A stretch of DNA of 64,000 nucleotides. Source: Rhodothermia bacterium (GTDB lineage Bacteria; Bacteroidota; Rhodothermia; Balneolales; Balneolaceae). The notes beneath the pieces are model-generated. The model did no database searches. It was given only the letters and a program-made list of their open reading frames with translations, and was not told the origin of the DNA. The stretch spans positions 620,001 through 684,000 of the forward strand of contig JAUICM010000001.1 of the NCBI GenBank assembly GCA_030427885.1, written 5' to 3'. The position numbers and the translations under genes were made by a program. Positions 1 through 64,000 of this stretch are shown one piece after another (position 1 is the first letter of the stretch; the number at the start of each line of letters is the position of its first letter).

Positions 1-2
1 AG

Positions 3-374
3 ATCAGAAAGTATAGCGTGAACGCCTTTGTATATTATGAATATATGGGTGATTCAATTGCATTCGTTTTTCAACCTGGGTATGTAACTCTAGAGAAAAA
101 CGCAGATGACGATCCTGTTTATAATTCCTACACGAAGAAGGATAACTCAAATGAGTACGATACCACGTTTACCGGTCTTAGGTTAAATTTTGGATTCTCT
201 GAATCCTACTTCCGATATACCATGGAATCTAAAGGTCTGGTAAGATTAAAGGATCTGCGACAGATAAATCTAAGGAACTCAATCAGAACATTAACCAGGC
301 CCAGAATCTCTTCTAATGCAGAACCTAATATTTGGAAACATTTCACCTTTGTAACAGAAAAGAAGACCTGGTGA
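3..374 (+). CDS. 3' end of an unidentified, possibly outer-membrane, protein
   Basis: The reading frame is open to the left edge of the window, so this is the C-terminal part of a longer protein; a GTG at 18 is probably internal. About 123 residues are visible. They alternate polar and aromatic/hydrophobic residues (for example TGLRLNFGFSESYFRYTM), which suggests beta strands, and the protein ends in KKTW. I do not recognise a family. The stop lies one base before the start of the next gene, so the two are probably co-transcribed. The beta-barrel or surface-protein reading is inference only. Confidence 0.5.
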   Translation: MRKYSVNAFVYYEYMGDSIAFVFQPGYVTLEKNADDDPVYNSYTKKDNSNEYDTTFTGLRLNFGFSESYFRYTMESKGLVRLKDLRQINLRNSIRTLTRPRISSNAEPNIWKHFTFVTEKKTW

Positions 375-375
375 T

Positions 376-975
376 ATGACCAAAGCGAGTTCGTTGCTGC
401 TATTCTTCCTTATTATATCACAAACAAATTTGTTTGCCCAAAACACCATCTGTGGATACGCAGTAAATGTTCAGGATAGCGTAGCGATGAATAATGTGAC
501 AGTGTTTGTCTACGATGAATCCAACCTGGCGCTTCCCAGGGATATAAGAACAACAACAAATGAGGAGGGCTATTATGAGATTCCGGATATTCCTTTTGGG
601 AAGTACAGCATCAATGCCTGGGCGCCCGTAACATTCAGGGCAGACACCTTTGCTTATATTGTTCAGCCGGGAGTCTTCAACATTGATTCTTCCTTTACTG
701 AAACCAATCTCCCTTGCTATTTTGTGAATTTCTTCTTCAAACCTCATGCTGATGAACAAAAGTATGATGAGTTCAGAAACATGCTGAAGAAACATTATGA
801 TGAGAGATACAAAGAACTTCCGGCTGGAATAGATACTGTGGGATTTTATAGAATCTATACGAAAAATCTTAGCCCGGAAAGACTCCTTTCTACAGCATTA
901 TGGTTTGGAGTTACTAATAAAGATACTTTGTATTTAAACGCCCCTTCGGCTTACGTTCGTTTGAAGGATTGGTAG
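376..975 (+). CDS. Exported protein with carboxypeptidase-regulatory-like domain
   Basis: 199 residues. Residues 1-21 form a typical signal peptide (hydrophobic core LLLFFLII, cleavage near LFA-QN). Residues about 24-90 read as a carboxypeptidase regulatory-like (transthyretin-type) beta-sandwich: CGYAVNVQDSVAMNNVTVFV followed by GYYEIPDIPFGKYSINAWAP. The remainder, rich in Tyr and charged residues, is not recognised. Such domains are common in envelope proteins of Bacteroidota and relatives, often beside outer-membrane proteins. It starts one base after the preceding stop, so it probably belongs with that gene. The export call is well supported; the role is unknown. Confidence 0.65.
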   Translation: MTKASSLLLFFLIISQTNLFAQNTICGYAVNVQDSVAMNNVTVFVYDESNLALPRDIRTTTNEEGYYEIPDIPFGKYSINAWAPVTFRADTFAYIVQPGVFNIDSSFTETNLPCYFVNFFFKPHADEQKYDEFRNMLKKHYDERYKELPAGIDTVGFYRIYTKNLSPERLLSTALWFGVTNKDTLYLNAPSAYVRLKDW

Positions 976-1063
976 AACTTCCGCATTTATTCACAGCAGT
1001 TTAAACAATGAAAAGTGATGTTGGTGTGTGCATCACCACAGTAATATCCTTATCTTTAGCGCC

Positions 1064-2398
1064 ATGAAAAAAGTGGCATTTGAAACACTCGGCTGTAAAC
1101 TCAATTTCTCAGAGACCTCCTCTATGCGCAGGGATTTTGAGAATGAAGGATTTGAACTCGGTGAGTTCTCTGAGGAAGCCGATATTTATGTAATTAATAC
1201 CTGCTCGGTTACCATGGATGCAAACAGCGCCTGTCGTAAGACGGTGCGTCAGGCTTTGCGCCGTAATCCGGATGCTTTTGTAGCAGTAGTTGGATGTTAT
1301 GCCCAGCTTGAACCTGAAGAGATCGCTGAGATCGAAGGTGTGGATGTGGTTCTGGGAGCCAAAGATAAATTCAATCTGCTCGATCTCTTCGATGATTTTG
1401 TGAAGCAGGAGAAAACCATCATTCATAATTCAGATGTGAATGAAGCGGTCGATTTTCATAATGCCTTTTCTTCCGATGACCGGACCCGTGCTTTCCTGAA
1501 AGTTCAGGACGGATGTAATTACAAATGCTCTTTCTGCACAATCCCTCTGGCACGTGGAGCGAGCCGTAGTCCTAAGATCTCTACCGTGGTAAGAAATGCC
1601 CAGCAACTGGTTGAAGAAGGATTTAAGGAAGTGATAATTACCGGAGTTAATTCCGGTGACTTCGGATATGGAACCGATGAGGATTTCTTTCAATTACTTC
1701 AGGCTTTGGAAAACGTAAATGGCCTGGAGCGACTCCGGGTTTCTTCTATCGAGCCAAATCTGTTACACGAAGACATCATTCGTTTTGCAGCCGAATCAAC
1801 AAAACTACAACCTCATTTTCATATTCCACTACAATCCGGTTCTGATGAGATGCTGAAGATCATGAAACGCAGATACCGTTCTGATCTGTACCGGGGTCGT
1901 GTGGAGCTTATTCGGGAATTAATGCCCGACGCCTGTATCGGTGTGGATGTGATAACGGGTCATCCGGGCGAGACAGAAGAACTATTTCAGGAGTCATTTG
2001 ATTTTATTGACTCACTGGATGTTTCCTACCTGCATGTATTCACCTATTCAGAACGACCAAATACTCATGCACTCTCACTCGAGCTGGTTGTACCAAAACA
2101 AGAGCGTAAGAAGAGAACACATAAGCTTCGCAGACTATCGAAAAAGAAACGATTCAATTTTGATAGCCGCTTTGAAAGTCAGGTTCGTCCTACCTTGTTT
2201 GAGGAAGAAAATAAAGATGGATTTATGTTTGGCTGGACCAATAATTATGTTCGGGTGGCAATTCCCTTTAATGAAAGATTAGTTAACACCATTCAGGATA
2301 TTGGACTGGGTTCTTATTCCAGAGAAGGGCACTACTTTGGTAAACTTTCAGAGACTATACTCAACGAAGAAAAAGTGATTGAGGAACTGATAGGTTAA
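1064..2398 (+). CDS. mtaB: tRNA (t6A37) methylthiotransferase MtaB
   Basis: Radical-SAM methylthiotransferase that converts t6A37 to ms2t6A37 in ANN-decoding tRNAs. Seen: an N-terminal UPF0004 domain with the three cluster cysteines (GCKLN C11, NTCSVT C47, GCYAQ C78), then the radical-SAM motif CNYKCSFC (C151, C155, C158) and a C-terminal TRAM-like beta segment. At 444 residues the length is normal for MtaB, and the MKKVAFETLGCKLNF opening is typical. The frame extends upstream to a GTG at 1028, but those 12 residues are non-conserved and the ATG at 1064 gives the family N-terminus. The stop overlaps the next start by one base, suggesting translational coupling. Confidence 0.93.
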   Translation: MKKVAFETLGCKLNFSETSSMRRDFENEGFELGEFSEEADIYVINTCSVTMDANSACRKTVRQALRRNPDAFVAVVGCYAQLEPEEIAEIEGVDVVLGAKDKFNLLDLFDDFVKQEKTIIHNSDVNEAVDFHNAFSSDDRTRAFLKVQDGCNYKCSFCTIPLARGASRSPKISTVVRNAQQLVEEGFKEVIITGVNSGDFGYGTDEDFFQLLQALENVNGLERLRVSSIEPNLLHEDIIRFAAESTKLQPHFHIPLQSGSDEMLKIMKRRYRSDLYRGRVELIRELMPDACIGVDVITGHPGETEELFQESFDFIDSLDVSYLHVFTYSERPNTHALSLELVVPKQERKKRTHKLRRLSKKKRFNFDSRFESQVRPTLFEEENKDGFMFGWTNNYVRVAIPFNERLVNTIQDIGLGSYSREGHYFGKLSETILNEEKVIEELIG

Positions 2399-3162
2399 TG
2401 TCGCAATCAACCCCTGAAGAGTTTATTGAGCGGACACAAAAACTACTGAAACAGCAGGAGGAACTTTTTGGCCCTTTTTCTGTGGATATCTCGTGGAAGG
2501 ATGAAAAAAAATCTCATACTGAAAATTCAGTAGAAGAAATAACAGAACCTACTGAAAGTCACGTAGCTGAAGTTTCAGAAGCTGAACTTTTAGAAAAATG
2601 TACTACCCTCGATGAACTCCGGAAGCTTTGCGAACAGGCTGAAGTTCTTAAAACGGATCTGGCAAATACAAATCTGGTATTCGGTGTCGGAAATCCTGAA
2701 GCGGATCTTATGATCGTCGGTGAAGCTCCGGGTGAGAATGAAGATCTGCAAGGTGAACCCTTTGTAGGTAAAGCCGGCCAGCTGCTCGACAAAATAATGG
2801 AAGCGATCAATTTTCGACGTTCTGATATATATATAGCCAATATTTTGAAACACCGCCCTCCTGGCAACAGAGACCCAAAACCGGAAGAACGAACACGAAG
2901 TCTCCCCTATCTTCTTAAACAAATTGAGTTAGTGAATCCAAAGATCATTCTTTGTGTGGGTCGCATTTCAGCTACCACTTTACTTGGAGAAGACCGTTCC
3001 CTGAAATCAATGCGTCAAAAAGTTCATGACTTCCATGGACGGGAACTCATGGCTACCTACCATCCTGCTGCTCTGCTCAGGAATGAGCAGTGGAAACGTC
3101 CAACCTGGGAAGATGTTCAAATGCTCAGAGCCAGATATGACGAACTCGGGGGTAAACCCTGA
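2398..3162 (+). CDS. Family-4-type uracil-DNA glycosylase lacking Fe-S cysteines
   Basis: Removes uracil from DNA (base excision repair). Residues about 92-250 carry the family-4 fold signatures: LVFGVGNP, the motif-A segment GEAPG (108-112), PFVGKAGQLLD, HRPPGNRDP (152-160) and YHPAALLRN (221-229). The first 75 residues are an acidic, low-complexity extension. Odd: the usual cysteine in K-C-RPPGNR is His152, the cysteine before PYL is Ser168, and the CxxC just upstream of the VFG segment is replaced (A81-E-V-L). All four 4Fe-4S ligands of classical family 4 therefore appear absent. The gene follows mtaB with a 1-bp overlap. The family assignment is firm; activity without the cluster is inferred. 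Confidence 0.85.
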   Translation: MSQSTPEEFIERTQKLLKQQEELFGPFSVDISWKDEKKSHTENSVEEITEPTESHVAEVSEAELLEKCTTLDELRKLCEQAEVLKTDLANTNLVFGVGNPEADLMIVGEAPGENEDLQGEPFVGKAGQLLDKIMEAINFRRSDIYIANILKHRPPGNRDPKPEERTRSLPYLLKQIELVNPKIILCVGRISATTLLGEDRSLKSMRQKVHDFHGRELMATYHPAALLRNEQWKRPTWEDVQMLRARYDELGGKP

Positions 3163-3163
3163 A

Positions 3164-3172
3164 TGTGGATAA
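3164..3172 (-). promoter_or_regulatory. Consensus DnaA box upstream of dnaB
   Basis: TGTGGATAA on the plus strand is the exact complement of the consensus DnaA box TTATCCACA. It is followed after one base by a degenerate copy, TTGTGGAAA (3174-3182). The pair lies about 90 bp upstream of dnaB, right after the UDG stop. A role in DnaA control of dnaB is inference; a single consensus 9-mer could also occur by chance. Confidence 0.45.
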
Positions 3173-3259
3173 CTTGTGGAAAGGTTGTTGAAAAGAAGTC
3201 TCATTTCAATTTTCAATAATAGCTACTTTAATCCGTCTATATATTCGGAGATCTAAATC

Positions 3260-4801
3260 TTGGCAAGGAAAAACGGTTCAGCTTACAACAAAGATTCTTT
3301 TCAAAACCAGCAAAAAGTGCTGGAGCAGGAAGGTCGTGTACCTCCACAGGCTGTTGAAGTTGAAGAAGCTGTTTTGGGTGCCATGCTGATTGAGCACGGA
3401 GCTGCAACTATTGCCCTGCAAATGTTGAAAGCAGACGACTTCTATAAATCTGCAAATCGCCATATTTACGAGACCATTGAGTATCTCTATGAACGCGACA
3501 ACCCACTGGATCTTCTAACCGTTGAGAATGAGCTGAGAGACCGTGGACTTCTGGATACCGTAGGCGGATCAACTTACCTTTCTGATCTAACCCGTTCCGT
3601 CAGCTCGGCTGCAAATATTGACTACCATGCACAGATCATCACTGAGAAAGCAATCAAAAGAAGATTGATACTTAGTTGTACCGATGTGATCCGGGAATCT
3701 TATGATTCCTCTTCAGATGCTTATGATGTACTTGACGACGCGGAGCAAAAGATATTTGATCTGGCTAACCAGAAAAGCCGTAGTGCAGCCAAGCCTGTAG
3801 CTGATATTCTGAAAGACACCCTTGCCTATCTCGAGGATATGCGTGGTAAGAAATACGGGATCACCGGCGTTCCTTCAGGACTGGCAGTAGATCAGATGAC
3901 GGCGGGCTGGCAAAATGGTGATCTAGTGATCATTGCTGCCCGACCTTCCATGGGTAAAACAGCCTTTGTACTAACTGCTGCCCGTAATGCTGCAATGCAT
4001 CCGGATGAAAATCTTCGAACCCCGGTTGCTATTTTCTCTCTTGAGATGTCGAATCAGTCACTGGTTCAGCGTCTGCTGACCATGGAAGCTCGTGTCCGTG
4101 CAGATGAAGCACGTAAAGGTACTTTGAACGATGACAGCTTTAAGCATCTTATCGAAGCTGCTGGCCGGCTTTTTACGGCAGATCTTTTTATTGATGACAC
4201 TCCCGCTATCACGTTAATGGAGCTCAGAACTAAGTGCCGCCGACTTAAAAGTGAGAATGGTATCGGATTGGTTATTGTTGATTACCTTCAGCTGATGCAG
4301 GGTTCAGCCAAAGACTCTGGCAGTCGCGAGCAAGAGATCGCTTCTATTTCCAGGGGACTTAAATCTCTCGCCAAAGAACTGGATGTTCCGGTTATCGCGC
4401 TCTCCCAGTTAAGCCGTGCAGTGGAACAGCGTGGCGGAGATAAACGACCACAGTTGAGTGACCTTCGTGAATCCGGTTCTATTGAGCAGGATGCCGATGT
4501 GGTTATGTTCCTCTATCGACCCGAGTATTACGGTATTACAACTACTGCTGAGGGACAGTCAACAGCAGGACTTGCAGAAGTTATTATCGGTAAACAGCGT
4601 AACGGTCCCGTGGGTAGCAAAATGCATTATTTCGTTAAAGATTATGCGCGCTTCGAAAATCTTACGGCCTCAGATGGTCCTTCTCAGATACCTGGAGCAA
4701 CCGCTTCCCCCGATTTGCAGGAAGCAAACTTCACTCCTTCTCAGGATTCTCCCGTTCTACCTCATAACCCGGCCCCTGACGACGAAGACGCCCCGTTCTA
4801 A
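3260..4801 (+). CDS. dnaB: Replicative DNA helicase DnaB
   Basis: Hexameric 5'-3' helicase of the replication fork. The N-terminal domain (about 25-130, PPQAVEVEEAVLGAML) and the RecA-like motor are complete: Walker A PSMGKT (about 229-234), FSLEMS, the Walker-B region GLVIVDYLQLMQG, and the motif-4 segment QRNGPVG near the C-terminus. 513 residues is normal length, with no intein. The start is TTG at 3260 (MARKNGS); no better ATG precedes the conserved region. The last 45 residues are a Pro/Ser-rich acidic tail typical of DnaB ends. A DnaA box lies in its leader. The M28 peptidase gene begins 11 bp after the stop. Confidence 0.96.
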   Translation: MARKNGSAYNKDSFQNQQKVLEQEGRVPPQAVEVEEAVLGAMLIEHGAATIALQMLKADDFYKSANRHIYETIEYLYERDNPLDLLTVENELRDRGLLDTVGGSTYLSDLTRSVSSAANIDYHAQIITEKAIKRRLILSCTDVIRESYDSSSDAYDVLDDAEQKIFDLANQKSRSAAKPVADILKDTLAYLEDMRGKKYGITGVPSGLAVDQMTAGWQNGDLVIIAARPSMGKTAFVLTAARNAAMHPDENLRTPVAIFSLEMSNQSLVQRLLTMEARVRADEARKGTLNDDSFKHLIEAAGRLFTADLFIDDTPAITLMELRTKCRRLKSENGIGLVIVDYLQLMQGSAKDSGSREQEIASISRGLKSLAKELDVPVIALSQLSRAVEQRGGDKRPQLSDLRESGSIEQDADVVMFLYRPEYYGITTTAEGQSTAGLAEVIIGKQRNGPVGSKMHYFVKDYARFENLTASDGPSQIPGATASPDLQEANFTPSQDSPVLPHNPAPDDEDAPF

Positions 4802-4812
4802 GTTATATTTGT

Positions 4813-6087
4813 ATGAGAGTACTCATCCTTTGTGCCACACTACTTTCCGTTACCAGTGAAATAGGTGCACAAACTCTCCCCTATGCAAGATCCGTGGTCG
4901 AAACTCTGTCATCTGATGAATTTAAAGGACGTGGCTATGTACATGACGGTGATAAACTGGCTGCGGATTTCATAAAAAAAGAATTTGAGCGTTTTGGACT
5001 ACAGCCGATCGGTGGAGATTATTACCAGGAATTTGAATTACCCATCAATACTTTTCCAACCGAAGTAAATCTGTCTGTTAATGGAAATCCCTTGATCCCT
5101 GGAAAGGAATTTGTTGTCACACCCGGGAGCGGACCTCTGAAAGGTAGCTTTGAGACAATATCTATAACTGCGGATGACATGTTAAGTGATGACCGCTTTT
5201 TGAAAAAAGTACGGGAAGCATTTGCAAAGTTAGTGGTAGTCCAGCCTTATGATAAATCAGATTATGCCAAAGAGGAGCAGGATCGACTCAATATGATAGA
5301 AATGTTCCTGAAATATCATGATGATAATCCAATTCTGGGTTCCATATTTTTATCTGAGGAACCCCTGAAATGGAATGGATCTCAACAACAGTACAAAAGA
5401 GCTTCTGTTGAGGTTTTTGCTGACAGCATTGATACACCAATCAATGAAGTTGAGCTAACGATCAATCCTGAATTTATTGAATCCTATAAAACTCAAAATG
5501 TGATTGGTTATCTGGAAGGCGACAACACCGACTCCCTTATTGTTATCATGGCCCATTACGATCATTTCGGAATGATGGGAAACGCGATCTTTCCCGGAGC
5601 CAATGATAATGCCAGCGGAACAGCAATGATGCTGAGTCTGGCAAGATACTTCTCTGAGAACAAACCTCCCTACTCTATGGTGTTCATGGCTTTTGGAGGT
5701 GAAGAACTTGGGCTGTTGGGTTCAAAATATTTCATTCAAAACCCAACTATTGATCTGAAAAAGATCAAATTTATGATGAATTTCGATTTAGCCGGCACTG
5801 GTGATGAAGGCATTCAGGTTGTGAACGGTTCTGTGTACCGAAATGAATTTGATCGGCTCAGTGAATTAAATTCTGAGAATGATCTTCTCCCCCAGGTTAA
5901 GATCCGGGGTGCTGCCTGCAACAGTGACCACTGTTTCTTCAGCGAGATGGGAATCCCGGGATTCTACATCTATACCCTTGGGGGAATTCGTGCTTATCAT
6001 GATGTGTATGATCGCTATGAGACCCTGCCCTTTACCGAGTTTGAGGATTATTTTAAACTGATGACTGAGTTTATCGATCAACTCTGA
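4813..6087 (+). CDS. Exported M28-family metallopeptidase
   Basis: Secreted zinc aminopeptidase-like enzyme. Signal peptide about 1-19 (LILCATLLSVTSEIGA-QT). The di-zinc site is readable: AHYDHFG (His248, Asp250), GANDNASG (Asp265), GGEELGLLGS (catalytic and ligand Glu), MNFDLAG (Asp) and, near the C-terminus, NSDHCFF/AYHDVYD histidines. 424 residues fit the family with an N-terminal insert (about 85-215) that may act as a lid or PA-like domain. It is transcribed after dnaB with an 11-bp gap. The substrate (peptide N-termini) is known only from the family. Confidence 0.88.
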   Translation: MRVLILCATLLSVTSEIGAQTLPYARSVVETLSSDEFKGRGYVHDGDKLAADFIKKEFERFGLQPIGGDYYQEFELPINTFPTEVNLSVNGNPLIPGKEFVVTPGSGPLKGSFETISITADDMLSDDRFLKKVREAFAKLVVVQPYDKSDYAKEEQDRLNMIEMFLKYHDDNPILGSIFLSEEPLKWNGSQQQYKRASVEVFADSIDTPINEVELTINPEFIESYKTQNVIGYLEGDNTDSLIVIMAHYDHFGMMGNAIFPGANDNASGTAMMLSLARYFSENKPPYSMVFMAFGGEELGLLGSKYFIQNPTIDLKKIKFMMNFDLAGTGDEGIQVVNGSVYRNEFDRLSELNSENDLLPQVKIRGAACNSDHCFFSEMGIPGFYIYTLGGIRAYHDVYDRYETLPFTEFEDYFKLMTEFIDQL

Positions 6088-6330
6088 CCATAACTTACCT
6101 CAGGAACAGGTCCAAACACTCACTCATTTTCTTTTTCTCCTTACTGGTTATCAACAATACATCATACCAGACAAACTAAAAAATGGGGATTTCGCTGCGA
6201 TATGCCATGAGGCTCAGCAGTTATTTCGTTGATGATCATCAATGTATAAGCCAAGAAAGTGCCATCCCAGAGTTGCCCTCACAATGGCGATTAATGGCTG
6301 TTATTGGGCTTACACTTCTCTATCATAACC

Positions 6331-6378
6331 ATATATCAATGATATACATCCTATATAGTTGGTATATACTTGATATAT
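6331..6378. repeat. AT-rich inverted repeat
   Basis: Arms 6331-6347 (ATATATCAATGATATAC) and 6362-6378 (GTATATACTTGATATAT) match at 15 of 17 positions around a 14-base spacer. The element is nearly pure A/T with no T-run afterwards, so it is not a standard terminator. Function unknown. Confidence 0.45.
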
Positions 6379-6538
6379 AGTTAATACGGAGTGATACCGG
6401 AGTTGAGCTGTTATTTACTTGTGAATGATCAGACGGAGCACAATGGTAACACCAGCCTTTGAACTAATACTTTTCCTCTCTCTTATTCCTGTTTTAACTT
6501 GGGATATCCTGAACTACCGATTTGAAAGAAAAAGAAAA

Positions 6539-6581
6539 TTATTCATCTTAAGCTTATGATTTACAGGGATAAGATGAATAA
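6539..6581. repeat. 12-bp perfect inverted repeat near the cassette boundary
   Basis: TTATTCATCTTA (6539-6550) and TAAGATGAATAA (6570-6581) are perfect complements around a 19-base spacer, about 50 bp upstream of the putative cassette junction at 6633. It could be a weak terminator, a protein-binding site or a relic of the recombination target. Confidence 0.5.
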
Positions 6582-6632
6582 AACTTAAAGATGAAACCCG
6601 GATAAGACCAACACAATGCGTGTTATTCTTCT

Positions 6633-7787
6633 GTTGGCCACCATTAAAAAGAACAGAACGACAAGAATGAAAAAATTAATCCTTTTAACAATCCTAAACG
6701 CATTTGGACTCCAAAGCTGTAAAGTTGGTACAACAGGGACTTGGAAAGACGAGAACATTGAACAGAGTTTAAAAAATGAAATTGAAACGTTGGACAAAAA
6801 AGTTTTGGAAGCGGTTACTTCAAATAATGCTGACCTTCTGAAGTCCATAATGTCGGACAAACTTTTAGAAAAAAGCGGTGAAAATATTAACCCATTGATT
6901 CAACAGGCCAGCAGTGTAATTACTACTACCGATTACAAAGTTCTTAATCATTTTCAAGCAAAGAATTCGACCACAGGTATTGGAAATACAATTATATCGG
7001 GAGTTAGCGGGCTCAATGACTATGTAATTCACTATCAAGCGTTGAACGAAGAAATGTTCATTTCACTTTTAATTCCCAAAAGCGGACTTGACGAATTTAT
7101 TGTAACCAACATTTACGGCAAATATCCAGAAGGTTGGAAACTGAATATTCTTCAATTCGGACAATACAAAGTCAATGGACAGACTGCTCCTGAATTGTAT
7201 TCTGAAGCAAAAGCCGAGTATGAAAAAGGGTACTTAATGGACGCTGCAAACAATATGTTTCTGAGTTCAAGGGTTGCAAATCCTGCAAACAATTTTTGGC
7301 AATATCAAAAGGAAGATGAAATGAAGGAGTTTTATGAAAAAGTAATAACTGAAATAAACTCAGAGTTCAAATTCCCAATGACTCTTGAAGCAATTGACTC
7401 GAAACCTCAAATCCTTACAATCTATCCACAAGGAACTGCGGACGGATATTTCCCAATGATTGAGTATCTAACCAACTTGGACTTAAAAGACACACTCCAA
7501 ACGAAAGCAGAATATGAGAAAGTTCATTTAGAGATAGTAAAGGCTTTTAATGGAATAGAAAGGAATAAGGATTACATTTTCTACAAGGCTTTTAGTGAAA
7601 TGCCAGACGGAAAAACACCTGTTCCAACTTACGGATTTGTAAAGGAATTAAAATAAAAACGGTGGCTAACATCGGCTATAGCAAATGTGGACTGAATACT
7701 TAAAAATGAAAATATTACAACTAAATAAAATTACGTAGGCGGACAAGAAAGCAGTTTCAAAATCCCGCACTTGCCATAGCCAAACCG
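6633..7787 (+). mobile_element. Solitary integron-type gene cassette
   Basis: The segment begins at G-TTGGCCACC (6633) and ends in an attC-like palindrome (7664-7793). The 5' core of that palindrome, GGTGGCTAAC (7661-7670), is complementary to the first bases of the segment at 9 of 10 positions. This relation is expected when a cassette is defined by excision between the G and TT of its two flanking R' cores. It holds one gene in the expected orientation. No integrase is nearby. The single mismatch and long spacer make this less secure than the array at 50.5 kb. Confidence 0.6.
6667..7656 (+). CDS. Cassette-borne lipoprotein of unknown function
   Basis: 329 residues from ATG 6667, chosen because it gives a lipoprotein signal directly (MKKLILLTILNAFGLQSC, lipidated Cys18); the frame extends to 6616 without a signal. 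Residues 30-75 are a charged helical segment (KNEIETLDKKVLEAVTS), and the rest mixes helices and strands, including an AEYEKGYLMDAANN stretch that resembles a single TPR-like helix pair. I do not recognise a family. Base composition is more AT-rich than in neighbours. It is the only gene of the cassette ending in the attC-like site at 7664-7793, which implies horizontal origin. Probable location: periplasmic face of a membrane. Confidence 0.7.
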   Translation: MKKLILLTILNAFGLQSCKVGTTGTWKDENIEQSLKNEIETLDKKVLEAVTSNNADLLKSIMSDKLLEKSGENINPLIQQASSVITTTDYKVLNHFQAKNSTTGIGNTIISGVSGLNDYVIHYQALNEEMFISLLIPKSGLDEFIVTNIYGKYPEGWKLNILQFGQYKVNGQTAPELYSEAKAEYEKGYLMDAANNMFLSSRVANPANNFWQYQKEDEMKEFYEKVITEINSEFKFPMTLEAIDSKPQILTIYPQGTADGYFPMIEYLTNLDLKDTLQTKAEYEKVHLEIVKAFNGIERNKDYIFYKAFSEMPDGKTPVPTYGFVKELK

Positions 7788-7793
7788 TTGTAA
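7664..7793 (+). other. attC-like recombination site (solitary cassette)
   Basis: R''-like core GGCTAAC (7664-7670) and R'-like core GTTGTAA (7787-7793) bracket two long imperfect arms. GGCTATAGCAAATGTGG (7674-7690) pairs with the complement of CCGCACTTGCCATAGCC at 14 of 17 positions. The roughly 75-base spacer is AT-rich. Size (130 bp), architecture and position directly after a single ORF fit an integron attC. It is a different sequence family from the sites at 50.8-51.4 kb. Confidence 0.6.
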
Positions 7794-7819
7794 ATGAATT
7801 CGCTTGGCTCTTTTTTCCT

Positions 7820-7915
7820 CTATCCCACCATCTTCTCAAATAGCTTTTTAAAACTCTTGTATTGTTGACTCCAGTTAAAATGTGTATTGATATTTTCAAG
7901 GCTGACTTTGTTCAT
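7820..7915 (-). pseudogene. 3' remnant of a DUF3524 (queuosine-mannosyltransferase-type) gene
   Basis: Read on the minus strand, 31 codons plus stop encode a peptide containing SLENINTHFNWSQQYKSFKK and LFEKMV. It aligns without gaps to the last residues of the intact glycosyltransferase at 10300-11421 (SLQNINKNLDWSRKIKSFDK, LFEEIV): 16 of 28 identical. Upstream, toward 8000, weak similarity continues only with stops and frame changes. The moderate identity means it derives from a diverged homologue, not a recent duplicate. It sits between the cassette and the dehydrogenase operon, marking a site of past insertion or deletion. Confidence 0.75.
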
Positions 7916-8029
7916 TAATGATCTTTAAGATCCCTTTCTAAAAATCATTCTAAATTACCCTCTTTGTTTCATTTTCAATGATTAAATAGTCACATTCCCA
8001 AGGTTGTAAACCTAACATGGATGTTTGCT

Positions 8030-8575
8030 ATGAATCGACGTGAATTGCTTAAAGTAGTGGGAATGGCATCTACTCATGCCCTTTTTCCATCTGTACTTTC
8101 GGGATTACTTTCCGGAAAAAATCATACAGAGAAAGAACTGAAGTTCTTCAATAATAAAGAGTTTAAGGTACTTACAGAAATGATCGATCTGATCATACCT
8201 GAGTCTTCATCCTCTTCTTCGGCTTCGGCTACAAACACACAGTATTTTATTGATGAAGTATTTGCCATCTGTATTTCCAAACAGCAGCAGACATCAATTA
8301 AAAAAGGGATGGCAGGGTTTATGGAAGTTTTTCAGCAGTCATCAGATAAAAAACTTACGCTCACTGAACTGGACAAAAAAGCCTATCGATATGAAACAAG
8401 TGCCCTTTGGTTCATAGCTATCAAGCAATTCACCCTCATCGGTTTTTTCACTTCTATGGAAGGTGAAACAAAAGCCAGTAACTATGTTCCTGTTCCGGGC
8501 GAGTATCAGGGAGATATTCTTGCTGGTAACAAAACCCTGAACTACGGTGAAACCTCACTTAGATTTTATATTTAG
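8030..8575 (+). CDS. Gluconate 2-dehydrogenase subunit 3-like protein
   Basis: Small partner subunit of membrane-associated GMC sugar dehydrogenases. It starts with a twin-arginine-like leader (MNRRELLKVVGMAST) when read from ATG 8030; an ATG at 8021 would add only three residues. The body has the subunit-3 features FFNNKEFKVLTEMIDLIIPE near residues 38-57 and the C-terminal NYVPVPGEYQGD. A Ser-rich run (SSSSSSASA) replaces the usual proline-rich turn. The stop is 2 bp before the GMC gene, so the two form an operon. The subunit is known to support export and maturation of the flavoprotein; the substrate cannot be read from it. Confidence 0.8.
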   Translation: MNRRELLKVVGMASTHALFPSVLSGLLSGKNHTEKELKFFNNKEFKVLTEMIDLIIPESSSSSSASATNTQYFIDEVFAICISKQQQTSIKKGMAGFMEVFQQSSDKKLTLTELDKKAYRYETSALWFIAIKQFTLIGFFTSMEGETKASNYVPVPGEYQGDILAGNKTLNYGETSLRFYI

Positions 8576-8577
8576 TC

Positions 8578-10284
8578 ATGGAAACATTCAATATTTCGGG
8601 TAAAGGAACAAAGTCCCAAACATATGATGCTATCGTTGTAGGCTCGGGTATGTCGGGAGGAATAGCTGCTAAAGAACTTTCTGAAAAAGGCTTGAAGGTA
8701 TTGGTGTTGGAGAGAGGCCGGACGGTGGAACACATCAGGGACTATCCAACAGAAGGGGTTGATCCATGGGATGTACCCTACCGAAACCTGGCTACTCAAA
8801 AAGATAGAAAAGAATCCCCTATTCAAAGTACGTTGTACCTTTATGGACAGAATATGAAGCATTTTCTGGTTAAGGATATCGATCATCCTTACCAACAAAC
8901 CAGGCCCTTCAACTGGTATCGGGGTTATCATATGGGAGGGCGGTCACTTCTGTGGGCAAAACATACATTCCGGTACAGTGATTATGATTTCGAAGCTCCG
9001 GAACGTGACGGTGTTGGCATCGACTGGCCAATCAGATACAAAGATATTGCCCCCTGGTATGATCATATTGAGCGATATATAGGTGTAGCCGGTCGGCGTG
9101 ATGGAATACCTCAACTTCCTGATGGTGAGTTTCTGCCTCCATGGGAGATGAATGCTTTTGAAGAATATCTTACCAAAAAGATCAAAGCCAGATATCCCGA
9201 ACGCCAGATGATAACCAGTCGTATGGCTATCCTGACACAACCGCACAATGGACGTGGACAATGTCAGAATCGCAACTTATGCCATCGTGGATGTATCTTC
9301 GGAGCTTACTACTCCAGTAATGTAGCAGCTTTACCAGATGCAGCCAAAACCGGAAATATGACTTTCCGGCCCTATTCGATCGTTGAGAAACTTCTGTATG
9401 ATAAAGCAACAAATCGAATAAAAGGGGCATTGGTTGTAGATCAGGAAACCGGTGAAAAGACCGAATTCTTTTCAAAAATACTATTTCTGAACGCCTCTAC
9501 TTTAGGATCTGCACAGATACTACTTAACTCAAAAACGCCTGAGTTTCCAGATGGAATGGCTAATTCCAGCGGAGTTGTTGGCCACTACCTGATGGATCAT
9601 CACGCTGGTGTGGGAGCTAATGGTAGTTTTGAAGGATTAAAAGATTCATTTTATTACGGCCAGAAACCGGCAAGTGTATATATCCCAAGGTTCCGAAATC
9701 TGGAAAAGAATGATCGGAATTATATCAGAGGATTTACTTTTGAGAATTATACAAGCAGAGAAAACTGGACGAGAGGATTCCATCAACCAGGAATTGGTGT
9801 TGAATGGAAAGAAAGCCTGACCCATCCCGGTGTTTGGACTGCCTATTTCGAAGCGTATGGAGAAACCTTACCTGATTTTAAAAATAAGGTAAGTCTGGAT
9901 ATGGATAAGAAAGACAAATGGGGAATTCCTATTCTGAACATTGACATGAAATACGGGGAAAATGCCTTTAAAATGCGGCAGGATATGCAACAAACAGCTA
10001 TTGAAATGATGGAAGCTGCAGATCTCGAAAATATAAGAGGGTTCGACTCCCCTCCTGTTCCTGGTTCGGTTATCCATGAAATGGGTACCGCACGAATGGG
10101 AATTGATCCAAAGACCTCTGTATTAAATAAATGGAATCAGGCTCATGACATACCAAACCTGTTCATCACTGACGGTTCTTTCATGGTTTCGTCTCCGCCT
10201 CAAAACCCATCTCTTACCTATATGGCAATGACGGCCAGAGCATGCGATTATGCCGTTAAGGAGTTGAAAAACGGGAATCTTTAG
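8578..10284 (+). CDS. FAD-dependent GMC-family sugar dehydrogenase
   Basis: 568 residues. FAD-binding motif VVGSGMSGG (21-28, with acidic Glu46 at the end of strand 2), GMC substrate domain, and the C-terminal catalytic segment HEMGTARMG (His500) with NPSLTYMAM (Asn543) supplying the family's His/Asn pair. A Cys cluster, GQCQNRNLCHRGC (about 224-236), lies in the region that binds an Fe-S cluster in some bacterial GMC dehydrogenases. With its subunit-3 partner it should oxidise a sugar or glycoside in the periplasm. Related Bacteroidota pairs act as glycoside 3-dehydrogenases, but the substrate here is unknown. No cytochrome subunit is adjacent. It converges on the DUF3524 gene with a 15-bp gap. 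Confidence 0.87.
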   Translation: METFNISGKGTKSQTYDAIVVGSGMSGGIAAKELSEKGLKVLVLERGRTVEHIRDYPTEGVDPWDVPYRNLATQKDRKESPIQSTLYLYGQNMKHFLVKDIDHPYQQTRPFNWYRGYHMGGRSLLWAKHTFRYSDYDFEAPERDGVGIDWPIRYKDIAPWYDHIERYIGVAGRRDGIPQLPDGEFLPPWEMNAFEEYLTKKIKARYPERQMITSRMAILTQPHNGRGQCQNRNLCHRGCIFGAYYSSNVAALPDAAKTGNMTFRPYSIVEKLLYDKATNRIKGALVVDQETGEKTEFFSKILFLNASTLGSAQILLNSKTPEFPDGMANSSGVVGHYLMDHHAGVGANGSFEGLKDSFYYGQKPASVYIPRFRNLEKNDRNYIRGFTFENYTSRENWTRGFHQPGIGVEWKESLTHPGVWTAYFEAYGETLPDFKNKVSLDMDKKDKWGIPILNIDMKYGENAFKMRQDMQQTAIEMMEAADLENIRGFDSPPVPGSVIHEMGTARMGIDPKTSVLNKWNQAHDIPNLFITDGSFMVSSPPQNPSLTYMAMTARACDYAVKELKNGNL

Positions 10285-10299
10285 ATCGGGTAGTTAAAT

Positions 10300-11421
10300 T
10301 TAATTCTCCTGAGCTGCGACAATTTCCTCGAACAGTTTATCAAAACTTTTGATCTTTCGGCTCCAGTCGAGATTTTTATTGATATTCTGAAGACTGGATT
10401 TGGGAAGTGGTTTGGTCTTTCCCTGAAGCAGGTCCCTCATAATTCGGAACAATTCATCCTCATCCTCATAAAGAACTGGGGCATGAAGTAATGGATTATG
10501 CAATGATTCGGGGATCAGTTCAGGATAATGAATGGATTTGGGGACCACCGGATGACATCCGCAATAGATGGCCTCCATAATTGAGACACAGAAAAACTCA
10601 TAGGTTGCCGTAGAAACTACAATATCCCCGGAATGTAGTAACTTACTGTAGCTTTCCTTGTCATCCACATAGCCAAAATGAGTGATTTGCTGACCGAAAC
10701 GTTTCCAGGCTTTCTCGAACTCTTCCGGTTTCTCATGCTTCGAATCTCCGGCAAGTATCAGATCGAATTTGAGATCTATATCATTTAACCGGTTCAGCAC
10801 TCTGAAAAACATAGCTGGGTTTCGGTCGAACTGCCAGCGCTGATTCCACACGATCACAGGTCGCTCATTATTCTGACGGGTATCTGGTTTTTCATCAAAA
10901 TATTTAAGATCCAGCCCCGGGTACATAACCACACTTTTCTCCCTGATCTGGTCCACTGTATTGTAGTGTTTATCATCAGGAAAATTATCCAGGAATTTAG
11001 GCAGTGCCTCCAGCAGATCATCCAGATGAAATTGCGAAGAGAACAGTAATTTATCAGCTACCAACATACTAAGGTAATTAATGTAACAGTATGTCATATC
11101 ACGGGTTTCACCATCTGGTATAGGCCGGGTAAACTGATTCTCATGCATATACATGAGCTTCGGTGTATGTGCAAAACGGGGGTTATTCAGAGCCAGAAAT
11201 GCAGGCAGATTCGTCATGCTGCTTGTAAGCAACAGATCGATATGCTCATCGATCTGGCTGGTCATTTCGGCAAGTGTTACAGAGTCGCCATGCATGCGCC
11301 ATTTCCACCCTTTATAATTGAGCTTAATGGGAATGATATTGTGACTCGAATGACTGGCTAGTCCTTTTAAAAAAGCCTTATGCGAGCCGCTGTAAAATGG
11401 TTCAATGGCAAGTATATTCAT
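10300..11421 (-). CDS. DUF3524 glycosyltransferase, tRNA-queuosine mannosyltransferase-like
   Basis: 373 residues. The N-terminus, ILAIEPFYSGSHKAF, followed by GWKWRMHG and MYMHENQ, is the DUF3524 signature shared with GTDC1/QTMAN, which adds mannose to queuosine at position 34 of tRNA-Asp in animals. The C-terminal half is a GT-B glycosyltransferase domain with a nucleotide-sugar region (VWNQRWQFDRNP; FFCVSIMEAIYCGCHPVVP). It lies downstream of mutL on the same strand, and the queuosine-synthesis gene queG is also in this window. Family membership is clear. That the bacterial enzyme acts on queuosine is inference. A decayed homologue fragment occurs at 7820-7915. Confidence 0.8.
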   Translation of the reverse strand: MNILAIEPFYSGSHKAFLKGLASHSSHNIIPIKLNYKGWKWRMHGDSVTLAEMTSQIDEHIDLLLTSSMTNLPAFLALNNPRFAHTPKLMYMHENQFTRPIPDGETRDMTYCYINYLSMLVADKLLFSSQFHLDDLLEALPKFLDNFPDDKHYNTVDQIREKSVVMYPGLDLKYFDEKPDTRQNNERPVIVWNQRWQFDRNPAMFFRVLNRLNDIDLKFDLILAGDSKHEKPEEFEKAWKRFGQQITHFGYVDDKESYSKLLHSGDIVVSTATYEFFCVSIMEAIYCGCHPVVPKSIHYPELIPESLHNPLLHAPVLYEDEDELFRIMRDLLQGKTKPLPKSSLQNINKNLDWSRKIKSFDKLFEEIVAAQEN

Positions 11422-11560
11422 TAATTAGATCTTGTATAGAAATACCGACTATACCCCTTTATGATTGCTTTTACGAAGATTTGATGGTCATTAGTTAGTT
11501 AATGTTTATAGCTTCGAAAAAAACATACCAATTACCAATAACTACAAACTAATAACTAAT

Positions 11561-13408
11561 TCACCTAAAACGGGATTGAATCTCGTCCATCGAAAGATAC
11601 ACGATTGTTGGTTTTTTTAAAGGATCAAGATAAGGTTGTTCACAGGCGAAGAGCTGATCCACCAATGCTTCCATTTCTTCTGAACTCATTTTCTTTCCAC
11701 GTGGAATTGCAGCACGTGATGCAAATGCAACTGCAAGTCTTTCCCGGGATTCCAGATTTATCTTCTGACCCAGTTCCTGATACTGGTGCAGCATGGATAC
11801 CAAAACTTCCTGTTCATTTCCGATCTCAATATCTGCAGGCACTCCATTGATCATTGCGGTATTACCACTCAATAGTTGAACCGAAAAACCCATGCGCTGG
11901 ATGATAGGATGCAATTCCTTCAGTAAATTGAAATCTGATGCAGACAACTCCAGGGTCTGAGCAAATAACAGCTGCTGCGTACTTGGTAATGCTGCTTCCG
12001 TTGCGTTCATGGCCTTTTCAAAGATGATCCTTTTATGAGCCAGATGCTGATCGATCATACAAAGGCCGGTGCGGGTCTGAGTGATCACATAGGTATCATG
12101 AAGCTGCCAGAATGATTTATCCGTAGCTACATTCTGCTTCTCAACAGGATTTAAAGTTTCTGAACCTTCCTTCTCATTCCCGAAATCAAATGAACTTCCC
12201 CCATATAGTTGTTCTGAAAGTTCATCTCCCCGTCCTTTGAAAGGATTCGAATTTATACGCGAAGGGAAACTGAATCCCTCACCGGAACCGGATCTTTTAA
12301 CATCCGGCATCTTAAAACCAAATCCGGAATCAAAGCCTTTATTTGCCTTAAAACCATCAGAGAGAAACGGGTCTTCTTCCCTGCGGATAGTAGGAACCTG
12401 GAAATGATTATTGAGGGCTCTGTTAACTACAGACCGTGCCAGTTGAATCACACTTCGTTCATCTTCAAATTTAACTTCCAGTTTGGCCGGATGTACATTC
12501 ACATCCACTTTTGAAGGATCGATCTCAAAGAAAAGAGCATAAAACGGATATTCATTATTACGTGTCCATGCATCATATAAACTCAGGATCACATGAGTAA
12601 GATAACGGTGTTGAAATGGTCTACCGTTCACAAAAAGGAATTGTTCCCCCCTGCTTTTTTTGGCCAGTTTAGGATCGGATGCAAACCCTCTGATCTTCAG
12701 ATAACTGGTTTCTTCGCCAAATTCGATCAGACTGGCTTTATAGGGAGACCCAAAGATCTGGGTGATTCTTTCTTTCAGTGATTGAGGCGGAAGATTATAG
12801 ATCACCTCGCCATCAGCAACAACTTCGAAACTGATATCAGTATAAGCAAGTGCTGCATATTGTACTGTTCTCAGGATATGGCGCAACTCAGTAACATCTG
12901 TTTTCAGAAACTGACGTCGTGCCGGCACATTAAAAAACAAATTTCTTATCGAGATGGAAGTACCATTATCTGTAGCCGCGGGCACAACCTTTTTTTCCTC
13001 ACCACCCCAGACCTCAAATTCCCAACCGTTGTCATCTTCAGGCCTTTTTGATCGTACAAGCACCTGAGACACTGAAGCTATGGAAGCCATCGCCTCTCCT
13101 CTGAAGCCCATGGTTCGTATCCTGAACAGATCCTCTACAGAATTGATCTTTGAAGTAGCATGGCGTTCAAAACAAAGCGGCAGGTCTTCCTCGCTCATAC
13201 CACAACCATTATCGACCACTTGTATGAGTGTTCTCCCGGCATTTTCAACTATGATCTTTATCTGGTCAGCCCCGGCATCGATCGAGTTATCCAATAATTC
13301 TTTAACCACAGAAGATGGGCGCTGAATAACTTCACCAGCTGCGATCTTATTACTGATCTCTGGTGGTAACTGATGTATGATGCTGTTTGAGGTTTGTGTC
13401 TCGCTCAA
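11561..13408 (-). CDS. mutL: DNA mismatch repair protein MutL
   Basis: 615 residues. The N-terminal GHKL ATPase is complete: KIAAGEVIQRPSSVVKELLDNSIDAGA, DNGCGM, and GFRGEAMASI. The linker (about 335-440) is Ser/Gly-rich and the C-terminal dimerisation domain follows. The endonuclease motif DQHA(x)2E(x)4E is degenerate: DQHLAHKRIIFE (453-464) has Lys459 where the metal-binding Glu should be. The ACxxA and CPHGRPT motifs read AFASRAAI and LDPLKKPT, without Cys or His. So this is probably a matchmaker MutL without nicking activity. It follows a small membrane-protein gene by 15 bp and precedes the DUF3524 gene. Confidence 0.95.
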   Translation of the reverse strand: MSETQTSNSIIHQLPPEISNKIAAGEVIQRPSSVVKELLDNSIDAGADQIKIIVENAGRTLIQVVDNGCGMSEEDLPLCFERHATSKINSVEDLFRIRTMGFRGEAMASIASVSQVLVRSKRPEDDNGWEFEVWGGEEKKVVPAATDNGTSISIRNLFFNVPARRQFLKTDVTELRHILRTVQYAALAYTDISFEVVADGEVIYNLPPQSLKERITQIFGSPYKASLIEFGEETSYLKIRGFASDPKLAKKSRGEQFLFVNGRPFQHRYLTHVILSLYDAWTRNNEYPFYALFFEIDPSKVDVNVHPAKLEVKFEDERSVIQLARSVVNRALNNHFQVPTIRREEDPFLSDGFKANKGFDSGFGFKMPDVKRSGSGEGFSFPSRINSNPFKGRGDELSEQLYGGSSFDFGNEKEGSETLNPVEKQNVATDKSFWQLHDTYVITQTRTGLCMIDQHLAHKRIIFEKAMNATEAALPSTQQLLFAQTLELSASDFNLLKELHPIIQRMGFSVQLLSGNTAMINGVPADIEIGNEQEVLVSMLHQYQELGQKINLESRERLAVAFASRAAIPRGKKMSSEEMEALVDQLFACEQPYLDPLKKPTIVYLSMDEIQSRFR

Positions 13409-13423
13409 TGAGTTTTTCCGGCC

Positions 13424-13633
13424 TTAAAGTATTGTCATGAGATATACAACGAAAGATAATAATACCGCAAAAAATACAATTCTTACAAACTGCTTTGGCT
13501 TAACTCTGTTGTTAGTTTGAAACTTAATTCTCCGTCTTCGTTTCTCTCTTTCGTCCTTTTCAGGATCATAATATCGAAAGGTTAAATCGAATTTTTTAGG
13601 CTTTCGTTGTCCTCCAAACATTGGTCTGATCAT
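13424..13633 (-). CDS. Small basic single-pass membrane protein
   Basis: 69 residues. A strongly basic N-terminal part (EKDEREKRRRRIKF; RVKPKQFVR) is followed by one hydrophobic segment at about 49-68 (IVFFAVLLSFVVYLMTIL) ending the protein, which suggests a tail-anchored, N-in protein. It stops 15 bp upstream of the mutL start on the same strand, so it probably shares the transcript. I recognise no family. Composition and position support a real gene, but without homologues this remains tentative. Confidence 0.6.
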   Translation of the reverse strand: MIRPMFGGQRKPKKFDLTFRYYDPEKDEREKRRRRIKFQTNNRVKPKQFVRIVFFAVLLSFVVYLMTIL

Positions 13634-16121
<2,488 letters not shown>

Positions 16122-16149
16122 GTAAATATCTCAGGTGTAATATCAAAAA

Positions 16150-16180
16150 AAAGCCCGGTTCAGTGATCCGGGCTTTTTTT
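16150..16180. terminator. Bidirectional intrinsic terminator
   Basis: AAAGCCCGG (16150-16158) pairs with CCGGGCTTT (16168-16176) around a 9-base loop, with an A-run before and a T-run after. It serves both the idh gene and the convergent M1 peptidase gene. Confidence 0.9.
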
Positions 16181-16205
16181 ATACTTTTATTTATTAATTA
16201 CTTCT

Positions 16206-18083
16206 TTATTTCACCCAGGAATTATTGGAAGTATCTGCATCCATAAAAATGCCACCATCAATGCTTACCGAGGTAACATCTTTAACATCATTGAGCACTA
16301 CCGTAGCCAGATGATGATCTTTTTCCCATATCTCCGGGGTTTGATGGAAAGTTTGTGTAGAACCGTCTTTTAGGGTAACAGTCACATTTACCGGGGCTGG
16401 CATTCCTCCTATATTCTCCAGTTTGATCGTGGTCTTTTTACGTCTGGTACTTACATCAGATATACCGAGATCAATATAATTCCTTTCGAAAAACCAGCTG
16501 TTCCAGAACCAGTTCAGATTCTTTCTTGTCATATCATTGATAGAGTAAAAGAAATCCCATGGAGTTGGATGTTTACCATTCCAACGATCCATATAACCTT
16601 GTAAAGCTGCCTTAAATGATTCATCTCCAAGCATATCTTTTAGTGCCAGATAACCAAGTGCGGCTTTACCATATTCATTTGTACCTAGGCCTGAACCGCT
16701 CAGCATATTTGATGGTGTAATAATTGATACATCCTGTTCCTGGTTTGTATCGTTGATCCACCGGGTGACCCTGAACATCTTGAAGTTCTCATCAGCTAAA
16801 TCCTGCCCCAGATCTGAGGTTCCTATCATATATTCAAGAGCAGTGGCCCATCCCTCGTCCATAAAACCATAACGGGTTTCATTGATTCCCATGTAGAATG
16901 GGAAATACGTATGGGCTATTTCGTGCTCAACCACAAAACGTGCAAATATTGGATTGTCAGGAAAGGAGCTGTCATTGACCATCATTGGGTATTCCATGTC
17001 AGCAAATCCACGAACAATGGTTGATTTAGTGAATGGATAAGGAACACCCGGGACATTATTTGAGAACCAGTTCAGTGCATGCTTGCCAAAATCGACCATT
17101 TGATGGAAATCCGTTGCATCATCATTATAAGCGGCCTGAACACTAGCCCTGCGTCCCGTTGATGAATCAACAACCACGCTTCCAGCATCCCAGTTGTAAT
17201 GATCACTCACCGTTGCCGCTACGTCTACGATATTACTGGTTTTCCATATCCAGGTATTCGTCTCGTTGTGCATGGTTATATTTTTGGCTTCCAGATCTTC
17301 CGGAGTTGCGATTCGAATAACTTCATCACTGGTCATGGATTCCTCTAACTTCTTAGCATACTCAGGTTGTAATACTTCTTCAGGATTCTGGAGATCCCCT
17401 GTGGCCCACACAATGAAGTTGTCGGGTGCTGTTACCTCAAGCGTGTAGTCGTTAAAGTCATTATAAAATTCCTGAGATCCGGTAAAGGTCATTCTGTCCC
17501 ATCCTCTGTAGTCATCATAAACGGCAACACGTGGATAGAAATAGGCCAGAAAGAACGTAGTTGAATCGATAGCCCCTTCCCTTCCACTCTGTACCGACAT
17601 ATCAAAATGCCAATCGATAGACATTTTAACACTTTTTCCAGGCATAAGTGCTTCGTTCAGTCGAATGGATTTATTGGTCCCATCATTTCGGTCTTGCCAT
17701 TCCTGCTCGGTTCCATTTACAGAAAATTTGTCGATATGGGTACCCGAGGTAAGAAAATCCTGGCCGGCCTGGCCTAATCTTGCAGCTCCCGGTTTATGAT
17801 TATTCAGTATCAGTTTAAAGTTCAGTGTGTTCAGTGTGTCGGGACTGTTATTGAAATACGTGATCTCTTCACTTCCAAACACTGTTCTGTCAGGTGGATT
17901 TACTTTTACTTTGATGTGGTAAATTCCATGATTCTGCCAGTACTTTGAACCAGGATTTCCACTTATATCCCTTGTTCCGCTTTCATAGGCTTGTTTAATA
18001 TCACGCGGCTGATATAGATCCTGAGCATAACTGAGATTAAATACAAAAAGAAATGCCGTTGCCAGTATCATTCTCTTACTCAT
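16206..18083 (-). CDS. Exported M1-family metallopeptidase
   Basis: Periplasmic or surface zinc aminopeptidase, 625 residues from the ATG at 18083. That start is chosen because it is preceded by a clear Shine-Dalgarno (AAAGGAG) and begins a signal peptide (MSKRMILATAFLFVFNLSYA-QD); the upstream frame to 18149 is not needed. Zinc site HEIAH (387-391) with the third ligand Glu410 in FMDEGWA gives HExxH-x18-E. The exopeptidase motif GAMEN is represented by GFADMEYPM. The C-terminal 90 residues are a beta-sandwich. It is monocistronic and converges on idh. Confidence 0.9.
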   Translation of the reverse strand: MSKRMILATAFLFVFNLSYAQDLYQPRDIKQAYESGTRDISGNPGSKYWQNHGIYHIKVKVNPPDRTVFGSEEITYFNNSPDTLNTLNFKLILNNHKPGAARLGQAGQDFLTSGTHIDKFSVNGTEQEWQDRNDGTNKSIRLNEALMPGKSVKMSIDWHFDMSVQSGREGAIDSTTFFLAYFYPRVAVYDDYRGWDRMTFTGSQEFYNDFNDYTLEVTAPDNFIVWATGDLQNPEEVLQPEYAKKLEESMTSDEVIRIATPEDLEAKNITMHNETNTWIWKTSNIVDVAATVSDHYNWDAGSVVVDSSTGRRASVQAAYNDDATDFHQMVDFGKHALNWFSNNVPGVPYPFTKSTIVRGFADMEYPMMVNDSSFPDNPIFARFVVEHEIAHTYFPFYMGINETRYGFMDEGWATALEYMIGTSDLGQDLADENFKMFRVTRWINDTNQEQDVSIITPSNMLSGSGLGTNEYGKAALGYLALKDMLGDESFKAALQGYMDRWNGKHPTPWDFFYSINDMTRKNLNWFWNSWFFERNYIDLGISDVSTRRKKTTIKLENIGGMPAPVNVTVTLKDGSTQTFHQTPEIWEKDHHLATVVLNDVKDVTSVSIDGGIFMDADTSNNSWVK

Positions 18084-18310
18084 GATTACTCCTTTATTAG
18101 TGTGAATAGCATGAATTGAAAATGTATACCGTTGTGGTTCAAATGTCATGGAGAAACAAATTATTTTTAATTCTTTTACGCCATTAAAAACTAATCCTGG
18201 TTAATAATAGATTCTCCATTATTTTCGATCGGCTTACTTGCTTACTTTATGTTCTGTTAACAAGAGTTTGTGTTCTATTCATTAGCTTATCTAAAACAGA
18301 ACTTTTCATT

Positions 18311-18742
18311 ATGAGACATTTACTTACACTTCTGGTTTTCATTACTATATCACTATCTCTTTGCGCGCAGAAGATTCCAGCTGTAAAGACCGAGATATTA
18401 TCAAAGGATACCACTAGCTGGGATGGCTCTGCGATACCTGGATTTCCATCAGACCATCCGGAAATCACAATTACCCGAATCACGATCCCTCCCGGAGTAA
18501 AACTTCCGGTTCATAAACACCCAAATCCACTGGCTGGTTATGTAGTTTCAGGGACATTAACCGTAATGAAGGAAGACGGAACTAAGAAATCATTCAAGGC
18601 AGGAGAAACGGTGGTTGAATTAGTAAACACCTGGCATTATGGAATGAATAGCAGTAAGGAGCCCGTTGTGCTTATTGCCTTTTATACCGGTGAAACTGGA
18701 ATTCCACTAACAATTTTAAAAGAGACCAAAAACGATAATTAA
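18311..18742 (+). CDS. Exported cupin-domain protein
   Basis: 143 residues with a signal peptide (LLTLLVFITISLSLCA-QK). The cupin barrel is compact: ITRITIPPGVKLPVHKHPNP (first metal-binding motif with two His), GYVVSGTLTV, then FKAGETVVELVNTWHYGMN (second motif with His). Such exported cupins have no assigned substrate. The next gene, a phosphodiesterase-like protein, starts 4 bp after the stop, so they are very likely co-transcribed. Confidence 0.78.
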   Translation: MRHLLTLLVFITISLSLCAQKIPAVKTEILSKDTTSWDGSAIPGFPSDHPEITITRITIPPGVKLPVHKHPNPLAGYVVSGTLTVMKEDGTKKSFKAGETVVELVNTWHYGMNSSKEPVVLIAFYTGETGIPLTILKETKNDN

Positions 18743-18746
18743 CCCA

Positions 18747-19832
18747 ATGAAACAGTTATTAATATTATTTTTCTTTTCTTGTATTTCAATTTCGGCCATA
18801 GCACAGGAAAATGACAATAAAGTCATCCTCATCACCATGGATGGCCTTAGATGGCAAGAGATGTTTGGTGGAGCAGATTCACTACTGATCAATAATGAAG
18901 AGGCTGCTGGTAATGTAGATTATTTAAAATCTGTATTCTGGCGTGATTCCAAAAAAGAACGTCGTGAAGTACTATTCCCTTTTGTATGGAATACAGTAGC
19001 AGAAACTGGAATTATCATGGGTAATCGTTGGAAAGGAAGTAAAGTAAACCTGACCAATCAGCGCGTGTTCTCCTATCCCGGATATAACGAGATCCTTACC
19101 GGCTATGCTGATGATGAAAATATCGATAGCAACGACAAGATCAATAATAAGAACAAGACCATACTTGAGGTTGTAAATAATCAATCTGAATATAACGGAA
19201 GGGTTCTTGCATTTGGGAGCTGGGACGTATTTCCGTACATCATCAATGAAGAGCGCTCAGGTATTCCTGTTAACGCAGGTTATATGCATGCCAGAACTGA
19301 TCAGCCTACTGCAAATGAACTACTGATCAATAAGATCCAGGATGAAACTCCGAAACGATGGAGCACTGTTCGTTACGATACTTTCACTCACAATTATGCC
19401 CTGGAAGCGATAAAACGAGTACACCCAAAACTGGTGTACATTTCTTATGGTGAAACGGACGATTTCGCACACGATGAAGATTATGAACACTACCTCTTCT
19501 CAGCACGCAATACAGATAACCTGATCAAAGAACTTTGGCAGTTCACACAATCCGATCCCTTCTACAAAGGGAAAACAACTTTTATCATTACTACAGATCA
19601 CGGCCGTGGATGGGGTTTTGACGAGGACAGTCACTGGCGGGGACATGGTATCGATTATGAAGGAGCGAATGCCACTTGGATCATTGCTTTCGGAAATGGT
19701 GTGGCTTCCAGAGGTGAGATCCAATCCAATTCTCAGGTTTATACCAACCAGATCGCAAAAACTATTACCCAAATATTAGATGTTGAATATGATGGAAACG
19801 GGAAAGCAGGAGCTCCATTATATCTTAAATAA
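18747..19832 (+). CDS. Exported alkaline-phosphatase-superfamily hydrolase
   Basis: 361 residues, signal peptide 1-19 (LLILFFFSCISISAIA-QE). The alkaline phosphatase/nucleotide pyrophosphatase fold is indicated by the N-terminal metal motif VILITMDGLRWQEMFGG (Asp of TMDG), SYPGYNEILTG with its candidate Thr/Ser nucleophile region, SYGETDDFAHD, and ITTDHGRGWG. It resembles the phosphodiesterase/phosphopentomutase-like branch without an assigned substrate. It pairs with the upstream cupin gene. Phospho- or sulfo-ester hydrolysis is a family-level inference. Confidence 0.75.
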   Translation: MKQLLILFFFSCISISAIAQENDNKVILITMDGLRWQEMFGGADSLLINNEEAAGNVDYLKSVFWRDSKKERREVLFPFVWNTVAETGIIMGNRWKGSKVNLTNQRVFSYPGYNEILTGYADDENIDSNDKINNKNKTILEVVNNQSEYNGRVLAFGSWDVFPYIINEERSGIPVNAGYMHARTDQPTANELLINKIQDETPKRWSTVRYDTFTHNYALEAIKRVHPKLVYISYGETDDFAHDEDYEHYLFSARNTDNLIKELWQFTQSDPFYKGKTTFIITTDHGRGWGFDEDSHWRGHGIDYEGANATWIIAFGNGVASRGEIQSNSQVYTNQIAKTITQILDVEYDGNGKAGAPLYLK

Positions 19833-19933
19833 GGCTTTAAAAGCTCCCTGGGAACGATTACATTTCATAATTCCTTTAGTAATCAATCCGATTAGGATTC
19901 AGATTCGTACCTTTAAAAAACGAGCATGGGATT

Positions 19934-20875
19934 ATGAAAATTCGGTTACTTCTTATTCTGTCTGTATTGATCTTTCTATCAGCCTGTAAAGATAATCCGT
20001 CCGGGTTTGATTCGGATCAGTTAAAAGACCTTGATGTGATAGCTCTTGCTAATAAAACACAGTTTCTGCCCGACTATGATAAAGATATCAGGGCAACTCT
20101 GTTCAACGCTTCCCCATTCCCGGTATATCTGAATAAGTCCGGATTCATTAAAATTCAACGGTTCATAGATGATGAGTGGACCGATGGTACTCCTACTGGA
20201 GTAAAAGGTTTATGGTATGATGCCAATGAAACTGATTCTTTCTATGAACTTAGTGTTGAGGAAAAACAGCAACTCGAGTTACTGTCTATCGAAAAAATAA
20301 TGGCAAACAAGCCCGGGACCTATCGCTTTGTACTTGATTATTGTTTAGTACCATATTCAGAAGCTGGAACATGCTCCGAAAAACCTCCTGTTGAAGAAAC
20401 GATCAATTACCAGTTCAGAATTGCTTCTGCAAGAGATGACTATTCCAATGTAGATTCAAGATTAAGAATACTTGATCTCGATATTACAACGGCCGATTCT
20501 GTGTATGATGTAAGCGAAAAGATCGTTCCTCTCCGCATCAGGAATAATTCCACCTTTCCGGTATATCTGAATGAACACCTTCCACTCTCCTATTTCGAGA
20601 GTTACAAAAATGATCACTGGATCTTTGGTTTGAATGATGATGAAGCTTCAGCAGGCTGGTCTTATCGTATCGAAACCAAAGACTACTACGTTTTGGAACA
20701 AGGCGAAGAGATCATTGTACGTCCCCTTAACATAGACAGCCATCTTAATAACAGACCAGGCAAATACCGGTTTAACTTCAAATTATGTCTGGACGAATGG
20801 GATGACCTTCTTTGTGAAGCCTATGTTCCCGATCAATTTAGTGCAGTAGCTACTTTCGAGATCAAAAGTGAATAA
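19934..20875 (+). CDS. Lipoprotein with two tandem beta domains
   Basis: 313 residues; lipobox LIFLSAC with lipidated Cys18. The mature part holds two related halves. TLFNASPFPVYLNKSGFIKI in the first (about 57-76) corresponds to RIRNNSTFPVYLNEHLPLSY in the second (about 202-221), each followed by a Trp-containing strand and a KPGTYRF/RPGKYRF motif about 70 residues later. This indicates an internal duplication of an immunoglobulin-like domain. No family is recognised. Free-standing between the phosphodiesterase gene and the cytochrome gene. Confidence 0.75.
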   Translation: MKIRLLLILSVLIFLSACKDNPSGFDSDQLKDLDVIALANKTQFLPDYDKDIRATLFNASPFPVYLNKSGFIKIQRFIDDEWTDGTPTGVKGLWYDANETDSFYELSVEEKQQLELLSIEKIMANKPGTYRFVLDYCLVPYSEAGTCSEKPPVEETINYQFRIASARDDYSNVDSRLRILDLDITTADSVYDVSEKIVPLRIRNNSTFPVYLNEHLPLSYFESYKNDHWIFGLNDDEASAGWSYRIETKDYYVLEQGEEIIVRPLNIDSHLNNRPGKYRFNFKLCLDEWDDLLCEAYVPDQFSAVATFEIKSE

Positions 20876-20936
20876 GGTGCATTCATTCCTTCTTCATATT
20901 TAAAAGCGATTCTTTCGGTAACTAATACTGAAAGTC

Positions 20937-21437
20937 ATGAAATACATTTCTTTTTTCGCCATGTCTCTGATGATTTGGTCCGGTTGTACAACAAATGAAC
21001 CAGAACAGAACACCGTCGAAGTATCATCACTCCATCAGTTGCCCGATCTTGATAAAGCAGAACAGTTACTAAATACAACCTGTTACGTCTGTCACAGCCC
21101 CACAGCAGGCGAAAATGCACGGATAGCTCCTCCAATGGAGGCCATAAAACGGCGTTATCAAATGGCTTACTCTTCTGAAGAAAATTTCGTTGAAGCAATT
21201 ACCTCGTTCACAGTAGATCCAAGTGAGGAGGCCAGTTTAATGCGTGGTGCAGTAGATAAATTTGGTGTGATGCCTGTTCAGAATTTCAAAGAAGAAGATA
21301 TGAGGGCCGTTGCAAAGTATATTTATCAAAATGATCTCCCGCAGCCGGAATGGTTTGAGGGTCATTTCAAACAGATGCATCCCGACAGCGGTATGAAAAT
21401 GCGAATGAGAAAAAGAAATATGATGGGAATGGATTAG
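20937..21437 (+). CDS. Lipoprotein c-type cytochrome
   Basis: 166 residues. The N-terminus reads as a lipoprotein signal (SLMIWSGC, Cys17). A single haem c site, CYVCH (49-53), is followed by a plausible axial Met112 in FGVMPVQNF, as in class I cytochromes c. The C-terminal 30 residues are Met/His/Arg-rich (HFKQMHPDSGMKMRMRKRN), which is unusual and could bind metal. Likely an electron carrier anchored at the membrane. No oxidase or dehydrogenase gene is adjacent, so its partner is unknown. Confidence 0.78.
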   Translation: MKYISFFAMSLMIWSGCTTNEPEQNTVEVSSLHQLPDLDKAEQLLNTTCYVCHSPTAGENARIAPPMEAIKRRYQMAYSSEENFVEAITSFTVDPSEEASLMRGAVDKFGVMPVQNFKEEDMRAVAKYIYQNDLPQPEWFEGHFKQMHPDSGMKMRMRKRNMMGMD

Positions 21438-21440
21438 GTG

Positions 21441-21944
21441 TCAGAGCGATCCCAATTCTTCGTACTCTATTTCAAATGCAAACCAATGATCCATTCTTTC
21501 TTTTAACTCGTAGAAAAGGTCGCTCATATCTTCTACCTCGTCTTCATCTACTTTGGCAAGACGTATCTTCAGAGCATCTTTCCTTAAGATCTCAATAGTA
21601 AACCATTCTTTCTGAACCAGTCCTTTCTCGACCATAGCCTTCCCCGAATTGAAGTTTGAGAACAGTATTTTATCGATCTCATCAAAGGAGATATCTCTTA
21701 TTCTGATCCTGAGATATCCAAAAATTCTCAGGTATTGCCTTAACCGATAGGTATCGGAATTGAATTCAAATTCATGCTTTGTGAATACTTTTATGATGAT
21801 CGCTGCTGCAAACATCCATAGGAACATCGCAAAGAAAAATCCGAGCAAAAGGCAGGCAAACAAAGCAATGAAATCGAGCAAAGTAAAACTCTCTTCAATA
21901 CTCAATTCCGTGATCTCGGATCTCTTTTTTATAAAATAGCGCAT
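21441..21944 (-). CDS. Small membrane protein, possible PH-like cytoplasmic domain
   Basis: 167 residues. One long hydrophobic hairpin at about 20-52 (LLDFIALFACLLLGFFFAMF then LWMFAAAIIIKVF) is followed by a charged beta-rich domain (FEFNSDTYRLRQYLRIFGYL; IRIRDISFDEIDKILFSNF), an arrangement like bacterial PH/YdbT-type proteins. It is divergent from 22032-22634, which has the same layout (hydrophobic hairpin, then a strand-rich domain with a RDLISIENAR segment). The pair may be related, but this is inferred from architecture only. Confidence 0.55.
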   Translation of the reverse strand: MRYFIKKRSEITELSIEESFTLLDFIALFACLLLGFFFAMFLWMFAAAIIIKVFTKHEFEFNSDTYRLRQYLRIFGYLRIRIRDISFDEIDKILFSNFNSGKAMVEKGLVQKEWFTIEILRKDALKIRLAKVDEDEVEDMSDLFYELKERMDHWFAFEIEYEELGSL

Positions 21945-22031
21945 GAAAGAATATATTTATAACATTCGAACAGACGAATGTTTTTAAGCTTAGATTCAAA
22001 ATTAATATTCTATCAATACAATCGGGGGAAC

Positions 22032-22634
22032 ATGTCGGAAAGAATCAGTGATATAACGGGTGGTGCCAGCGCTGTCCATTCTGAGAAGATCAGTGTGAAC
22101 AAGATCAGGTCCGATCATACTGAGATTTTTCTTAAAGCTGAAGGGTTTTCAGGAAAGATACTTGGGCTTATATTTTTTGCTTTATTCTGGAATGGCTTTC
22201 TGGTTGTGTGGACCACCATGGCTGCATCAGCTTCTTTTCTATTCGCGGCTTTCTCGATCCCTTTCTGGGCTGTAGGCTTGTTAATGCTCAGCGGTATTTT
22301 CACTTCAATCTTTGGAAAACAATGGGTCGAAATTAAAAGAGATGCGATCCTGATCCGCAAAAAAGTACTGTTCAGAACTGCAGAGCAAAGTATTCCATAC
22401 CGCGATCTTATATCCATCGAAAATGCCCGTCAGGTTGGTGGAAAAAAGACGGCAAAGCTGCTTACTTCAAGTTCAGCTGACAGCGGATTACTTTCTAAAA
22501 TCCCAACGATCTGCTACGACAAAACTGCCCTGAAAGAACTTATGTTTGCAGAACATCTCTCCAAAAACGATCAGGAATGGCTGGTAAACTATCTGAATGA
22601 ACAGATCACACCTTTGCTGAAGTTTGTACGGTGA
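22032..22634 (+). CDS. Membrane protein with hydrophobic hairpin and beta-rich domain
   Basis: 200 residues from ATG 22032, preceded by a GGGGG ribosome-binding stretch; the frame upstream to 21978 lacks one. Two transmembrane segments lie at about 44-95 (ILGLIFFALFWNGFLVVWTT, then AAFSIPFWAVGLLMLSGIF). After them comes WVEIKRDAILIRKKVLF and QSIPYRDLISIENAR, which looks like a PH-type domain. It overlaps nothing and ends one base before the convergent carboxylase gene. No family assigned. Confidence 0.6.
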   Translation: MSERISDITGGASAVHSEKISVNKIRSDHTEIFLKAEGFSGKILGLIFFALFWNGFLVVWTTMAASASFLFAAFSIPFWAVGLLMLSGIFTSIFGKQWVEIKRDAILIRKKVLFRTAEQSIPYRDLISIENARQVGGKKTAKLLTSSSADSGLLSKIPTICYDKTALKELMFAEHLSKNDQEWLVNYLNEQITPLLKFVR

Positions 22635-24266
22635 TCAAACCTGAATAACACCGGTTTTAAATTCGGGGATCTCAGGATTCAGGTCGGCACAGGCTATTGC
22701 ATTCGAAATGCGGTCTCTGGTCTCCACAGGATGTATGATCCCATCAACCCATAAATGAGACGCTGCATACCGAACATCAGTTTGTTTATTGTAACGCTCA
22801 GTGATCTCTTTCATGATCTTATCCTGATCCTCATCACTTATTTCCTCCCCTTTTTTCTTCATGGCTGAAATCTGGATCTGAGTGAGGGTCTTAGCGGCTG
22901 AGGCGCCGCTCATGACCGCAATATTAGCAGTCGGCCAGGCATACATGAAACGCGGATCGTACGCTCTGCCACACATAGCGTAATTACCTGCACCATAGCT
23001 GTTCCCAACTACGATCGTGATCTTTGGTACTGTACTGTTACTAACTGCATTTACCATTTTGGCTCCGTCTTTGATAATGCCTCCATGCTCGCTTCGTTTT
23101 CCAATCATGAAGCCGGTTACATCCTGCAGGAAGATCAGTGGTATCTTCTTTTGATTGCAGTTCATGATAAACCGGGCGGCTTTATCGGCACTGTCAGAAT
23201 AGATCACACCACCGATCTGCATTTCTCCTGACTTTGATTTCGATATCGTCCTTTGGTTTGCCACGATCCCCACACTCCATCCGTCGATCCTGGCATAGGT
23301 CGTGATAAGCGTTTGGCCATATCCCTTTTTGAATTCGGTGATACTTCCTTCATCAACAATACAATCCAGTACTTCATACATATCATAGGGAGCTGTGCGG
23401 GATTCCGGTACAATTGAGAAAATATCTGAAGCCGGCCTCACTGGATCTTTAGCTTCTTTTCGGTTGAAACCAGCTGTTTTGTATGGGCCCAGTTTATCCA
23501 CCAGATCCCGAATGGTGGCCAGACATTCTTGGTCATCCTTCATCTTATAATCTGTAACCCCACTGATCTCGGTATGTGTGGTTGCGCCACCAAGAGTCTC
23601 ATTATCAACAGATTCACCGATAGCAGCTTTCACGAGATAACTTCCGGCAAGAAATACACTCCCGGTACCGTCTACGATCAGGGCTTCATCACTCATAATT
23701 GGGAGATAAGCGCCACCTGCCACACAACTCCCCATAATAGCTGCGATCTGTGGAATTCCTTTGGCTGAGATCACTGCATTATTCCTGAACATGCGTCCGA
23801 AGTGATCCTTATCCGGGAATATCTGGTCCTGCATTGGCAGGAAAACCCCTGCTGAATCAACCAGGTAGATCAATGGGATATGATTTTCAATAGCGATCTC
23901 CTGAGCGCGAAGGTTCTTTTTTGCAGTTATCGGAAACCAGGCCCCGGCTTTTACTGTGGCGTCATTGGCCACGATCATACATTTCCTACCTGAAACAGTA
24001 CCAATTCCGGTGACCACTCCTCCTGCCGGACATCCTCCTTCTTCCTCATACATTTCGAAACCGGCCCATAGTCCGAGCTCATAAAATTCAGTGTTGCTAT
24101 CAGTAAGTTTTGCAATACGTTCGCGGGCTGTCAGTTTCCCTTTTTCATGTTCTCTTGCAATTCTTTTTTCCCCTCCTCCCTTTTTAATAGTTGCTTCCTG
24201 TTCCCGCATTTCTCCGATCAGATCATTCAACCAGTTACCGCTATTAATCTCTGATTTTGTCGCCAT
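22635..24266 (-). CDS. Acyl-CoA carboxylase, carboxyltransferase (beta) subunit
   Basis: Transfers CO2 from carboxybiotin to an acyl-CoA in branched-chain amino acid or propionyl-CoA metabolism. 543 residues with two crotonase-like halves: N-terminal KGKLTARERIAKLTDSNTEF, GTVSGRKCMIVANDATVKAG, IYLVDSAGVFLPMQDQ, and C-terminal IPLIFLQDVTGFMIGKRSE with GNSYGAGNYAMCGRAYDPRF. The spacing and the NLRAQEIAIEN motif favour the methylcrotonyl-CoA carboxylase type over propionyl-CoA carboxylase. No biotin-carboxylase subunit is adjacent. Substrate assignment is tentative. Confidence 0.9.
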   Translation of the reverse strand: MATKSEINSGNWLNDLIGEMREQEATIKKGGGEKRIAREHEKGKLTARERIAKLTDSNTEFYELGLWAGFEMYEEEGGCPAGGVVTGIGTVSGRKCMIVANDATVKAGAWFPITAKKNLRAQEIAIENHIPLIYLVDSAGVFLPMQDQIFPDKDHFGRMFRNNAVISAKGIPQIAAIMGSCVAGGAYLPIMSDEALIVDGTGSVFLAGSYLVKAAIGESVDNETLGGATTHTEISGVTDYKMKDDQECLATIRDLVDKLGPYKTAGFNRKEAKDPVRPASDIFSIVPESRTAPYDMYEVLDCIVDEGSITEFKKGYGQTLITTYARIDGWSVGIVANQRTISKSKSGEMQIGGVIYSDSADKAARFIMNCNQKKIPLIFLQDVTGFMIGKRSEHGGIIKDGAKMVNAVSNSTVPKITIVVGNSYGAGNYAMCGRAYDPRFMYAWPTANIAVMSGASAAKTLTQIQISAMKKKGEEISDEDQDKIMKEITERYNKQTDVRYAASHLWVDGIIHPVETRDRISNAIACADLNPEIPEFKTGVIQV

Positions 24267-24382
24267 AGGTAAGAACTCAATGTTTTTGTATAATAGTATC
24301 CAACAATTCTGCGTTTAAAATAGGAATAATATTTAGGTTCAAACAGCGATAATAAATCTGATACCACTCAAAATTCCGTGTC

Positions 24383-25756
24383 ATGCTAAAACGATCTTTA
24401 TCACTTATTGTATTTTTGCTAACAATAAGCCCCCTATTTGCTCAAAATATGGATTACATCAATCTGTTAAACAGAGCAAATACTCCCAGAATTTTCATTG
24501 ATGATTTCATTTATCCTTCCGAAGATGGAAAATCAAATCTCTCTATTTTCTTCAGATTTGATAATGATTTCCTTCCTTTTAAAAAGATCACGCCTTCAGA
24601 TAAAATAAAACCTCCTAAAGGATATCAGTTTTATACTATCACCAGACTCAATTCAGAGATCTTTGAAGGTAAAGGCTCAAAAAGAAATAGTAATAACATT
24701 GCGGTCAAATCCCGCGATGTTTGGATCGATACCCTTTACACAAAAACCTTTGAGGAAACAGAGTCTAAAGAGCAATATGCTTCGGGTTCACTCACCAATA
24801 AACTGGAATCCGGAAACTACCATTATGTATTGCAGCTGAGCTTGATGGACAACACAAATGAACGTAATTCCAGCAGAAATGAAGTGACTATTCCTGATTG
24901 GAAAGAAAAGAAAACCGGTGAGATCGTGTATGTAAGTGCTGTTAATGAAAGTGATACCGGTGTTGTTTTACCACTTATGAATTTGGAGGATAATGTATAC
25001 TTCGGCAAAGATTTCTACGCTGTAATCCGGATACCCCAATACTCTTCTTCTGAGAATTATACCATAAGCGTATCGAAAGCCAGAATTAGCCGAAACGACA
25101 CCACTGCAGGTGAATCTGTTTATACTTCTCCTATTAAAGCTGATGAAATTCATACTAATAGCTACCTGCAACTCAAGCATGGTGAAAACCCTTCATTCAA
25201 TCTCAAGTCAGGAAGTAATTTCACCTATGCCGTAGTTAAACTTCCTAATTCCACCTTTGACAACTCGGCGTATCTTTTGGAATTGAAAAAGTCCGGATCG
25301 GATCAAATACTCGCAAAAAAGACCTTCCGGTCATACTGGCAAAATATGCCTGCAAGCCTCTACAGCCTTGAAGTATCTATTGATATGATGAAATACATTG
25401 TATCAGAAAACCAATTGAGAGATCTGAAATCAGGAGACCGCAAGGAAAAGGAAAAGAAATTCAGAGAGTTCTGGTCCAGTAAAGACCCTACTCCTAAAAC
25501 GGTTTATAATGAACTTATGGCCGAATATTATCGCCGGATTGATTACTCTTTCAAAGAGTTCAGCAACCGGGGAAATTATGCAGGTCATGAAAGTGATCAG
25601 GGACAGGTTTATATCAAATATGGCCCACCTGAATCAAAAGAACGTAAGTTCCCAACAGATGGTAAAGTCCTTGAAGTCTGGAATTATCCAAACCGAAAGT
25701 TTGTATTCGAGGCCAGCACCGGATTTGGTGATTTTGTACTTTTAGGGACTGAATAA
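24383..25756 (+). CDS. Exported GWxTD-domain protein
   Basis: 457 residues with signal peptide (LSLIVFLLTISPLFA-QN). The C-terminal 110 residues match the GWxTD domain found in FCB-group bacteria: KFREFWSSKDPTP, a YYRRIDYSFKEF helix, then GHESDQGQVYIKYGPPE, and VLEVWNYPNRKFVF. The name-giving motif is altered here (GHESD in place of GWxTD). The central part is beta-rich. Function of the family is unknown. A strong hairpin separates it from pdxA. Confidence 0.8.
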   Translation: MLKRSLSLIVFLLTISPLFAQNMDYINLLNRANTPRIFIDDFIYPSEDGKSNLSIFFRFDNDFLPFKKITPSDKIKPPKGYQFYTITRLNSEIFEGKGSKRNSNNIAVKSRDVWIDTLYTKTFEETESKEQYASGSLTNKLESGNYHYVLQLSLMDNTNERNSSRNEVTIPDWKEKKTGEIVYVSAVNESDTGVVLPLMNLEDNVYFGKDFYAVIRIPQYSSSENYTISVSKARISRNDTTAGESVYTSPIKADEIHTNSYLQLKHGENPSFNLKSGSNFTYAVVKLPNSTFDNSAYLLELKKSGSDQILAKKTFRSYWQNMPASLYSLEVSIDMMKYIVSENQLRDLKSGDRKEKEKKFREFWSSKDPTPKTVYNELMAEYYRRIDYSFKEFSNRGNYAGHESDQGQVYIKYGPPESKERKFPTDGKVLEVWNYPNRKFVFEASTGFGDFVLLGTE

Positions 25757-25760
25757 AAAG

Positions 25761-25808
25761 CTGTGATTTCAGAAAGCTTGCCCTTACCTTTCCTTTTTGA
25801 AATCACAG
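25761..25808 (+). promoter_or_regulatory. 16-bp hairpin abutting the pdxA start codon
   Basis: CTGTGATTTCAGAAAG (25761-25776) pairs with CTTTTTGAAATCACAG (25793-25808) over 16 bp with one G-U and a 16-base loop. The 3' arm ends 3 bases before the ATG of pdxA and there is no T-run, so it is not an ordinary terminator. It could restrict ribosome access or mark an mRNA processing site. Function is inferred. Confidence 0.6.
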
Positions 25809-25811
25809 ACT

Positions 25812-26810
25812 ATGAATCCGAGAATTGGAATAACGATTGGCGATTTTAACGGGATCGGTCCTGAAATTATCTTAAAATTTCTTCATTCAACCGATCTGAA
25901 TACTTCCACCCCGGTGGTGATAGCGCCTCTTTCCGTACTCGAGCATTATTCGAAGCTGAGCGGTACTAAATCAGACCTTCATGTGATTCACGATATTTCT
26001 GATCTCAAAGAAGGCGTGGTAAATGTCTACGATAACTTCAGCGGAGATATTCTGATCACCCCTGGAAGCTTACTGGATGAAGTCAGTGGCAGGTATTCGA
26101 TGCACTCTATCACCACCGCTATCGAGCTCTGCCTTTCAAAAAGCATTCATGCTATGGTTACCGCACCCATCTCAAAAGAAGCAGTAAATCAGGCCGGATT
26201 TAAGATTCCCGGACATACCGAATACCTGGCGGAAAAAACAAATTCCCATAACTTTCTGATGATGCTGGTAAGCGGTAATCTGCGGGTAGCGCTGGTCACG
26301 ACCCACATTCCAATTTCAGATGTATCCAGAGAGATCACCAGTGATCATATTCTCAAGAAGCTGCATATCCTGAACAAGAGTCTTAAGAATGATTTTAAAA
26401 TAGACGAACCTAAAATTGCAGTTTTTGGATTGAATCCACATGCGGGCGATGGCGGAGTAATTGGGATGGAAGAGATCGATATCATATCTCCCGCACTTGA
26501 AACTGCCCGTTTTGAGGGAATAAAGGCTTCAGGACCTTTTCCTCCAGATGGATTCTTTGGTCGAAAACTCCACCTTGAATATGATGCCATTCTGGCTATG
26601 TACCACGATCAGGGGCTGGCTCCTTTTAAATTGTTATCCTTTGGAAAGGGAGTTAATTTTACCGCTGGTCTCCCGATCATACGAACGTCACCCGATCATG
26701 GTACCGCTTATAATATTGCGGGTCAGGGAATTGCAGATCCCTCTTCGTTTTCGGAGGCCTATAATCTTGCGTTGGAACTAACAAATAACAAGCATGAAGG
26801 CTCGGCATAA
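25812..26810 (+). CDS. pdxA: 4-hydroxythreonine-4-phosphate dehydrogenase PdxA
   Basis: NAD-dependent enzyme of the DXP-dependent pyridoxal phosphate pathway. 332 residues from ATG 25812 (MNPRIGITIGDFNGIGPEI); a TTG at 25797 would place the start within the hairpin. Family motifs: ITIGDFNGIGPE, VTAPISKEAVN, PGHTEYLAE, the metal-binding histidines in LVTTHIP, GLNPHAGDGG and AMYHDQGLAPFK, and TSPDHGTAYNIAG near the end. The 3' end overlaps the following methyltransferase gene by 17 bp. Confidence 0.94.
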   Translation: MNPRIGITIGDFNGIGPEIILKFLHSTDLNTSTPVVIAPLSVLEHYSKLSGTKSDLHVIHDISDLKEGVVNVYDNFSGDILITPGSLLDEVSGRYSMHSITTAIELCLSKSIHAMVTAPISKEAVNQAGFKIPGHTEYLAEKTNSHNFLMMLVSGNLRVALVTTHIPISDVSREITSDHILKKLHILNKSLKNDFKIDEPKIAVFGLNPHAGDGGVIGMEEIDIISPALETARFEGIKASGPFPPDGFFGRKLHLEYDAILAMYHDQGLAPFKLLSFGKGVNFTAGLPIIRTSPDHGTAYNIAGQGIADPSSFSEAYNLALELTNNKHEGSA

Positions 26811-27576
26811 GGAAATCTATACATCTCTGGCTCCGGTATACGATACACTGATGGCAGATGTGGATTACGAATCATGGGGAGATTTCATAGATGAGATCAT
26901 ACAAACCCATCACCACAATCCGATAGATATTCTGGAGCTGGCATGTGGTACAGGTTCTCTTTCTATTTCGCTGGCAGAACTTGAGTGCTATAATATCACC
27001 GGAACGGATCTTTCACCAGATATGATCGAGATAGCCCGAGATAAGGCATCGAAATTTGAAGTGGAGGCCGAGTTCTTCCCTATGAATTATCTGGACATCA
27101 GTTTCGAAAATAAATTCGACTGCATATTCACTGTGTTCGACAGTGTTAATTACTTAAGAGAAGAATCTGAACTTCTTACATTTCTTCAACGGACACATCG
27201 GTCACTCAGAACCGGCGGACTCCTGATCTTCGACTTCTCCACCCCGCGTAATTCAATGGAGTCGGTAGATTATTTGAATGAAAATGAAGGTGATACCGGA
27301 CAATTTCGATTTTACCGTACCAGCAGGTACGATGCCAAACAGAAGATCCATTACAATGAATTTGAAATTGAAGAGCTGGACCCGAAAACTGGAAAAGTGA
27401 TCAATACTTTTTTTGAGCAACACAAACAAAGAGCATATTCTCTCTCAGAAGTACTGTCAATTGTGGAACAAAGCCCCTATCATCTGGTTGCAAAATATGA
27501 CGGCTTTGATTTGATCGATGCCACCGAAAACAGTGCACGTGTAACCATGGTACTTAGATGTCAGACACCACAGTAA
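26794..27576 (+). CDS. Class I SAM-dependent methyltransferase
   Basis: 260 residues. Motif I ELACGTGSLSISLAE (about 49-63), motif II TGTDLSPDMIEIA (about 70-82), and FDCIFTVFDSVNYL (about 109-122) define a Rossmann methyltransferase of the Methyltransf_25 type. The N-terminal segment KEIYTSLAPVYDTLMADVDY is typical of small-molecule methyltransferases. It overlaps pdxA by 17 bp upstream and ftsE by 19 bp downstream, so the three genes are a translationally coupled operon. Substrate unknown. Confidence 0.83.
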   Translation: MKARHKEIYTSLAPVYDTLMADVDYESWGDFIDEIIQTHHHNPIDILELACGTGSLSISLAELECYNITGTDLSPDMIEIARDKASKFEVEAEFFPMNYLDISFENKFDCIFTVFDSVNYLREESELLTFLQRTHRSLRTGGLLIFDFSTPRNSMESVDYLNENEGDTGQFRFYRTSRYDAKQKIHYNEFEIEELDPKTGKVINTFFEQHKQRAYSLSEVLSIVEQSPYHLVAKYDGFDLIDATENSARVTMVLRCQTPQ

Positions 27577-28268
27577 TAGAACTTAGTAATGTTTCTCTCA
27601 GCTACGATGCCCGCCCTATTCTTTCGAATGTAAACCTAAAGGTGCGCAACGGTGAGTTTGTCTATCTGATCGGACCAACCGGTATTGGAAAGAGTTCTAT
27701 TCTTAAATTATTGTACCGTGATGTGGTACCTGATACCGGTGCTGTTCGGGTAACTGAATTTCCTGTTAATAAGATCAGTATGAAGCAGGTTCCGATGCTT
27801 CGCCGGAGAATGGGAATTGTTTTCCAGGATTTCCAGCTGTTGGATGATCGTAACGTATACGATAATGTGGCCTTTGCACTTCAGGTTACCGGCGAAAAGC
27901 CAAAATTTATCAAACAGAGGGTATTGGAGGTTCTGGGATTGGTTGGACTCAGCCATCGCAGAAAGAACATGCCTTCGGATCTCTCTGGTGGTGAGCAGCA
28001 GCGTGTGGTCATCGCACGGGCACTTGCCAATGAACCCCGTATTCTGCTGGCAGATGAGCCTACCGGAAACCTCGATCCCAAAGCAACGCAGGACATCATG
28101 GAGATCCTTAAGCAGATCAACAACCGGGGAACTGCTGTTCTGATGGTTACTCACGATTATGCGATCGTGAAAAGATACCCATTCCGTACTGTTCGATTGA
28201 TCGATGGTCAGATCCAGGATCTGGCCTGGAAAGGTGATAAACTGGTTCCTATCAAAAGCCCTGTTTAA
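27558..28268 (+). CDS. ftsE: Cell-division ATP-binding protein FtsE
   Basis: ABC ATPase partner of the membrane protein FtsX, which controls cell-wall hydrolases at division. 236 residues: Walker [10 protein letters not shown] (about 36-44), Q-loop FQDFQLL, signature [10 protein letters not shown], Walker [13 protein letters not shown], and H-loop VTHD. The spacing and the [19 protein letters not shown] stretch are FtsE-like rather than LolD-like. No ftsX follows; queG comes next, 14 bp downstream, so ftsX must lie elsewhere, which is common in this group. Confidence 0.86.
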
Positions 28269-28282
28269 ATTGTTTCATCATT

Positions 28283-29230
28283 ATGATGAACAAGCAAACC
28301 TATACTTCTCTTATCAGAAACCACGCCCTTTCACTCGGTTTCGATGCCTGTGGCTTTGCTAAAGCCGGTCGTCTGGATGAAGATGCCAGAAGACTTGAAC
28401 AATGGCTATCTGAAGACCGACATGGAACCATGGGCTGGTTAGCCAACAACTTTGAAAAACGAGTTAATCCTACCCTGCTTGTTCCGGGTTCTAAAACCGT
28501 CGTTTCTTTGTTGGCTAGTTATCATCATCCGTCGCATAACTCCCAGATCGGAATAACCGATCAGCCGGTAATTGCAAAATATGCTCAGGGACGTGACTAC
28601 CATAAAGTCCTCAAAAAGAAGTTAAAAGAACTATTTTCGTTTACGGATGATCTGCTTGGAGGAATTTCGGGGCGTTATTTTGTGGATTCCGCACCGGTAC
28701 TCGATAAAGCCTGGGCAGTAAAAGCCGGACTCGGGTGGGTTGGCAAGAATTCAAATATTTTGAACAAGAACCTCGGTTCCTATTTCTTTATCGCCGAAAT
28801 GATCATTGATGCAGAACTCGAATATGATACTCCGACAACCGATCATTGTGGGACTTGCACGCAATGTCTTGACGCCTGCCCTACGGATGCGATCTATGAG
28901 CCATATAAGGTAGATGCTACTAAATGCATCTCTTACCTCACAATTGAGCATAAAGGAGCTATCGACCAACAATACCATACCGATATGAAAAACTGGGTGT
29001 TCGGGTGTGATATATGTCAGGATGTGTGTCCCTGGAACAGCAAAGCAAAATTAGCACAGTTGGCTGATCTTCATCCAAGAAACAAAGTCACAGAGAAAGA
29101 TCTGAAAGATTTTGAGGAACTGAATGAGGAATCCTTTAACAAACTATTTGAAGGAAGTGCCGTCAGGCGAACTAAGTTTGAGGGGTTTAGCAGAAACCTG
29201 AAGATCGTAAAAAACAATATTGAACATTGA
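28283..29230 (+). CDS. queG: Epoxyqueuosine reductase QueG
   Basis: Cobalamin- and Fe-S-dependent enzyme that reduces epoxyqueuosine to queuosine in tRNA. 315 residues with the characteristic N-terminal domain (HALSLGFDACGFAKAG; HGTMGWLANNFEKRVNP), the FVDSAPVLDKAWAVKAGLGW motif, and two 4Fe-4S sets: CGTCTQCLDACP and CDICQDVCPW. The start could be ATG 28283 or 28286. The stop overlaps an inverted repeat at 29221-29258. Together with the DUF3524 enzyme at 10.3 kb it points to queuosine, possibly glycosylated, in this organism. Confidence 0.93.
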   Translation: MMNKQTYTSLIRNHALSLGFDACGFAKAGRLDEDARRLEQWLSEDRHGTMGWLANNFEKRVNPTLLVPGSKTVVSLLASYHHPSHNSQIGITDQPVIAKYAQGRDYHKVLKKKLKELFSFTDDLLGGISGRYFVDSAPVLDKAWAVKAGLGWVGKNSNILNKNLGSYFFIAEMIIDAELEYDTPTTDHCGTCTQCLDACPTDAIYEPYKVDATKCISYLTIEHKGAIDQQYHTDMKNWVFGCDICQDVCPWNSKAKLAQLADLHPRNKVTEKDLKDFEELNEESFNKLFEGSAVRRTKFEGFSRNLKIVKNNIEH

Positions 29231-29258
29231 TCATTCAAAGCTCAATATTCAATGTTCA
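29221..29258. repeat. Inverted repeat overlapping the queG stop
   Basis: TGAACATTGA (29221-29230) and TCAATGTTCA (29249-29258) are perfect complements around an 18-base AT-rich spacer, between convergent queG and the sigma-factor gene. The left arm contains the queG stop codon. It may terminate transcription weakly in both directions, although T-runs are lacking. Confidence 0.55.
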
Positions 29259-29270
29259 GGGTTCGACATT

Positions 29271-29903
29271 CTAAAATCTATCTTTCTTATCTATAAGAGC
29301 CTTATACAGAAGCTCACGCGCTCTGAAGATGTGCGCTTTTACTGTTCCAAGAGGCAGATCCAGTTCCGTGGCGATCTCATCGTAACTTAGTTCTTCCATA
29401 TGGCGCATCTGGATCACGGCTTTATATTTCTCAGGCAGATTAGCAATAGCATCCTGAACGATCGCTTTTCGCTCTTTCTTGATAATGGGCTCATCTGTCG
29501 AGAAACTTTCATCAGGAAGCTGAACTTCCATCTCACCGTCCTTGGTTTTTACCGGATCATTGATCGAGAACGTCTGAAGTTTCTTTTTTCTCAGGTAATC
29601 GATGGTATGATTGGTAGCGATACGATATAACCAGGTTGAGAATGCATATTCATTGGAATAGGTCTCAAGATTCTTAAATGCCTTGATGAAAACCTCTTGC
29701 ACGAGATCCTCCACCATCTCTTCTTCACGTATCATTTTACGAATATGGAAGAAAATAGGTCGGTCATACTTATCAACCAGCTTTTTGTAGGAAGCTTCAT
29801 TACCGGCTAGAGCATCTGCTACGAATCCATCGTCTTCGATACTACTTGCTGAGGCGTTTTCGCGGGGTGATGTATTGATATCTTGTTCTGAACTTTCCGG
29901 CAT
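29271..29903 (-). CDS. ECF-subfamily RNA polymerase sigma factor
   Basis: 210 residues. Region 2 (about 50-115): YDRPIFFHIRKMIREEEMVE, DLVQEVFIKAFKNL, FSTWLYRIATNHTIDYLRKK. Region 4 (about 150-205): LPEKYKAVIQMRHMEELSYD, EIATELDLPLGTVKAHIFRA. It has an acidic N-terminal extension of about 30 residues. No anti-sigma factor gene is next to it: upstream lies queG convergent and downstream the ppx/gppA gene. Regulon unknown. RpoE-like housekeeping or envelope-stress sigma factors of this type are common in the FCB group. Confidence 0.9.
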   Translation of the reverse strand: MPESSEQDINTSPRENASASSIEDDGFVADALAGNEASYKKLVDKYDRPIFFHIRKMIREEEMVEDLVQEVFIKAFKNLETYSNEYAFSTWLYRIATNHTIDYLRKKKLQTFSINDPVKTKDGEMEVQLPDESFSTDEPIIKKERKAIVQDAIANLPEKYKAVIQMRHMEELSYDEIATELDLPLGTVKAHIFRARELLYKALIDKKDRF

Positions 29904-29963
29904 TAATCGGCAAAAATTTGTGGCTTAAAATACAAAGCTTACAGTAAATGAAAATTCAAATTT

Positions 29964-30884
29964 TCAATCTTTTTTACTTGAAAGAAGAGCTCCGTGACGT
30001 ATTCCACCTGTTGATACTTTAATCTCGTCTATATCGTGATATTTCATGAATCCTTCCAGGATCAATAACCCTGCTAAAAATATATCCTGGCGGCCTTTCA
30101 GTAACTTAGGACTTAATTCCAACAATTGATCGTAGGTATGTAAACTAAATACTTCAATTCCTTTACTCAGTTTATCTCTTCTGATAATATGACCCGAGAT
30201 CGCATCATTCTCAAACTCATCCAGCTGCAGATCAATCGCAGCAAGCGACGTAGCAGTCCCCGCCACTCCAATGGCTTCTATCTCTCGGGGCGCTCTGAAT
30301 TTCTTTTTTGAAAACAAGCGCTGGATCTCCTCCCTGCATTCAATGATCTCTTCCTGAAATGGAGGATTATGAACCAGGAACCGTTCTTTAAAACGAACAC
30401 ATCCCATATCAAAAGAATGGAAATCCATTAAGCGGTCTTTACTACCCATAGCGAGCTCGGTACTTCCTCCCCCGATATCCAGTACAAAGAAATTTCTGGC
30501 ATCGGAATCATCCACCGCAGATAATGCCCCAAAGAAAGTCATTTGTGCTTCTTCATCACCGGTAAGTACGCGGACCTTAAAACCTGTTTCCTCTGAAACC
30601 TCTTTAAGAAAAGCTTCTCTGTTCTCGGCATCACGAACTGCACTGGTCGCAGTAACGATCACTTCAGTAACCTCTGGATGATCCTGTTCAAGGATCGTTT
30701 TATACTCTTTCAACACATCCAGAACCCTGCTTATACTTCCTTCATCCAGATTTTTATGTTGGTCCACACCTTTCCCAAGTCTGGGGATGCGTTGCTCTTC
30801 CCGAACTACATAAATACCGGTTGATACTACTTCTCCAACCAGTAACAGTACTGTATTTGATCCTATATCAATCGCAGCTTTCAT
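29964..30884 (-). CDS. Ppx/GppA-family phosphatase
   Basis: 306 residues, the short form with only the two ASKHA-fold domains. Motifs: AAIDIGSNTVLLLVGEV (phosphate 1), TATSAVRDAENREAF, TGDEEAQMTFFGA, VLDIGGGSTELAMG (phosphate 2), and VGVAGT-type AIGVAGTATSLAAI. It hydrolyses polyphosphate and/or pppGpp; which one cannot be told from sequence. Its start overlaps the stop of prmA by 4 bp, giving coupling in the operon SDR, M28, prmA, ppx. Confidence 0.88.
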   Translation of the reverse strand: MKAAIDIGSNTVLLLVGEVVSTGIYVVREEQRIPRLGKGVDQHKNLDEGSISRVLDVLKEYKTILEQDHPEVTEVIVTATSAVRDAENREAFLKEVSEETGFKVRVLTGDEEAQMTFFGALSAVDDSDARNFFVLDIGGGSTELAMGSKDRLMDFHSFDMGCVRFKERFLVHNPPFQEEIIECREEIQRLFSKKKFRAPREIEAIGVAGTATSLAAIDLQLDEFENDAISGHIIRRDKLSKGIEVFSLHTYDQLLELSPKLLKGRQDIFLAGLLILEGFMKYHDIDEIKVSTGGIRHGALLSSKKD

Positions 30885-31714
30885 TTTTCAAACAGGATAG
30901 ATATCCACTCTTTTTGTTGATGAGTTTTGATGAATGTCAGTTCCTGAACACTCTCCAGTTCCCGCATTATTATTTCGTCTTCCTTAAGCAAACCCGAAAG
31001 CAGCAGATAGCCGCCTTTCTTTAAATAATTCAATAGTTCAGGTATAAGCTGAATAAGAGCATTCCGGTTGATATTTGCAAGTATTACATCGAATTCGGAG
31101 TCATCAGGAATCACTTCTGTAGAACCAAGCTTCACTTCAAAATTATCAACTTTGTTCAGTTCTATATTTTCGGCTGCGTTGTGTTCGCTCCATTCGTCAA
31201 TATCGAAGCCAAATGCTGAAGCCGCTCCCAATTTCAACGCAGCGATTCCCAGAATACCTGTACCGGTTCCTGCGTCCAATACCTTATCACCTTTACGGAT
31301 AAGATCGGGTAACCATTCCAATATCATTCTTGTTGTGCCATGATATCCTGTTCCAAATGCCATTTTCGGATCAATGAGCAGATCGATGATACCTTCATCA
31401 GTGCTTGGGTCCGACCAGGTAGGCCTTACATAGAATTTACCCACATACTGAGGTTCAATTGATTGTTCCCAGTTCTGATTCCAGTTTTGCGGGGGAATGA
31501 TCTCTTCATTCATTATATGAGCATCTTCTCCAAAACTCATTAGAAATTGTTCAATCTCTTCTCTAGTATAATCATCAAACTCACTGGCTGGAATCGTTGC
31601 GATCAAAACATCATCTTCTTCCTGAAAACCCTCAAAATCGAGATCAAAAAGCTCTGCAATCAGTAGTTCCTGGAATTCATCTTTGATCGATATGGTGAGC
31701 CTGATATAATCCAT
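30881..31714 (-). CDS. prmA: Ribosomal protein L11 methyltransferase PrmA
   Basis: 277 residues. The N-terminal substrate-recognition domain (about 1-95) is followed by a Rossmann methyltransferase: PKMAFGTGYHGTTRMILEWL (typical PrmA GTGxHxTT), VLDAGTGTGILGIAALKLGA, FGFDIDEWSEHNAAENIELN, and DVILANINRNALIQLIPEL (the NI-N motif). It overlaps the neighbouring stop codons by 1 bp upstream and 4 bp downstream. It methylates L11 on lysines and the N-terminus in known cases. Confidence 0.93.
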   Translation of the reverse strand: MDYIRLTISIKDEFQELLIAELFDLDFEGFQEEDDVLIATIPASEFDDYTREEIEQFLMSFGEDAHIMNEEIIPPQNWNQNWEQSIEPQYVGKFYVRPTWSDPSTDEGIIDLLIDPKMAFGTGYHGTTRMILEWLPDLIRKGDKVLDAGTGTGILGIAALKLGAASAFGFDIDEWSEHNAAENIELNKVDNFEVKLGSTEVIPDDSEFDVILANINRNALIQLIPELLNYLKKGGYLLLSGLLKEDEIIMRELESVQELTFIKTHQQKEWISILFEK

Positions 31715-32685
31715 TATATACGATTATAAATAAGTTCGAGCAGAACATCACCAACGGCTTGTAAAGTTTCTGTACTTATTATTGAAAGATCATCTCCGTG
31801 CGTATGCCAGTGTGGAGCAAATACAATATTATTTTTGCCACCTGTATGGTTTATGATATCTATCACGGGTATTTCAGTGTTTTGGTTGATCACATAGTGA
31901 TCGTCCTGTATCGGAGATCCTTCCTCATCCAGAAAAAGATCGCCATGCCCCTTTTGATCAGCGATCTCCCAAATCTCATTTACCAGATTCGGAGCAAAAC
32001 GGGTTGAATAGTACTCTTTTGGGAATGAAGCACCTTCTGCTCCAACCATATCAAGTAATATTCCGAATCGGGGCTTATAGCCCGGAACAGGAGGGTTTTT
32101 AGACCAGTGTCTGGAACCCAGGAAATAATGGTCGAGGTCGCCTTGTTTACCGACGTCTTCCCCATCAAATAAAACAATGTCCACCCCAACAGGCGGTGGA
32201 TTATCGGAAAGTATTCTTGCCAGCTCCAAAAGCACTGCAACTCCACTTCCCCCATCATCCGCACCCGGAATGAATTCATCTTGTCTTTCCGTATCCTCAT
32301 CCGCTCTTGGGCGGGTATCCCAGTGTGCACAGAGCATGATCCTGTCACTGGTTGTTGTATTGAATGCAGCTATGATATTAGCCATCTTCAGTGACTCGCC
32401 ATACACCTCCTGGGTAAATTCCTGAGAGAATACAGCATTTGATCCGGCATATTCTCTCAACTTTTTTTCAAGATATTGACGGGTATTTTTATGTCCTTCG
32501 GTATTTGGAACACGCGGACCAAAATTAAGCTGGGCTTCCACATAAGAATATGCTGAATCACCACTAAAAACCGGTACCTGACGTCCTTTTTCAGAAAACT
32601 GGAGACCGGCTCCTTTGTTGTCGGAAGTGCAGCCAGAGACCAGAAGTATTAAAACCAGGAATAGTATTGAATTATTTTTATTCAT
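31714..32685 (-). CDS. M28-family lipoprotein, glutaminyl-cyclase-like
   Basis: 323 residues with lipobox LVLILLVSGC (Cys19). The sequence has the glutaminyl-peptide cyclotransferase layout rather than that of classical aminopeptidases: FGPRVPNTEGHKNTRQYL, then LCAHWDTRPRAD, GADDGGSGVAVLLELAR, VLFDGEDVG, and PHWHTHGDD. Zinc ligands would be the Asp in PGADDG, the Glu in FDGEDVG and the His in HWHTHGDD. It probably converts N-terminal Gln to pyroglutamate on exported proteins; this is family inference. It overlaps the SDR gene by 8 bp and prmA by 1 bp. Confidence 0.85.
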   Translation of the reverse strand: MNKNNSILFLVLILLVSGCTSDNKGAGLQFSEKGRQVPVFSGDSAYSYVEAQLNFGPRVPNTEGHKNTRQYLEKKLREYAGSNAVFSQEFTQEVYGESLKMANIIAAFNTTTSDRIMLCAHWDTRPRADEDTERQDEFIPGADDGGSGVAVLLELARILSDNPPPVGVDIVLFDGEDVGKQGDLDHYFLGSRHWSKNPPVPGYKPRFGILLDMVGAEGASFPKEYYSTRFAPNLVNEIWEIADQKGHGDLFLDEEGSPIQDDHYVINQNTEIPVIDIINHTGGKNNIVFAPHWHTHGDDLSIISTETLQAVGDVLLELIYNRI

Positions 32686-33442
32686 CTCTATAAACCATTT
32701 GAGCTGATGATTGATTAACCGGCATCACAATAGTGTCAATGATATCGACATGTGCAGGCCGGTTGGCAACAAATACGATGATCTCTGCAATATCTTCTGC
32801 AGTTAGAGGATCTATTCCTTTGTAAACGGAATCTGCACGATCGTCATCTCCTTTAAAGCGGATATTACTGAATTCTGTTTCCACTAATCCCGGAGACACC
32901 ATACTTACTCTGACTTTGGTTCCGTGAAGGTCTTTTTTGGTGGATTCTGTGATGGCTTTAACTGCATGTTTGGTAGCGCAGTAGGTAACCCCACCCGGAT
33001 AAGCCTCATGCCCTGCTGTTGAACCCAGATTTATGATATGACCCGAATTTTGTTTGATCATTCCCGGAGATATCAACCGGGTCATAGTGAGTAATCCTTT
33101 CACATTAGTATCGATCATAGTATTCCAGTCTTCGATACTTCCGGATTGAACCGGATCCACACCAAGAGCTAGTCCGGCATTATTTACGAGCACGTCCACC
33201 GGCACTTCTATTGAATCCACAAATTCTTTGCAGGCTTCATGATCCCTGATATCAAAGGCAGCCATAACTACCTGGATACCATATTGTTCAGAAAGATCAC
33301 CTGATAATGACCTTAGACGCTCTTCCCTCCTTCCGGTGAGGATCAGATTACATCCAAGTTCAGCAAATTGTTCAGCACATGCTTTCCCAATTCCAGAAGT
33401 TGCACCAGTTATGAGTACAGTTTTTCCACTGAGCCGGTTCAT
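32678..33442 (-). CDS. Short-chain dehydrogenase (YdfG-like)
   Basis: 254 residues of classical SDR architecture: nucleotide motif ITGATSGIGKACAEQF (about 11-26), TGRREERL favouring NADP, the NNAGLALG motif, catalytic Ser in NLGSTAGHEAYPGG and YxxxK in TYCATKHAVKA. The overall pattern (GVDPVQSGSIEDWNTMIDTN) resembles YdfG/3-hydroxy acid dehydrogenases that oxidise L-allo-threonine, serine and similar. It is first in the operon with the M28 lipoprotein, prmA and ppx. Substrate tentative. Confidence 0.87.
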   Translation of the reverse strand: MNRLSGKTVLITGATSGIGKACAEQFAELGCNLILTGRREERLRSLSGDLSEQYGIQVVMAAFDIRDHEACKEFVDSIEVPVDVLVNNAGLALGVDPVQSGSIEDWNTMIDTNVKGLLTMTRLISPGMIKQNSGHIINLGSTAGHEAYPGGVTYCATKHAVKAITESTKKDLHGTKVRVSMVSPGLVETEFSNIRFKGDDDRADSVYKGIDPLTAEDIAEIIVFVANRPAHVDIIDTIVMPVNQSSAQMVYRDE

Positions 33443-33491
33443 GATGAAAGTCTTTTTAAGTTAGAATTTGAACCTGCAGGAGTATAATCAA

Positions 33492-35033
33492 TTAGCCAAG
33501 CAGTTCCACAAGCCGGGCTGCATTTAGCACCTTTGATTCCTGGAATGTGTCTCCCAGAAACTGGATACCAACCGGAAGACCATTTGAATGCTTTCCAACA
33601 GGAACACTTATCCCACAAATACCAGCCAGATTTGCTGTAATAGTATAGGCATCATTCAGATACATTTGAACCGGATCGTTGAGATTTGAACCAATATCAA
33701 AAGCCGTGGTTGGTGCCGTCGGGGTGACGATCACATCTACCTTTTCAAAAGCTTTGCTGTAATCTTCCTTGATGAGACGGCGAACGCGCTGAGCCTTACC
33801 ATAGTAAGCATCATAATAACCTGCACTCAGAACATAGGTTCCCAGCATGATCCTTCTCTTAACTTCATTGCCAAAGCCTTCGGTACGTGATTTCTTGTAC
33901 AAGCGTGCAAGTGGCGCATCAAGCCGGGCTAACTGATTCTCAAGATCTGCTTTCTCCTCATCATCAGCATTTTTTATAGCTTCTTTAAGAGCATTTTCTT
34001 CTGCTTTCAGTTCATCCAGCATTTGATCTTTATCTGCTCTGTGACCATACCTGATCCCGTCAAAGCGAGCCAGGTTACTGGATGCTTCAGCCGTTGCAAG
34101 AATGTAGTAGGTTGCAAGGCCGTATTTTGTGTGCGGAAGTTCAACAGGTACTAATTCAGCCCCCTCAGCTTCCAGTTTTTTAATAACATCTTTTAAGGAA
34201 GCAGATATCTCTTCATCGAGTCCTTCCCCAAAAAACTCTTCGGGAACTCCTATCCTTATTTTCTTATTCGGATTTTTTACCACTTCCACATAATCATCAC
34301 AGGGAACCTGAGAAGAAGTGTTATCCCGATCATCAAAACCGGCAATAACCTGCAGCACGTTTGCTACATCTTCAACAGAATGTGCGAGCGGACCAATAGA
34401 ATCGAAAGAAGAAGCGTAAGCAACGAGTCCATATCGGGAAACACGTCCATATGTAGGCTTCAGACCTACTACTCCACAATATGAAGCCGGTTGCCTGATT
34501 GAGCCACCGGTATCAGAGCCGAGTGTGGCATTTGCCATAGTGCCTGCAACAGCTGCAGCTGAGCCACCTGAGGAGCCTCCAGTCACTTTTGTTGTATCGT
34601 GTGGGTTTCTCGCCGCTCCATATCTGCTGTATTCATTGGTTGAACCCATCGCAAATTCATCCATATTGAGACGGCCAAGAAAAACAGCATCTTCTGCTTT
34701 GAGGCGCTCGATCACAGTGGCGTCGTACACACTTTCAAAATTTTCAAGGATATTTGACGCACAAGTAGTAGGCTTACCGCGCTCACAAATTACATCCTTG
34801 ATACCCATAATGGCTCCGGCTAATCTTCCGGCTGTGCCATTTTCTATCTTTTTCTGAATCTCATCTGCCTGCTCAAGAGCCGATTCAATATCGAGGAATA
34901 CATAAGCATTAATTTCCTCATTATGCTCTTCGATCTGTTTTGCATATGCCTGAACAAGATCTCTTAACGTAATATCTCCAGCCTGTAGCTTCTCTCTGGC
35001 TTCAGTAATCGTAAAAGTCGTCAAATCGGCCAC
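33492..35033 (-). CDS. gatA: Glu-tRNA(Gln)/Asp-tRNA(Asn) amidotransferase subunit A
   Basis: Glutaminase subunit of GatCAB, which amidates mischarged Glu-tRNA(Gln) or Asp-tRNA(Asn). 513 residues. Amidase signature: catalytic Lys in MGIKDVICERG, and the Ser-cisSer motif TGGSSGGSAAAVAGTMANAT with GSDTGGSIRQPASYCG. The family C-terminal NLAGICGISVPVG is present. An Ala/Glu/Lys-rich insertion (about 345-370, ENALKEAIKNADDEEKADLE) is longer than usual. It follows tatA by 2 bp; gatB and gatC are not in the window. Confidence 0.94.
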   Translation of the reverse strand: MADLTTFTITEAREKLQAGDITLRDLVQAYAKQIEEHNEEINAYVFLDIESALEQADEIQKKIENGTAGRLAGAIMGIKDVICERGKPTTCASNILENFESVYDATVIERLKAEDAVFLGRLNMDEFAMGSTNEYSRYGAARNPHDTTKVTGGSSGGSAAAVAGTMANATLGSDTGGSIRQPASYCGVVGLKPTYGRVSRYGLVAYASSFDSIGPLAHSVEDVANVLQVIAGFDDRDNTSSQVPCDDYVEVVKNPNKKIRIGVPEEFFGEGLDEEISASLKDVIKKLEAEGAELVPVELPHTKYGLATYYILATAEASSNLARFDGIRYGHRADKDQMLDELKAEENALKEAIKNADDEEKADLENQLARLDAPLARLYKKSRTEGFGNEVKRRIMLGTYVLSAGYYDAYYGKAQRVRRLIKEDYSKAFEKVDVIVTPTAPTTAFDIGSNLNDPVQMYLNDAYTITANLAGICGISVPVGKHSNGLPVGIQFLGDTFQESKVLNAARLVELLG

Positions 35034-35035
35034 TA

Positions 35036-35251
35036 TTACTTGGTAGTTTCTTTTTCTTCGTGGTCCATCGCGTCCTTAATGTCCTTAGAACCTTCCTCTA
35101 TTTCCTTCTTAATGTCCTTTGAGGCTTGTCGGAATTCTTTCAATCCCTGCCCTAAACCTTTAGCTAATTCAGGGATTCTTTTTGCTCCAAAAAATACCAG
35201 AACAAAAATTGCGACGATAATAACTTCTGTTGTTCCTATTCCGTTAAACAT
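35036..35251 (-). CDS. tatA: Sec-independent translocase protein TatA/TatE
   Basis: 71 residues: N-terminal transmembrane helix (EVIIVAIFVLVFFGAKRIPE), the FG hinge at FFGAKRIPELAKGLGQG, an amphipathic helix and an acidic/basic tail. It oligomerises to form the Tat pore for folded proteins. A Tat-like leader is seen on the dehydrogenase subunit at 8030. It lies 2 bp upstream of gatA on the same strand, and the region 35252-35421 between it and the divergent DUF2795 gene should hold both promoters. Confidence 0.93.
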   Translation of the reverse strand: MFNGIGTTEVIIVAIFVLVFFGAKRIPELAKGLGQGLKEFRQASKDIKKEIEEGSKDIKDAMDHEEKETTK

Positions 35252-35421
35252 AAAATAAACCTGCGTGGAAATTGTTGATGTATTTGTGCTAAGATAGCAA
35301 TATTTTCGGCACGATTTGAGAACAAAAAAAAATTATTGAATACTTGAATTTTAATCAGCTCAAGTGTTTAATGTATCACATACCCTAAACCAAAGAAATT
35401 TTTTAATCAAAAGGGAAATCT

Positions 35422-35676
35422 ATGATTTGGACAGTTGAATTAGCTGCTGCCTTGGATGAAGCTCCATTCCCCGCTAGCAGGGATGAACTTATTGAATGGG
35501 CAGAAAGAAACGGGTTGCCTAATCAGGTTATCGTAAATCTCGAGGAGTTGGAGGAAATAGACGAAGGCGAGCATACTATTTACGAAGGTATCGAAGATAT
35601 TTGGCCAGACTATATCAGAAAAGAAGACTTCTTCCATAACGAGGAAGACGAAGGCTTTGATTACGACGACGTTTAG
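35422..35676 (+). CDS. DUF2795-family small acidic protein
   Basis: 84 residues, very acidic at the C-terminus (NEEDEGFDYDDV). The core IWTVELAAALDEAPFPASRD, ELIEWAERNGLPNQVIVNLE, EGIEDIWPDYIRKEDFF matches the DUF2795 family, small proteins conserved in Balneolota, Bacteroidota and cyanobacteria with no known biochemical role. It is monocistronic: an AT-rich leader precedes it and a strong terminator follows at 35701. Confidence 0.82.
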   Translation: MIWTVELAAALDEAPFPASRDELIEWAERNGLPNQVIVNLEELEEIDEGEHTIYEGIEDIWPDYIRKEDFFHNEEDEGFDYDDV

Positions 35677-35700
35677 AACTTTAATATTGTTACCTAATAA

Positions 35701-35728
35701 AAGACTGTCCAGGACAGTCTTTTTTTTA
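35701..35728 (+). terminator. Rho-independent terminator
   Basis: AAGACTGTCC (35701-35710) pairs with GGACAGTCTT (35712-35721) and is followed by a T-run to 35727. It ends the DUF2795 transcript just before the Omp85 gene, which must then rely on a promoter within or after the hairpin or on read-through. Confidence 0.88.
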
Positions 35729-35736
35729 AGATCTAC

Positions 35737-38115
35737 TTGGAAAGAAAATCCCCCTCTTATATCCCGGTATGCATTGTAACTATTCTGTTACTCTTATCGG
35801 GATTTATATCTCCAGTTTTCGCTCAATCTACCAGCCAGGATTCTGCTTCCGTACAGGAAGTAGTTAGAAGGGTTCGCTTTTCAAATAATAAAAATATCAA
35901 AAGCCGTACGCTGGAGAACCTGGTCCGAACCCGGACAAACAGGGAGTTTCTGGGAATTCCAAGATTCACCCCCTGGTATTTCTTCTGGAACATAAGCGGT
36001 GGCCGATTTGGCGAGGAACCCGCCTACCTCGACCGACAGGTTGTGGCAAACGATATTGAACGTATTGAGCTTTATTATGAGTCTTTGGGATATCTGGAGG
36101 TCTCCGTTGATACCACGATCGCCGAGTTTAAAAAGGGACGTGTTGAAGTTTCTTTTATCATTGATGAAGGGAATCCTTCCTACGTTAAAACACTCTCCTA
36201 TTCAGGTGTTCCATATTTTTCGGACCCCGAACTGAAAAAACGATTCTATCTGTCCAGCCCGTTAACGCGAAGACAATTAGACGATTCTACTTTCACCGTA
36301 AACCGAAAGTATAACAGCCAGGAACTGAAAAATGAACAAAACAGGATTATCACATTCCTGAAAAATCGTGGTTATGCCTCGATAGAACGTGACTCTGTGG
36401 TTGCATTTGTTCGTACAGATTCGTCAGATAATTACTCACTGGATGTTATGTTCAGAGTGGTACCCGGAAAAGTATTTAAGTTCGGTGACCTGAGGATCTC
36501 GCTTGCCGACCCCATCAAACCAGATAATTATTCTGAAAGAGATACTCTGTCCGGCGAGCCCTTTACGGCAGACACTAATAAGATCTATCTGGCCAAAGAA
36601 CCTGAAGCGAATACAAACTTCAGTCTGCTGAGCGATCAGGTTTTATTCAAACCCGGAGAGATCTATAACGATGAGCTCTATCTCCAGACCATCAATGAAT
36701 TCCAGAACCTGGGAATGTTATTCACCCGCAGATTTGGACAAAATGAAGAAGGAGTTCGCCCCGATTACACCAAAGATGAGATTCCCGTTTATTTTGAACT
36801 GGAGACTCTGGTCAAGCATAATATCAGTACAGAGATCTTTGGAATGAAGAGATATGGATTTGGTACTGGTTTCGGGATCGACTATTCCAATAACAACGTC
36901 TTTGGTAATGCAGAGCGTCTCAGTGTGGGAGCAAATGCAAGCTTCGAATATGTTAGTGCAAGCACACTTGAAGACATCGCTCCTAACGATACTCTGCAAT
37001 CCAGCCTTTTCCGTAGTTTTGAGGTTCGTACCGATTACTCAGTTCCGCGGATCGCATTCCCGTTCCGGTTTATTGATAACAAACGATTTTTTGTAAACGG
37101 ACTCACAAGATACTCTCTTTCTTATAGTACATCGGATCAGCTCTATTTTGATATCAACTCTGATATTCGTTTTAATTACCGGTACGAAGTGCGGCATAAC
37201 GACAGGTTCAGTTCTTTCCTTGATCTTTTTGAACTCGATGTGATCGACACCTCTCCTTCTGATGAATTCAAAAACAAGCTCATTCAGGAATACGGACAAA
37301 ACTCATTTGAATACATCCGTATCCTACAGGACTTTGAACCTCAGTTTTCTTCTATCCTTCGGTATACACTCAGGAGCCAGAATACCAATTTGATAAAGCG
37401 TAATTTTGGTTATTTCAGTGAGTATTCCGTAGCGCTCGGTGGAAATATACCTTACCTGCTCGATCGTTTTGTGGTAACTCCGGGAACCATCGAAGGCAGC
37501 CTCCCTTCCCTGTTCGGGCTAAGTAATAATGCCCTTAATTACAGCCAGTTTCTGAAATTCACAACCGATTATCGGAAATATATTCCATTATCCAGTTCTG
37601 CTACTTTTGCATGGCGGTTGTTTGGGGGATATGCTCATATTTACGGCGAAAGCACATCTATTCCTCTTAACCGACGTTTCTTTGCAGGCGGTAGTAACGA
37701 TATCCGGGGCTGGGCGCCATTCCAGCTGGGTCCGGGTGGAATTAAATCAGAAGATGTAGCTATTAATGGTGGTGAGGTCAAACTTGCTGCATTTACCGAA
37801 ACCCGGCAGATCTTTATGCGAAATGTACTGAAGGCTAACTGGCACGCTGCCTGGTATATCGATGCCGGTAATGTCTGGTATGGGCCCAAAGCAGATTTCC
37901 TCACCCAAAACAATCAGGATCAGCTTGAAGAAGGCCGTTTCCGTTTCGATAATTTTTATAAGCAGATAGCCGTTGGTACCGGTTTAGGTCTGCGCCTGGA
38001 ATGGGAATTTGTGGTATTAAGATTTGATTTCACATTCCGAGCTCACGACCTTGAAGCAGGTTGGTTTAATAACAAGAAAATGTATTTTAGCTTTGGTATC
38101 GGTCACTCTTTTTAA
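35737..38115 (+). CDS. Omp85-family outer-membrane assembly protein (BamA/TamA-like)
   Basis: 792 residues with a signal peptide (CIVTILLLLSGFISPVFA-QS). N-terminal POTRA-like repeats (about 40-370), for example VRFSNNKNIKSRTLENLVRT and VEVSFIIDEGNPSYVKTLSY. A beta-barrel (about 390-792) ends in Phe (YFSFGIGHSF) and contains the Omp85 lid-lock motif GGSNDIRGWAPFQLGPGG. The start is TTG 35737. The barrel and POTRA count fit TamA-like translocation and assembly proteins; it could also be a second BamA. It is followed by the cNMP-binding gene at 17 bp. Confidence 0.88.
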   Translation: MERKSPSYIPVCIVTILLLLSGFISPVFAQSTSQDSASVQEVVRRVRFSNNKNIKSRTLENLVRTRTNREFLGIPRFTPWYFFWNISGGRFGEEPAYLDRQVVANDIERIELYYESLGYLEVSVDTTIAEFKKGRVEVSFIIDEGNPSYVKTLSYSGVPYFSDPELKKRFYLSSPLTRRQLDDSTFTVNRKYNSQELKNEQNRIITFLKNRGYASIERDSVVAFVRTDSSDNYSLDVMFRVVPGKVFKFGDLRISLADPIKPDNYSERDTLSGEPFTADTNKIYLAKEPEANTNFSLLSDQVLFKPGEIYNDELYLQTINEFQNLGMLFTRRFGQNEEGVRPDYTKDEIPVYFELETLVKHNISTEIFGMKRYGFGTGFGIDYSNNNVFGNAERLSVGANASFEYVSASTLEDIAPNDTLQSSLFRSFEVRTDYSVPRIAFPFRFIDNKRFFVNGLTRYSLSYSTSDQLYFDINSDIRFNYRYEVRHNDRFSSFLDLFELDVIDTSPSDEFKNKLIQEYGQNSFEYIRILQDFEPQFSSILRYTLRSQNTNLIKRNFGYFSEYSVALGGNIPYLLDRFVVTPGTIEGSLPSLFGLSNNALNYSQFLKFTTDYRKYIPLSSSATFAWRLFGGYAHIYGESTSIPLNRRFFAGGSNDIRGWAPFQLGPGGIKSEDVAINGGEVKLAAFTETRQIFMRNVLKANWHAAWYIDAGNVWYGPKADFLTQNNQDQLEEGRFRFDNFYKQIAVGTGLGLRLEWEFVVLRFDFTFRAHDLEAGWFNNKKMYFSFGIGHSF

Positions 38116-38132
38116 ACAGTAGTTTTCTAAAT

Positions 38133-38675
38133 ATGAAGAAGCTTAAACGTCTCCAGAATCAAACAAAAATAGTATTTAACTCTAAGTTTCTCAGAAACCT
38201 CTCTCCTGCTGAGCGTTTCGAGTTTTTGCAATTATGCCACCGTCGTACTTATAAAGAGGGCGAATTCGTATTCTATCGTAATGACCCCGGTACCGGGATG
38301 TATTTTATTGAAGAAGGAAAAGTTGAACTTACATTTAGTGCTGAAGACGAAACAACTGACAGTGAACTGAAAGAAGGCTTCCTGCTCGAAACCGCCGATA
38401 GTTTTGGAGCTTTATCTATCGGATATAATCTGCGACGTAAATCATCGGCCAAATGTGTGACTGACTGTACTTTGCTTGGGTTCTTTAAACCAGATTTTGA
38501 AGTACTCATGGATCGTCACCCTCAGATAGCCGTTCGTTTCCTTCAAACATTATCCAATATCGCTCTTCGTCAACTTGAACATGCCACCAATAAGATCGAA
38601 GAGTTATCAGATGCCTATACGGCCGTAAAAATAGAATTTGAGGCTTATTATCAGCCTGAAACCCCAGAGGAATAA
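38133..38675 (+). CDS. Cyclic-nucleotide-binding-domain protein without HTH
   Basis: 180 residues. The cNMP-binding beta-roll is clear at about 22-145: FLRNLSPAERFEFLQLCHRR, YKEGEFVFYRNDPGTGMYFI, EEGKVELTF, ETADSFGALSIG, RKSSAKCVTDCTLLGFFKPD. No DNA-binding domain follows: only a helix of about 35 residues (RQLEHATNKIEELSDAYTAV). So it is not a Crp-type transcription factor; it may sense a ligand for a partner protein. It sits between the Omp85 gene and rlmD in the same direction. Confidence 0.82.
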   Translation: MKKLKRLQNQTKIVFNSKFLRNLSPAERFEFLQLCHRRTYKEGEFVFYRNDPGTGMYFIEEGKVELTFSAEDETTDSELKEGFLLETADSFGALSIGYNLRRKSSAKCVTDCTLLGFFKPDFEVLMDRHPQIAVRFLQTLSNIALRQLEHATNKIEELSDAYTAVKIEFEAYYQPETPEE

Positions 38676-38681
38676 CACTGT

Positions 38682-40088
38682 ATGAGTCTTAAAAAAGGCG
38701 CTGAAGTATCATTAACCATTGAAGGTGCCGCTTTTAAGGGAAAAGGAGTCGGTAAAATTGATGGTCTGGCTATTTTCGTTCCCGGAACTATGCCGGGCGA
38801 TATTGTTAAAGCCCGCATCATTAAAAGAAAAAAGAATTATCGTGAAGCCAAATTACTGGAGATAGAGCAACCAAGCCCTGATCGTATTGATCCGATTTGC
38901 CAGCACGCAAAAGTTTGTGGAGGATGCAGCTGGCAGCATGTTCCTTACGAGAAACAGCTTCAGTTTAAAACCCAGCAGGTTACCGATCATATACGAAGGA
39001 TCGGTGGATTAGAAACCCCGGTACTCCCTGCCCTTGGTTCTGAAAGTTCCCTTTATTACCGAAATAAAATGGAGTACAGTGTCAGCACTAAACGCTGGCT
39101 TACCGAGGAAGAAATACACAGTGATGAGTATGTGGACGATTCAGGCTTTGCCGCCGGATTACACGCTCCCGGACGATTTGACAAGATCCTGAATCTGAAG
39201 GAATGTCATCTTCAACGAAAAGAGTCTTTTGAGATCCTGGACTTCGTTAGAAACTATTGTGTGAAAAATGGTCTTGAAGCTTATAATACCTTTGAAAAGA
39301 CCGGTTACCTTCGTCATGTGATGATCAGAACATCTTACCATACAGAAGACTTTATGGTTAATCTGGTGACCTTCAAAGATGAACCTGATACGATCAGTAA
39401 GTTATCGGATACCCTGCTCAAAGAATTTCCAGTCATTACTACGATCGTTAACAATGTGAACGACCAGATCAGCCCGACCGCTGTTGGAAGGTTTGAAAAT
39501 GTGATCCACGGTCCTGGATTTATTCGCGATCAGATCGGAGAGTTTGAGTTTAAGATCCATCCCAATGCTTTTTTTCAAACTAATACCGCACAGGCTGAGA
39601 AGCTTTATGAGGTTGCAAGAAACTATGCTGATCTGAAAGACGGTGATATTGTTTATGACCTCTATTGCGGAGTTGGAACCCTTAGCCTTTTCATGAGCCA
39701 GAAAGCCAGCAAAGTACTTGGTATTGAATTGGTTGATGTGGCCGTCGAGAATGCCAAATTCAACGCATCAGAAAATAAGGTCGAAAATGTATCTTTCATT
39801 AAAGGAGATATGAAAGATGTATTTACCCAGGAAATGGTGAATGAATTCGGAGCCCCGGATGTTCTGATAACCGATCCACCCCGGGCCGGTATGCATCCTG
39901 ATGTAGTTGCCCGGTTGTGTGAGCTTAAAGTACCCAGAATGGTGTATGTTAGTTGTGACAGTTCAACCATGGCCCGGGACCTTAAGATTCTTTCAGAAGT
40001 TTACGATGTAATTGAAGTTCAGCCCGTGGATATGTTCCCTCAAACTTATCATGTGGAAGCTGTAGCAAAGCTCAGATTGAAACAATAA
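38682..40088 (+). CDS. rlmD: 23S rRNA (uracil-C5)-methyltransferase RlmD-like
   Basis: TrmA/RumA-family enzyme making m5U in 23S rRNA (U1939 in E. coli). 468 residues: N-terminal TRAM domain (EVSLTIEGAAFKGKGVGKID), 4Fe-4S cysteines CQHAKVCGGCSWQ and KECHLQR, SAM motif YDLYCGVGTLSLFMSQKA, DPPRAGMHPDV, and the catalytic nucleophile in YVSCDSSTMARDL. The exact target uridine cannot be deduced, since some relatives modify position 747 or both. It starts 6 bp after the cNMP-binding gene. Confidence 0.9.
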   Translation: MSLKKGAEVSLTIEGAAFKGKGVGKIDGLAIFVPGTMPGDIVKARIIKRKKNYREAKLLEIEQPSPDRIDPICQHAKVCGGCSWQHVPYEKQLQFKTQQVTDHIRRIGGLETPVLPALGSESSLYYRNKMEYSVSTKRWLTEEEIHSDEYVDDSGFAAGLHAPGRFDKILNLKECHLQRKESFEILDFVRNYCVKNGLEAYNTFEKTGYLRHVMIRTSYHTEDFMVNLVTFKDEPDTISKLSDTLLKEFPVITTIVNNVNDQISPTAVGRFENVIHGPGFIRDQIGEFEFKIHPNAFFQTNTAQAEKLYEVARNYADLKDGDIVYDLYCGVGTLSLFMSQKASKVLGIELVDVAVENAKFNASENKVENVSFIKGDMKDVFTQEMVNEFGAPDVLITDPPRAGMHPDVVARLCELKVPRMVYVSCDSSTMARDLKILSEVYDVIEVQPVDMFPQTYHVEAVAKLRLKQ

Positions 40089-40110
40089 TTATTGTATCAG
40101 TATTACAATC

Positions 40111-40890
40111 ATGAAGCATCTATTCGGAATATCAGTTTTATCAGTCGTTGTGCTGATCACTTTTGCCTGTTCAAATAAAGAGCATTTGAATGACACCGAC
40201 TTCGATTTTTTTACTGACGACAGCATTCACGTCTTTGGCGATATCTTCGAAACCAATAAATCTGCACCACTAATTCTCTTGTTTCACCAGGGTGGTTCCA
40301 ATTCACGTGGCGAATATAAAACCATCATCCCGGAGCTTATTGATAAAGGATATAATATCATAACGATCGACCAGCGCAGAGGCGGCCAAACCTATGGCAG
40401 CTATAACAGAACGGTCGCTGAAATTCCGATAAATAATTACGGATACTGTGATGCTTACTCTGAGATCTCCAAAACCCTGGACCTGGCTTATGATAAAGGT
40501 TTTAATGGCAAAAAGATCCTGTGGGGAAGCAGTTACAGTGCCGCACTTGTAATTAAACTGGCAGTGGAACGCAGTTCTGAGATCGATGGAGTACTGGCCT
40601 TTTCCCCTGCTTCTGGAGAACCATTGGCGGGCTGCGATCCTAATGAATACTTTGATGATATTGAACTGCCTTTGTTAGTTTTGAGGCCAAAAAGTGAAAT
40701 GGAGTATGAAAGCGTAGCAAACCAGTTTGAACTGGCAAAAAATACGGGGCATCAAACCTATATTTCTACCCCTGGAGTGCATGGATCTTCTATGCTGGTG
40801 TACGACAGAGTCCTTGGAGATGTATCTGAAACATGGAAGGTGGTTGATGAATTCCTTGATAGCGTAGTTCAAGATGCTTCCAACAGATGA
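40111..40890 (+). CDS. Lipoprotein alpha/beta hydrolase
   Basis: 259 residues with lipobox VVLITFAC (Cys20). Alpha/beta-hydrolase features: LILLFHQGGSNSRGEYKTII (oxyanion region), then the nucleophile elbow LWGSSYSAALVIKL (Ser of GSSYS), Asp in ELPLLVLRPKSE region and His in TPGVHGSSM. It resembles dienelactone-hydrolase-like or serine aminopeptidase S33-like proteins. Substrate unknown. It starts 22 bp after rlmD; a small stem (ATTGTA/TACAAT) lies just before the ATG. Confidence 0.75.
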   Translation: MKHLFGISVLSVVVLITFACSNKEHLNDTDFDFFTDDSIHVFGDIFETNKSAPLILLFHQGGSNSRGEYKTIIPELIDKGYNIITIDQRRGGQTYGSYNRTVAEIPINNYGYCDAYSEISKTLDLAYDKGFNGKKILWGSSYSAALVIKLAVERSSEIDGVLAFSPASGEPLAGCDPNEYFDDIELPLLVLRPKSEMEYESVANQFELAKNTGHQTYISTPGVHGSSMLVYDRVLGDVSETWKVVDEFLDSVVQDASNR

Positions 40891-41004
40891 AACGCTTCTC
40901 AGGTTTTTTGATTACGGCAATAATCCTGTGTTTTGATCTGGTTATGAGTGTTTGATATTCATATTCCATTCATCTTGAATGCATAAATGTCAGTTAAAAA
41001 AATT

Positions 41005-42798
41005 ATGACAAATATTATCTCTAAATCCAGTTATCTGTTTATCATTCTTATTATCCTGACCGGCTGCAAAGGGAATGACGGATCTCCTGACGATTATAAA
41101 AACCCAAAACTGAATGTTCCCGAACGGGTTGAAAATCTTCTGTCTCAAATGACTCTCCGCGAGAAAGTTGGACAGATGACCCAGGTGGAACGAGGTGAGA
41201 TCCAGATCACTACTATAAAAGACAATGTTCTGGGTTCCATACTGAATGGCGGAGGATCGAGCCCTGGAGACAGCCCCGAAGACTGGGCAGATATGTACGA
41301 CCAGTTTCAGGAACAGGCAATGGCTACAAGATTGGGAATCCCTATCATTTATGGTACGGATGCTGTTCATGGCCATAATAATGTTAAAGGTGCCACCATC
41401 TTCCCACATAATATCGGATTAGGTTGTACCCGAAACCCGGAACTGATCCAGCAGATTAATGAGATCACAGCCTTAGAAGTGGCTGCAACCGGAATAGACT
41501 GGACCTTTGCTCCTGCAATTCCTGTAGTACGTGACGAGCGCTGGGGAAGAACTTATGAAAGTTTTGGAGAGACTCCGGAACTGGCTGCGTTATTAGGTGA
41601 GGCAGCCATTCAGGGTTTACAGTTTTCGAATGGCGAAAAGATCGCTGCGTGTGCCAAACATTTTATTGGTGATGGAGGTACTAATGGCGGTCATGATCAG
41701 GGTAATACTATTCTGAGTGAATCCGAACTCAGAGAAATTCACTTACCCGGTTATAAAGCTGCTGTTGACCAGGGAGTGTATACGGTAATGGCATCCTACA
41801 GCAGCTGGAATGGAACTAAGGTTCACGGCTCAGATTATCTGCTCACCACGGTACTGAAGGATGAGCTGGGTTTCGATGGGTTTGTGATATCCGACTGGGC
41901 AGCTGTCGACCAGTTACCGGGCAATTATTCAGATCAGGTTGAAAAAGCAATTAATGCGGGTGTTGATATGGTTATGGTACCATATGATTATCAAAAGTTT
42001 ATATCCACCCTTCTTGAATTAATTGATGATGAAAAAATATCCATAGAACGCATTGATGATGCTGTAAGCCGGATCCTGACTGTGAAATTTAAATTGGGTT
42101 TGTTTGAAGAACCTTTCACAAACAGGGATCTTCTTCCAGAGATCGGAAAAGCCTCGCATCGTGAAGTCGCAAGAAATGCAGTTCGTGAGTCTCTCGTTCT
42201 CCTGAAGAATGATAGCTCCGTACTTCCTATTTCTAAATCATCTTCCAGAATAATGATAAGTGGCAAAAATGCTGATAACCTGGGGTATCAAATGGGTGGC
42301 TGGTCGATCTATTGGCAAGGTGGCAGCGGTGATATCACTGAAGGAACAAGCATTTTAGAAGGCATAAGAGAAGTTTTTACCAAAGATGTGGACTATAACA
42401 TAAATGGAAATGGAGCTTCCGGAGCAGATGTGGCTGTTGCGGTGATAGGAGAAACGCCTTATGCTGAAGGAGCCGGTGACAAAACGGACCTCTCCCTTTC
42501 AAGTACCGACATCAATCTGGTGAAATCTCTCAAATCTCAGGGTGTTCCGGTAGTGGTTGTTTTAATAAGCGGTAGGCCTTTGATCCTGGATCCGATTCTG
42601 GATGATGCAGATGCTATTATTGCTGCCTGGTTGCCCGGTACAGAGGGAATTGGAGTTGCAGATGTTTTGTTCGGAGATTACAATCCAACTGGAAAATTAT
42701 CGGTTAGCTGGCCGAGGAGTAATGCACAGATACCCATTAATGTGGGAGATGCAAACTACGATCCACTTTATGAATACGGGTACGGGCTTAGCTATTGA
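41005..42798 (+). CDS. Glycoside hydrolase family 3 lipoprotein
   Basis: 597 residues from ATG 41005; an ATG at 40987 would add six residues. Lipobox LIILTGC. GH3 N-terminal TIM-barrel (MTLREKVGQMTQVER; GIPIIYGTDAVHGHNNVKGA; KHFIGDGGTNGGHDQGN) with the nucleophile Asp in GFVISDWAAVDQ. The C-terminal alpha/beta sandwich supplies the acid/base Glu, likely in GETPYAEGAGDK. The arrangement resembles barley ExoI-type beta-glucan exohydrolases. It releases beta-linked glucose or xylose. It is followed by an aldo/keto reductase gene at 18 bp. Confidence 0.9.
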   Translation: MTNIISKSSYLFIILIILTGCKGNDGSPDDYKNPKLNVPERVENLLSQMTLREKVGQMTQVERGEIQITTIKDNVLGSILNGGGSSPGDSPEDWADMYDQFQEQAMATRLGIPIIYGTDAVHGHNNVKGATIFPHNIGLGCTRNPELIQQINEITALEVAATGIDWTFAPAIPVVRDERWGRTYESFGETPELAALLGEAAIQGLQFSNGEKIAACAKHFIGDGGTNGGHDQGNTILSESELREIHLPGYKAAVDQGVYTVMASYSSWNGTKVHGSDYLLTTVLKDELGFDGFVISDWAAVDQLPGNYSDQVEKAINAGVDMVMVPYDYQKFISTLLELIDDEKISIERIDDAVSRILTVKFKLGLFEEPFTNRDLLPEIGKASHREVARNAVRESLVLLKNDSSVLPISKSSSRIMISGKNADNLGYQMGGWSIYWQGGSGDITEGTSILEGIREVFTKDVDYNINGNGASGADVAVAVIGETPYAEGAGDKTDLSLSSTDINLVKSLKSQGVPVVVVLISGRPLILDPILDDADAIIAAWLPGTEGIGVADVLFGDYNPTGKLSVSWPRSNAQIPINVGDANYDPLYEYGYGLSY

Positions 42799-42816
42799 AC
42801 TTAAATAAACAGTTAA

Positions 42817-43803
42817 ATGAACTACAGAACACTCGGAAAAACAGGATTTAAAGTATCAGAAGTATCATTGGGAACCTGGCAGGTGGGCGGAACCTGGGGT
42901 TCAGGTTTCGATCATAAACTGGCCTCTGAATTATTGCACAAGGCACACGATCAAGGGGTTAATTTCATCGACACTGCCGATGTATATGAAGCTGGTGAAA
43001 GCGAAAAAGCTGTAGGTGAATTTGTGAATTCTGTGAGTGATCGTATTTATGTAGCCTCAAAATGCGGAAGACAGATCAATCCCCATACCAGTGAGAATTA
43101 TACGCCTGAAGTACTTCGTGGTTATGTGGAAGATTCCCTCAAGCGAATGAATCTTGAAACTCTGGACCTGATCCAGCTCCACTGCCCTCCTACTGAAGTA
43201 TATTACCGTCCCGAGATCTTTGGAGAATTTGAGAAACTAAAAGATGAAGGCAAGATCCTGAATCTGGGTGTAAGTGTAGAAAAGGTTGAAGAAGCACTAA
43301 AAGCCATTGAGTATGATAATGTTACCACAGTACAGATCATTTATAACATGTTCCGGCAGCGACCTGATGACCTGTTCTATCAACGAGCTCAGGAAAAGAA
43401 TGTAGGAGTGATCGTTCGCGTTCCTCTTGCCAGTGGCTTGCTCACAGGAAAGTATACCAAAGATACCAGCTTTGATTCTGGCGACCATCGCCATGGCAAC
43501 CGAAACGGGGAATGGTTCGACAAAGGCGAAACCTTTGCAGGAGTGCCTTATGAAACCGGTATCGACGCTGTTGAAAAGATCAAAGCTTTATTTCCAAAGC
43601 AGGATAATCTGGCCCAGATCGCCTTAAAATGGATACTCATGAACGATAAGATCAGTGTGGTGATCCCGGGAGCTTCAAAACCATATCAGGTCGATTCCAA
43701 CTTTGCCGCGGCTGAATTACCCGACATCCCTGCGGAAAAACTGGTGGCTATCAAAGAGATCTATGAAGCAGATATTAAGCCCCATGTTCATCATTTATGG
43801 TAA
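42817..43803 (+). CDS. Aldo/keto reductase
   Basis: 328 residues, TIM-barrel NADPH-dependent oxidoreductase. The catalytic tetrad is present: Asp and Tyr in FIDTADVYEAGESE, Lys in YVASKCG and His in DLIQLHCPP. A C-terminal cofactor motif, VVIPGASKPYQVDSN, is also seen. It looks like the YhdN/general stress AKR branch. Position after the GH3 gene suggests a role in sugar metabolism. It cannot be assigned as the pentose 1-dehydrogenase that the pathway at 46-50 kb would need. Confidence 0.87.
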   Translation: MNYRTLGKTGFKVSEVSLGTWQVGGTWGSGFDHKLASELLHKAHDQGVNFIDTADVYEAGESEKAVGEFVNSVSDRIYVASKCGRQINPHTSENYTPEVLRGYVEDSLKRMNLETLDLIQLHCPPTEVYYRPEIFGEFEKLKDEGKILNLGVSVEKVEEALKAIEYDNVTTVQIIYNMFRQRPDDLFYQRAQEKNVGVIVRVPLASGLLTGKYTKDTSFDSGDHRHGNRNGEWFDKGETFAGVPYETGIDAVEKIKALFPKQDNLAQIALKWILMNDKISVVIPGASKPYQVDSNFAAAELPDIPAEKLVAIKEIYEADIKPHVHHLW

Positions 43804-43888
43804 TTCCATCTAATGTCCTTTTCATATTGACTTAGAAGTTTGCTTTTACTTCATTGCTGTTGTATCACTTCGGGTAAATGTGTCAATA

Positions 43889-44770
43889 ATGAAAAGGTTT
43901 ATTCTGTTTTTTGTTCTGTTTCCTGCACTTGCATTAGCACAGTCAGCACAAAAACTGGAATATCCCTCATTGGGAGTCGGCATAGAAATTCCAACCGGCC
44001 TTACTGCTCAGGAAGGTGAGGATGTTATCCTCCTCTCCTCTTACAGCCTTCCGCAAACACTTTTTGTTTTGTCCATGCACGAATATTCAAGCATTGATGA
44101 ACTAAAAGAGGCGGCCAGTGAACCCTATACCGAAGACAACGGAACCCGGCTGTCTCTTAAAGGTGACCTTAGAAACATTGGTGCTGATGCAGTTGGTGGT
44201 ACTTTCAGCGGTACAGCTGCAGGAGCCGCGGCAGAAGCCTTTATCATCGGGAAACTCAACCCTCATGGTTCAGGAGTAAGCATCATTGCCGTATCAACCA
44301 ATAACTCTACCTCCATCCAGGTTCTGGAGGAATATGCCATTAAGATCAATGCGGGAATCCATTTCAGTAAACCTGATGATCCTGTCCTTACCGAATACCG
44401 CAATCGTATCAATAATGCCCGCCTTCAGTATTCAAGTAACTACTCTTCGTCTGGTGGTATTGGTGGCAGCTCCAATTATTCCGAAACCTACGATATCTGC
44501 GGAGCAGGTTATTTCATTTACTACGGAAACTCATCCTTAAGTGTGGGGTCTAATTCCTCAAATGTATATGGAGGTTCAAATTCATCCAGCCAGGGAAATG
44601 GAAGCTGGAACATTGAACTCAATTCATCAAATGAACCTGTTCTCATTCTGTCTTATAATAATGGGAATGAAGAAAGATATACATTATACTACGAACGGGG
44701 ATATTTACAGATGAATGGCACCAAGCACACTATTGGACGAGGCAGTGAGTACGGGCCTGCCTGTAACTAA
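43889..44770 (+). CDS. Exported protein with Ser/Gly/Asn-rich C-terminal region
   Basis: 293 residues from ATG 43889; the GTG at 43880 gives a weaker start. Signal peptide FILFFVLFPALALA-QS. The N-terminal half (about 20-160) is a compact domain with EYPSLGVGIEIPTGLTAQEG and PHGSGVSIIAVSTNNST. The C-terminal half is low-complexity (SSNYSSSGGIGGSSNYSETY; NSSNVYGGSNSSSQGNGSW) and ends in short beta strands (RYTLYYERGYLQMNG). Resembles no family I can name. The last 60 residues recall small beta domains that report on buffer or stress proteins, but that is speculation. Confidence 0.65.
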   Translation: MKRFILFFVLFPALALAQSAQKLEYPSLGVGIEIPTGLTAQEGEDVILLSSYSLPQTLFVLSMHEYSSIDELKEAASEPYTEDNGTRLSLKGDLRNIGADAVGGTFSGTAAGAAAEAFIIGKLNPHGSGVSIIAVSTNNSTSIQVLEEYAIKINAGIHFSKPDDPVLTEYRNRINNARLQYSSNYSSSGGIGGSSNYSETYDICGAGYFIYYGNSSLSVGSNSSNVYGGSNSSSQGNGSWNIELNSSNEPVLILSYNNGNEERYTLYYERGYLQMNGTKHTIGRGSEYGPACN

Positions 44771-44840
44771 AAATAGTTGTAGCACATTCGCTTACAGTTA
44801 TTTATCCTCATAGAACCTCATCGATTAACCAACCTGAATT

Positions 44841-46103
44841 ATGTATAAAAGAGTCAAACTGATCACCGGGATTTTGATCATGACAATAGCTTGTGGTCCC
44901 TCCTCAGATCATTCTGTAATTGATGCCGTAGCAACGGCAAGAATTGATTCAACATTGCAAAGTTTTGTTGAACTGAACCGCGTTGGAGGAGTCTCTGCCC
45001 TCATCATCGAAGATGGTAAGGAAGTGTATTTCAATGCTTATGGAGATGCAGACCGAAATGATGGTACAAAAATGAATCGTAATACCATCGTTCAGATCTA
45101 TTCTATGACCAAGCCCATTACAGGCGTTTCCCTGATGACCTTATATGAGGAAGGCGCTTTTCAGCTGGATGATCCACTCGAAAAATACCTGCCTGAATTT
45201 GCTGATCCAGTAGTATACGAAGGTGATGATGAGCAAGGCGATCCAATTCTGGTTCCTGCCAAACGCTCTGTCACCGTAAGAGATATTACACGTCACACCG
45301 CCGGTTTTGCAAACGACCGAAGTGCTCCTTACACCGGCAAATTGCTGCAGGAAGCAAATCCTATGGATGCCAATAACACCCTTTCAGAATTTGGAAAAAG
45401 ACTGGGAAGCCTGCCACTTGTATTTCATCCCGGAGATGAGTGGTTTTATGGCCCTTCCGTAGATGTTCAGGCTCTGCTGGTTGAACGTCTTTCCGGCCAG
45501 CCCTTTGGAGAATATGTTCGGGATAATGTATTAGATCCGCTTGGAATGACTGAGACAAGATATTTTGTACCTGAAGAAGACCGGGACCGAATGTCTTCCT
45601 CATACACTATGAATAATGGCGATCTGGTACAGGTCCCGGATGAACAACAACATTTCTTTAATACCAATAAGCTTCCCCTTCAACCAGGTGGATGGGGTTT
45701 CACCTCTACCCTTGACGATTACCAGAAACTGGCCCAGATGCTGGTAAATATAAATAAAGGGGAGCTAAACGGAACCCGTATCCTGAAACCAGAAACCGTT
45801 GAACTGATGGCCACCAATCACCTTTCTGAAGATGTGACGGAACGCCTCTGGCTTCCAACTAAGGGAGAGGTTGGATTCGGGATCGACTTCGCGGTACGGC
45901 TCAAACCACCTCAAAATCCCGATGAGAATGCAGGTGTAGTGGGCGAGTTCTTCTGGGACGGCGCAGCCACCACCCTCTTCTGGGTTGATCCGGTTAATGA
46001 ACTGACGGCCGTATTTTTTGTACAGAAATTCCCTTTTGATGGTACTTTACACCGGGATTTCAGACGAGCCGTATATGGCCCTTTTGAAACTCCTGCTGAA
46101 TAA
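44841..46103 (+). CDS. Lipoprotein serine hydrolase (beta-lactamase class C-like)
   Basis: 420 residues; lipobox IMTIAC (Cys18). Penicillin-binding-protein-like fold: SxxK in YSMTKPITGVS, the YxN-like segment YGPSVDVQALLVE, TVRDITRHTAGF, and the third-box equivalent FFWDGAATTLFWVDP. It is an esterase, D-peptidase or transesterase rather than a proven beta-lactamase. It lies 21 bp upstream of the sugar-acid dehydratase gene, so it may be transcribed with the Weimberg genes; an acetyl- or feruloyl-esterase role would fit, but this is inference. Confidence 0.85.
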   Translation: MYKRVKLITGILIMTIACGPSSDHSVIDAVATARIDSTLQSFVELNRVGGVSALIIEDGKEVYFNAYGDADRNDGTKMNRNTIVQIYSMTKPITGVSLMTLYEEGAFQLDDPLEKYLPEFADPVVYEGDDEQGDPILVPAKRSVTVRDITRHTAGFANDRSAPYTGKLLQEANPMDANNTLSEFGKRLGSLPLVFHPGDEWFYGPSVDVQALLVERLSGQPFGEYVRDNVLDPLGMTETRYFVPEEDRDRMSSSYTMNNGDLVQVPDEQQHFFNTNKLPLQPGGWGFTSTLDDYQKLAQMLVNINKGELNGTRILKPETVELMATNHLSEDVTERLWLPTKGEVGFGIDFAVRLKPPQNPDENAGVVGEFFWDGAATTLFWVDPVNELTAVFFVQKFPFDGTLHRDFRRAVYGPFETPAE

Positions 46104-46124
46104 TAGAACACCTGAAATGGTTTT

Positions 46125-47846
46125 ATGAGTGATAAAAAAGAACTGCGAAGCCGGGAATGGTTTGGCAAAAATGACAAAATGGGCTTCGTACACCGGAGCT
46201 GGCTAAGAAACCAGGGACACCCTGATCATATGTTCCGTGATAAACCCGTGATCGGGATCTGTAACACCTGGAGTGATCTTACTCCGTGTAACGCCCACCT
46301 GAGAGATTTTGCTGAGATCGTTAAACGCGGAATCTATGAAGCCGGTGGATTTCCATTTGAATTTCCGGTCACCTCCCTTGGGGAAACTATCATGAAGCCC
46401 ACCACCATGCTGTTCCGGAACCTGGCAAGCATGGATACTGAAGAGACCATTCGTGCTAATCCTCTGGACGGCATTGTGTTACTAACCGGTTGCGATAAGA
46501 CCACCCCTTCCACAATCATGGGAGCTGCCAGTGTGGATCTGCCCACCATCGTAGTACCGGGAGGTCCCATGCTGAACGGTAAATTCCGTGGAAAAGATAT
46601 TGGTTCAGGAACGGCTACCTGGCAACTATCCGAAGGTATCAAAGCCGGAGAGGTCTCGGAAGAGGATCTGTTGGAAGCAGAAGTATGTATGAGTCGCAGT
46701 GCAGGCCACTGCATGACCATGGGGACTGCCTCATCCATGGCTTCGATGGTTGAAGCACTGGGATTGTGTTTACCGGGCATGTCAGCCATACCTGCGGTGG
46801 ACTCCCGCAAGAAAGTGAATGCCCATCTGTCCGGAAACAGGATCGTGGAAATGGTGAAGGAAGACCTCACTATTTCTAAGATATTGACCAGGGAAGCCTT
46901 CGAGAACGCGATCATGGTTAATTCAGCTATTGGTGGCTCAACCAACCTCGTGGTTCACCTTATTGCCATTGCCAACCGAATCGGGGTTGAACTCACACTC
47001 GAGGATTTTGATACCATCGGAAGTCACCTCCCAATGTTGGCCAACCTGATGCCTGCCGGTACATTCCTTATGGAGGACTTTTTCTATGCAGGCGGACTCC
47101 CTGTAGTCCTCAAAGAACTCAAAGAGCACCTGCATAATGAAGCCATTACGGTAAACGGAAAGACTATTGGTGAGAACTCTGCTAATGCTAAATGCTACAA
47201 CGATGAAGTGATCGCCAGCTTTGATTCCCCCTTCAAAAAGAATGCCGGAATCGCTGTACTGAAAGGTAATCTCTGTGAAAACGGAGCAGTGATCAAACCT
47301 TCAGCTGCTTCTGATAAACTAATGCAGCACAAAGGAAAAGCTGTGGTCTTTGAAAACATTGAAGACTACCATGCCCGGATCGATGACCCCGATCTGGATA
47401 TCGATGAAAACAGCATTATGGTACTGAAAAGCGTGGGTCCCGTTGGCTATCCCGGAATGCCTGAAGTTGGAAACATGGAACTACCAGAAAAGCTTATCCG
47501 CAAAGGCATAACTGATATGATTCGTATTTCAGACGGTCGAATGAGCGGAACTGCTTACGGAACAGCCGTTCTCCATGTAGCACCGGAATCAGCGGTTGGA
47601 GGATTACTGGCTTTTGTGGAAAACGGAGACCTTATCGAACTGGATGTGAAGAACCGGAAACTCACGCTTCTTGTGGATGAGGAGATCATTGCGGAACGAA
47701 GAAAGAACTGGACTGCCCCCGCCCCGCTGGCTGACCGTGGCTATGTGAAATTGTATATTGAACATGTACAGCAGGCTGATAAAGGCTGTGATTTTGATTT
47801 TCTTGTTGGAGGATCCGGCTCAAAAGTAAGCAGAGACTTACACTAA
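46125..47846 (+). CDS. IlvD/Edd-family sugar-acid dehydratase (pentonate type)
   Basis: Converts an aldonate, probably L-arabinonate or D-xylonate, to 2-keto-3-deoxy-pentonate. 573 residues. Fe-S cysteines: CNTWSDLTPCNAH, LLTGCDKTTPS and SAGHCMTMGTASSMASM. The N-terminal SREWFGKNDKMGFVHRSWLR opening and the length are those of L-arabonate/D-xylonate dehydratases rather than of IlvD. The next genes encode the two following Weimberg steps, which supports the pentonate reading. The exact sugar cannot be set from sequence. Confidence 0.88.
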   Translation: MSDKKELRSREWFGKNDKMGFVHRSWLRNQGHPDHMFRDKPVIGICNTWSDLTPCNAHLRDFAEIVKRGIYEAGGFPFEFPVTSLGETIMKPTTMLFRNLASMDTEETIRANPLDGIVLLTGCDKTTPSTIMGAASVDLPTIVVPGGPMLNGKFRGKDIGSGTATWQLSEGIKAGEVSEEDLLEAEVCMSRSAGHCMTMGTASSMASMVEALGLCLPGMSAIPAVDSRKKVNAHLSGNRIVEMVKEDLTISKILTREAFENAIMVNSAIGGSTNLVVHLIAIANRIGVELTLEDFDTIGSHLPMLANLMPAGTFLMEDFFYAGGLPVVLKELKEHLHNEAITVNGKTIGENSANAKCYNDEVIASFDSPFKKNAGIAVLKGNLCENGAVIKPSAASDKLMQHKGKAVVFENIEDYHARIDDPDLDIDENSIMVLKSVGPVGYPGMPEVGNMELPEKLIRKGITDMIRISDGRMSGTAYGTAVLHVAPESAVGGLLAFVENGDLIELDVKNRKLTLLVDEEIIAERRKNWTAPAPLADRGYVKLYIEHVQQADKGCDFDFLVGGSGSKVSRDLH

Positions 47847-47861
47847 CCTAACCGAATAGAT

Positions 47862-48701
47862 ATGATCGCATACAGAACAGCGAAAGGAGTCTTAATTGAG
47901 GACGCAGGAACCTATCACCTTGTTCCCGAGATATGGCATCGTTTTATAAATGATGATGATATACTATCAAAGATCGAAGAATACAGAAAAGAAGGAAACC
48001 ATATAACCGAATCGCACTCCATACAGGAGCTCAAGAACGCCATCCTCACTCCCATCGACTACCAGGAGATCTGGGCATCCGGGGTAACCTACTACCGAAG
48101 CCGGGATGCGCGTATGGAAGAATCAAAAGAAGCAGGTGGCGGCGATTTTTATAGCCGTGTGTACGATGCTGAACGCCCTGAACTGTTCTTTAAAGCTTCG
48201 CCACACCGTACCGTTGGTCCGGGCCAGCAAGTGAGGATCCGAAAAGACTCTAAATGGAATGTACCGGAACCAGAGCTTACTCTTTGTATCTCATCAACCG
48301 GTAAGATCATTGGTTATACCTGTGGCAACGATATGAGTTCAAGGGATATTGAAGGTGAAAACCCGCTCTATCTGCCCCAGGCCAAGAGTTACGACCGTTC
48401 TGCAGCTATCGGACCAGGTGTGTTTATAACCGACAAACCACTTCCATCCACCACCAGAGTAGAGCTTGATATCCTTCGGGGCGGAGAATCAGTGTTTTCA
48501 GACAAGATCAGTATCACCCAGATCAAGCGTAAGTTTGAAGACCTGGTTGGATACCTGTACCGCGAATGCAGTTTCCCATACGGCAGTTACCTAATGACAG
48601 GAACAGGCATCGTGCCGCCCAATGAATTTACATTACGATCAGGTGATGAAATTCGCATCACCATAGAACCAATAGGAACACTCATCAACACTGTTGAATA
48701 A
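47862..48701 (+). CDS. FAH-family 2-keto-3-deoxy-pentonate dehydratase
   Basis: 279 residues of the fumarylacetoacetase fold. The acidic metal-binding motif appears as [13 protein letters not shown] (Glu-x-Glu) with the later [20 protein letters not shown] and [20 protein letters not shown]. Placed between a pentonate dehydratase and a semialdehyde dehydrogenase, it most likely dehydrates 2-keto-3-deoxy-arabinonate/xylonate to 2-oxoglutarate semialdehyde. It starts 16 bp after the dehydratase, and its stop ends 2 bp before the next ATG. Confidence 0.83.
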
Positions 48702-48702
48702 T

Positions 48703-50274
48703 ATGAGCATCAACGGAAAGAATCTGTTAGGAAACGAAGAATCATCAACGGGAGAGCATCACTTTAATGCGGTTGATCCTGCATCAGGAGAACAGCTTGA
48801 TATAACATTCACGGAGGCCACGGAAGAGGAAGTGGATCTGGCGGTTCAGAAAGCTGAACAAGCCTTCCCGGTGTATCCCAAACTCCCAAATAAGCAAAGG
48901 GCTGACTTCCTTGAAGCCATTGCTTTTGAACTGCTAGAGTCTGGCGATGAGCTCATTAAACGATGCATGTCCGAGACTGCCCTGCCCCAAGCACGCCTGA
49001 ATGGCGAACGCATTAGAACGGTGAATCAGCTCAAACTATTTGCTTCTGTGATCAGAGAAGGTTCGTGGGTGAACGCCCGGATCGATACCGCACAACCAGA
49101 CCGCACGCCCGTTCCAAAACCTGATATCCGGCAAATGCAACAACCATTGGGTGCTGTGGGGATATTCGGGGCCAGCAATTTTCCATTAGCCTTTTCGGTT
49201 GCAGGAGGTGACACCGCCTCTGCCCTTGCGGCCGGATGTCCTGTTGTGGTAAAAGCACATCCGCTTCATCCAGGAACCTCAGAACTGGTTGGCCGGGCGA
49301 TCCTGAAAGCCGCTAACGACACCGGAATGCCTGAAGGTGTATTTTCCCTCGTTCAGGGGACTTCAGTTGATGTAGGCATGGCTATTGTTACACATCCACT
49401 TATCACCGCCATTGGCTTTACTGGTTCTTTTAAAGGCGGAAAAGCGATCTTTGATGCGGCTAATCAACGCAAAGTACCTATACCGGTCTTTGCAGAGATG
49501 GGTAGTACCAACCCGGTATTTATCCTTCCCGGAGCCATTAGCGAACGTGGTGATTCCATCGCATCCGGTCTGGCTAATTCCGTAAATCTTGGAGTGGGGC
49601 AATTCTGTACCAATCCCGGCCTGTTGATCAGTCAGCATTCCGAATCTTCCGAAAAACTGGTAGCTGATCTGGCCGCCACTCTATCCGAGCAATCGGGTGG
49701 CACCATGCTTTCCTCCGGGATAAAGAACAGTTTTGATTCCGGTATTGCAGAGATCTCTGAGACTTTCGGAGTGGCTAAACTAACGCCCGGCAGGGAATCT
49801 TCTGGAAATACTGTGTCAGGCACCCTGTTCTCCACTGACGAAGAAACATTTCTTTCGAACCCAAGTCTTGCCGAAGAAGTTTTTGGTCCATCCAGTGTAC
49901 ATGTATCCGCGAGCTCCAAAGTCAAACTGCTTGAGATCGCCCGTTCACTGGAAGGTCACCTTACCGCTACCATCCATGGAACGGAAGCCGATCTGGAAGA
50001 ATATGCCGAGTTGGTTGTCATACTGGAACGCAAGGCAGGCCGATTGATCTTCAACGGATACCCCACCGGTGTGGAAGTGTGTCACTCCATGGTGCACGGA
50101 GGCCCCTTCCCTGCCACAACTGCTCCACAGAGCACCTCCGTCGGAACCTTAGCCATCCACCGCTTTACCCGTCCGGTCTGCTACCAGGATTTTCCGCATT
50201 CCTCTTTACCTGATGAGCTTAAGGATGAGAATCCTTTGGGTATTCACCGGATGGTGGATGGGGATTGGGAGTAA
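48703..50274 (+). CDS. 2-oxoglutarate semialdehyde dehydrogenase (NADP-type)
   Basis: Oxidises 2,5-dioxopentanoate to 2-oxoglutarate, the last Weimberg step. 523 residues from ATG 48703; a TTG at 48694 is possible but overlaps the previous gene. ALDH motifs: FGASNFPLAFSVAGGDTAS, KAHPLHPGTSELVG, GFTGSFKGGKA, the catalytic Glu in FAEMGSTNPVF, and the nucleophile Cys in VGQFCTNPG. The PTGVEVCHSMVHGGPFPATT segment is characteristic of the KGSADH III branch. Downstream is the cassette array; a minus-strand terminator lies at 50484. Confidence 0.9.
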   Translation: MSINGKNLLGNEESSTGEHHFNAVDPASGEQLDITFTEATEEEVDLAVQKAEQAFPVYPKLPNKQRADFLEAIAFELLESGDELIKRCMSETALPQARLNGERIRTVNQLKLFASVIREGSWVNARIDTAQPDRTPVPKPDIRQMQQPLGAVGIFGASNFPLAFSVAGGDTASALAAGCPVVVKAHPLHPGTSELVGRAILKAANDTGMPEGVFSLVQGTSVDVGMAIVTHPLITAIGFTGSFKGGKAIFDAANQRKVPIPVFAEMGSTNPVFILPGAISERGDSIASGLANSVNLGVGQFCTNPGLLISQHSESSEKLVADLAATLSEQSGGTMLSSGIKNSFDSGIAEISETFGVAKLTPGRESSGNTVSGTLFSTDEETFLSNPSLAEEVFGPSSVHVSASSKVKLLEIARSLEGHLTATIHGTEADLEEYAELVVILERKAGRLIFNGYPTGVEVCHSMVHGGPFPATTAPQSTSVGTLAIHRFTRPVCYQDFPHSSLPDELKDENPLGIHRMVDGDWE

Positions 50275-50454
50275 TGGATAACGACGGAGGACGGAGGCTA
50301 AGCCGGTGAAGCAGTTTTGATCCTGGATCCTTTCTTAGCTGAACCGAAGTAAGTAGCTTACTTTTCCCCATGGCATTGTAATTAATTTTCATACGTTTAT
50401 CTTATTTGACCTGCGAGCGGGTAGTAAGTCCTTACAAACTTTTTGGTGATTATA

Positions 50455-50468
50455 CGAACGAGCGTTCG
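50455..50468. promoter_or_regulatory. CGAACG-AG-CGTTCG palindrome
   Basis: Perfect 6-bp half-sites separated by 2 bp, in GC-richer DNA than its surroundings. This form is typical of operators for small dimeric repressors such as the TetR family. No regulator gene is adjacent; it could be the relic of one. Confidence 0.4.
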
Positions 50469-50478
50469 CCTAATTCCT

Positions 50479-50500
50479 AAAAAAGGGCTTCAGAAGCCCT
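50479..50500 (-). terminator. Orphan minus-strand terminator
   Basis: AGGGCTT (50484-50490), loop CAG, AAGCCCT (50494-50500), with a run of A on the left that becomes a U-run when read on the minus strand. No minus-strand gene lies to its right until 57 kb, so the gene it served may have been lost or displaced. Confidence 0.6.
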
Positions 50501-50579
50501 CAGATTGAGGTTGGTGGATATTATCCGAATTTTATCTTCCCTTTCCTGTTCCCCTAATACTATGTTATGTGGCTTATTA

Positions 50580-50798
50580 ATGAATACCCAAGTAGAAATA
50601 TTTGTACAGCTTTTAAATGAAGGCACGGAAGTCTGGAGACCAGTTAAAGCCGAATCGTTAGATAACGGCCTTTACAAGATTATTTCTGCCAACAAAAGTG
50701 ATGAAACTTGGGAGTTCAACAGTGGGGAAACAGTAAAGTGTAGCACTAAAGCTTTTGCGGAAGGTAATTCAGGGTTGGTTGCTTCTGAAAAAGCTTAG
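50580..50798 (+). CDS. Cassette 1 small SH3-like hypothetical protein
   Basis: 72 residues from ATG 50580, 15 bases after the cassette junction; the upstream frame crosses the junction and is not used. The sequence VEIFVQLLNEGTEVWRPVKA, then ETWEFNSGETVKCSTK and LVASEKA, resembles a small beta-barrel family often found as a single gene in integron cassettes and in planctomycete and proteobacterial genomes. No function is known. There is no signal peptide or membrane segment. The promoter is not obvious, as usual for cassettes. Confidence 0.72.
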   Translation: MNTQVEIFVQLLNEGTEVWRPVKAESLDNGLYKIISANKSDETWEFNSGETVKCSTKAFAEGNSGLVASEKA

Positions 50799-50803
50799 GC
50801 GCC

Positions 50804-50927
50804 ACATAACAAGCGTTTTAAGTCGGACGCAGGTAGGGTTCGCTGGAAAGCTTGTAGGCAATAAAATTATTCAGTTACTTTAACAAAAACCGAAAACCTG
50901 CGCCGCTTAAACGCCGGGTCGTTATAC
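50804..50927 (+). other. attC1
   Basis: R'' ACATAAC (50804-50810) and R' GTTATAC (50921-50927). The arms GCGTTTTAAGTCGGACGCAG and CTGCGCCGCTTAAACGC pair with three unpaired extra bases (T, T, A) on one side, matching the extrahelical bases that make attC recombination strand-specific. Length 124 bp. Confidence 0.85.
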
Positions 50928-50938
50928 AACCTTTTTCT

Positions 50939-51277
50939 ATGAATAAATATCAGGTCATGCTTAGAGGTGAAAACTTCTTACTCGATTTCGTGGATAAGGA
51001 AAAAAAGTGTGGGTTCTACACCACCATTTGGGTCGAGGCGAATGATCCTGAAGAAGCAGAATTGAACGCCGTTGCCAAAGTAAAAGAACAAAAAGATTTA
51101 AGTAATGGTCTTTTAAATGATTCTGATGATCCGCCAATGATTTATCTTGAGGAAATCCATCAATTAGAATCTGATGAAGAATTACAAAAAAATAGTGGAA
51201 GAACCTTTTTTGTAGAAACTGACGATAAAGAAGTTAAATACTATATTAGAAAACGCTGGTGGCAGTTTTGGAAATAA
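50939..51277 (+). CDS. Cassette 2 hypothetical protein
   Basis: 112 residues starting 18 bases after the junction. NKYQVMLRGENFLLDFVDKE, GFYTTIWVEANDPEEAELNA, DDPPMIYLEEIHQLE and a Trp-rich basic end (YYIRKRWWQFWK). This arrangement (GENFLL, GFYTT-VEA-PEEAE, PPMIYLEEI) is a recurrent cassette-encoded family in integrons of Gammaproteobacteria, of unknown function; recollection, not a search. It has no signal peptide. Two Trp-rich turns at the C-terminus suggest membrane-surface or partner contacts. Confidence 0.72.
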   Translation: MNKYQVMLRGENFLLDFVDKEKKCGFYTTIWVEANDPEEAELNAVAKVKEQKDLSNGLLNDSDDPPMIYLEEIHQLESDEELQKNSGRTFFVETDDKEVKYYIRKRWWQFWK

Positions 51278-51284
51278 TCCGGTT

Positions 51285-51410
51285 GTATAACAAGCGTTTT
51301 AAGTCGGACTCGGGTAGTGGCTCCGCATAATTTAATTTTAGCTAAATAATAAATTTGGTTACTTCAACAAAAACTGAGACCTGCGCTGCTTAAAAGCGGG
51401 GTCGTTATGC
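51285..51410 (+). other. attC2
   Basis: R'' GTATAAC (51285-51291), R' GTTATGC (51404-51410), 126 bp. It shares CAAGCGTTTTAAGTCGGAC with attC1 on the left and GGGTCGTTAT on the right, while the central spacer differs. The two sites belong to one attC family. Confidence 0.85.
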
Positions 51411-51425
51411 GGTTTACAAAACTAA

Positions 51426-51803
51426 ATGAGCAAGAAATCAGAAAATATCAGCTTCGTCCATTCCTTTTTGAATAATAGAGAAGTTTTCTTTGGAGCTATT
51501 TCTGATTATGGGATTTTCAAAAAAGATGAATTTCATAAATACACCAAGGCAATCAGTGAATTAAATGAAACCGAGCTATCAGTTGATGAAAGGTATAAGA
51601 TCGCAATTACAATTTGGGAAGTGAGTTTTAAAATAGAAAGGTTTTTAGGTTCCCATTTTGCCTCAGATGTACCTTGGTCTTTTGAAAATTTGGATGAAGA
51701 CGATCCAAGACAAATAGGTGAACTGATTTTCTACACAGCCAATTGGTTTTCATACAATAAGCCAATGGAAAAGGATCATCTTACAATAGGGTCTTGGAAA
51801 TAG
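51426..51803 (+). CDS. Cassette 3 protein, possible immunity-protein-like
   Basis: 125 residues, starting 21 bases after the junction. FVHSFLNNREVFFGAISDYG, YKIAITIWEVSFKIERFLGS, and HFASDVPWSFENLDEDDP. The layout (aromatic N-terminus, a central amphipathic helix, then HF..D...ENLDEDD) weakly resembles the Imm41 immunity family of polymorphic-toxin systems. No toxin gene is adjacent. The resemblance is from memory and needs a profile search. No signal peptide, so it is cytoplasmic. Confidence 0.6.
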   Translation: MSKKSENISFVHSFLNNREVFFGAISDYGIFKKDEFHKYTKAISELNETELSVDERYKIAITIWEVSFKIERFLGSHFASDVPWSFENLDEDDPRQIGELIFYTANWFSYNKPMEKDHLTIGSWK

Positions 51804-51817
51804 AAATATCCTTAACC

Positions 51818-51856
51818 TCATAGCAAACGTTTCAAGCGGACGCCGGGGCGTTATAG
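51818..51856 (+). other. attC3, collapsed site
   Basis: Starts as a degenerate left arm (CATAGCAAACGTTTCAAGCG, parallel to CATAACAAGCGTTTTAAG of attC1) and runs directly into the right-end pattern GGGGCGTTATAG. About 85 bp of spacer and arm present in its siblings is missing. It would probably not fold into a functional attC. Confidence 0.7.
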
Positions 51857-51973
51857 TGCATCACCTGATCTTGCAAGTTGTGCTAAAGTACTGTTGTGGT
51901 TTCGAAGACCCTTCAGAATGGGGAAATCCTTGAAATCAGCATCAACAATGTGTGCAATAGCGGACCGCTCTTG
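51851..51973 (-). pseudogene. Possible 3' remnant of an unidentified minus-strand gene
   Basis: On the minus strand, 40 codons and a stop read a plausible protein C-terminus: SAIAHIVDADFKDFPILKGL then RNHNSTLAQLARSGDAL. An upstream stop and an adjacent frame with similarly protein-like sequence suggest a frameshift. Its stop codon coincides with the first three bases after the array's last junction. I do not recognise it. The rest of 51974-52068 holds nothing I can identify. Confidence 0.3.
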
Positions 51974-52068
51974 CTACCGATCCTGAAGTACTGTGTTTTA
52001 TCCTTCGAAAATACTACTATCTAAGATATGAGCGGAACCACTAACCCACTGAGCAAACCAGAGATACC

Positions 52069-52434
52069 ATGAAAGATACCAGTCACCACGATGAACGCAT
52101 TGCCAATATGTCTTTTGCATCGGTATATCCTCACTATGTAAGTAAAGTGGAGAAAAAGGGGAAAACAAAAGAAGAGTTGCACCAGGTCATAAACTGGCTG
52201 ACGGGATTTACTGATAAAGACCTGGACCATCTGATTGCAGATAAAGTTACTTTCGAAGTGTTTTTTAAAAAAGCCAAACTCAATCCCAATGCTCATTTGA
52301 TAAAAGGGGTTATTTGTGGATACCGTGTGGAGGAAATTGAAAATCCCCTTACCCAAAAAACCCGTTACCTCGATAAGCTGGTGGATGAACTGGCCAAAGG
52401 GAAAAAAATGGAGAGTATTTTGAGAAGCAGTTGA
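52069..52434 (+). CDS. DUF2200-family protein
   Basis: 121 residues. [60 protein letters not shown], and [11 protein letters not shown]-type end ([20 protein letters not shown]) match the DUF2200 family, small soluble bacterial proteins with a helical fold and no known role. It lies right of the cassette array and 55 bp upstream of the GH43 gene. No attC-like palindrome follows it, so it is not itself a recognisable cassette. Confidence 0.85.
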
Positions 52435-52489
52435 GGGAGCATACAATTATAATGAGCACATATCGCGTGAATTAACAAGGTAGAACTAC

Positions 52490-53869
52490 ATGATGAGTAA
52501 AAAGATATTTATGATAAGCTTCATAGTTATGATGACAATGACTATGAATTACTCTTCGAACGCACAAACCGTGCAGCAGCGTCCCATCTTCCAGACAAAA
52601 TATACTGCTGATCCCGCTCCCCTTGTGCATAACGACACTGTATTCGTGTATACCGGTCATGATGAAGACGATGCTATGGGATTTAAAATGTACGACTGGT
52701 TGCTTTATTATTCGACCGATATGGTAAACTGGACCGAGTACGGAGTGGTGGCTACGCTAGATAACTTCGATTGGGTTCCCCAGCGTAACGGGGCCTGGGC
52801 TGCACAGGCTGTTGAGCGCAACGGGAAATTTTACCTGTACTGCCCAGTACCCGGTGGCGTTGGCATCGGGGTATTGGTGACTGATAGTCCATACGGGCCT
52901 TTCAAGGATCCTGTTGGTGGCCCGCTCATTCAAAACAGTCCTCACGACATTGACCCTACCGTTCTGATCGACGATGACGGGCAGGCGTACATGTACTGGG
53001 GAAACCCAAAAGTCTACTACGTAAAGCTGAACAAGGATATGATCTCTTATTCAGGGGAGATCGTACAGGAACCTACCACACCGGATAATTACCAGGAAGG
53101 GCCATGGGTGTGGAAACGAAATGAACATTACTATCTGGCTTATGCCTCCACCTGTTGCCCGGAAGGAATCGGATATGCTATGAGCGATTCCCCTACAGGC
53201 CCATGGGAATACAAAGGTATGATTGTCGATGCTTTGGAAAAGACCAGGGGTAATCACCCCGGAATTATTGAATTCAAGGGAAAATCATATGTGTTCGGGC
53301 ATAGTTACGACCAGCTTAAACAAACAACGACAAAATTCTATGAACGCCGTTCGGTGGATATGGATGAAATGGTATACAATCCCGACGGCACCATCCAAAA
53401 CAGGGATTACTGGTCGGTTGAAGGACCAGATCAGGTTGGTACCCTGAATCCATTCAACCGTGTGGAAGCAGAAACCATGGCCTGGAGCGAAGGGCTCAAA
53501 ACCCGCTTTGAAACGGAGTGGGAAGGTGATTTCGATTGGGCCCGGGGCGAAAGAATTGCTGATCGTTTATTTCTTACTGATATAAATCACGGTGATTTCA
53601 CCAAAGTACGGGGCGTTGATTTTGCTGATGGTGCTGAATCGGTTGAAGTAAGTGTATCACCCATTTATGGGGGCATGATTGAAATTCGTGCTGATAAAAA
53701 AGACGGACCTTTGATTGCAAAAGTTGAAATAAATGGTGAAAGACAAGAAGGCATCTGGAGTACATTATCAGTACCTGTAAGTACAAACATTAAAGGAGTT
53801 CACGATGTGTATTTTGTCTTCAGAGGCGAAAAAGATCTATTCTATTTTGACTGGTGGAAGTTTAATTGA
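52490..53869 (+). CDS. Exported GH43 glycosidase with C-terminal CBM6-like domain
   Basis: 459 residues; signal peptide (FMISFIVMMTMTMNYSSNA-QT). Five-bladed beta-propeller with the GH43 triad: catalytic base Asp in YTADPAPLVHNDT, pKa-modulating Asp in PHDIDPTVLIDDDG and general acid Glu in YQEGPWVWKRNEHYYLAY. From about residue 320 a beta-sandwich (NRVEAETMAWSEGLKTRFET; VSPIYGGMIEIRADKKDGPL) looks like CBM6. Likely an arabinofuranosidase or xylosidase acting on hemicellulose or pectin side chains. Its neighbour is GH127. Confidence 0.87.
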   Translation: MMSKKIFMISFIVMMTMTMNYSSNAQTVQQRPIFQTKYTADPAPLVHNDTVFVYTGHDEDDAMGFKMYDWLLYYSTDMVNWTEYGVVATLDNFDWVPQRNGAWAAQAVERNGKFYLYCPVPGGVGIGVLVTDSPYGPFKDPVGGPLIQNSPHDIDPTVLIDDDGQAYMYWGNPKVYYVKLNKDMISYSGEIVQEPTTPDNYQEGPWVWKRNEHYYLAYASTCCPEGIGYAMSDSPTGPWEYKGMIVDALEKTRGNHPGIIEFKGKSYVFGHSYDQLKQTTTKFYERRSVDMDEMVYNPDGTIQNRDYWSVEGPDQVGTLNPFNRVEAETMAWSEGLKTRFETEWEGDFDWARGERIADRLFLTDINHGDFTKVRGVDFADGAESVEVSVSPIYGGMIEIRADKKDGPLIAKVEINGERQEGIWSTLSVPVSTNIKGVHDVYFVFRGEKDLFYFDWWKFN

Positions 53870-53941
53870 TAAAACATTTGAAATGATAATTAATACTCCA
53901 TTAGTCAGTATTCTGAGAGTTCAAAAACATTAATTCAGCAC

Positions 53942-56900
53942 ATGAAAACCACTATCCTGATCATAAGCTTTATCGTTATTTTTGTAAGCTTACTCTCCCA
54001 TGCTCTTCATGCCCAAAGTGGTGATCAGATCTTAGACGGGATCGGCGAAACCGGACTTACAGCACGATATACCTTTAATGAAAATGTGAAAGACTGGTCG
54101 CGTAATAATTTGCATGGCAGCATTCAGGGTTCTTACGAGTTTGTGAGCGACCGTTTATTTAATTCTGTTCTGGGAATATCTGACGAAAGTGAAACATATA
54201 TCACTCTGCCCGGGGAGGTTTTAAAAGGTCAGGAATCTCTTAGTATTTCTGCATGGGTTTTTCCCGCATCTGACAACAACAACCAATATGTTTTTGATTT
54301 CGGCACTTTTCCCTCCTCTCATTTTTTTATCTCTCCTTCCGGTACCAGGGGCGAGAAGGGTTTAACTGCACAGATAGTAAACGGATCTGAAAATCATTCT
54401 GTCCGGGGACCTTCAATGAATATGTTCCAATGGAATCATATTGCTATTGTTATTGACGCCCCATCTAAAACTCTTCGTTTATATCTGAACGGGGATCTCA
54501 TAGATGAAGTATCAGGAGTATCTCTCGCTTTAAATGAGTTGTTCGAAAATGCAGGGAAGAACAAACTATACATTGGCAGATCCATTGCTCCGGATTTCAC
54601 CAGACTTAATGCCCGTTTGTATGATTTCAGGGTCTACCGGATTCCCCTGAGTTCAGATCAGATTTCCAATATAAGAATGAACGCGTTGCAGGAAGGTCTT
54701 GCCCAGGCTCAGAAACGAAGAGAAGCAGAACAACGTCTCCCTGAATTTCCGGTTTCTGAATCTCAGCTCTATAATAAATTCCTGCTTAGTGTACCTGATG
54801 TTGAAGTTGAAACCACTGTTGGACATCTGCCACGATTGCCACGTTATATTCAGGGTGTCTACCGGGATAATATTGACGGACCGGATGTTCGTGTGATCTG
54901 GCCTGCTCCTGAAAATAACAGCCTGGTTCTGAAATCTGGAACTTACACCGTTACAGGTACTGTCCCGGGAAGCGATCTCCAGCCAAAAGCTATCGTGACC
55001 ATAAAACCGGCAGCTCCCCCTGTTGCCCCCGGCCGCACACTGGAACCCTTTGAACTGGATCAGGTTAGCTTAGATCCTGATGAATATGGAAATAAGACGA
55101 AATTCATCGAGAACCGCGATAAGTTCATCAATGGTCTGGCAAGTTCAAATCCTGATAATTTCCTCTACATGTTTCGAAATGCTTTTGGACAGGAACAACC
55201 TGACGGGGCTGAAGCTCTGGGTGGATGGGATAGCCAGGAAACTAAACTACGCGGACATGCCACCGGACATTATCTCACGGCTCTTGCCCAATCGTATGGT
55301 AGTCTCAGCTACGATCCAACGTTACGGAAAGACTTTGCCCAAAAGATGGATTACATGGTGGAAAAGCTGTACAACCTGTCTCAGCTATCGGGTAAAGCAA
55401 GAACGCCCGGAGGTAAATTTGTATCTGACCCCACCGCCGTACCACCCGGACCCGGGAAAATAGATTATAGTTCTGACCTGAGTGAAGATGGAATTCGCAC
55501 AGATTATGAAAACTGGGGAGAAGGATTTATAAGTGCGTATCCACCTGATCAGTTTATCATGCTGGAACAAGGAGCCCGCTATGGAACGGATGAGACCCGG
55601 ATCTGGGCCCCTTATTATACTTTACATAAGATCCTGGCCGGATTGATGGATGTCTATGAGGTCACAGGAAATAAGAAAGCCCTGAAAACCGTAAAAGGCA
55701 TGGGTAACTGGGTTCATGCCCGCCTCAGCGAGGTTTCTAATGACTCCCTCCTGAGTATGTGGAACCGTTATATTGCCGGTGAATTCGGGGGAATGAATGA
55801 AGCAATGGCCCGGCTTTCAAGGATCACCGGAGAACCAAAATACCTTGAAACAGCTCGTTTGTTTGATAACATCAGGATGTTCTTTGGGGGTGTTGACCGT
55901 TCCCACGGGCTGGCTAAAAATGTAGATATGATCCGCGGCCTTCATTCCAATCAACACATTCCCCAGATCATGGGAGCCCTGGAGATATACCGGGATTCAG
56001 AATCTCCGGAATACTACAGAATAGCAGATAACTTCTGGACCAAGGCAACAGGTGATTATATGTACAGCATCGGTGGAGTTGCCGGTGCCCGTACACCAAA
56101 TAATGCGGAATGCTTTGTAGCTCAGCCTGCCACCTTATATGAAAACGGGTTTTCAGCCGGCGGACAAAATGAAACCTGTGCTACTTACAACATGCTCAAG
56201 TTGACCCGTAATCTGTTCCTCTATAATCCGGATGCAAAGCTCATGGATTACTACGAGCGAAGTCTGTATAACCATATTCTGGCCTCAGTTGCAAAAGACA
56301 GTCCTGCCAACACCTATCATGTTCCGCTTCGACCGGGCTCAGTTAAGCAATTTGAAAATGCTGATATGAGCGGGTTCACCTGCTGCAACGGAACGGCCCT
56401 TGAAAGCAGCACTAAGCTCCAGAACTCGATCTATTTCAAGAGTGCGGATAACCAGACCCTGTATGTGAATCTTTTTGTGTCCTCTACCCTGCACTGGTCC
56501 GATCGTGATATTACTATTTCACAGGTCACCTCCTTTCCAAAAGAAGACCACAGCAAACTGATCATTAATGGTGATGGTGATTTTGATATGCAGATCCGGG
56601 TACCAAAATGGGCTACAGGTGGATTCATCGTAAAAATTAATGGCATAATACAAGATCTGAACTCGAGCCCGGGAAGTTATCTCAGCCTCAAGCGAAATTG
56701 GGAAAATGGCGATTCAGTAGAAATTAAAATGCCTTTTGAGTTTCGCCTGGAACCGGTGATGGATCAGCAAAATATAGCGAGCTTATTTTATGGACCAATC
56801 TTACTGGCTGCACAAGAACCCGAAGCCCGTGTTGAATGGCGTAAAGTCACACTCAATGCCAAAGATCTGAGCCGATCAATATCCGGCGATCCGTCGCAAT

Positions 56901-56989
56901 TGGAGTTTACGATCGATGGGATCACATTCAAACCTTTTTATGAGACTTATGACCGGTATTCCGTGTACCTGGATGTGAATTTGCAGTAG
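53942..56989 (+). CDS. GH127 beta-L-arabinofuranosidase with N-terminal LamG domain
   Basis: 1015 residues; signal peptide (ILIISFIVIFVSLLSHALHA-QS). Residues about 30-245 are a LamG/concanavalin-like domain (LTARYTFNENVKDWSRNNLH; SLSISAWVFPASDN). After a linker, the GH127 (DUF1680) catalytic part starts near 375: RGHATGHYLTALAQSY, then the zinc site with Glu744 and Cys746 in GGQNETCATYNMLKLTR and Cys814-Cys815 in GFTCCNGTALES; one cysteine of this site acts as the nucleophile in characterised enzymes. It removes beta-L-arabinofuranose from arabinooligosaccharides. The LamG fusion suggests binding to a polymer. Confidence 0.9.
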   Translation: MKTTILIISFIVIFVSLLSHALHAQSGDQILDGIGETGLTARYTFNENVKDWSRNNLHGSIQGSYEFVSDRLFNSVLGISDESETYITLPGEVLKGQESLSISAWVFPASDNNNQYVFDFGTFPSSHFFISPSGTRGEKGLTAQIVNGSENHSVRGPSMNMFQWNHIAIVIDAPSKTLRLYLNGDLIDEVSGVSLALNELFENAGKNKLYIGRSIAPDFTRLNARLYDFRVYRIPLSSDQISNIRMNALQEGLAQAQKRREAEQRLPEFPVSESQLYNKFLLSVPDVEVETTVGHLPRLPRYIQGVYRDNIDGPDVRVIWPAPENNSLVLKSGTYTVTGTVPGSDLQPKAIVTIKPAAPPVAPGRTLEPFELDQVSLDPDEYGNKTKFIENRDKFINGLASSNPDNFLYMFRNAFGQEQPDGAEALGGWDSQETKLRGHATGHYLTALAQSYGSLSYDPTLRKDFAQKMDYMVEKLYNLSQLSGKARTPGGKFVSDPTAVPPGPGKIDYSSDLSEDGIRTDYENWGEGFISAYPPDQFIMLEQGARYGTDETRIWAPYYTLHKILAGLMDVYEVTGNKKALKTVKGMGNWVHARLSEVSNDSLLSMWNRYIAGEFGGMNEAMARLSRITGEPKYLETARLFDNIRMFFGGVDRSHGLAKNVDMIRGLHSNQHIPQIMGALEIYRDSESPEYYRIADNFWTKATGDYMYSIGGVAGARTPNNAECFVAQPATLYENGFSAGGQNETCATYNMLKLTRNLFLYNPDAKLMDYYERSLYNHILASVAKDSPANTYHVPLRPGSVKQFENADMSGFTCCNGTALESSTKLQNSIYFKSADNQTLYVNLFVSSTLHWSDRDITISQVTSFPKEDHSKLIINGDGDFDMQIRVPKWATGGFIVKINGIIQDLNSSPGSYLSLKRNWENGDSVEIKMPFEFRLEPVMDQQNIASLFYGPILLAAQEPEARVEWRKVTLNAKDLSRSISGDPSQLEFTIDGITFKPFYETYDRYSVYLDVNLQ

Positions 56990-57006
56990 GATTAATTCAA
57001 TCGCCC

Positions 57007-57228
57007 CTACGGGTATGATTTCTTCAGTATCTTTTCACGAACACTTTTCAAATACGTCTGTCCGATTGGAATCTGATGCCTTCCTATCGTATTAGTATTT
57101 CCCTGAATGGTTGTGATCTTATCTACAGCTACAATGAATGAACGATGTACCCGTAAGAAGTTTGAGGACGGCAACATTTCTTCCATATTCGATATTTTTT
57201 CATGAACAAGCAGTTCTTCGGTATCCAT
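57007..57228 (-). pseudogene. Truncated LytTR DNA-binding domain
   Basis: A 73-codon frame reads MEEMLPSSNFLRVHRSFIVA, DKITTIQGNTNTIGRHQIPI, GQTYLKSVREKIL, which is the C-terminal two-thirds of a LytTR domain. The N-terminal strands and any receiver domain are absent, and an in-frame stop lies 13 codons upstream of the first Met. It is likely a remnant of a LytTR response regulator gene. It is the only regulator-like sequence in the sugar region, so the cluster may have lost its local regulator. Confidence 0.72.
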
Positions 57229-57376
57229 ATTTAGGGCAGCTTTGTATGCGATGGTTGAAACACCCTAAGTACAAGATGTCCCATTAGTTTTGAAAAACTT
57301 TGTGATCTATTTGGAACTAATTCCTTAACCGGTTAAACTTCAGATGCCCAACCACCTAATTTAAAAGTTCATTGGA

Positions 57377-58237
57377 ATGAAACTTCTATTTCTCTTCTCA
57401 GCTCTCATGCTGGTTGGTAGCTCTGTATCCGCGCAAAATAAAACCGATATCAGTTTGTCCTGGAAAGATTCCGGGAAGCAGGAATCTGAAATCAGTTCTG
57501 AATCGGGTGATCTATACGAAAAGGTGGAACACCATGGTCCGGCAGTAGAAAACGAGTGGCTGGGCCTTCGCCTCTATTTCGATCATAAGGTTGCTATCGA
57601 TGTATATAACAAAACCAAGGCACAGCTGGAGTTTAAAGGAGCTATGTGGTATCCAACAGAAGAACAACAAAAGGAAGGCTGGGGAGCCGATCAGTACAAA
57701 GCAGGTTCTACTGTAGGTTTGGGAGGTGTGCGTCTTTGGGATGGCGAGAAAGCTCAGTTCCTTGATCCGGTAACTATGAGAACAGCCCGTGTTAAAAAAG
57801 AAGTGAATCTGTCTTACATGGAAATGCTTTCTGAAAACGTACCATACAAGGGTGACTCCATTGATGTACTGGTTCGTGTAACTGTGTATTCCGGAAGTCG
57901 CGAAGCCAAAGTGGAAGCTTTTGCTTTCAGCTCAGAGCCCGTCCAGTTTGTAACCGGCATCAACTACCACCCTACCACCGAAGTATTTGAAGGAGAAGAT
58001 TACATTGCAACCTGGGGACTTCATCCAGAAGATGTTGCCGCATTCCGACTCAAAATCGGGGCAGCGATCAAGTACGATCCTGATGATTATGTTCAAAAAG
58101 AAAAAACAAAAGATCAGGTCTTATTGATCTCCAAACCAACCAACTACCTTTCTACCCATATCACATCTGCTGGTGGATTGGAAAAAGGCTTTGATACAGC
58201 TGAGGGATTCATGAACTATGTAAAGGGGCTTCATTAG
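57377..58237 (+). CDS. Exported DUF4861-family protein
   Basis: 286 residues; signal peptide (LLFLFSALMLVGSSVSA-QN). GDLYEKVEHHGPAVENEWLG, LRLYFDHKVAIDVYNKTKAQ, GAGSTVGLGG-type segment (KAGSTVGLGGVRLWDGEKA) match DUF4861, a family of exported beta-rich proteins common in polysaccharide-degradation loci of Bacteroidota. A carbohydrate-processing or -binding role is likely but unproven. It converges on DUF6807 with a palindromic hairpin between them. Confidence 0.78.
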   Translation: MKLLFLFSALMLVGSSVSAQNKTDISLSWKDSGKQESEISSESGDLYEKVEHHGPAVENEWLGLRLYFDHKVAIDVYNKTKAQLEFKGAMWYPTEEQQKEGWGADQYKAGSTVGLGGVRLWDGEKAQFLDPVTMRTARVKKEVNLSYMEMLSENVPYKGDSIDVLVRVTVYSGSREAKVEAFAFSSEPVQFVTGINYHPTTEVFEGEDYIATWGLHPEDVAAFRLKIGAAIKYDPDDYVQKEKTKDQVLLISKPTNYLSTHITSAGGLEKGFDTAEGFMNYVKGLH

Positions 58238-58252
58238 AAACTTTTATTTGTC

Positions 58253-58297
58253 ATGCTGAACTTCTGTTCTGCCATATACACTACGGAAGTTCAGCAT
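58253..58297. terminator. Hairpin between convergent genes (dispersed-repeat type)
   Basis: ATGCTGAACTTC (58253-58264) and GAAGTTCAGCAT (58286-58297) are perfect complements with a 21-base loop. The TCATGCTGAACTT...AAGTTCAGCAT pattern resembles an intergenic palindrome I have seen widely in Bacteroidota and Chlorobi. It likely terminates both DUF4861 and DUF6807 transcripts. Confidence 0.65.
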
Positions 58298-58299
58298 AT

Positions 58300-59259
58300 T
58301 TATTCACCGTTCGAGTATGCTGAAAAAGCCTTCTCTGCCATATCAGCCGTAAACTCTCCGTCGAACACGATCATCCTGTACTTCAATGTATAAGTGTTAC
58401 CTGGCTGCATGGTCCAGTCAGAAAATTTGGTTGGGAAAAAGCAGATGAACATATCTCCTTCGGGCCAAATTCGTAAAGGCTCAGGGTGGTTGTAATTACC
58501 CGGATCTCCCATCAAAACGGCCCCTCCTTTTCCATCACCAAGCTTCCCTTCAATGATAACCCATTCCGCCAAAGATCCATCAGCTTCAGCACGGTTGGTG
58601 ATCCCTTTAGAAGTAAGAATTGAAGCAGTGCTATCAGTCCACTCAGGAGTTGCTCTCCATCCGAACCCGCCATACCGATATTCCAGGATCTTAAATGGAT
58701 TTTCAGTTGCAGGAGTATAATCAAAAGTGAAATCTATGATGTATTGTCCCTCATCGGCATCATGAATCCTAACCGTTTGAATCTCATTCAGCGCCACTTT
58801 ATTCTTTCCATTTTTAAGAACCACATGCTCGTGAAGAACTTTATAGCTCAATGCATCTTCTGATTCTTCAATTGATTTAAATCCTGCGAAGCGGACAGTA
58901 CCTTCGTTCTTATACAGATTCCAAAAATCCAGTGTGTCCCCTTCAAACAGAGTATGTGTCCATGGATTCCAGACTCCGTAATGGTGATAATGATCTTCAG
59001 GCTGAATACGGGTAAGCACTTTTCCGGATGGAGTTTTAAGAGGATGAATAAAACCACTTCGTTTAAATAAAGTATCAACCCCTTCCGGTGGATACACAGT
59101 TTCATACTGATATGTCAGTAGCGTATCAGATCCTGAAGTTATGTGTAGCTGTCCATCTTTTTTTATGCCATGCATACCATCCGCGTTTCTGTTACCACCA
59201 CAGTGAATTCCAAATAGTACTATGGCTGTTATTATGATCCAATCAGACTTCATATCCAC
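58300..59259 (-). CDS. DUF6807 (PmoA-family) lipoprotein
   Basis: 319 residues; lipobox VLFGIHC near residue 20. The DUF6807 signature is clear: SGFIHPLKTPSGKVLTRIQP, EDHYHHYGVWNPWTHTLFEG, DTLDFWNLYKNEGTVRFAGF and ILEYRYGGFGWRATPEW. These proteins are frequent in polysaccharide-degradation loci and are sometimes annotated PmoA; the biochemical function is unknown. It is divergent from the SMP-30 gene and convergent with DUF4861. The start could be ATG 59259 or 59253. Confidence 0.82.
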   Translation of the reverse strand: MDMKSDWIIITAIVLFGIHCGGNRNADGMHGIKKDGQLHITSGSDTLLTYQYETVYPPEGVDTLFKRSGFIHPLKTPSGKVLTRIQPEDHYHHYGVWNPWTHTLFEGDTLDFWNLYKNEGTVRFAGFKSIEESEDALSYKVLHEHVVLKNGKNKVALNEIQTVRIHDADEGQYIIDFTFDYTPATENPFKILEYRYGGFGWRATPEWTDSTASILTSKGITNRAEADGSLAEWVIIEGKLGDGKGGAVLMGDPGNYNHPEPLRIWPEGDMFICFFPTKFSDWTMQPGNTYTLKYRMIVFDGEFTADMAEKAFSAYSNGE

Positions 59260-59367
59260 TTTTTTATTTTTTGAAATATGTTGATTTGATCCTTCAAATG
59301 CTAAAGCTATTGATTTGATGAACTTTGAGTTTTATCCTGTCTGAAATCATAAACACCGGAGTCTACA

Positions 59368-60261
59368 TTGAAGCACCTCAAACTCACTCTCATACTTTTC
59401 ATATTCATAGCTGGCTCTGTTTCAGCAAGACAAAGTTCTATCATAAAAGATGGAGCTGAACTGACCCGTATTTCAAATAAGTTTTCTTTCACCGAAGGGC
59501 CGGTAGCTGATAAGGACGGAAATGTTTACTTCACCGATCAACCCAATAACAAGATCCTGAAATGGTCGCATGAATCAGGAAACATTGAGGTATATCTCAA
59601 TGAAAGTTTACGGGCAAATGGATTATATATCGATCATAAGGGGAATCTCCTGGCTTGTGCCGATGAGAAGAATCAGTTGGTCAGTATCAATAAGGACAAG
59701 AATATTACGGTGCTTATTAACGATTTTGAAGGAAAACGCTTAAATGGCCCAAATGACCTTTGGGTTGACCCGCAAGGCGGTATCTATTTTACCGATCCCT
59801 TTTACAAAAGGGATTATTGGGATCACTCAGAGAAAGAAATAAAGGAAGAACGCGTATACTATTTTGATCCTGAGACCAAAGAACTCCGGGTTGCTGCCGA
59901 CGATGTCATAAAACCCAACGGTATCATTGGTTCACCCGATGGTAAGTTTCTTTTTATAGCCGATATCGGAGACGGTAAAACCTACCGTTATTCCATCCAT
60001 GAAGATCACAGCCTCTCCGACCGCACACTTATTGCTAAAATGGGCTCTGATGGGGTTACACTAGATACTCAAGGTAACCTCTATTTAACCGGAAATGGTG
60101 TAACGGTATTCAACAGTTCAGGAGAACAGATCGAACATATTGAAGTTCCTGAAGGCTGGACTGCCAATGTTACTTTTGGAGGCGCTGAAAAGGATATCCT
60201 GTTTATAACTGCTATGGGTTCCGTGTATACCCTGGAGATGAATGTTAAAGGTGCTAATTAA
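59368..60261 (+). CDS. Exported SMP-30/gluconolactonase-family protein
   Basis: 297 residues from TTG 59368; signal peptide (LKLTLILFIFIAGSVSARQ). Beta-propeller lactonase: LTRISNKFSFTEGPVADKDG (metal Glu), ANGLYIDHKGNLLACAD, RLNGPNDLWVDPQGGIYFTD (metal Asn/Asp), KPNGIIGSPDGKFLFIAD and GSDGVTLDTQGNLYLTG. Such enzymes hydrolyse aldonolactones, which is the missing lactone step between a pentose dehydrogenase and the pentonate dehydratase at 46 kb. It is periplasmic, so lactone would have to form outside the cytoplasm; assignment to the pathway is therefore only plausible. Confidence 0.82.
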   Translation: MKHLKLTLILFIFIAGSVSARQSSIIKDGAELTRISNKFSFTEGPVADKDGNVYFTDQPNNKILKWSHESGNIEVYLNESLRANGLYIDHKGNLLACADEKNQLVSINKDKNITVLINDFEGKRLNGPNDLWVDPQGGIYFTDPFYKRDYWDHSEKEIKEERVYYFDPETKELRVAADDVIKPNGIIGSPDGKFLFIADIGDGKTYRYSIHEDHSLSDRTLIAKMGSDGVTLDTQGNLYLTGNGVTVFNSSGEQIEHIEVPEGWTANVTFGGAEKDILFITAMGSVYTLEMNVKGAN

Positions 60262-60265
60262 CTAT

Positions 60266-61450
60266 TCAGGCCGGTTCACATGCAATCGCGACCTTTCCCT
60301 GAGCTGCAGTTTCAGTAAAGATCAGAAAATTTTCACCGCCATCTTTGAGCTTGAATTTATTCTTTAACTCATTTGTTTTCATGGGATAATTTTTGGCGAT
60401 CAGGTTAACCCATCCATTTGGATATCTCTTCTTGATCTCCTTTTTATTGGGTTTAAAGATTTCGTTCACTTTAAATATCCTACCTGGAAAATCCTTTTTC
60501 ATATCATCTGAAGTATACAAATGGGTATGACTATGAAGTTTATTGAGATCGAACTCCAGCCCGATCAGATGAAAAGCTCCGGCTTTTCGAATTGCTGCGT
60601 TGGGATCGTAGATATAATTCCTGGGCTTCGATATCTCACAAAATGCTTCCAGTTCTTCTGAATAACTAAAACTGAACTCCTGATCCTCTCTTTTATCGGA
60701 AATGTTCCAGGCCTGAATTTCAGCCTCACCTTCAAAACCCCTTCCCAGATAGAACAAGATCTCTTTTACTTCATTATCAACGGCTAAAACCTGAACGCGA
60801 TAGGTGTCCGATAGATCTTTCAGTGTTTTCTTTATATCCAGCATTGGAGAAGCTTTTATCACTATTTCCTCACCTTTCGATATAAGAAGCTCATGGAGTT
60901 CAATTATATTCGGAGCACAATCTTCCAGGGCATACAACCTCCTGGCATTCATATCTCTTCGGGAAGGATCCACATAGATCACATCAAAATGCCGGTCGGT
61001 TTCCTTAAGAAAGGATTCTGCATCGATATTTATCACAGAAACCTGTTTCCTGAACAACTCAAAATTGTGTTCAATAATGGCACACAATTCCGGGTTAGTC
61101 TCAACATACGTTGAAAGATCAAAACGATCGCTGATATAAAAAAGATCAACCCCACTCCCACCAGTCAGGTCCAGAAAGGTATGGCCGCCTTTCCATCGGG
61201 CTTTAAATTTTGCTGTTATTTCTGATGAAGCCTGCTCAAGATTTCCTTTTGGTGGAAATATGATCTCCTGATTACTCACCCACTCCGGTAATTTGTTCTT
61301 CACTTTTTGCCTGGATGCGATCTGAGCAGCAATCTCACGAATGGGCAGATCCGGGTACCGGTCGGCTTTAAGCATTAAATCATTTGGATCATCATTTATG
61401 TGATCCTGAATGAATTGTATAACTTCCGGGTTTGTAAGTTGTGTGACCAT
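60266..61450 (-). CDS. Class I methyltransferase with THUMP-like domain
   Basis: 394 residues. The central Rossmann part has FLDLTGGSGVDLFYISDRFD (motif I) and FDVIYVDPSRRDMNARRLYA, a DPxRR motif in place of the NPPY/DPPY of nucleic-acid methyltransferases. The N-terminal helical part (QVKNKLPEW, IIFPPKGNLEQASSE) and the C-terminal segment ILTRNYP-like (WVNLIAKNYPMKTNELKNKF) match the THUMP-like proteins of Bacteroidota. Presumably an RNA methyltransferase of unknown target. It is divergent from the desaturase with only 22 bp between starts. Confidence 0.8.
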   Translation of the reverse strand: MVTQLTNPEVIQFIQDHINDDPNDLMLKADRYPDLPIREIAAQIASRQKVKNKLPEWVSNQEIIFPPKGNLEQASSEITAKFKARWKGGHTFLDLTGGSGVDLFYISDRFDLSTYVETNPELCAIIEHNFELFRKQVSVINIDAESFLKETDRHFDVIYVDPSRRDMNARRLYALEDCAPNIIELHELLISKGEEIVIKASPMLDIKKTLKDLSDTYRVQVLAVDNEVKEILFYLGRGFEGEAEIQAWNISDKREDQEFSFSYSEELEAFCEISKPRNYIYDPNAAIRKAGAFHLIGLEFDLNKLHSHTHLYTSDDMKKDFPGRIFKVNEIFKPNKKEIKKRYPNGWVNLIAKNYPMKTNELKNKFKLKDGGENFLIFTETAAQGKVAIACEPA

Positions 61451-61472
61451 AGCTAAAGATAGGATTAATCAT

Positions 61473-62951
61473 TTGAAAATTTCAGTAATTGGTGCCGGAA
61501 TCGGTGGATTGTCTGTAGCTTGTCTTCTGGCATCAAAAGGACACCATGTTTCCGTTTTTGAAAAGAATTCCAGGGTTGGTGGAAAGATGAATTTGATTGA
61601 AGCCGAAGGATTTAGATTCGACACCGGACCCAGCCTGTTAACTATGCCTCATGTACTGAATAAACTCTTCCAGGTTTGCGGAACCAAACTGGAAGATCAT
61701 CTTGAACTTATCCCTCTCGATCCTCTTTGCCGGTACTTTTATAAGGACGGAACAGTCTTTGATTCCTACGCTGATCGTGCAAAAAGCATGGAAGAGATCA
61801 GTACATTTTCCGATTCTGAATCCAAAGCTTACTCAGAATTTCTTGACCACAGCTCAAAGCTATACGAAAAGACTGCTGATGCGTTCATCTTCAATCCCTT
61901 GTTTGATCTGAATGACCTCAAAGAACTTGACCTGCTCTCCTTCTTTGGTATCGATGCCTTTACTAACGTCAGCAAACGTGTTGACAGCTATTTTAAGTCT
62001 GAATATCTCCGAAAGTTCTTCAAGCGCTTCACAACCTATAATGGATCCAATCCATGGGTGGCCCCCGCCACTTTGAATGTAATCCCTCATGTGGAACTTG
62101 ATCAGGGCGGGTATTATGTAAAAGGGGGACTTTACAAGATCGCTGAAACCCTGTTCTGGCTGGCTGGTTCATTGGGAGTTGAATTTCAGTTTAATGCGGA
62201 AGTGCAGAGAATTGAAACAAATGATCACACCGTTACCGGAATACATTCCAATGATGAATTCTACCCCGCTGATCTGGTCGTCTCCAACAGTGATTCCACA
62301 GAGACCATCCTTCACCTTCTGCCTGATTCTGTAATATCAGGGTCAAAAAAAACAAAGCAATCTAATATAGAGCCTTCCTGCTCCGGGTTTGTGCTATTGC
62401 TGGGATTAAACAATAAGTATGAAGAACTGTCTCACCACAACATATTTTTCAGTGGGGATTATGAACAGGAATTCAATCAGATCTTTTCAAATAAGGTAAT
62501 GCCGGATGATCCAACCATTTATGTTGCGAACACATCACACACGGATCCCAAGCACGCTCCAAAGGAAGGTTCTAATCTGTTTGTTCTAATTAATGCGCCC
62601 TACCTCTCTGATAGTTATAACTGGAAAAAAGAGGCTGAACAGTATGAACTGAAAGTTATCACAGAGCTCGAGAAAAGAGGTTTAAATGATCTCAGGGATC
62701 ATATAGTTTTCAAAGAGCGTATAACTCCTGTGGATTTCTACGACAAGTATCGTTCTAACAAAGGGAGTATTTACGGCACCTCATCCAACAGCAGGATGTC
62801 TGCATTCCTGAGACCAAGAAATAAATCGAGAGAAATAGATGGGCTTTATTTTGTAGGGGGTTCAACCCATCCAGGAGGCGGGATCCCTCTTGTTGTTCAG
62901 TCAGCTTTTAATGCCCTTGAACTCATCGAGCGGTACGAATTTACTGATTGA
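61473..62951 (+). CDS. Carotenoid (phytoene-type) desaturase
   Basis: FAD-dependent desaturase, CrtI/CrtD family. 492 residues from TTG 61473 (LKISVIGAGIGGLSVACLLA); the frame extends to 61410 but would overlap the divergent gene. Dinucleotide motif GAGIGGLSVAC, the substrate-side GGKMNLIEAEGFRFDTGPSL, LTMPHVLN and the C-terminal FAD-binding GLYFVGGSTHPGGGIPLVVQ. It makes carotenoid double bonds; which desaturation step is uncertain, and CrtD-like activity is possible. No crtB is adjacent. It overlaps the convergent phosphoesterase gene by 11 bp. Confidence 0.87.
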   Translation: MKISVIGAGIGGLSVACLLASKGHHVSVFEKNSRVGGKMNLIEAEGFRFDTGPSLLTMPHVLNKLFQVCGTKLEDHLELIPLDPLCRYFYKDGTVFDSYADRAKSMEEISTFSDSESKAYSEFLDHSSKLYEKTADAFIFNPLFDLNDLKELDLLSFFGIDAFTNVSKRVDSYFKSEYLRKFFKRFTTYNGSNPWVAPATLNVIPHVELDQGGYYVKGGLYKIAETLFWLAGSLGVEFQFNAEVQRIETNDHTVTGIHSNDEFYPADLVVSNSDSTETILHLLPDSVISGSKKTKQSNIEPSCSGFVLLLGLNNKYEELSHHNIFFSGDYEQEFNQIFSNKVMPDDPTIYVANTSHTDPKHAPKEGSNLFVLINAPYLSDSYNWKKEAEQYELKVITELEKRGLNDLRDHIVFKERITPVDFYDKYRSNKGSIYGTSSNSRMSAFLRPRNKSREIDGLYFVGGSTHPGGGIPLVVQSAFNALELIERYEFTD

Positions 62952-63450
62952 TACCAACCTTACCCAGGTTGATCACTTCCACATTGATGATCTTGCCTTT
63001 GTCAATATCAAAACGAACAATGGTTCTGTATTCCTGAAAACCTTGCCGGCCTGCAGCGCCGGGATTCATATACAGCATTTTATGCAGTCCCTGATCGCGT
63101 GCGATTTTAAGGATATGAGAATGGCCACAGATGAAAACATCGGGAGTATCACTTTCGATTTCTGCACGAATGGGAATACAATAACGCCCCGGAATTCCAC
63201 CAATATGAGTCATCCAGAACTTGATGCCATCCCGCTCAAATCGCTGGTGCAACGGGTATTCTTTTCTGATATCCTGACCATCGATATTTCCATATACCCC
63301 TATCAGCGGAGCGATCTTCTCCAGTTCTTCAGCGATACTGATAGTACCGAAGTCCCCTGCGTGCCAGATTTCATCACAATCTTTGAAGTACTCAAAAACC
63401 TGTGGATCCAGGTAATTATGCGTATCGGAAATAAGACCTATTTTGATCAT
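62941..63450 (-). CDS. YfcE/MJ0936-type metallophosphoesterase
   Basis: 169 residues. Metal-binding motifs of the calcineurin-like fold: GLISDTHNYLD (first Asp/His), WHAGDFG, GNIDG, HIGGIPGRY, and GHSHILKIARDQG. It should hydrolyse phosphodiesters; small members of this family act on nucleotides or cofactors, substrate unknown. It converges on the carotenoid desaturase with an 11-bp overlap at the 3' ends. Confidence 0.88.
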   Translation of the reverse strand: MIKIGLISDTHNYLDPQVFEYFKDCDEIWHAGDFGTISIAEELEKIAPLIGVYGNIDGQDIRKEYPLHQRFERDGIKFWMTHIGGIPGRYCIPIRAEIESDTPDVFICGHSHILKIARDQGLHKMLYMNPGAAGRQGFQEYRTIVRFDIDKGKIINVEVINLGKVGINQ

Positions 63451-63553
63451 ACAATTTTGCTATCATCAGTCCGGTTATGACCGGCAAAACAACGATATTT
63501 TTGCATTATTCAACATCAAAAGACTAAACATAAGCAATAGTTGATTCATTTCA

Positions 63554-64000
63554 TTGAACGGATTTAGCATTATCATAGTAACCTGGAACGGACTTGAACA
63601 CCTGAAGACCTTTCTTCCTTCAGTGATGAGTACCAAATATGAAAACTTTGAGGTTGTCCTTGCCGATAACGCCTCATCTGATGGTTCAGTAGAGTGGGTC
63701 ACAGAACATTATCCGGAGGTGATCATTGCTTCTTTTGATGAGAATTATGGGTACACCGGCGGTAATAACCGTGCAGTTTCCTATGCCAGTAAGGAAATCC
63801 TTCTCTTTTTGAATAATGATGTACGTGTAGATGAACACTGGCTGGATGGACTTAACAGTGTATTCGAAATGGATGAAGATATTGCCGTTTCTCAGCCTAA
63901 GTTGCTCTCATACAAAGAGCCCGATCACTTTGAATACGCCGGGGCTGCAGGAGGCTTCATCGATAAACTTGGTTATCCCTTTTGTCGAGGCAGGATCATG
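63554..64000 (+). CDS. Family-2 glycosyltransferase, truncated by the window end
   Basis: 149 codons are visible; the gene continues past the window. The likely start is TTG 63554 (LNGFSIIIVTWNGLEHLKTF); an in-frame stop at 63542 excludes an upstream start beyond two codons. GT2 (GT-A) features: SIIIVTWNG, LADNASSDGSVEWV, NYGYTGGNNRAVSYA, and the DxD-like FLNNDVRVDEHW. The pattern resembles dTDP-rhamnosyl transferases of surface-polysaccharide pathways. Sugar specificity is unknown. Confidence 0.85.
   Translation, partial: MNGFSIIIVTWNGLEHLKTFLPSVMSTKYENFEVVLADNASSDGSVEWVTEHYPEVIIASFDENYGYTGGNNRAVSYASKEILLFLNNDVRVDEHWLDGLNSVFEMDEDIAVSQPKLLSYKEPDHFEYAGAAGGFIDKLGYPFCRGRIM

Follow-up and report, generated by a model that had tools for sequence, protein, structure and literature searches.

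The array of three gene cassettes in the window (the whole 64-kb stretch of DNA that was analysed) is very probably the relic of an integron whose intI gene has been deleted, and not a set of cassettes captured at an arbitrary site. What remains at the locus is the beginning of intI (seven codons), the leader between intI and attI, the core of attI, and three cassettes, two of them complete and one with a broken attC; the remainder of intI has gone.

The cassettes and their attC sites

Cassette 1 (50565-50921, plus strand) contains an ORF at 50580-50798 encoding 72 amino acids, cassette 2 (50922-51404, plus strand) an ORF at 50939-51277 encoding 112 amino acids, and cassette 3 (51405-51850, plus strand) an ORF at 51426-51803 encoding 125 amino acids. 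Comparison of the three proteins with Pfam, NCBIfam, PHROGs and PADLOC assigned no family to any of them, and the cassette 1 protein has no close homologue among 91 other genomes of the family, where one weak match of 35% identity was found. A sequence-only reading of this DNA that preceded our analysis had described the same three short co-oriented genes and the junction cores GTTATGT (50564), GTTATAC (50921), GTTATGC (51404) and GTTATAG (51850), all of which lie where that reading had put them.

The whole 64-kb window was searched with an attC covariance model (R1) trained on 29 attCs from other loci of the genome, the window sequence being excluded from training. The model recognised complete attCs on the plus strand at both positions where the sequence-only reading had predicted them, attC1 (50804-50927, 124 bp) with 131.7 bits (E 1.5e-27) and attC2 (51285-51410, 126 bp) with 79.8 bits (E 6.4e-16). 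The palindrome supposed to follow the third gene is, however, a truncated attC (attC3, 51818-51856, plus strand; 21.9 bits, E 0.0062) that has kept its left half and mostly lost its right half: the middle of the model, 86 positions long, has collapsed to one base, and R'' is TCATAGC where GCATAAC would be expected, with mismatches at 2 of 7 positions. The R'' sequences of attC1 (ACATAAC) and attC2 (GTATAAC) are the exact reverse complements of the preceding cores, as had been claimed, and the same rule is obeyed exactly in 21 of 25 adjacent attC pairs across the genome, whereas 2000 shuffles averaged 2.9 such pairs and never exceeded 9. Folding of the bottom strands bore out the expected stability for attC1 (z -3.5) but not for attC2, which is not significantly stable (z -0.8). 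An Rfam scan gave chance matches only and no attC-like family, and a scan for sigma-70 promoters and terminators found nothing exceeding shuffles.

With an attC at the 3' end as the mark of a gene cassette, two of the three cassettes are complete and the third is truncated, and the array, with two or more attC sites and no intI in its vicinity, falls under the definition of a CALIN. Judged by their sequences, the window ORFs belong to genuine integron cassettes that carry attC sites; cassettes 1 and 2 should remain excisable, and cassette 3 is probably locked in place because its own attC is broken. The last attC is truncated or degenerate in nearly every array, that of the resident integron included. 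Since excision is open to a last cassette whose attC works, arrays should come to end in a locked cassette, and the near-universal broken last attC could reflect survivorship: terminal cassettes that have an intact attC would sooner or later be excised and lost.

attI, leader and intI start upstream of the array

What lies ahead of the first cassette? An attI site (50516-50567, plus strand) leads directly into it, with the core L box CTAATAC at 50554-50560, the spacer TAT and cleavage at G50564^TT, and the 17 bases ahead of the first core (GTTCCCCTAATACTATG) match sites at other arrays. A model of seven other attI sites of the genome, the window being left out (R2), was searched against the whole genome and ranked its seven training sites first and the window site next, as the best non-training match (28 bits, E 7.1e-6). 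A weight matrix of the attI core built from the same seven sites gave the window attI a score of 25.2, the background beginning at 6.9; tested on relatives, it gave 13.7-26.4 at array starts outside its training, and the next value among 3393 GTTR positions was 6.9. All 17-mers in the genome with no more than one mismatch to the attI core consensus are found at cassette starts, and by our own estimate chance would supply about 0.1 of them, so the attI-core sites are not drawn from random DNA. On these sequence scores an attI adjacent to the first cassette, as in a complete integron, is present at the window locus. Its core is well preserved, and the site should still accept cassettes.

The other defining part of a complete integron, an intact intI, is reduced here to seven codons (50351-50371, minus strand) that encode MGKSKLL, identical in protein sequence to the start of the intact IntI of this genome; past codon 7 the reading frame enters unrelated sequence. 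The motif M.KSKLL occurs 9 times in the 637,428 translated residues of the loci examined, and in every instance it marks the start of an intI next to an attI leader. The distance from the intI remnant to the end of the attI core is 199 nt, and 212-225 nt in intact integrons. Between remnant and attI lies the leader (50372-50515, plus strand), which aligns with the leaders of relatives G038 (C3a), G003 and G017 and of the C10 locus of the same genome above all 200 shuffles, those of G038 C3a and G003 being the closest. An nhmmer search with the leaders of relatives gave its best window match at 50395-50482, a weak one (E 0.06). Against the leader of the resident integron the alignment score was 13.0, not above the shuffle maximum of 17. 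There are at least two types of leader common to several genera: the resident type resembles those of G016 C8 and G003 474k, and the window type those of G038, G003 and G017. The seven codons of window and resident intI agree at only 14 of 21 nucleotides and yet are identical in protein sequence, which points to long divergence under protein-level constraint. Taken together, the leaders that cannot be aligned and the codon divergence indicate that the window locus is a separate, long-diverged integron and no fresh copy of the resident one.

The leader also contains a 21-nt imperfect palindrome (50440-50483), which includes GAACGAGCGTTC. Comparable palindromes occur in other leaders, and the one in the window may serve as an operator or as an accessory site for IntI, or may form a hairpin. 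For a Gram-positive-type LexA box (GAAC-N4-GTTC), as in the leader, no exact copy was found at the loci around the two lexA-like genes, and for an SOS-operator reading of the leader box both lexA-like genes score below the cut-off. None of the features left of 50564, attI, leader or intI start codons, figured in the sequence-only reading.

The resident integron and other attI-led loci

The array had been called integrase-less, and no integrase is indeed encoded beside it, but the genome is not without one. A single intact intI is present on contig C5 (C5:529082-530026), and its product scores 436.6 bits against TIGR02249 (cut-off 265) and aligns over its whole length with IntI4 (PDB 2a3v; residues 4-319), the extra middle segment included. 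The resident array of 15 attCs begins next to this intI. The same attC family is found on C10, C8 and C3 and at two further places on C5, with 34 model matches in the genome, and at least nine attI-led loci carry cassettes, the resident one included. In addition, an attI match at C12:248270 (L198) heads one gene, with no attC found. At C3:117 the attI match has the core GTTAGCC. This is the reverse complement of R'' in the first attC of an array that begins where contig C8 ends, and because of this complementarity the C3 and C8 contig ends probably belong together. A tblastn search for intI remnants near the satellite arrays of the genome found none; the seven codons of the window are too short for tblastn.

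The C8 array includes a cassette (L041:941-1446) with a Phd/YefM antitoxin and YoeB-like toxin pair, preceded by a cassette encoding a GNAT acetyltransferase; such toxin-antitoxin pairs are usual stabilisers of large chromosomal arrays. Two dispersed intergenic repeat families adjoin several satellite attI sites upstream (L045, L043, L042, L044), and both families are also found elsewhere without attI. A 280-aa tyrosine recombinase encoded at C2:198521-199336 resembles TIGR02249 in its two terminal parts (116 and 100 bits) and is without the middle segment (model positions 180-239).

Relatives and the graded truncation of intI

Arrays led by attI were also seen in the related genomes G016, G021, G003 and G038. 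For several arrays in G016, G021, G038, G042 and G017, the stretch searched contained no attI, in some cases because the first cassette or a contig end was not resolved. Most arrays with a resolved start are, by sequence comparison, headed by attI, and some keep the intI start. No intI was found in G038 at E 1e-80, and its satellite arrays nevertheless persist, which implies that an integrase acting in trans is unneeded for survival over some time.

In G017, the length of intI is graded: full length at C54, 200 codons at C74, about 33-35 codons at C5 and C77, and nine codons at C70 and C88, with similar leaders and attI sites beside it wherever these could be read. The different leader types and the graded truncation fit a history of repeated intI gain and loss in which attI arrays would have been left behind. 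Some breakpoints nearly coincide, after codon 9 at the two G017 loci with different flanks (C70 L203 and C88 L206) and after codon 7 in the window. The G017 C88 locus further encodes a full-length tyrosine recombinase (L206:862-1695), 33% identical to IntI, in reverse orientation directly after attI. In G007, an attI-like site at C1:239841 (L200) is followed by a single gene and a broken attC, with no intI and no attC matches in that genome.

Conservation of the same three genes at this locus in relatives, which the sequence-only reading had named as evidence against itself, was not seen, and no relative found shares the locus. A search for an empty site by way of the flanking aldehyde dehydrogenase and DUF2200 proteins found no relative with both adjacent; homologues of the flanking proteins in the searched genome contigs reach about 60% identity at best. 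The closest named homologue of a flanking gene comes from Fodinibius roseus (60%), which would place the host probably within the Balneolaceae. Neither an empty site nor a close relative at the window locus was encountered among the relatives found.

Probable origin of the array and proposed movement of cassettes

In the account of the window locus that we favour, this lineage would have carried several integrons over time, all but one of them may have lost intI by deletion, and attI would have stayed behind together with its array, perhaps owing to an ability of the one surviving IntI to work on attI arrays in trans. Among the points against a relic, the intI remnant is just 21 bp long, and the leader is matched weakly by nhmmer and cannot be aligned with the resident leader of its own genome.

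Could the leader, attI and intI start instead be a mobile unit, or one copied again and again, from which new array sites are seeded, and not the leftovers from the deletion of whole integrons? The recurrence of truncation after codon 7 in the window and codon 9 at the two G017 loci would suit such a unit, as would the upstream dispersed repeats common to the satellite leaders C3 and C5:568 and to C8:26.8k and C5:324k. However, the other breakpoints differ (about 33-35 codons, 200 codons, full length, within the leader), neither a transposase nor terminal repeats came to light, and the absence of attI from other copies of the repeats also speaks against it. We consider a mobile unit unlikely. 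The sequence-only reading had proposed capture of cassettes at sites unrelated to a resident integron, and the corresponding explanation, in which IntI inserted cassettes of the resident integron into a non-integron genomic site (attG), finds some encouragement in the presence of a resident intI and of a shared attC family, and in the insertion at attG sites in E. coli cited in PMC12444791. An attG target should lack attI and an integron leader, whereas the first core in the window is directly preceded by an attI homologue, by a leader and by the first codons of intI, and the confinement of attI-core 17-mers to cassette starts, against the 0.1 expected by chance, makes the same point; we consider capture at an attG very unlikely, and the earlier proposal with it. 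That the array is a recent duplication or translocation of the resident C5 integron, as the same genome, the same attC family and the 93% identity of attC1 to one resident attC might suggest, is scarcely credible in view of the resident leader that does not align above shuffles, the seven codons that differ in DNA, and the closest leaders being those of G038 C3a and G003.

The nearest neighbour of an attC does not lie in its own array significantly more often than expected (11 of 32, 8.9 expected, P 0.28). Since the window and resident leaders have diverged beyond detection, whereas their attCs share up to 93% identity and attCs show no grouping by array, the attC sequences suggest that cassettes moved between loci after these had separated, plausibly by the action of the resident IntI in trans. 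Mixing of attCs before the loss of intI, or import of cassettes from elsewhere, could also account for the pattern. A wider and distinctly more tentative proposal, possible but to our minds on the doubtful side, is that of a distributed integron, in which one IntI would serve about nine chromosomal attI platforms with their own short arrays, cassettes would be captured, swapped and expressed at many positions, and the arrangement would be common in several genera of the family.

Comparison with known integron systems

To our knowledge no general model of attI exists, and because of this one can seldom tell easily whether a CALIN arose by decay or by capture at a new site. In this lineage attI is recognisable, and the origin of its arrays becomes readable; should these attI sites still be in use, many cassette platforms would be served by a single integrase.

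CALINs have been "proposed to be degraded integrons", and attC clusters without integrase made up about half of the integron-type elements counted there, 2961 of 6077 (PMC9024848). The window array is like them in its two complete attCs, few cassettes and lack of an adjacent intI, and differs in that its attI is still recognisable and that a leader and the intI start codons survive, which makes its origin readable; the genome differs in its roughly nine attI-led loci with one intI. Xanthomonas genomes have several CALINs besides the resident locus, which resemble the present case in that several arrays with no integrase lie apart from the resident integron and the lineages have ancestral integrons; in the portion of that report available to us, their fixed positions are given, and no attI or intI start at the CALINs (PMC12444791). 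Insertion at attG, as cited in PMC12444791, likewise places cassettes outside the main array, but the site in the window is an attI homologue with an integron leader and not an arbitrary target. The Delta-attI cassettes of mobile integrons also provide extra attI-type sites used by an integron integrase (PMC12901181); there the attI fragments are the recombination sites of the cassettes themselves, whereas here attI heads separate arrays. A literature search of partial coverage found no paper on a genome in which a single intI accompanies numerous arrays headed by attI. Integrons in decay are familiar elements; many attI platforms together with a single intI are an unusual arrangement.
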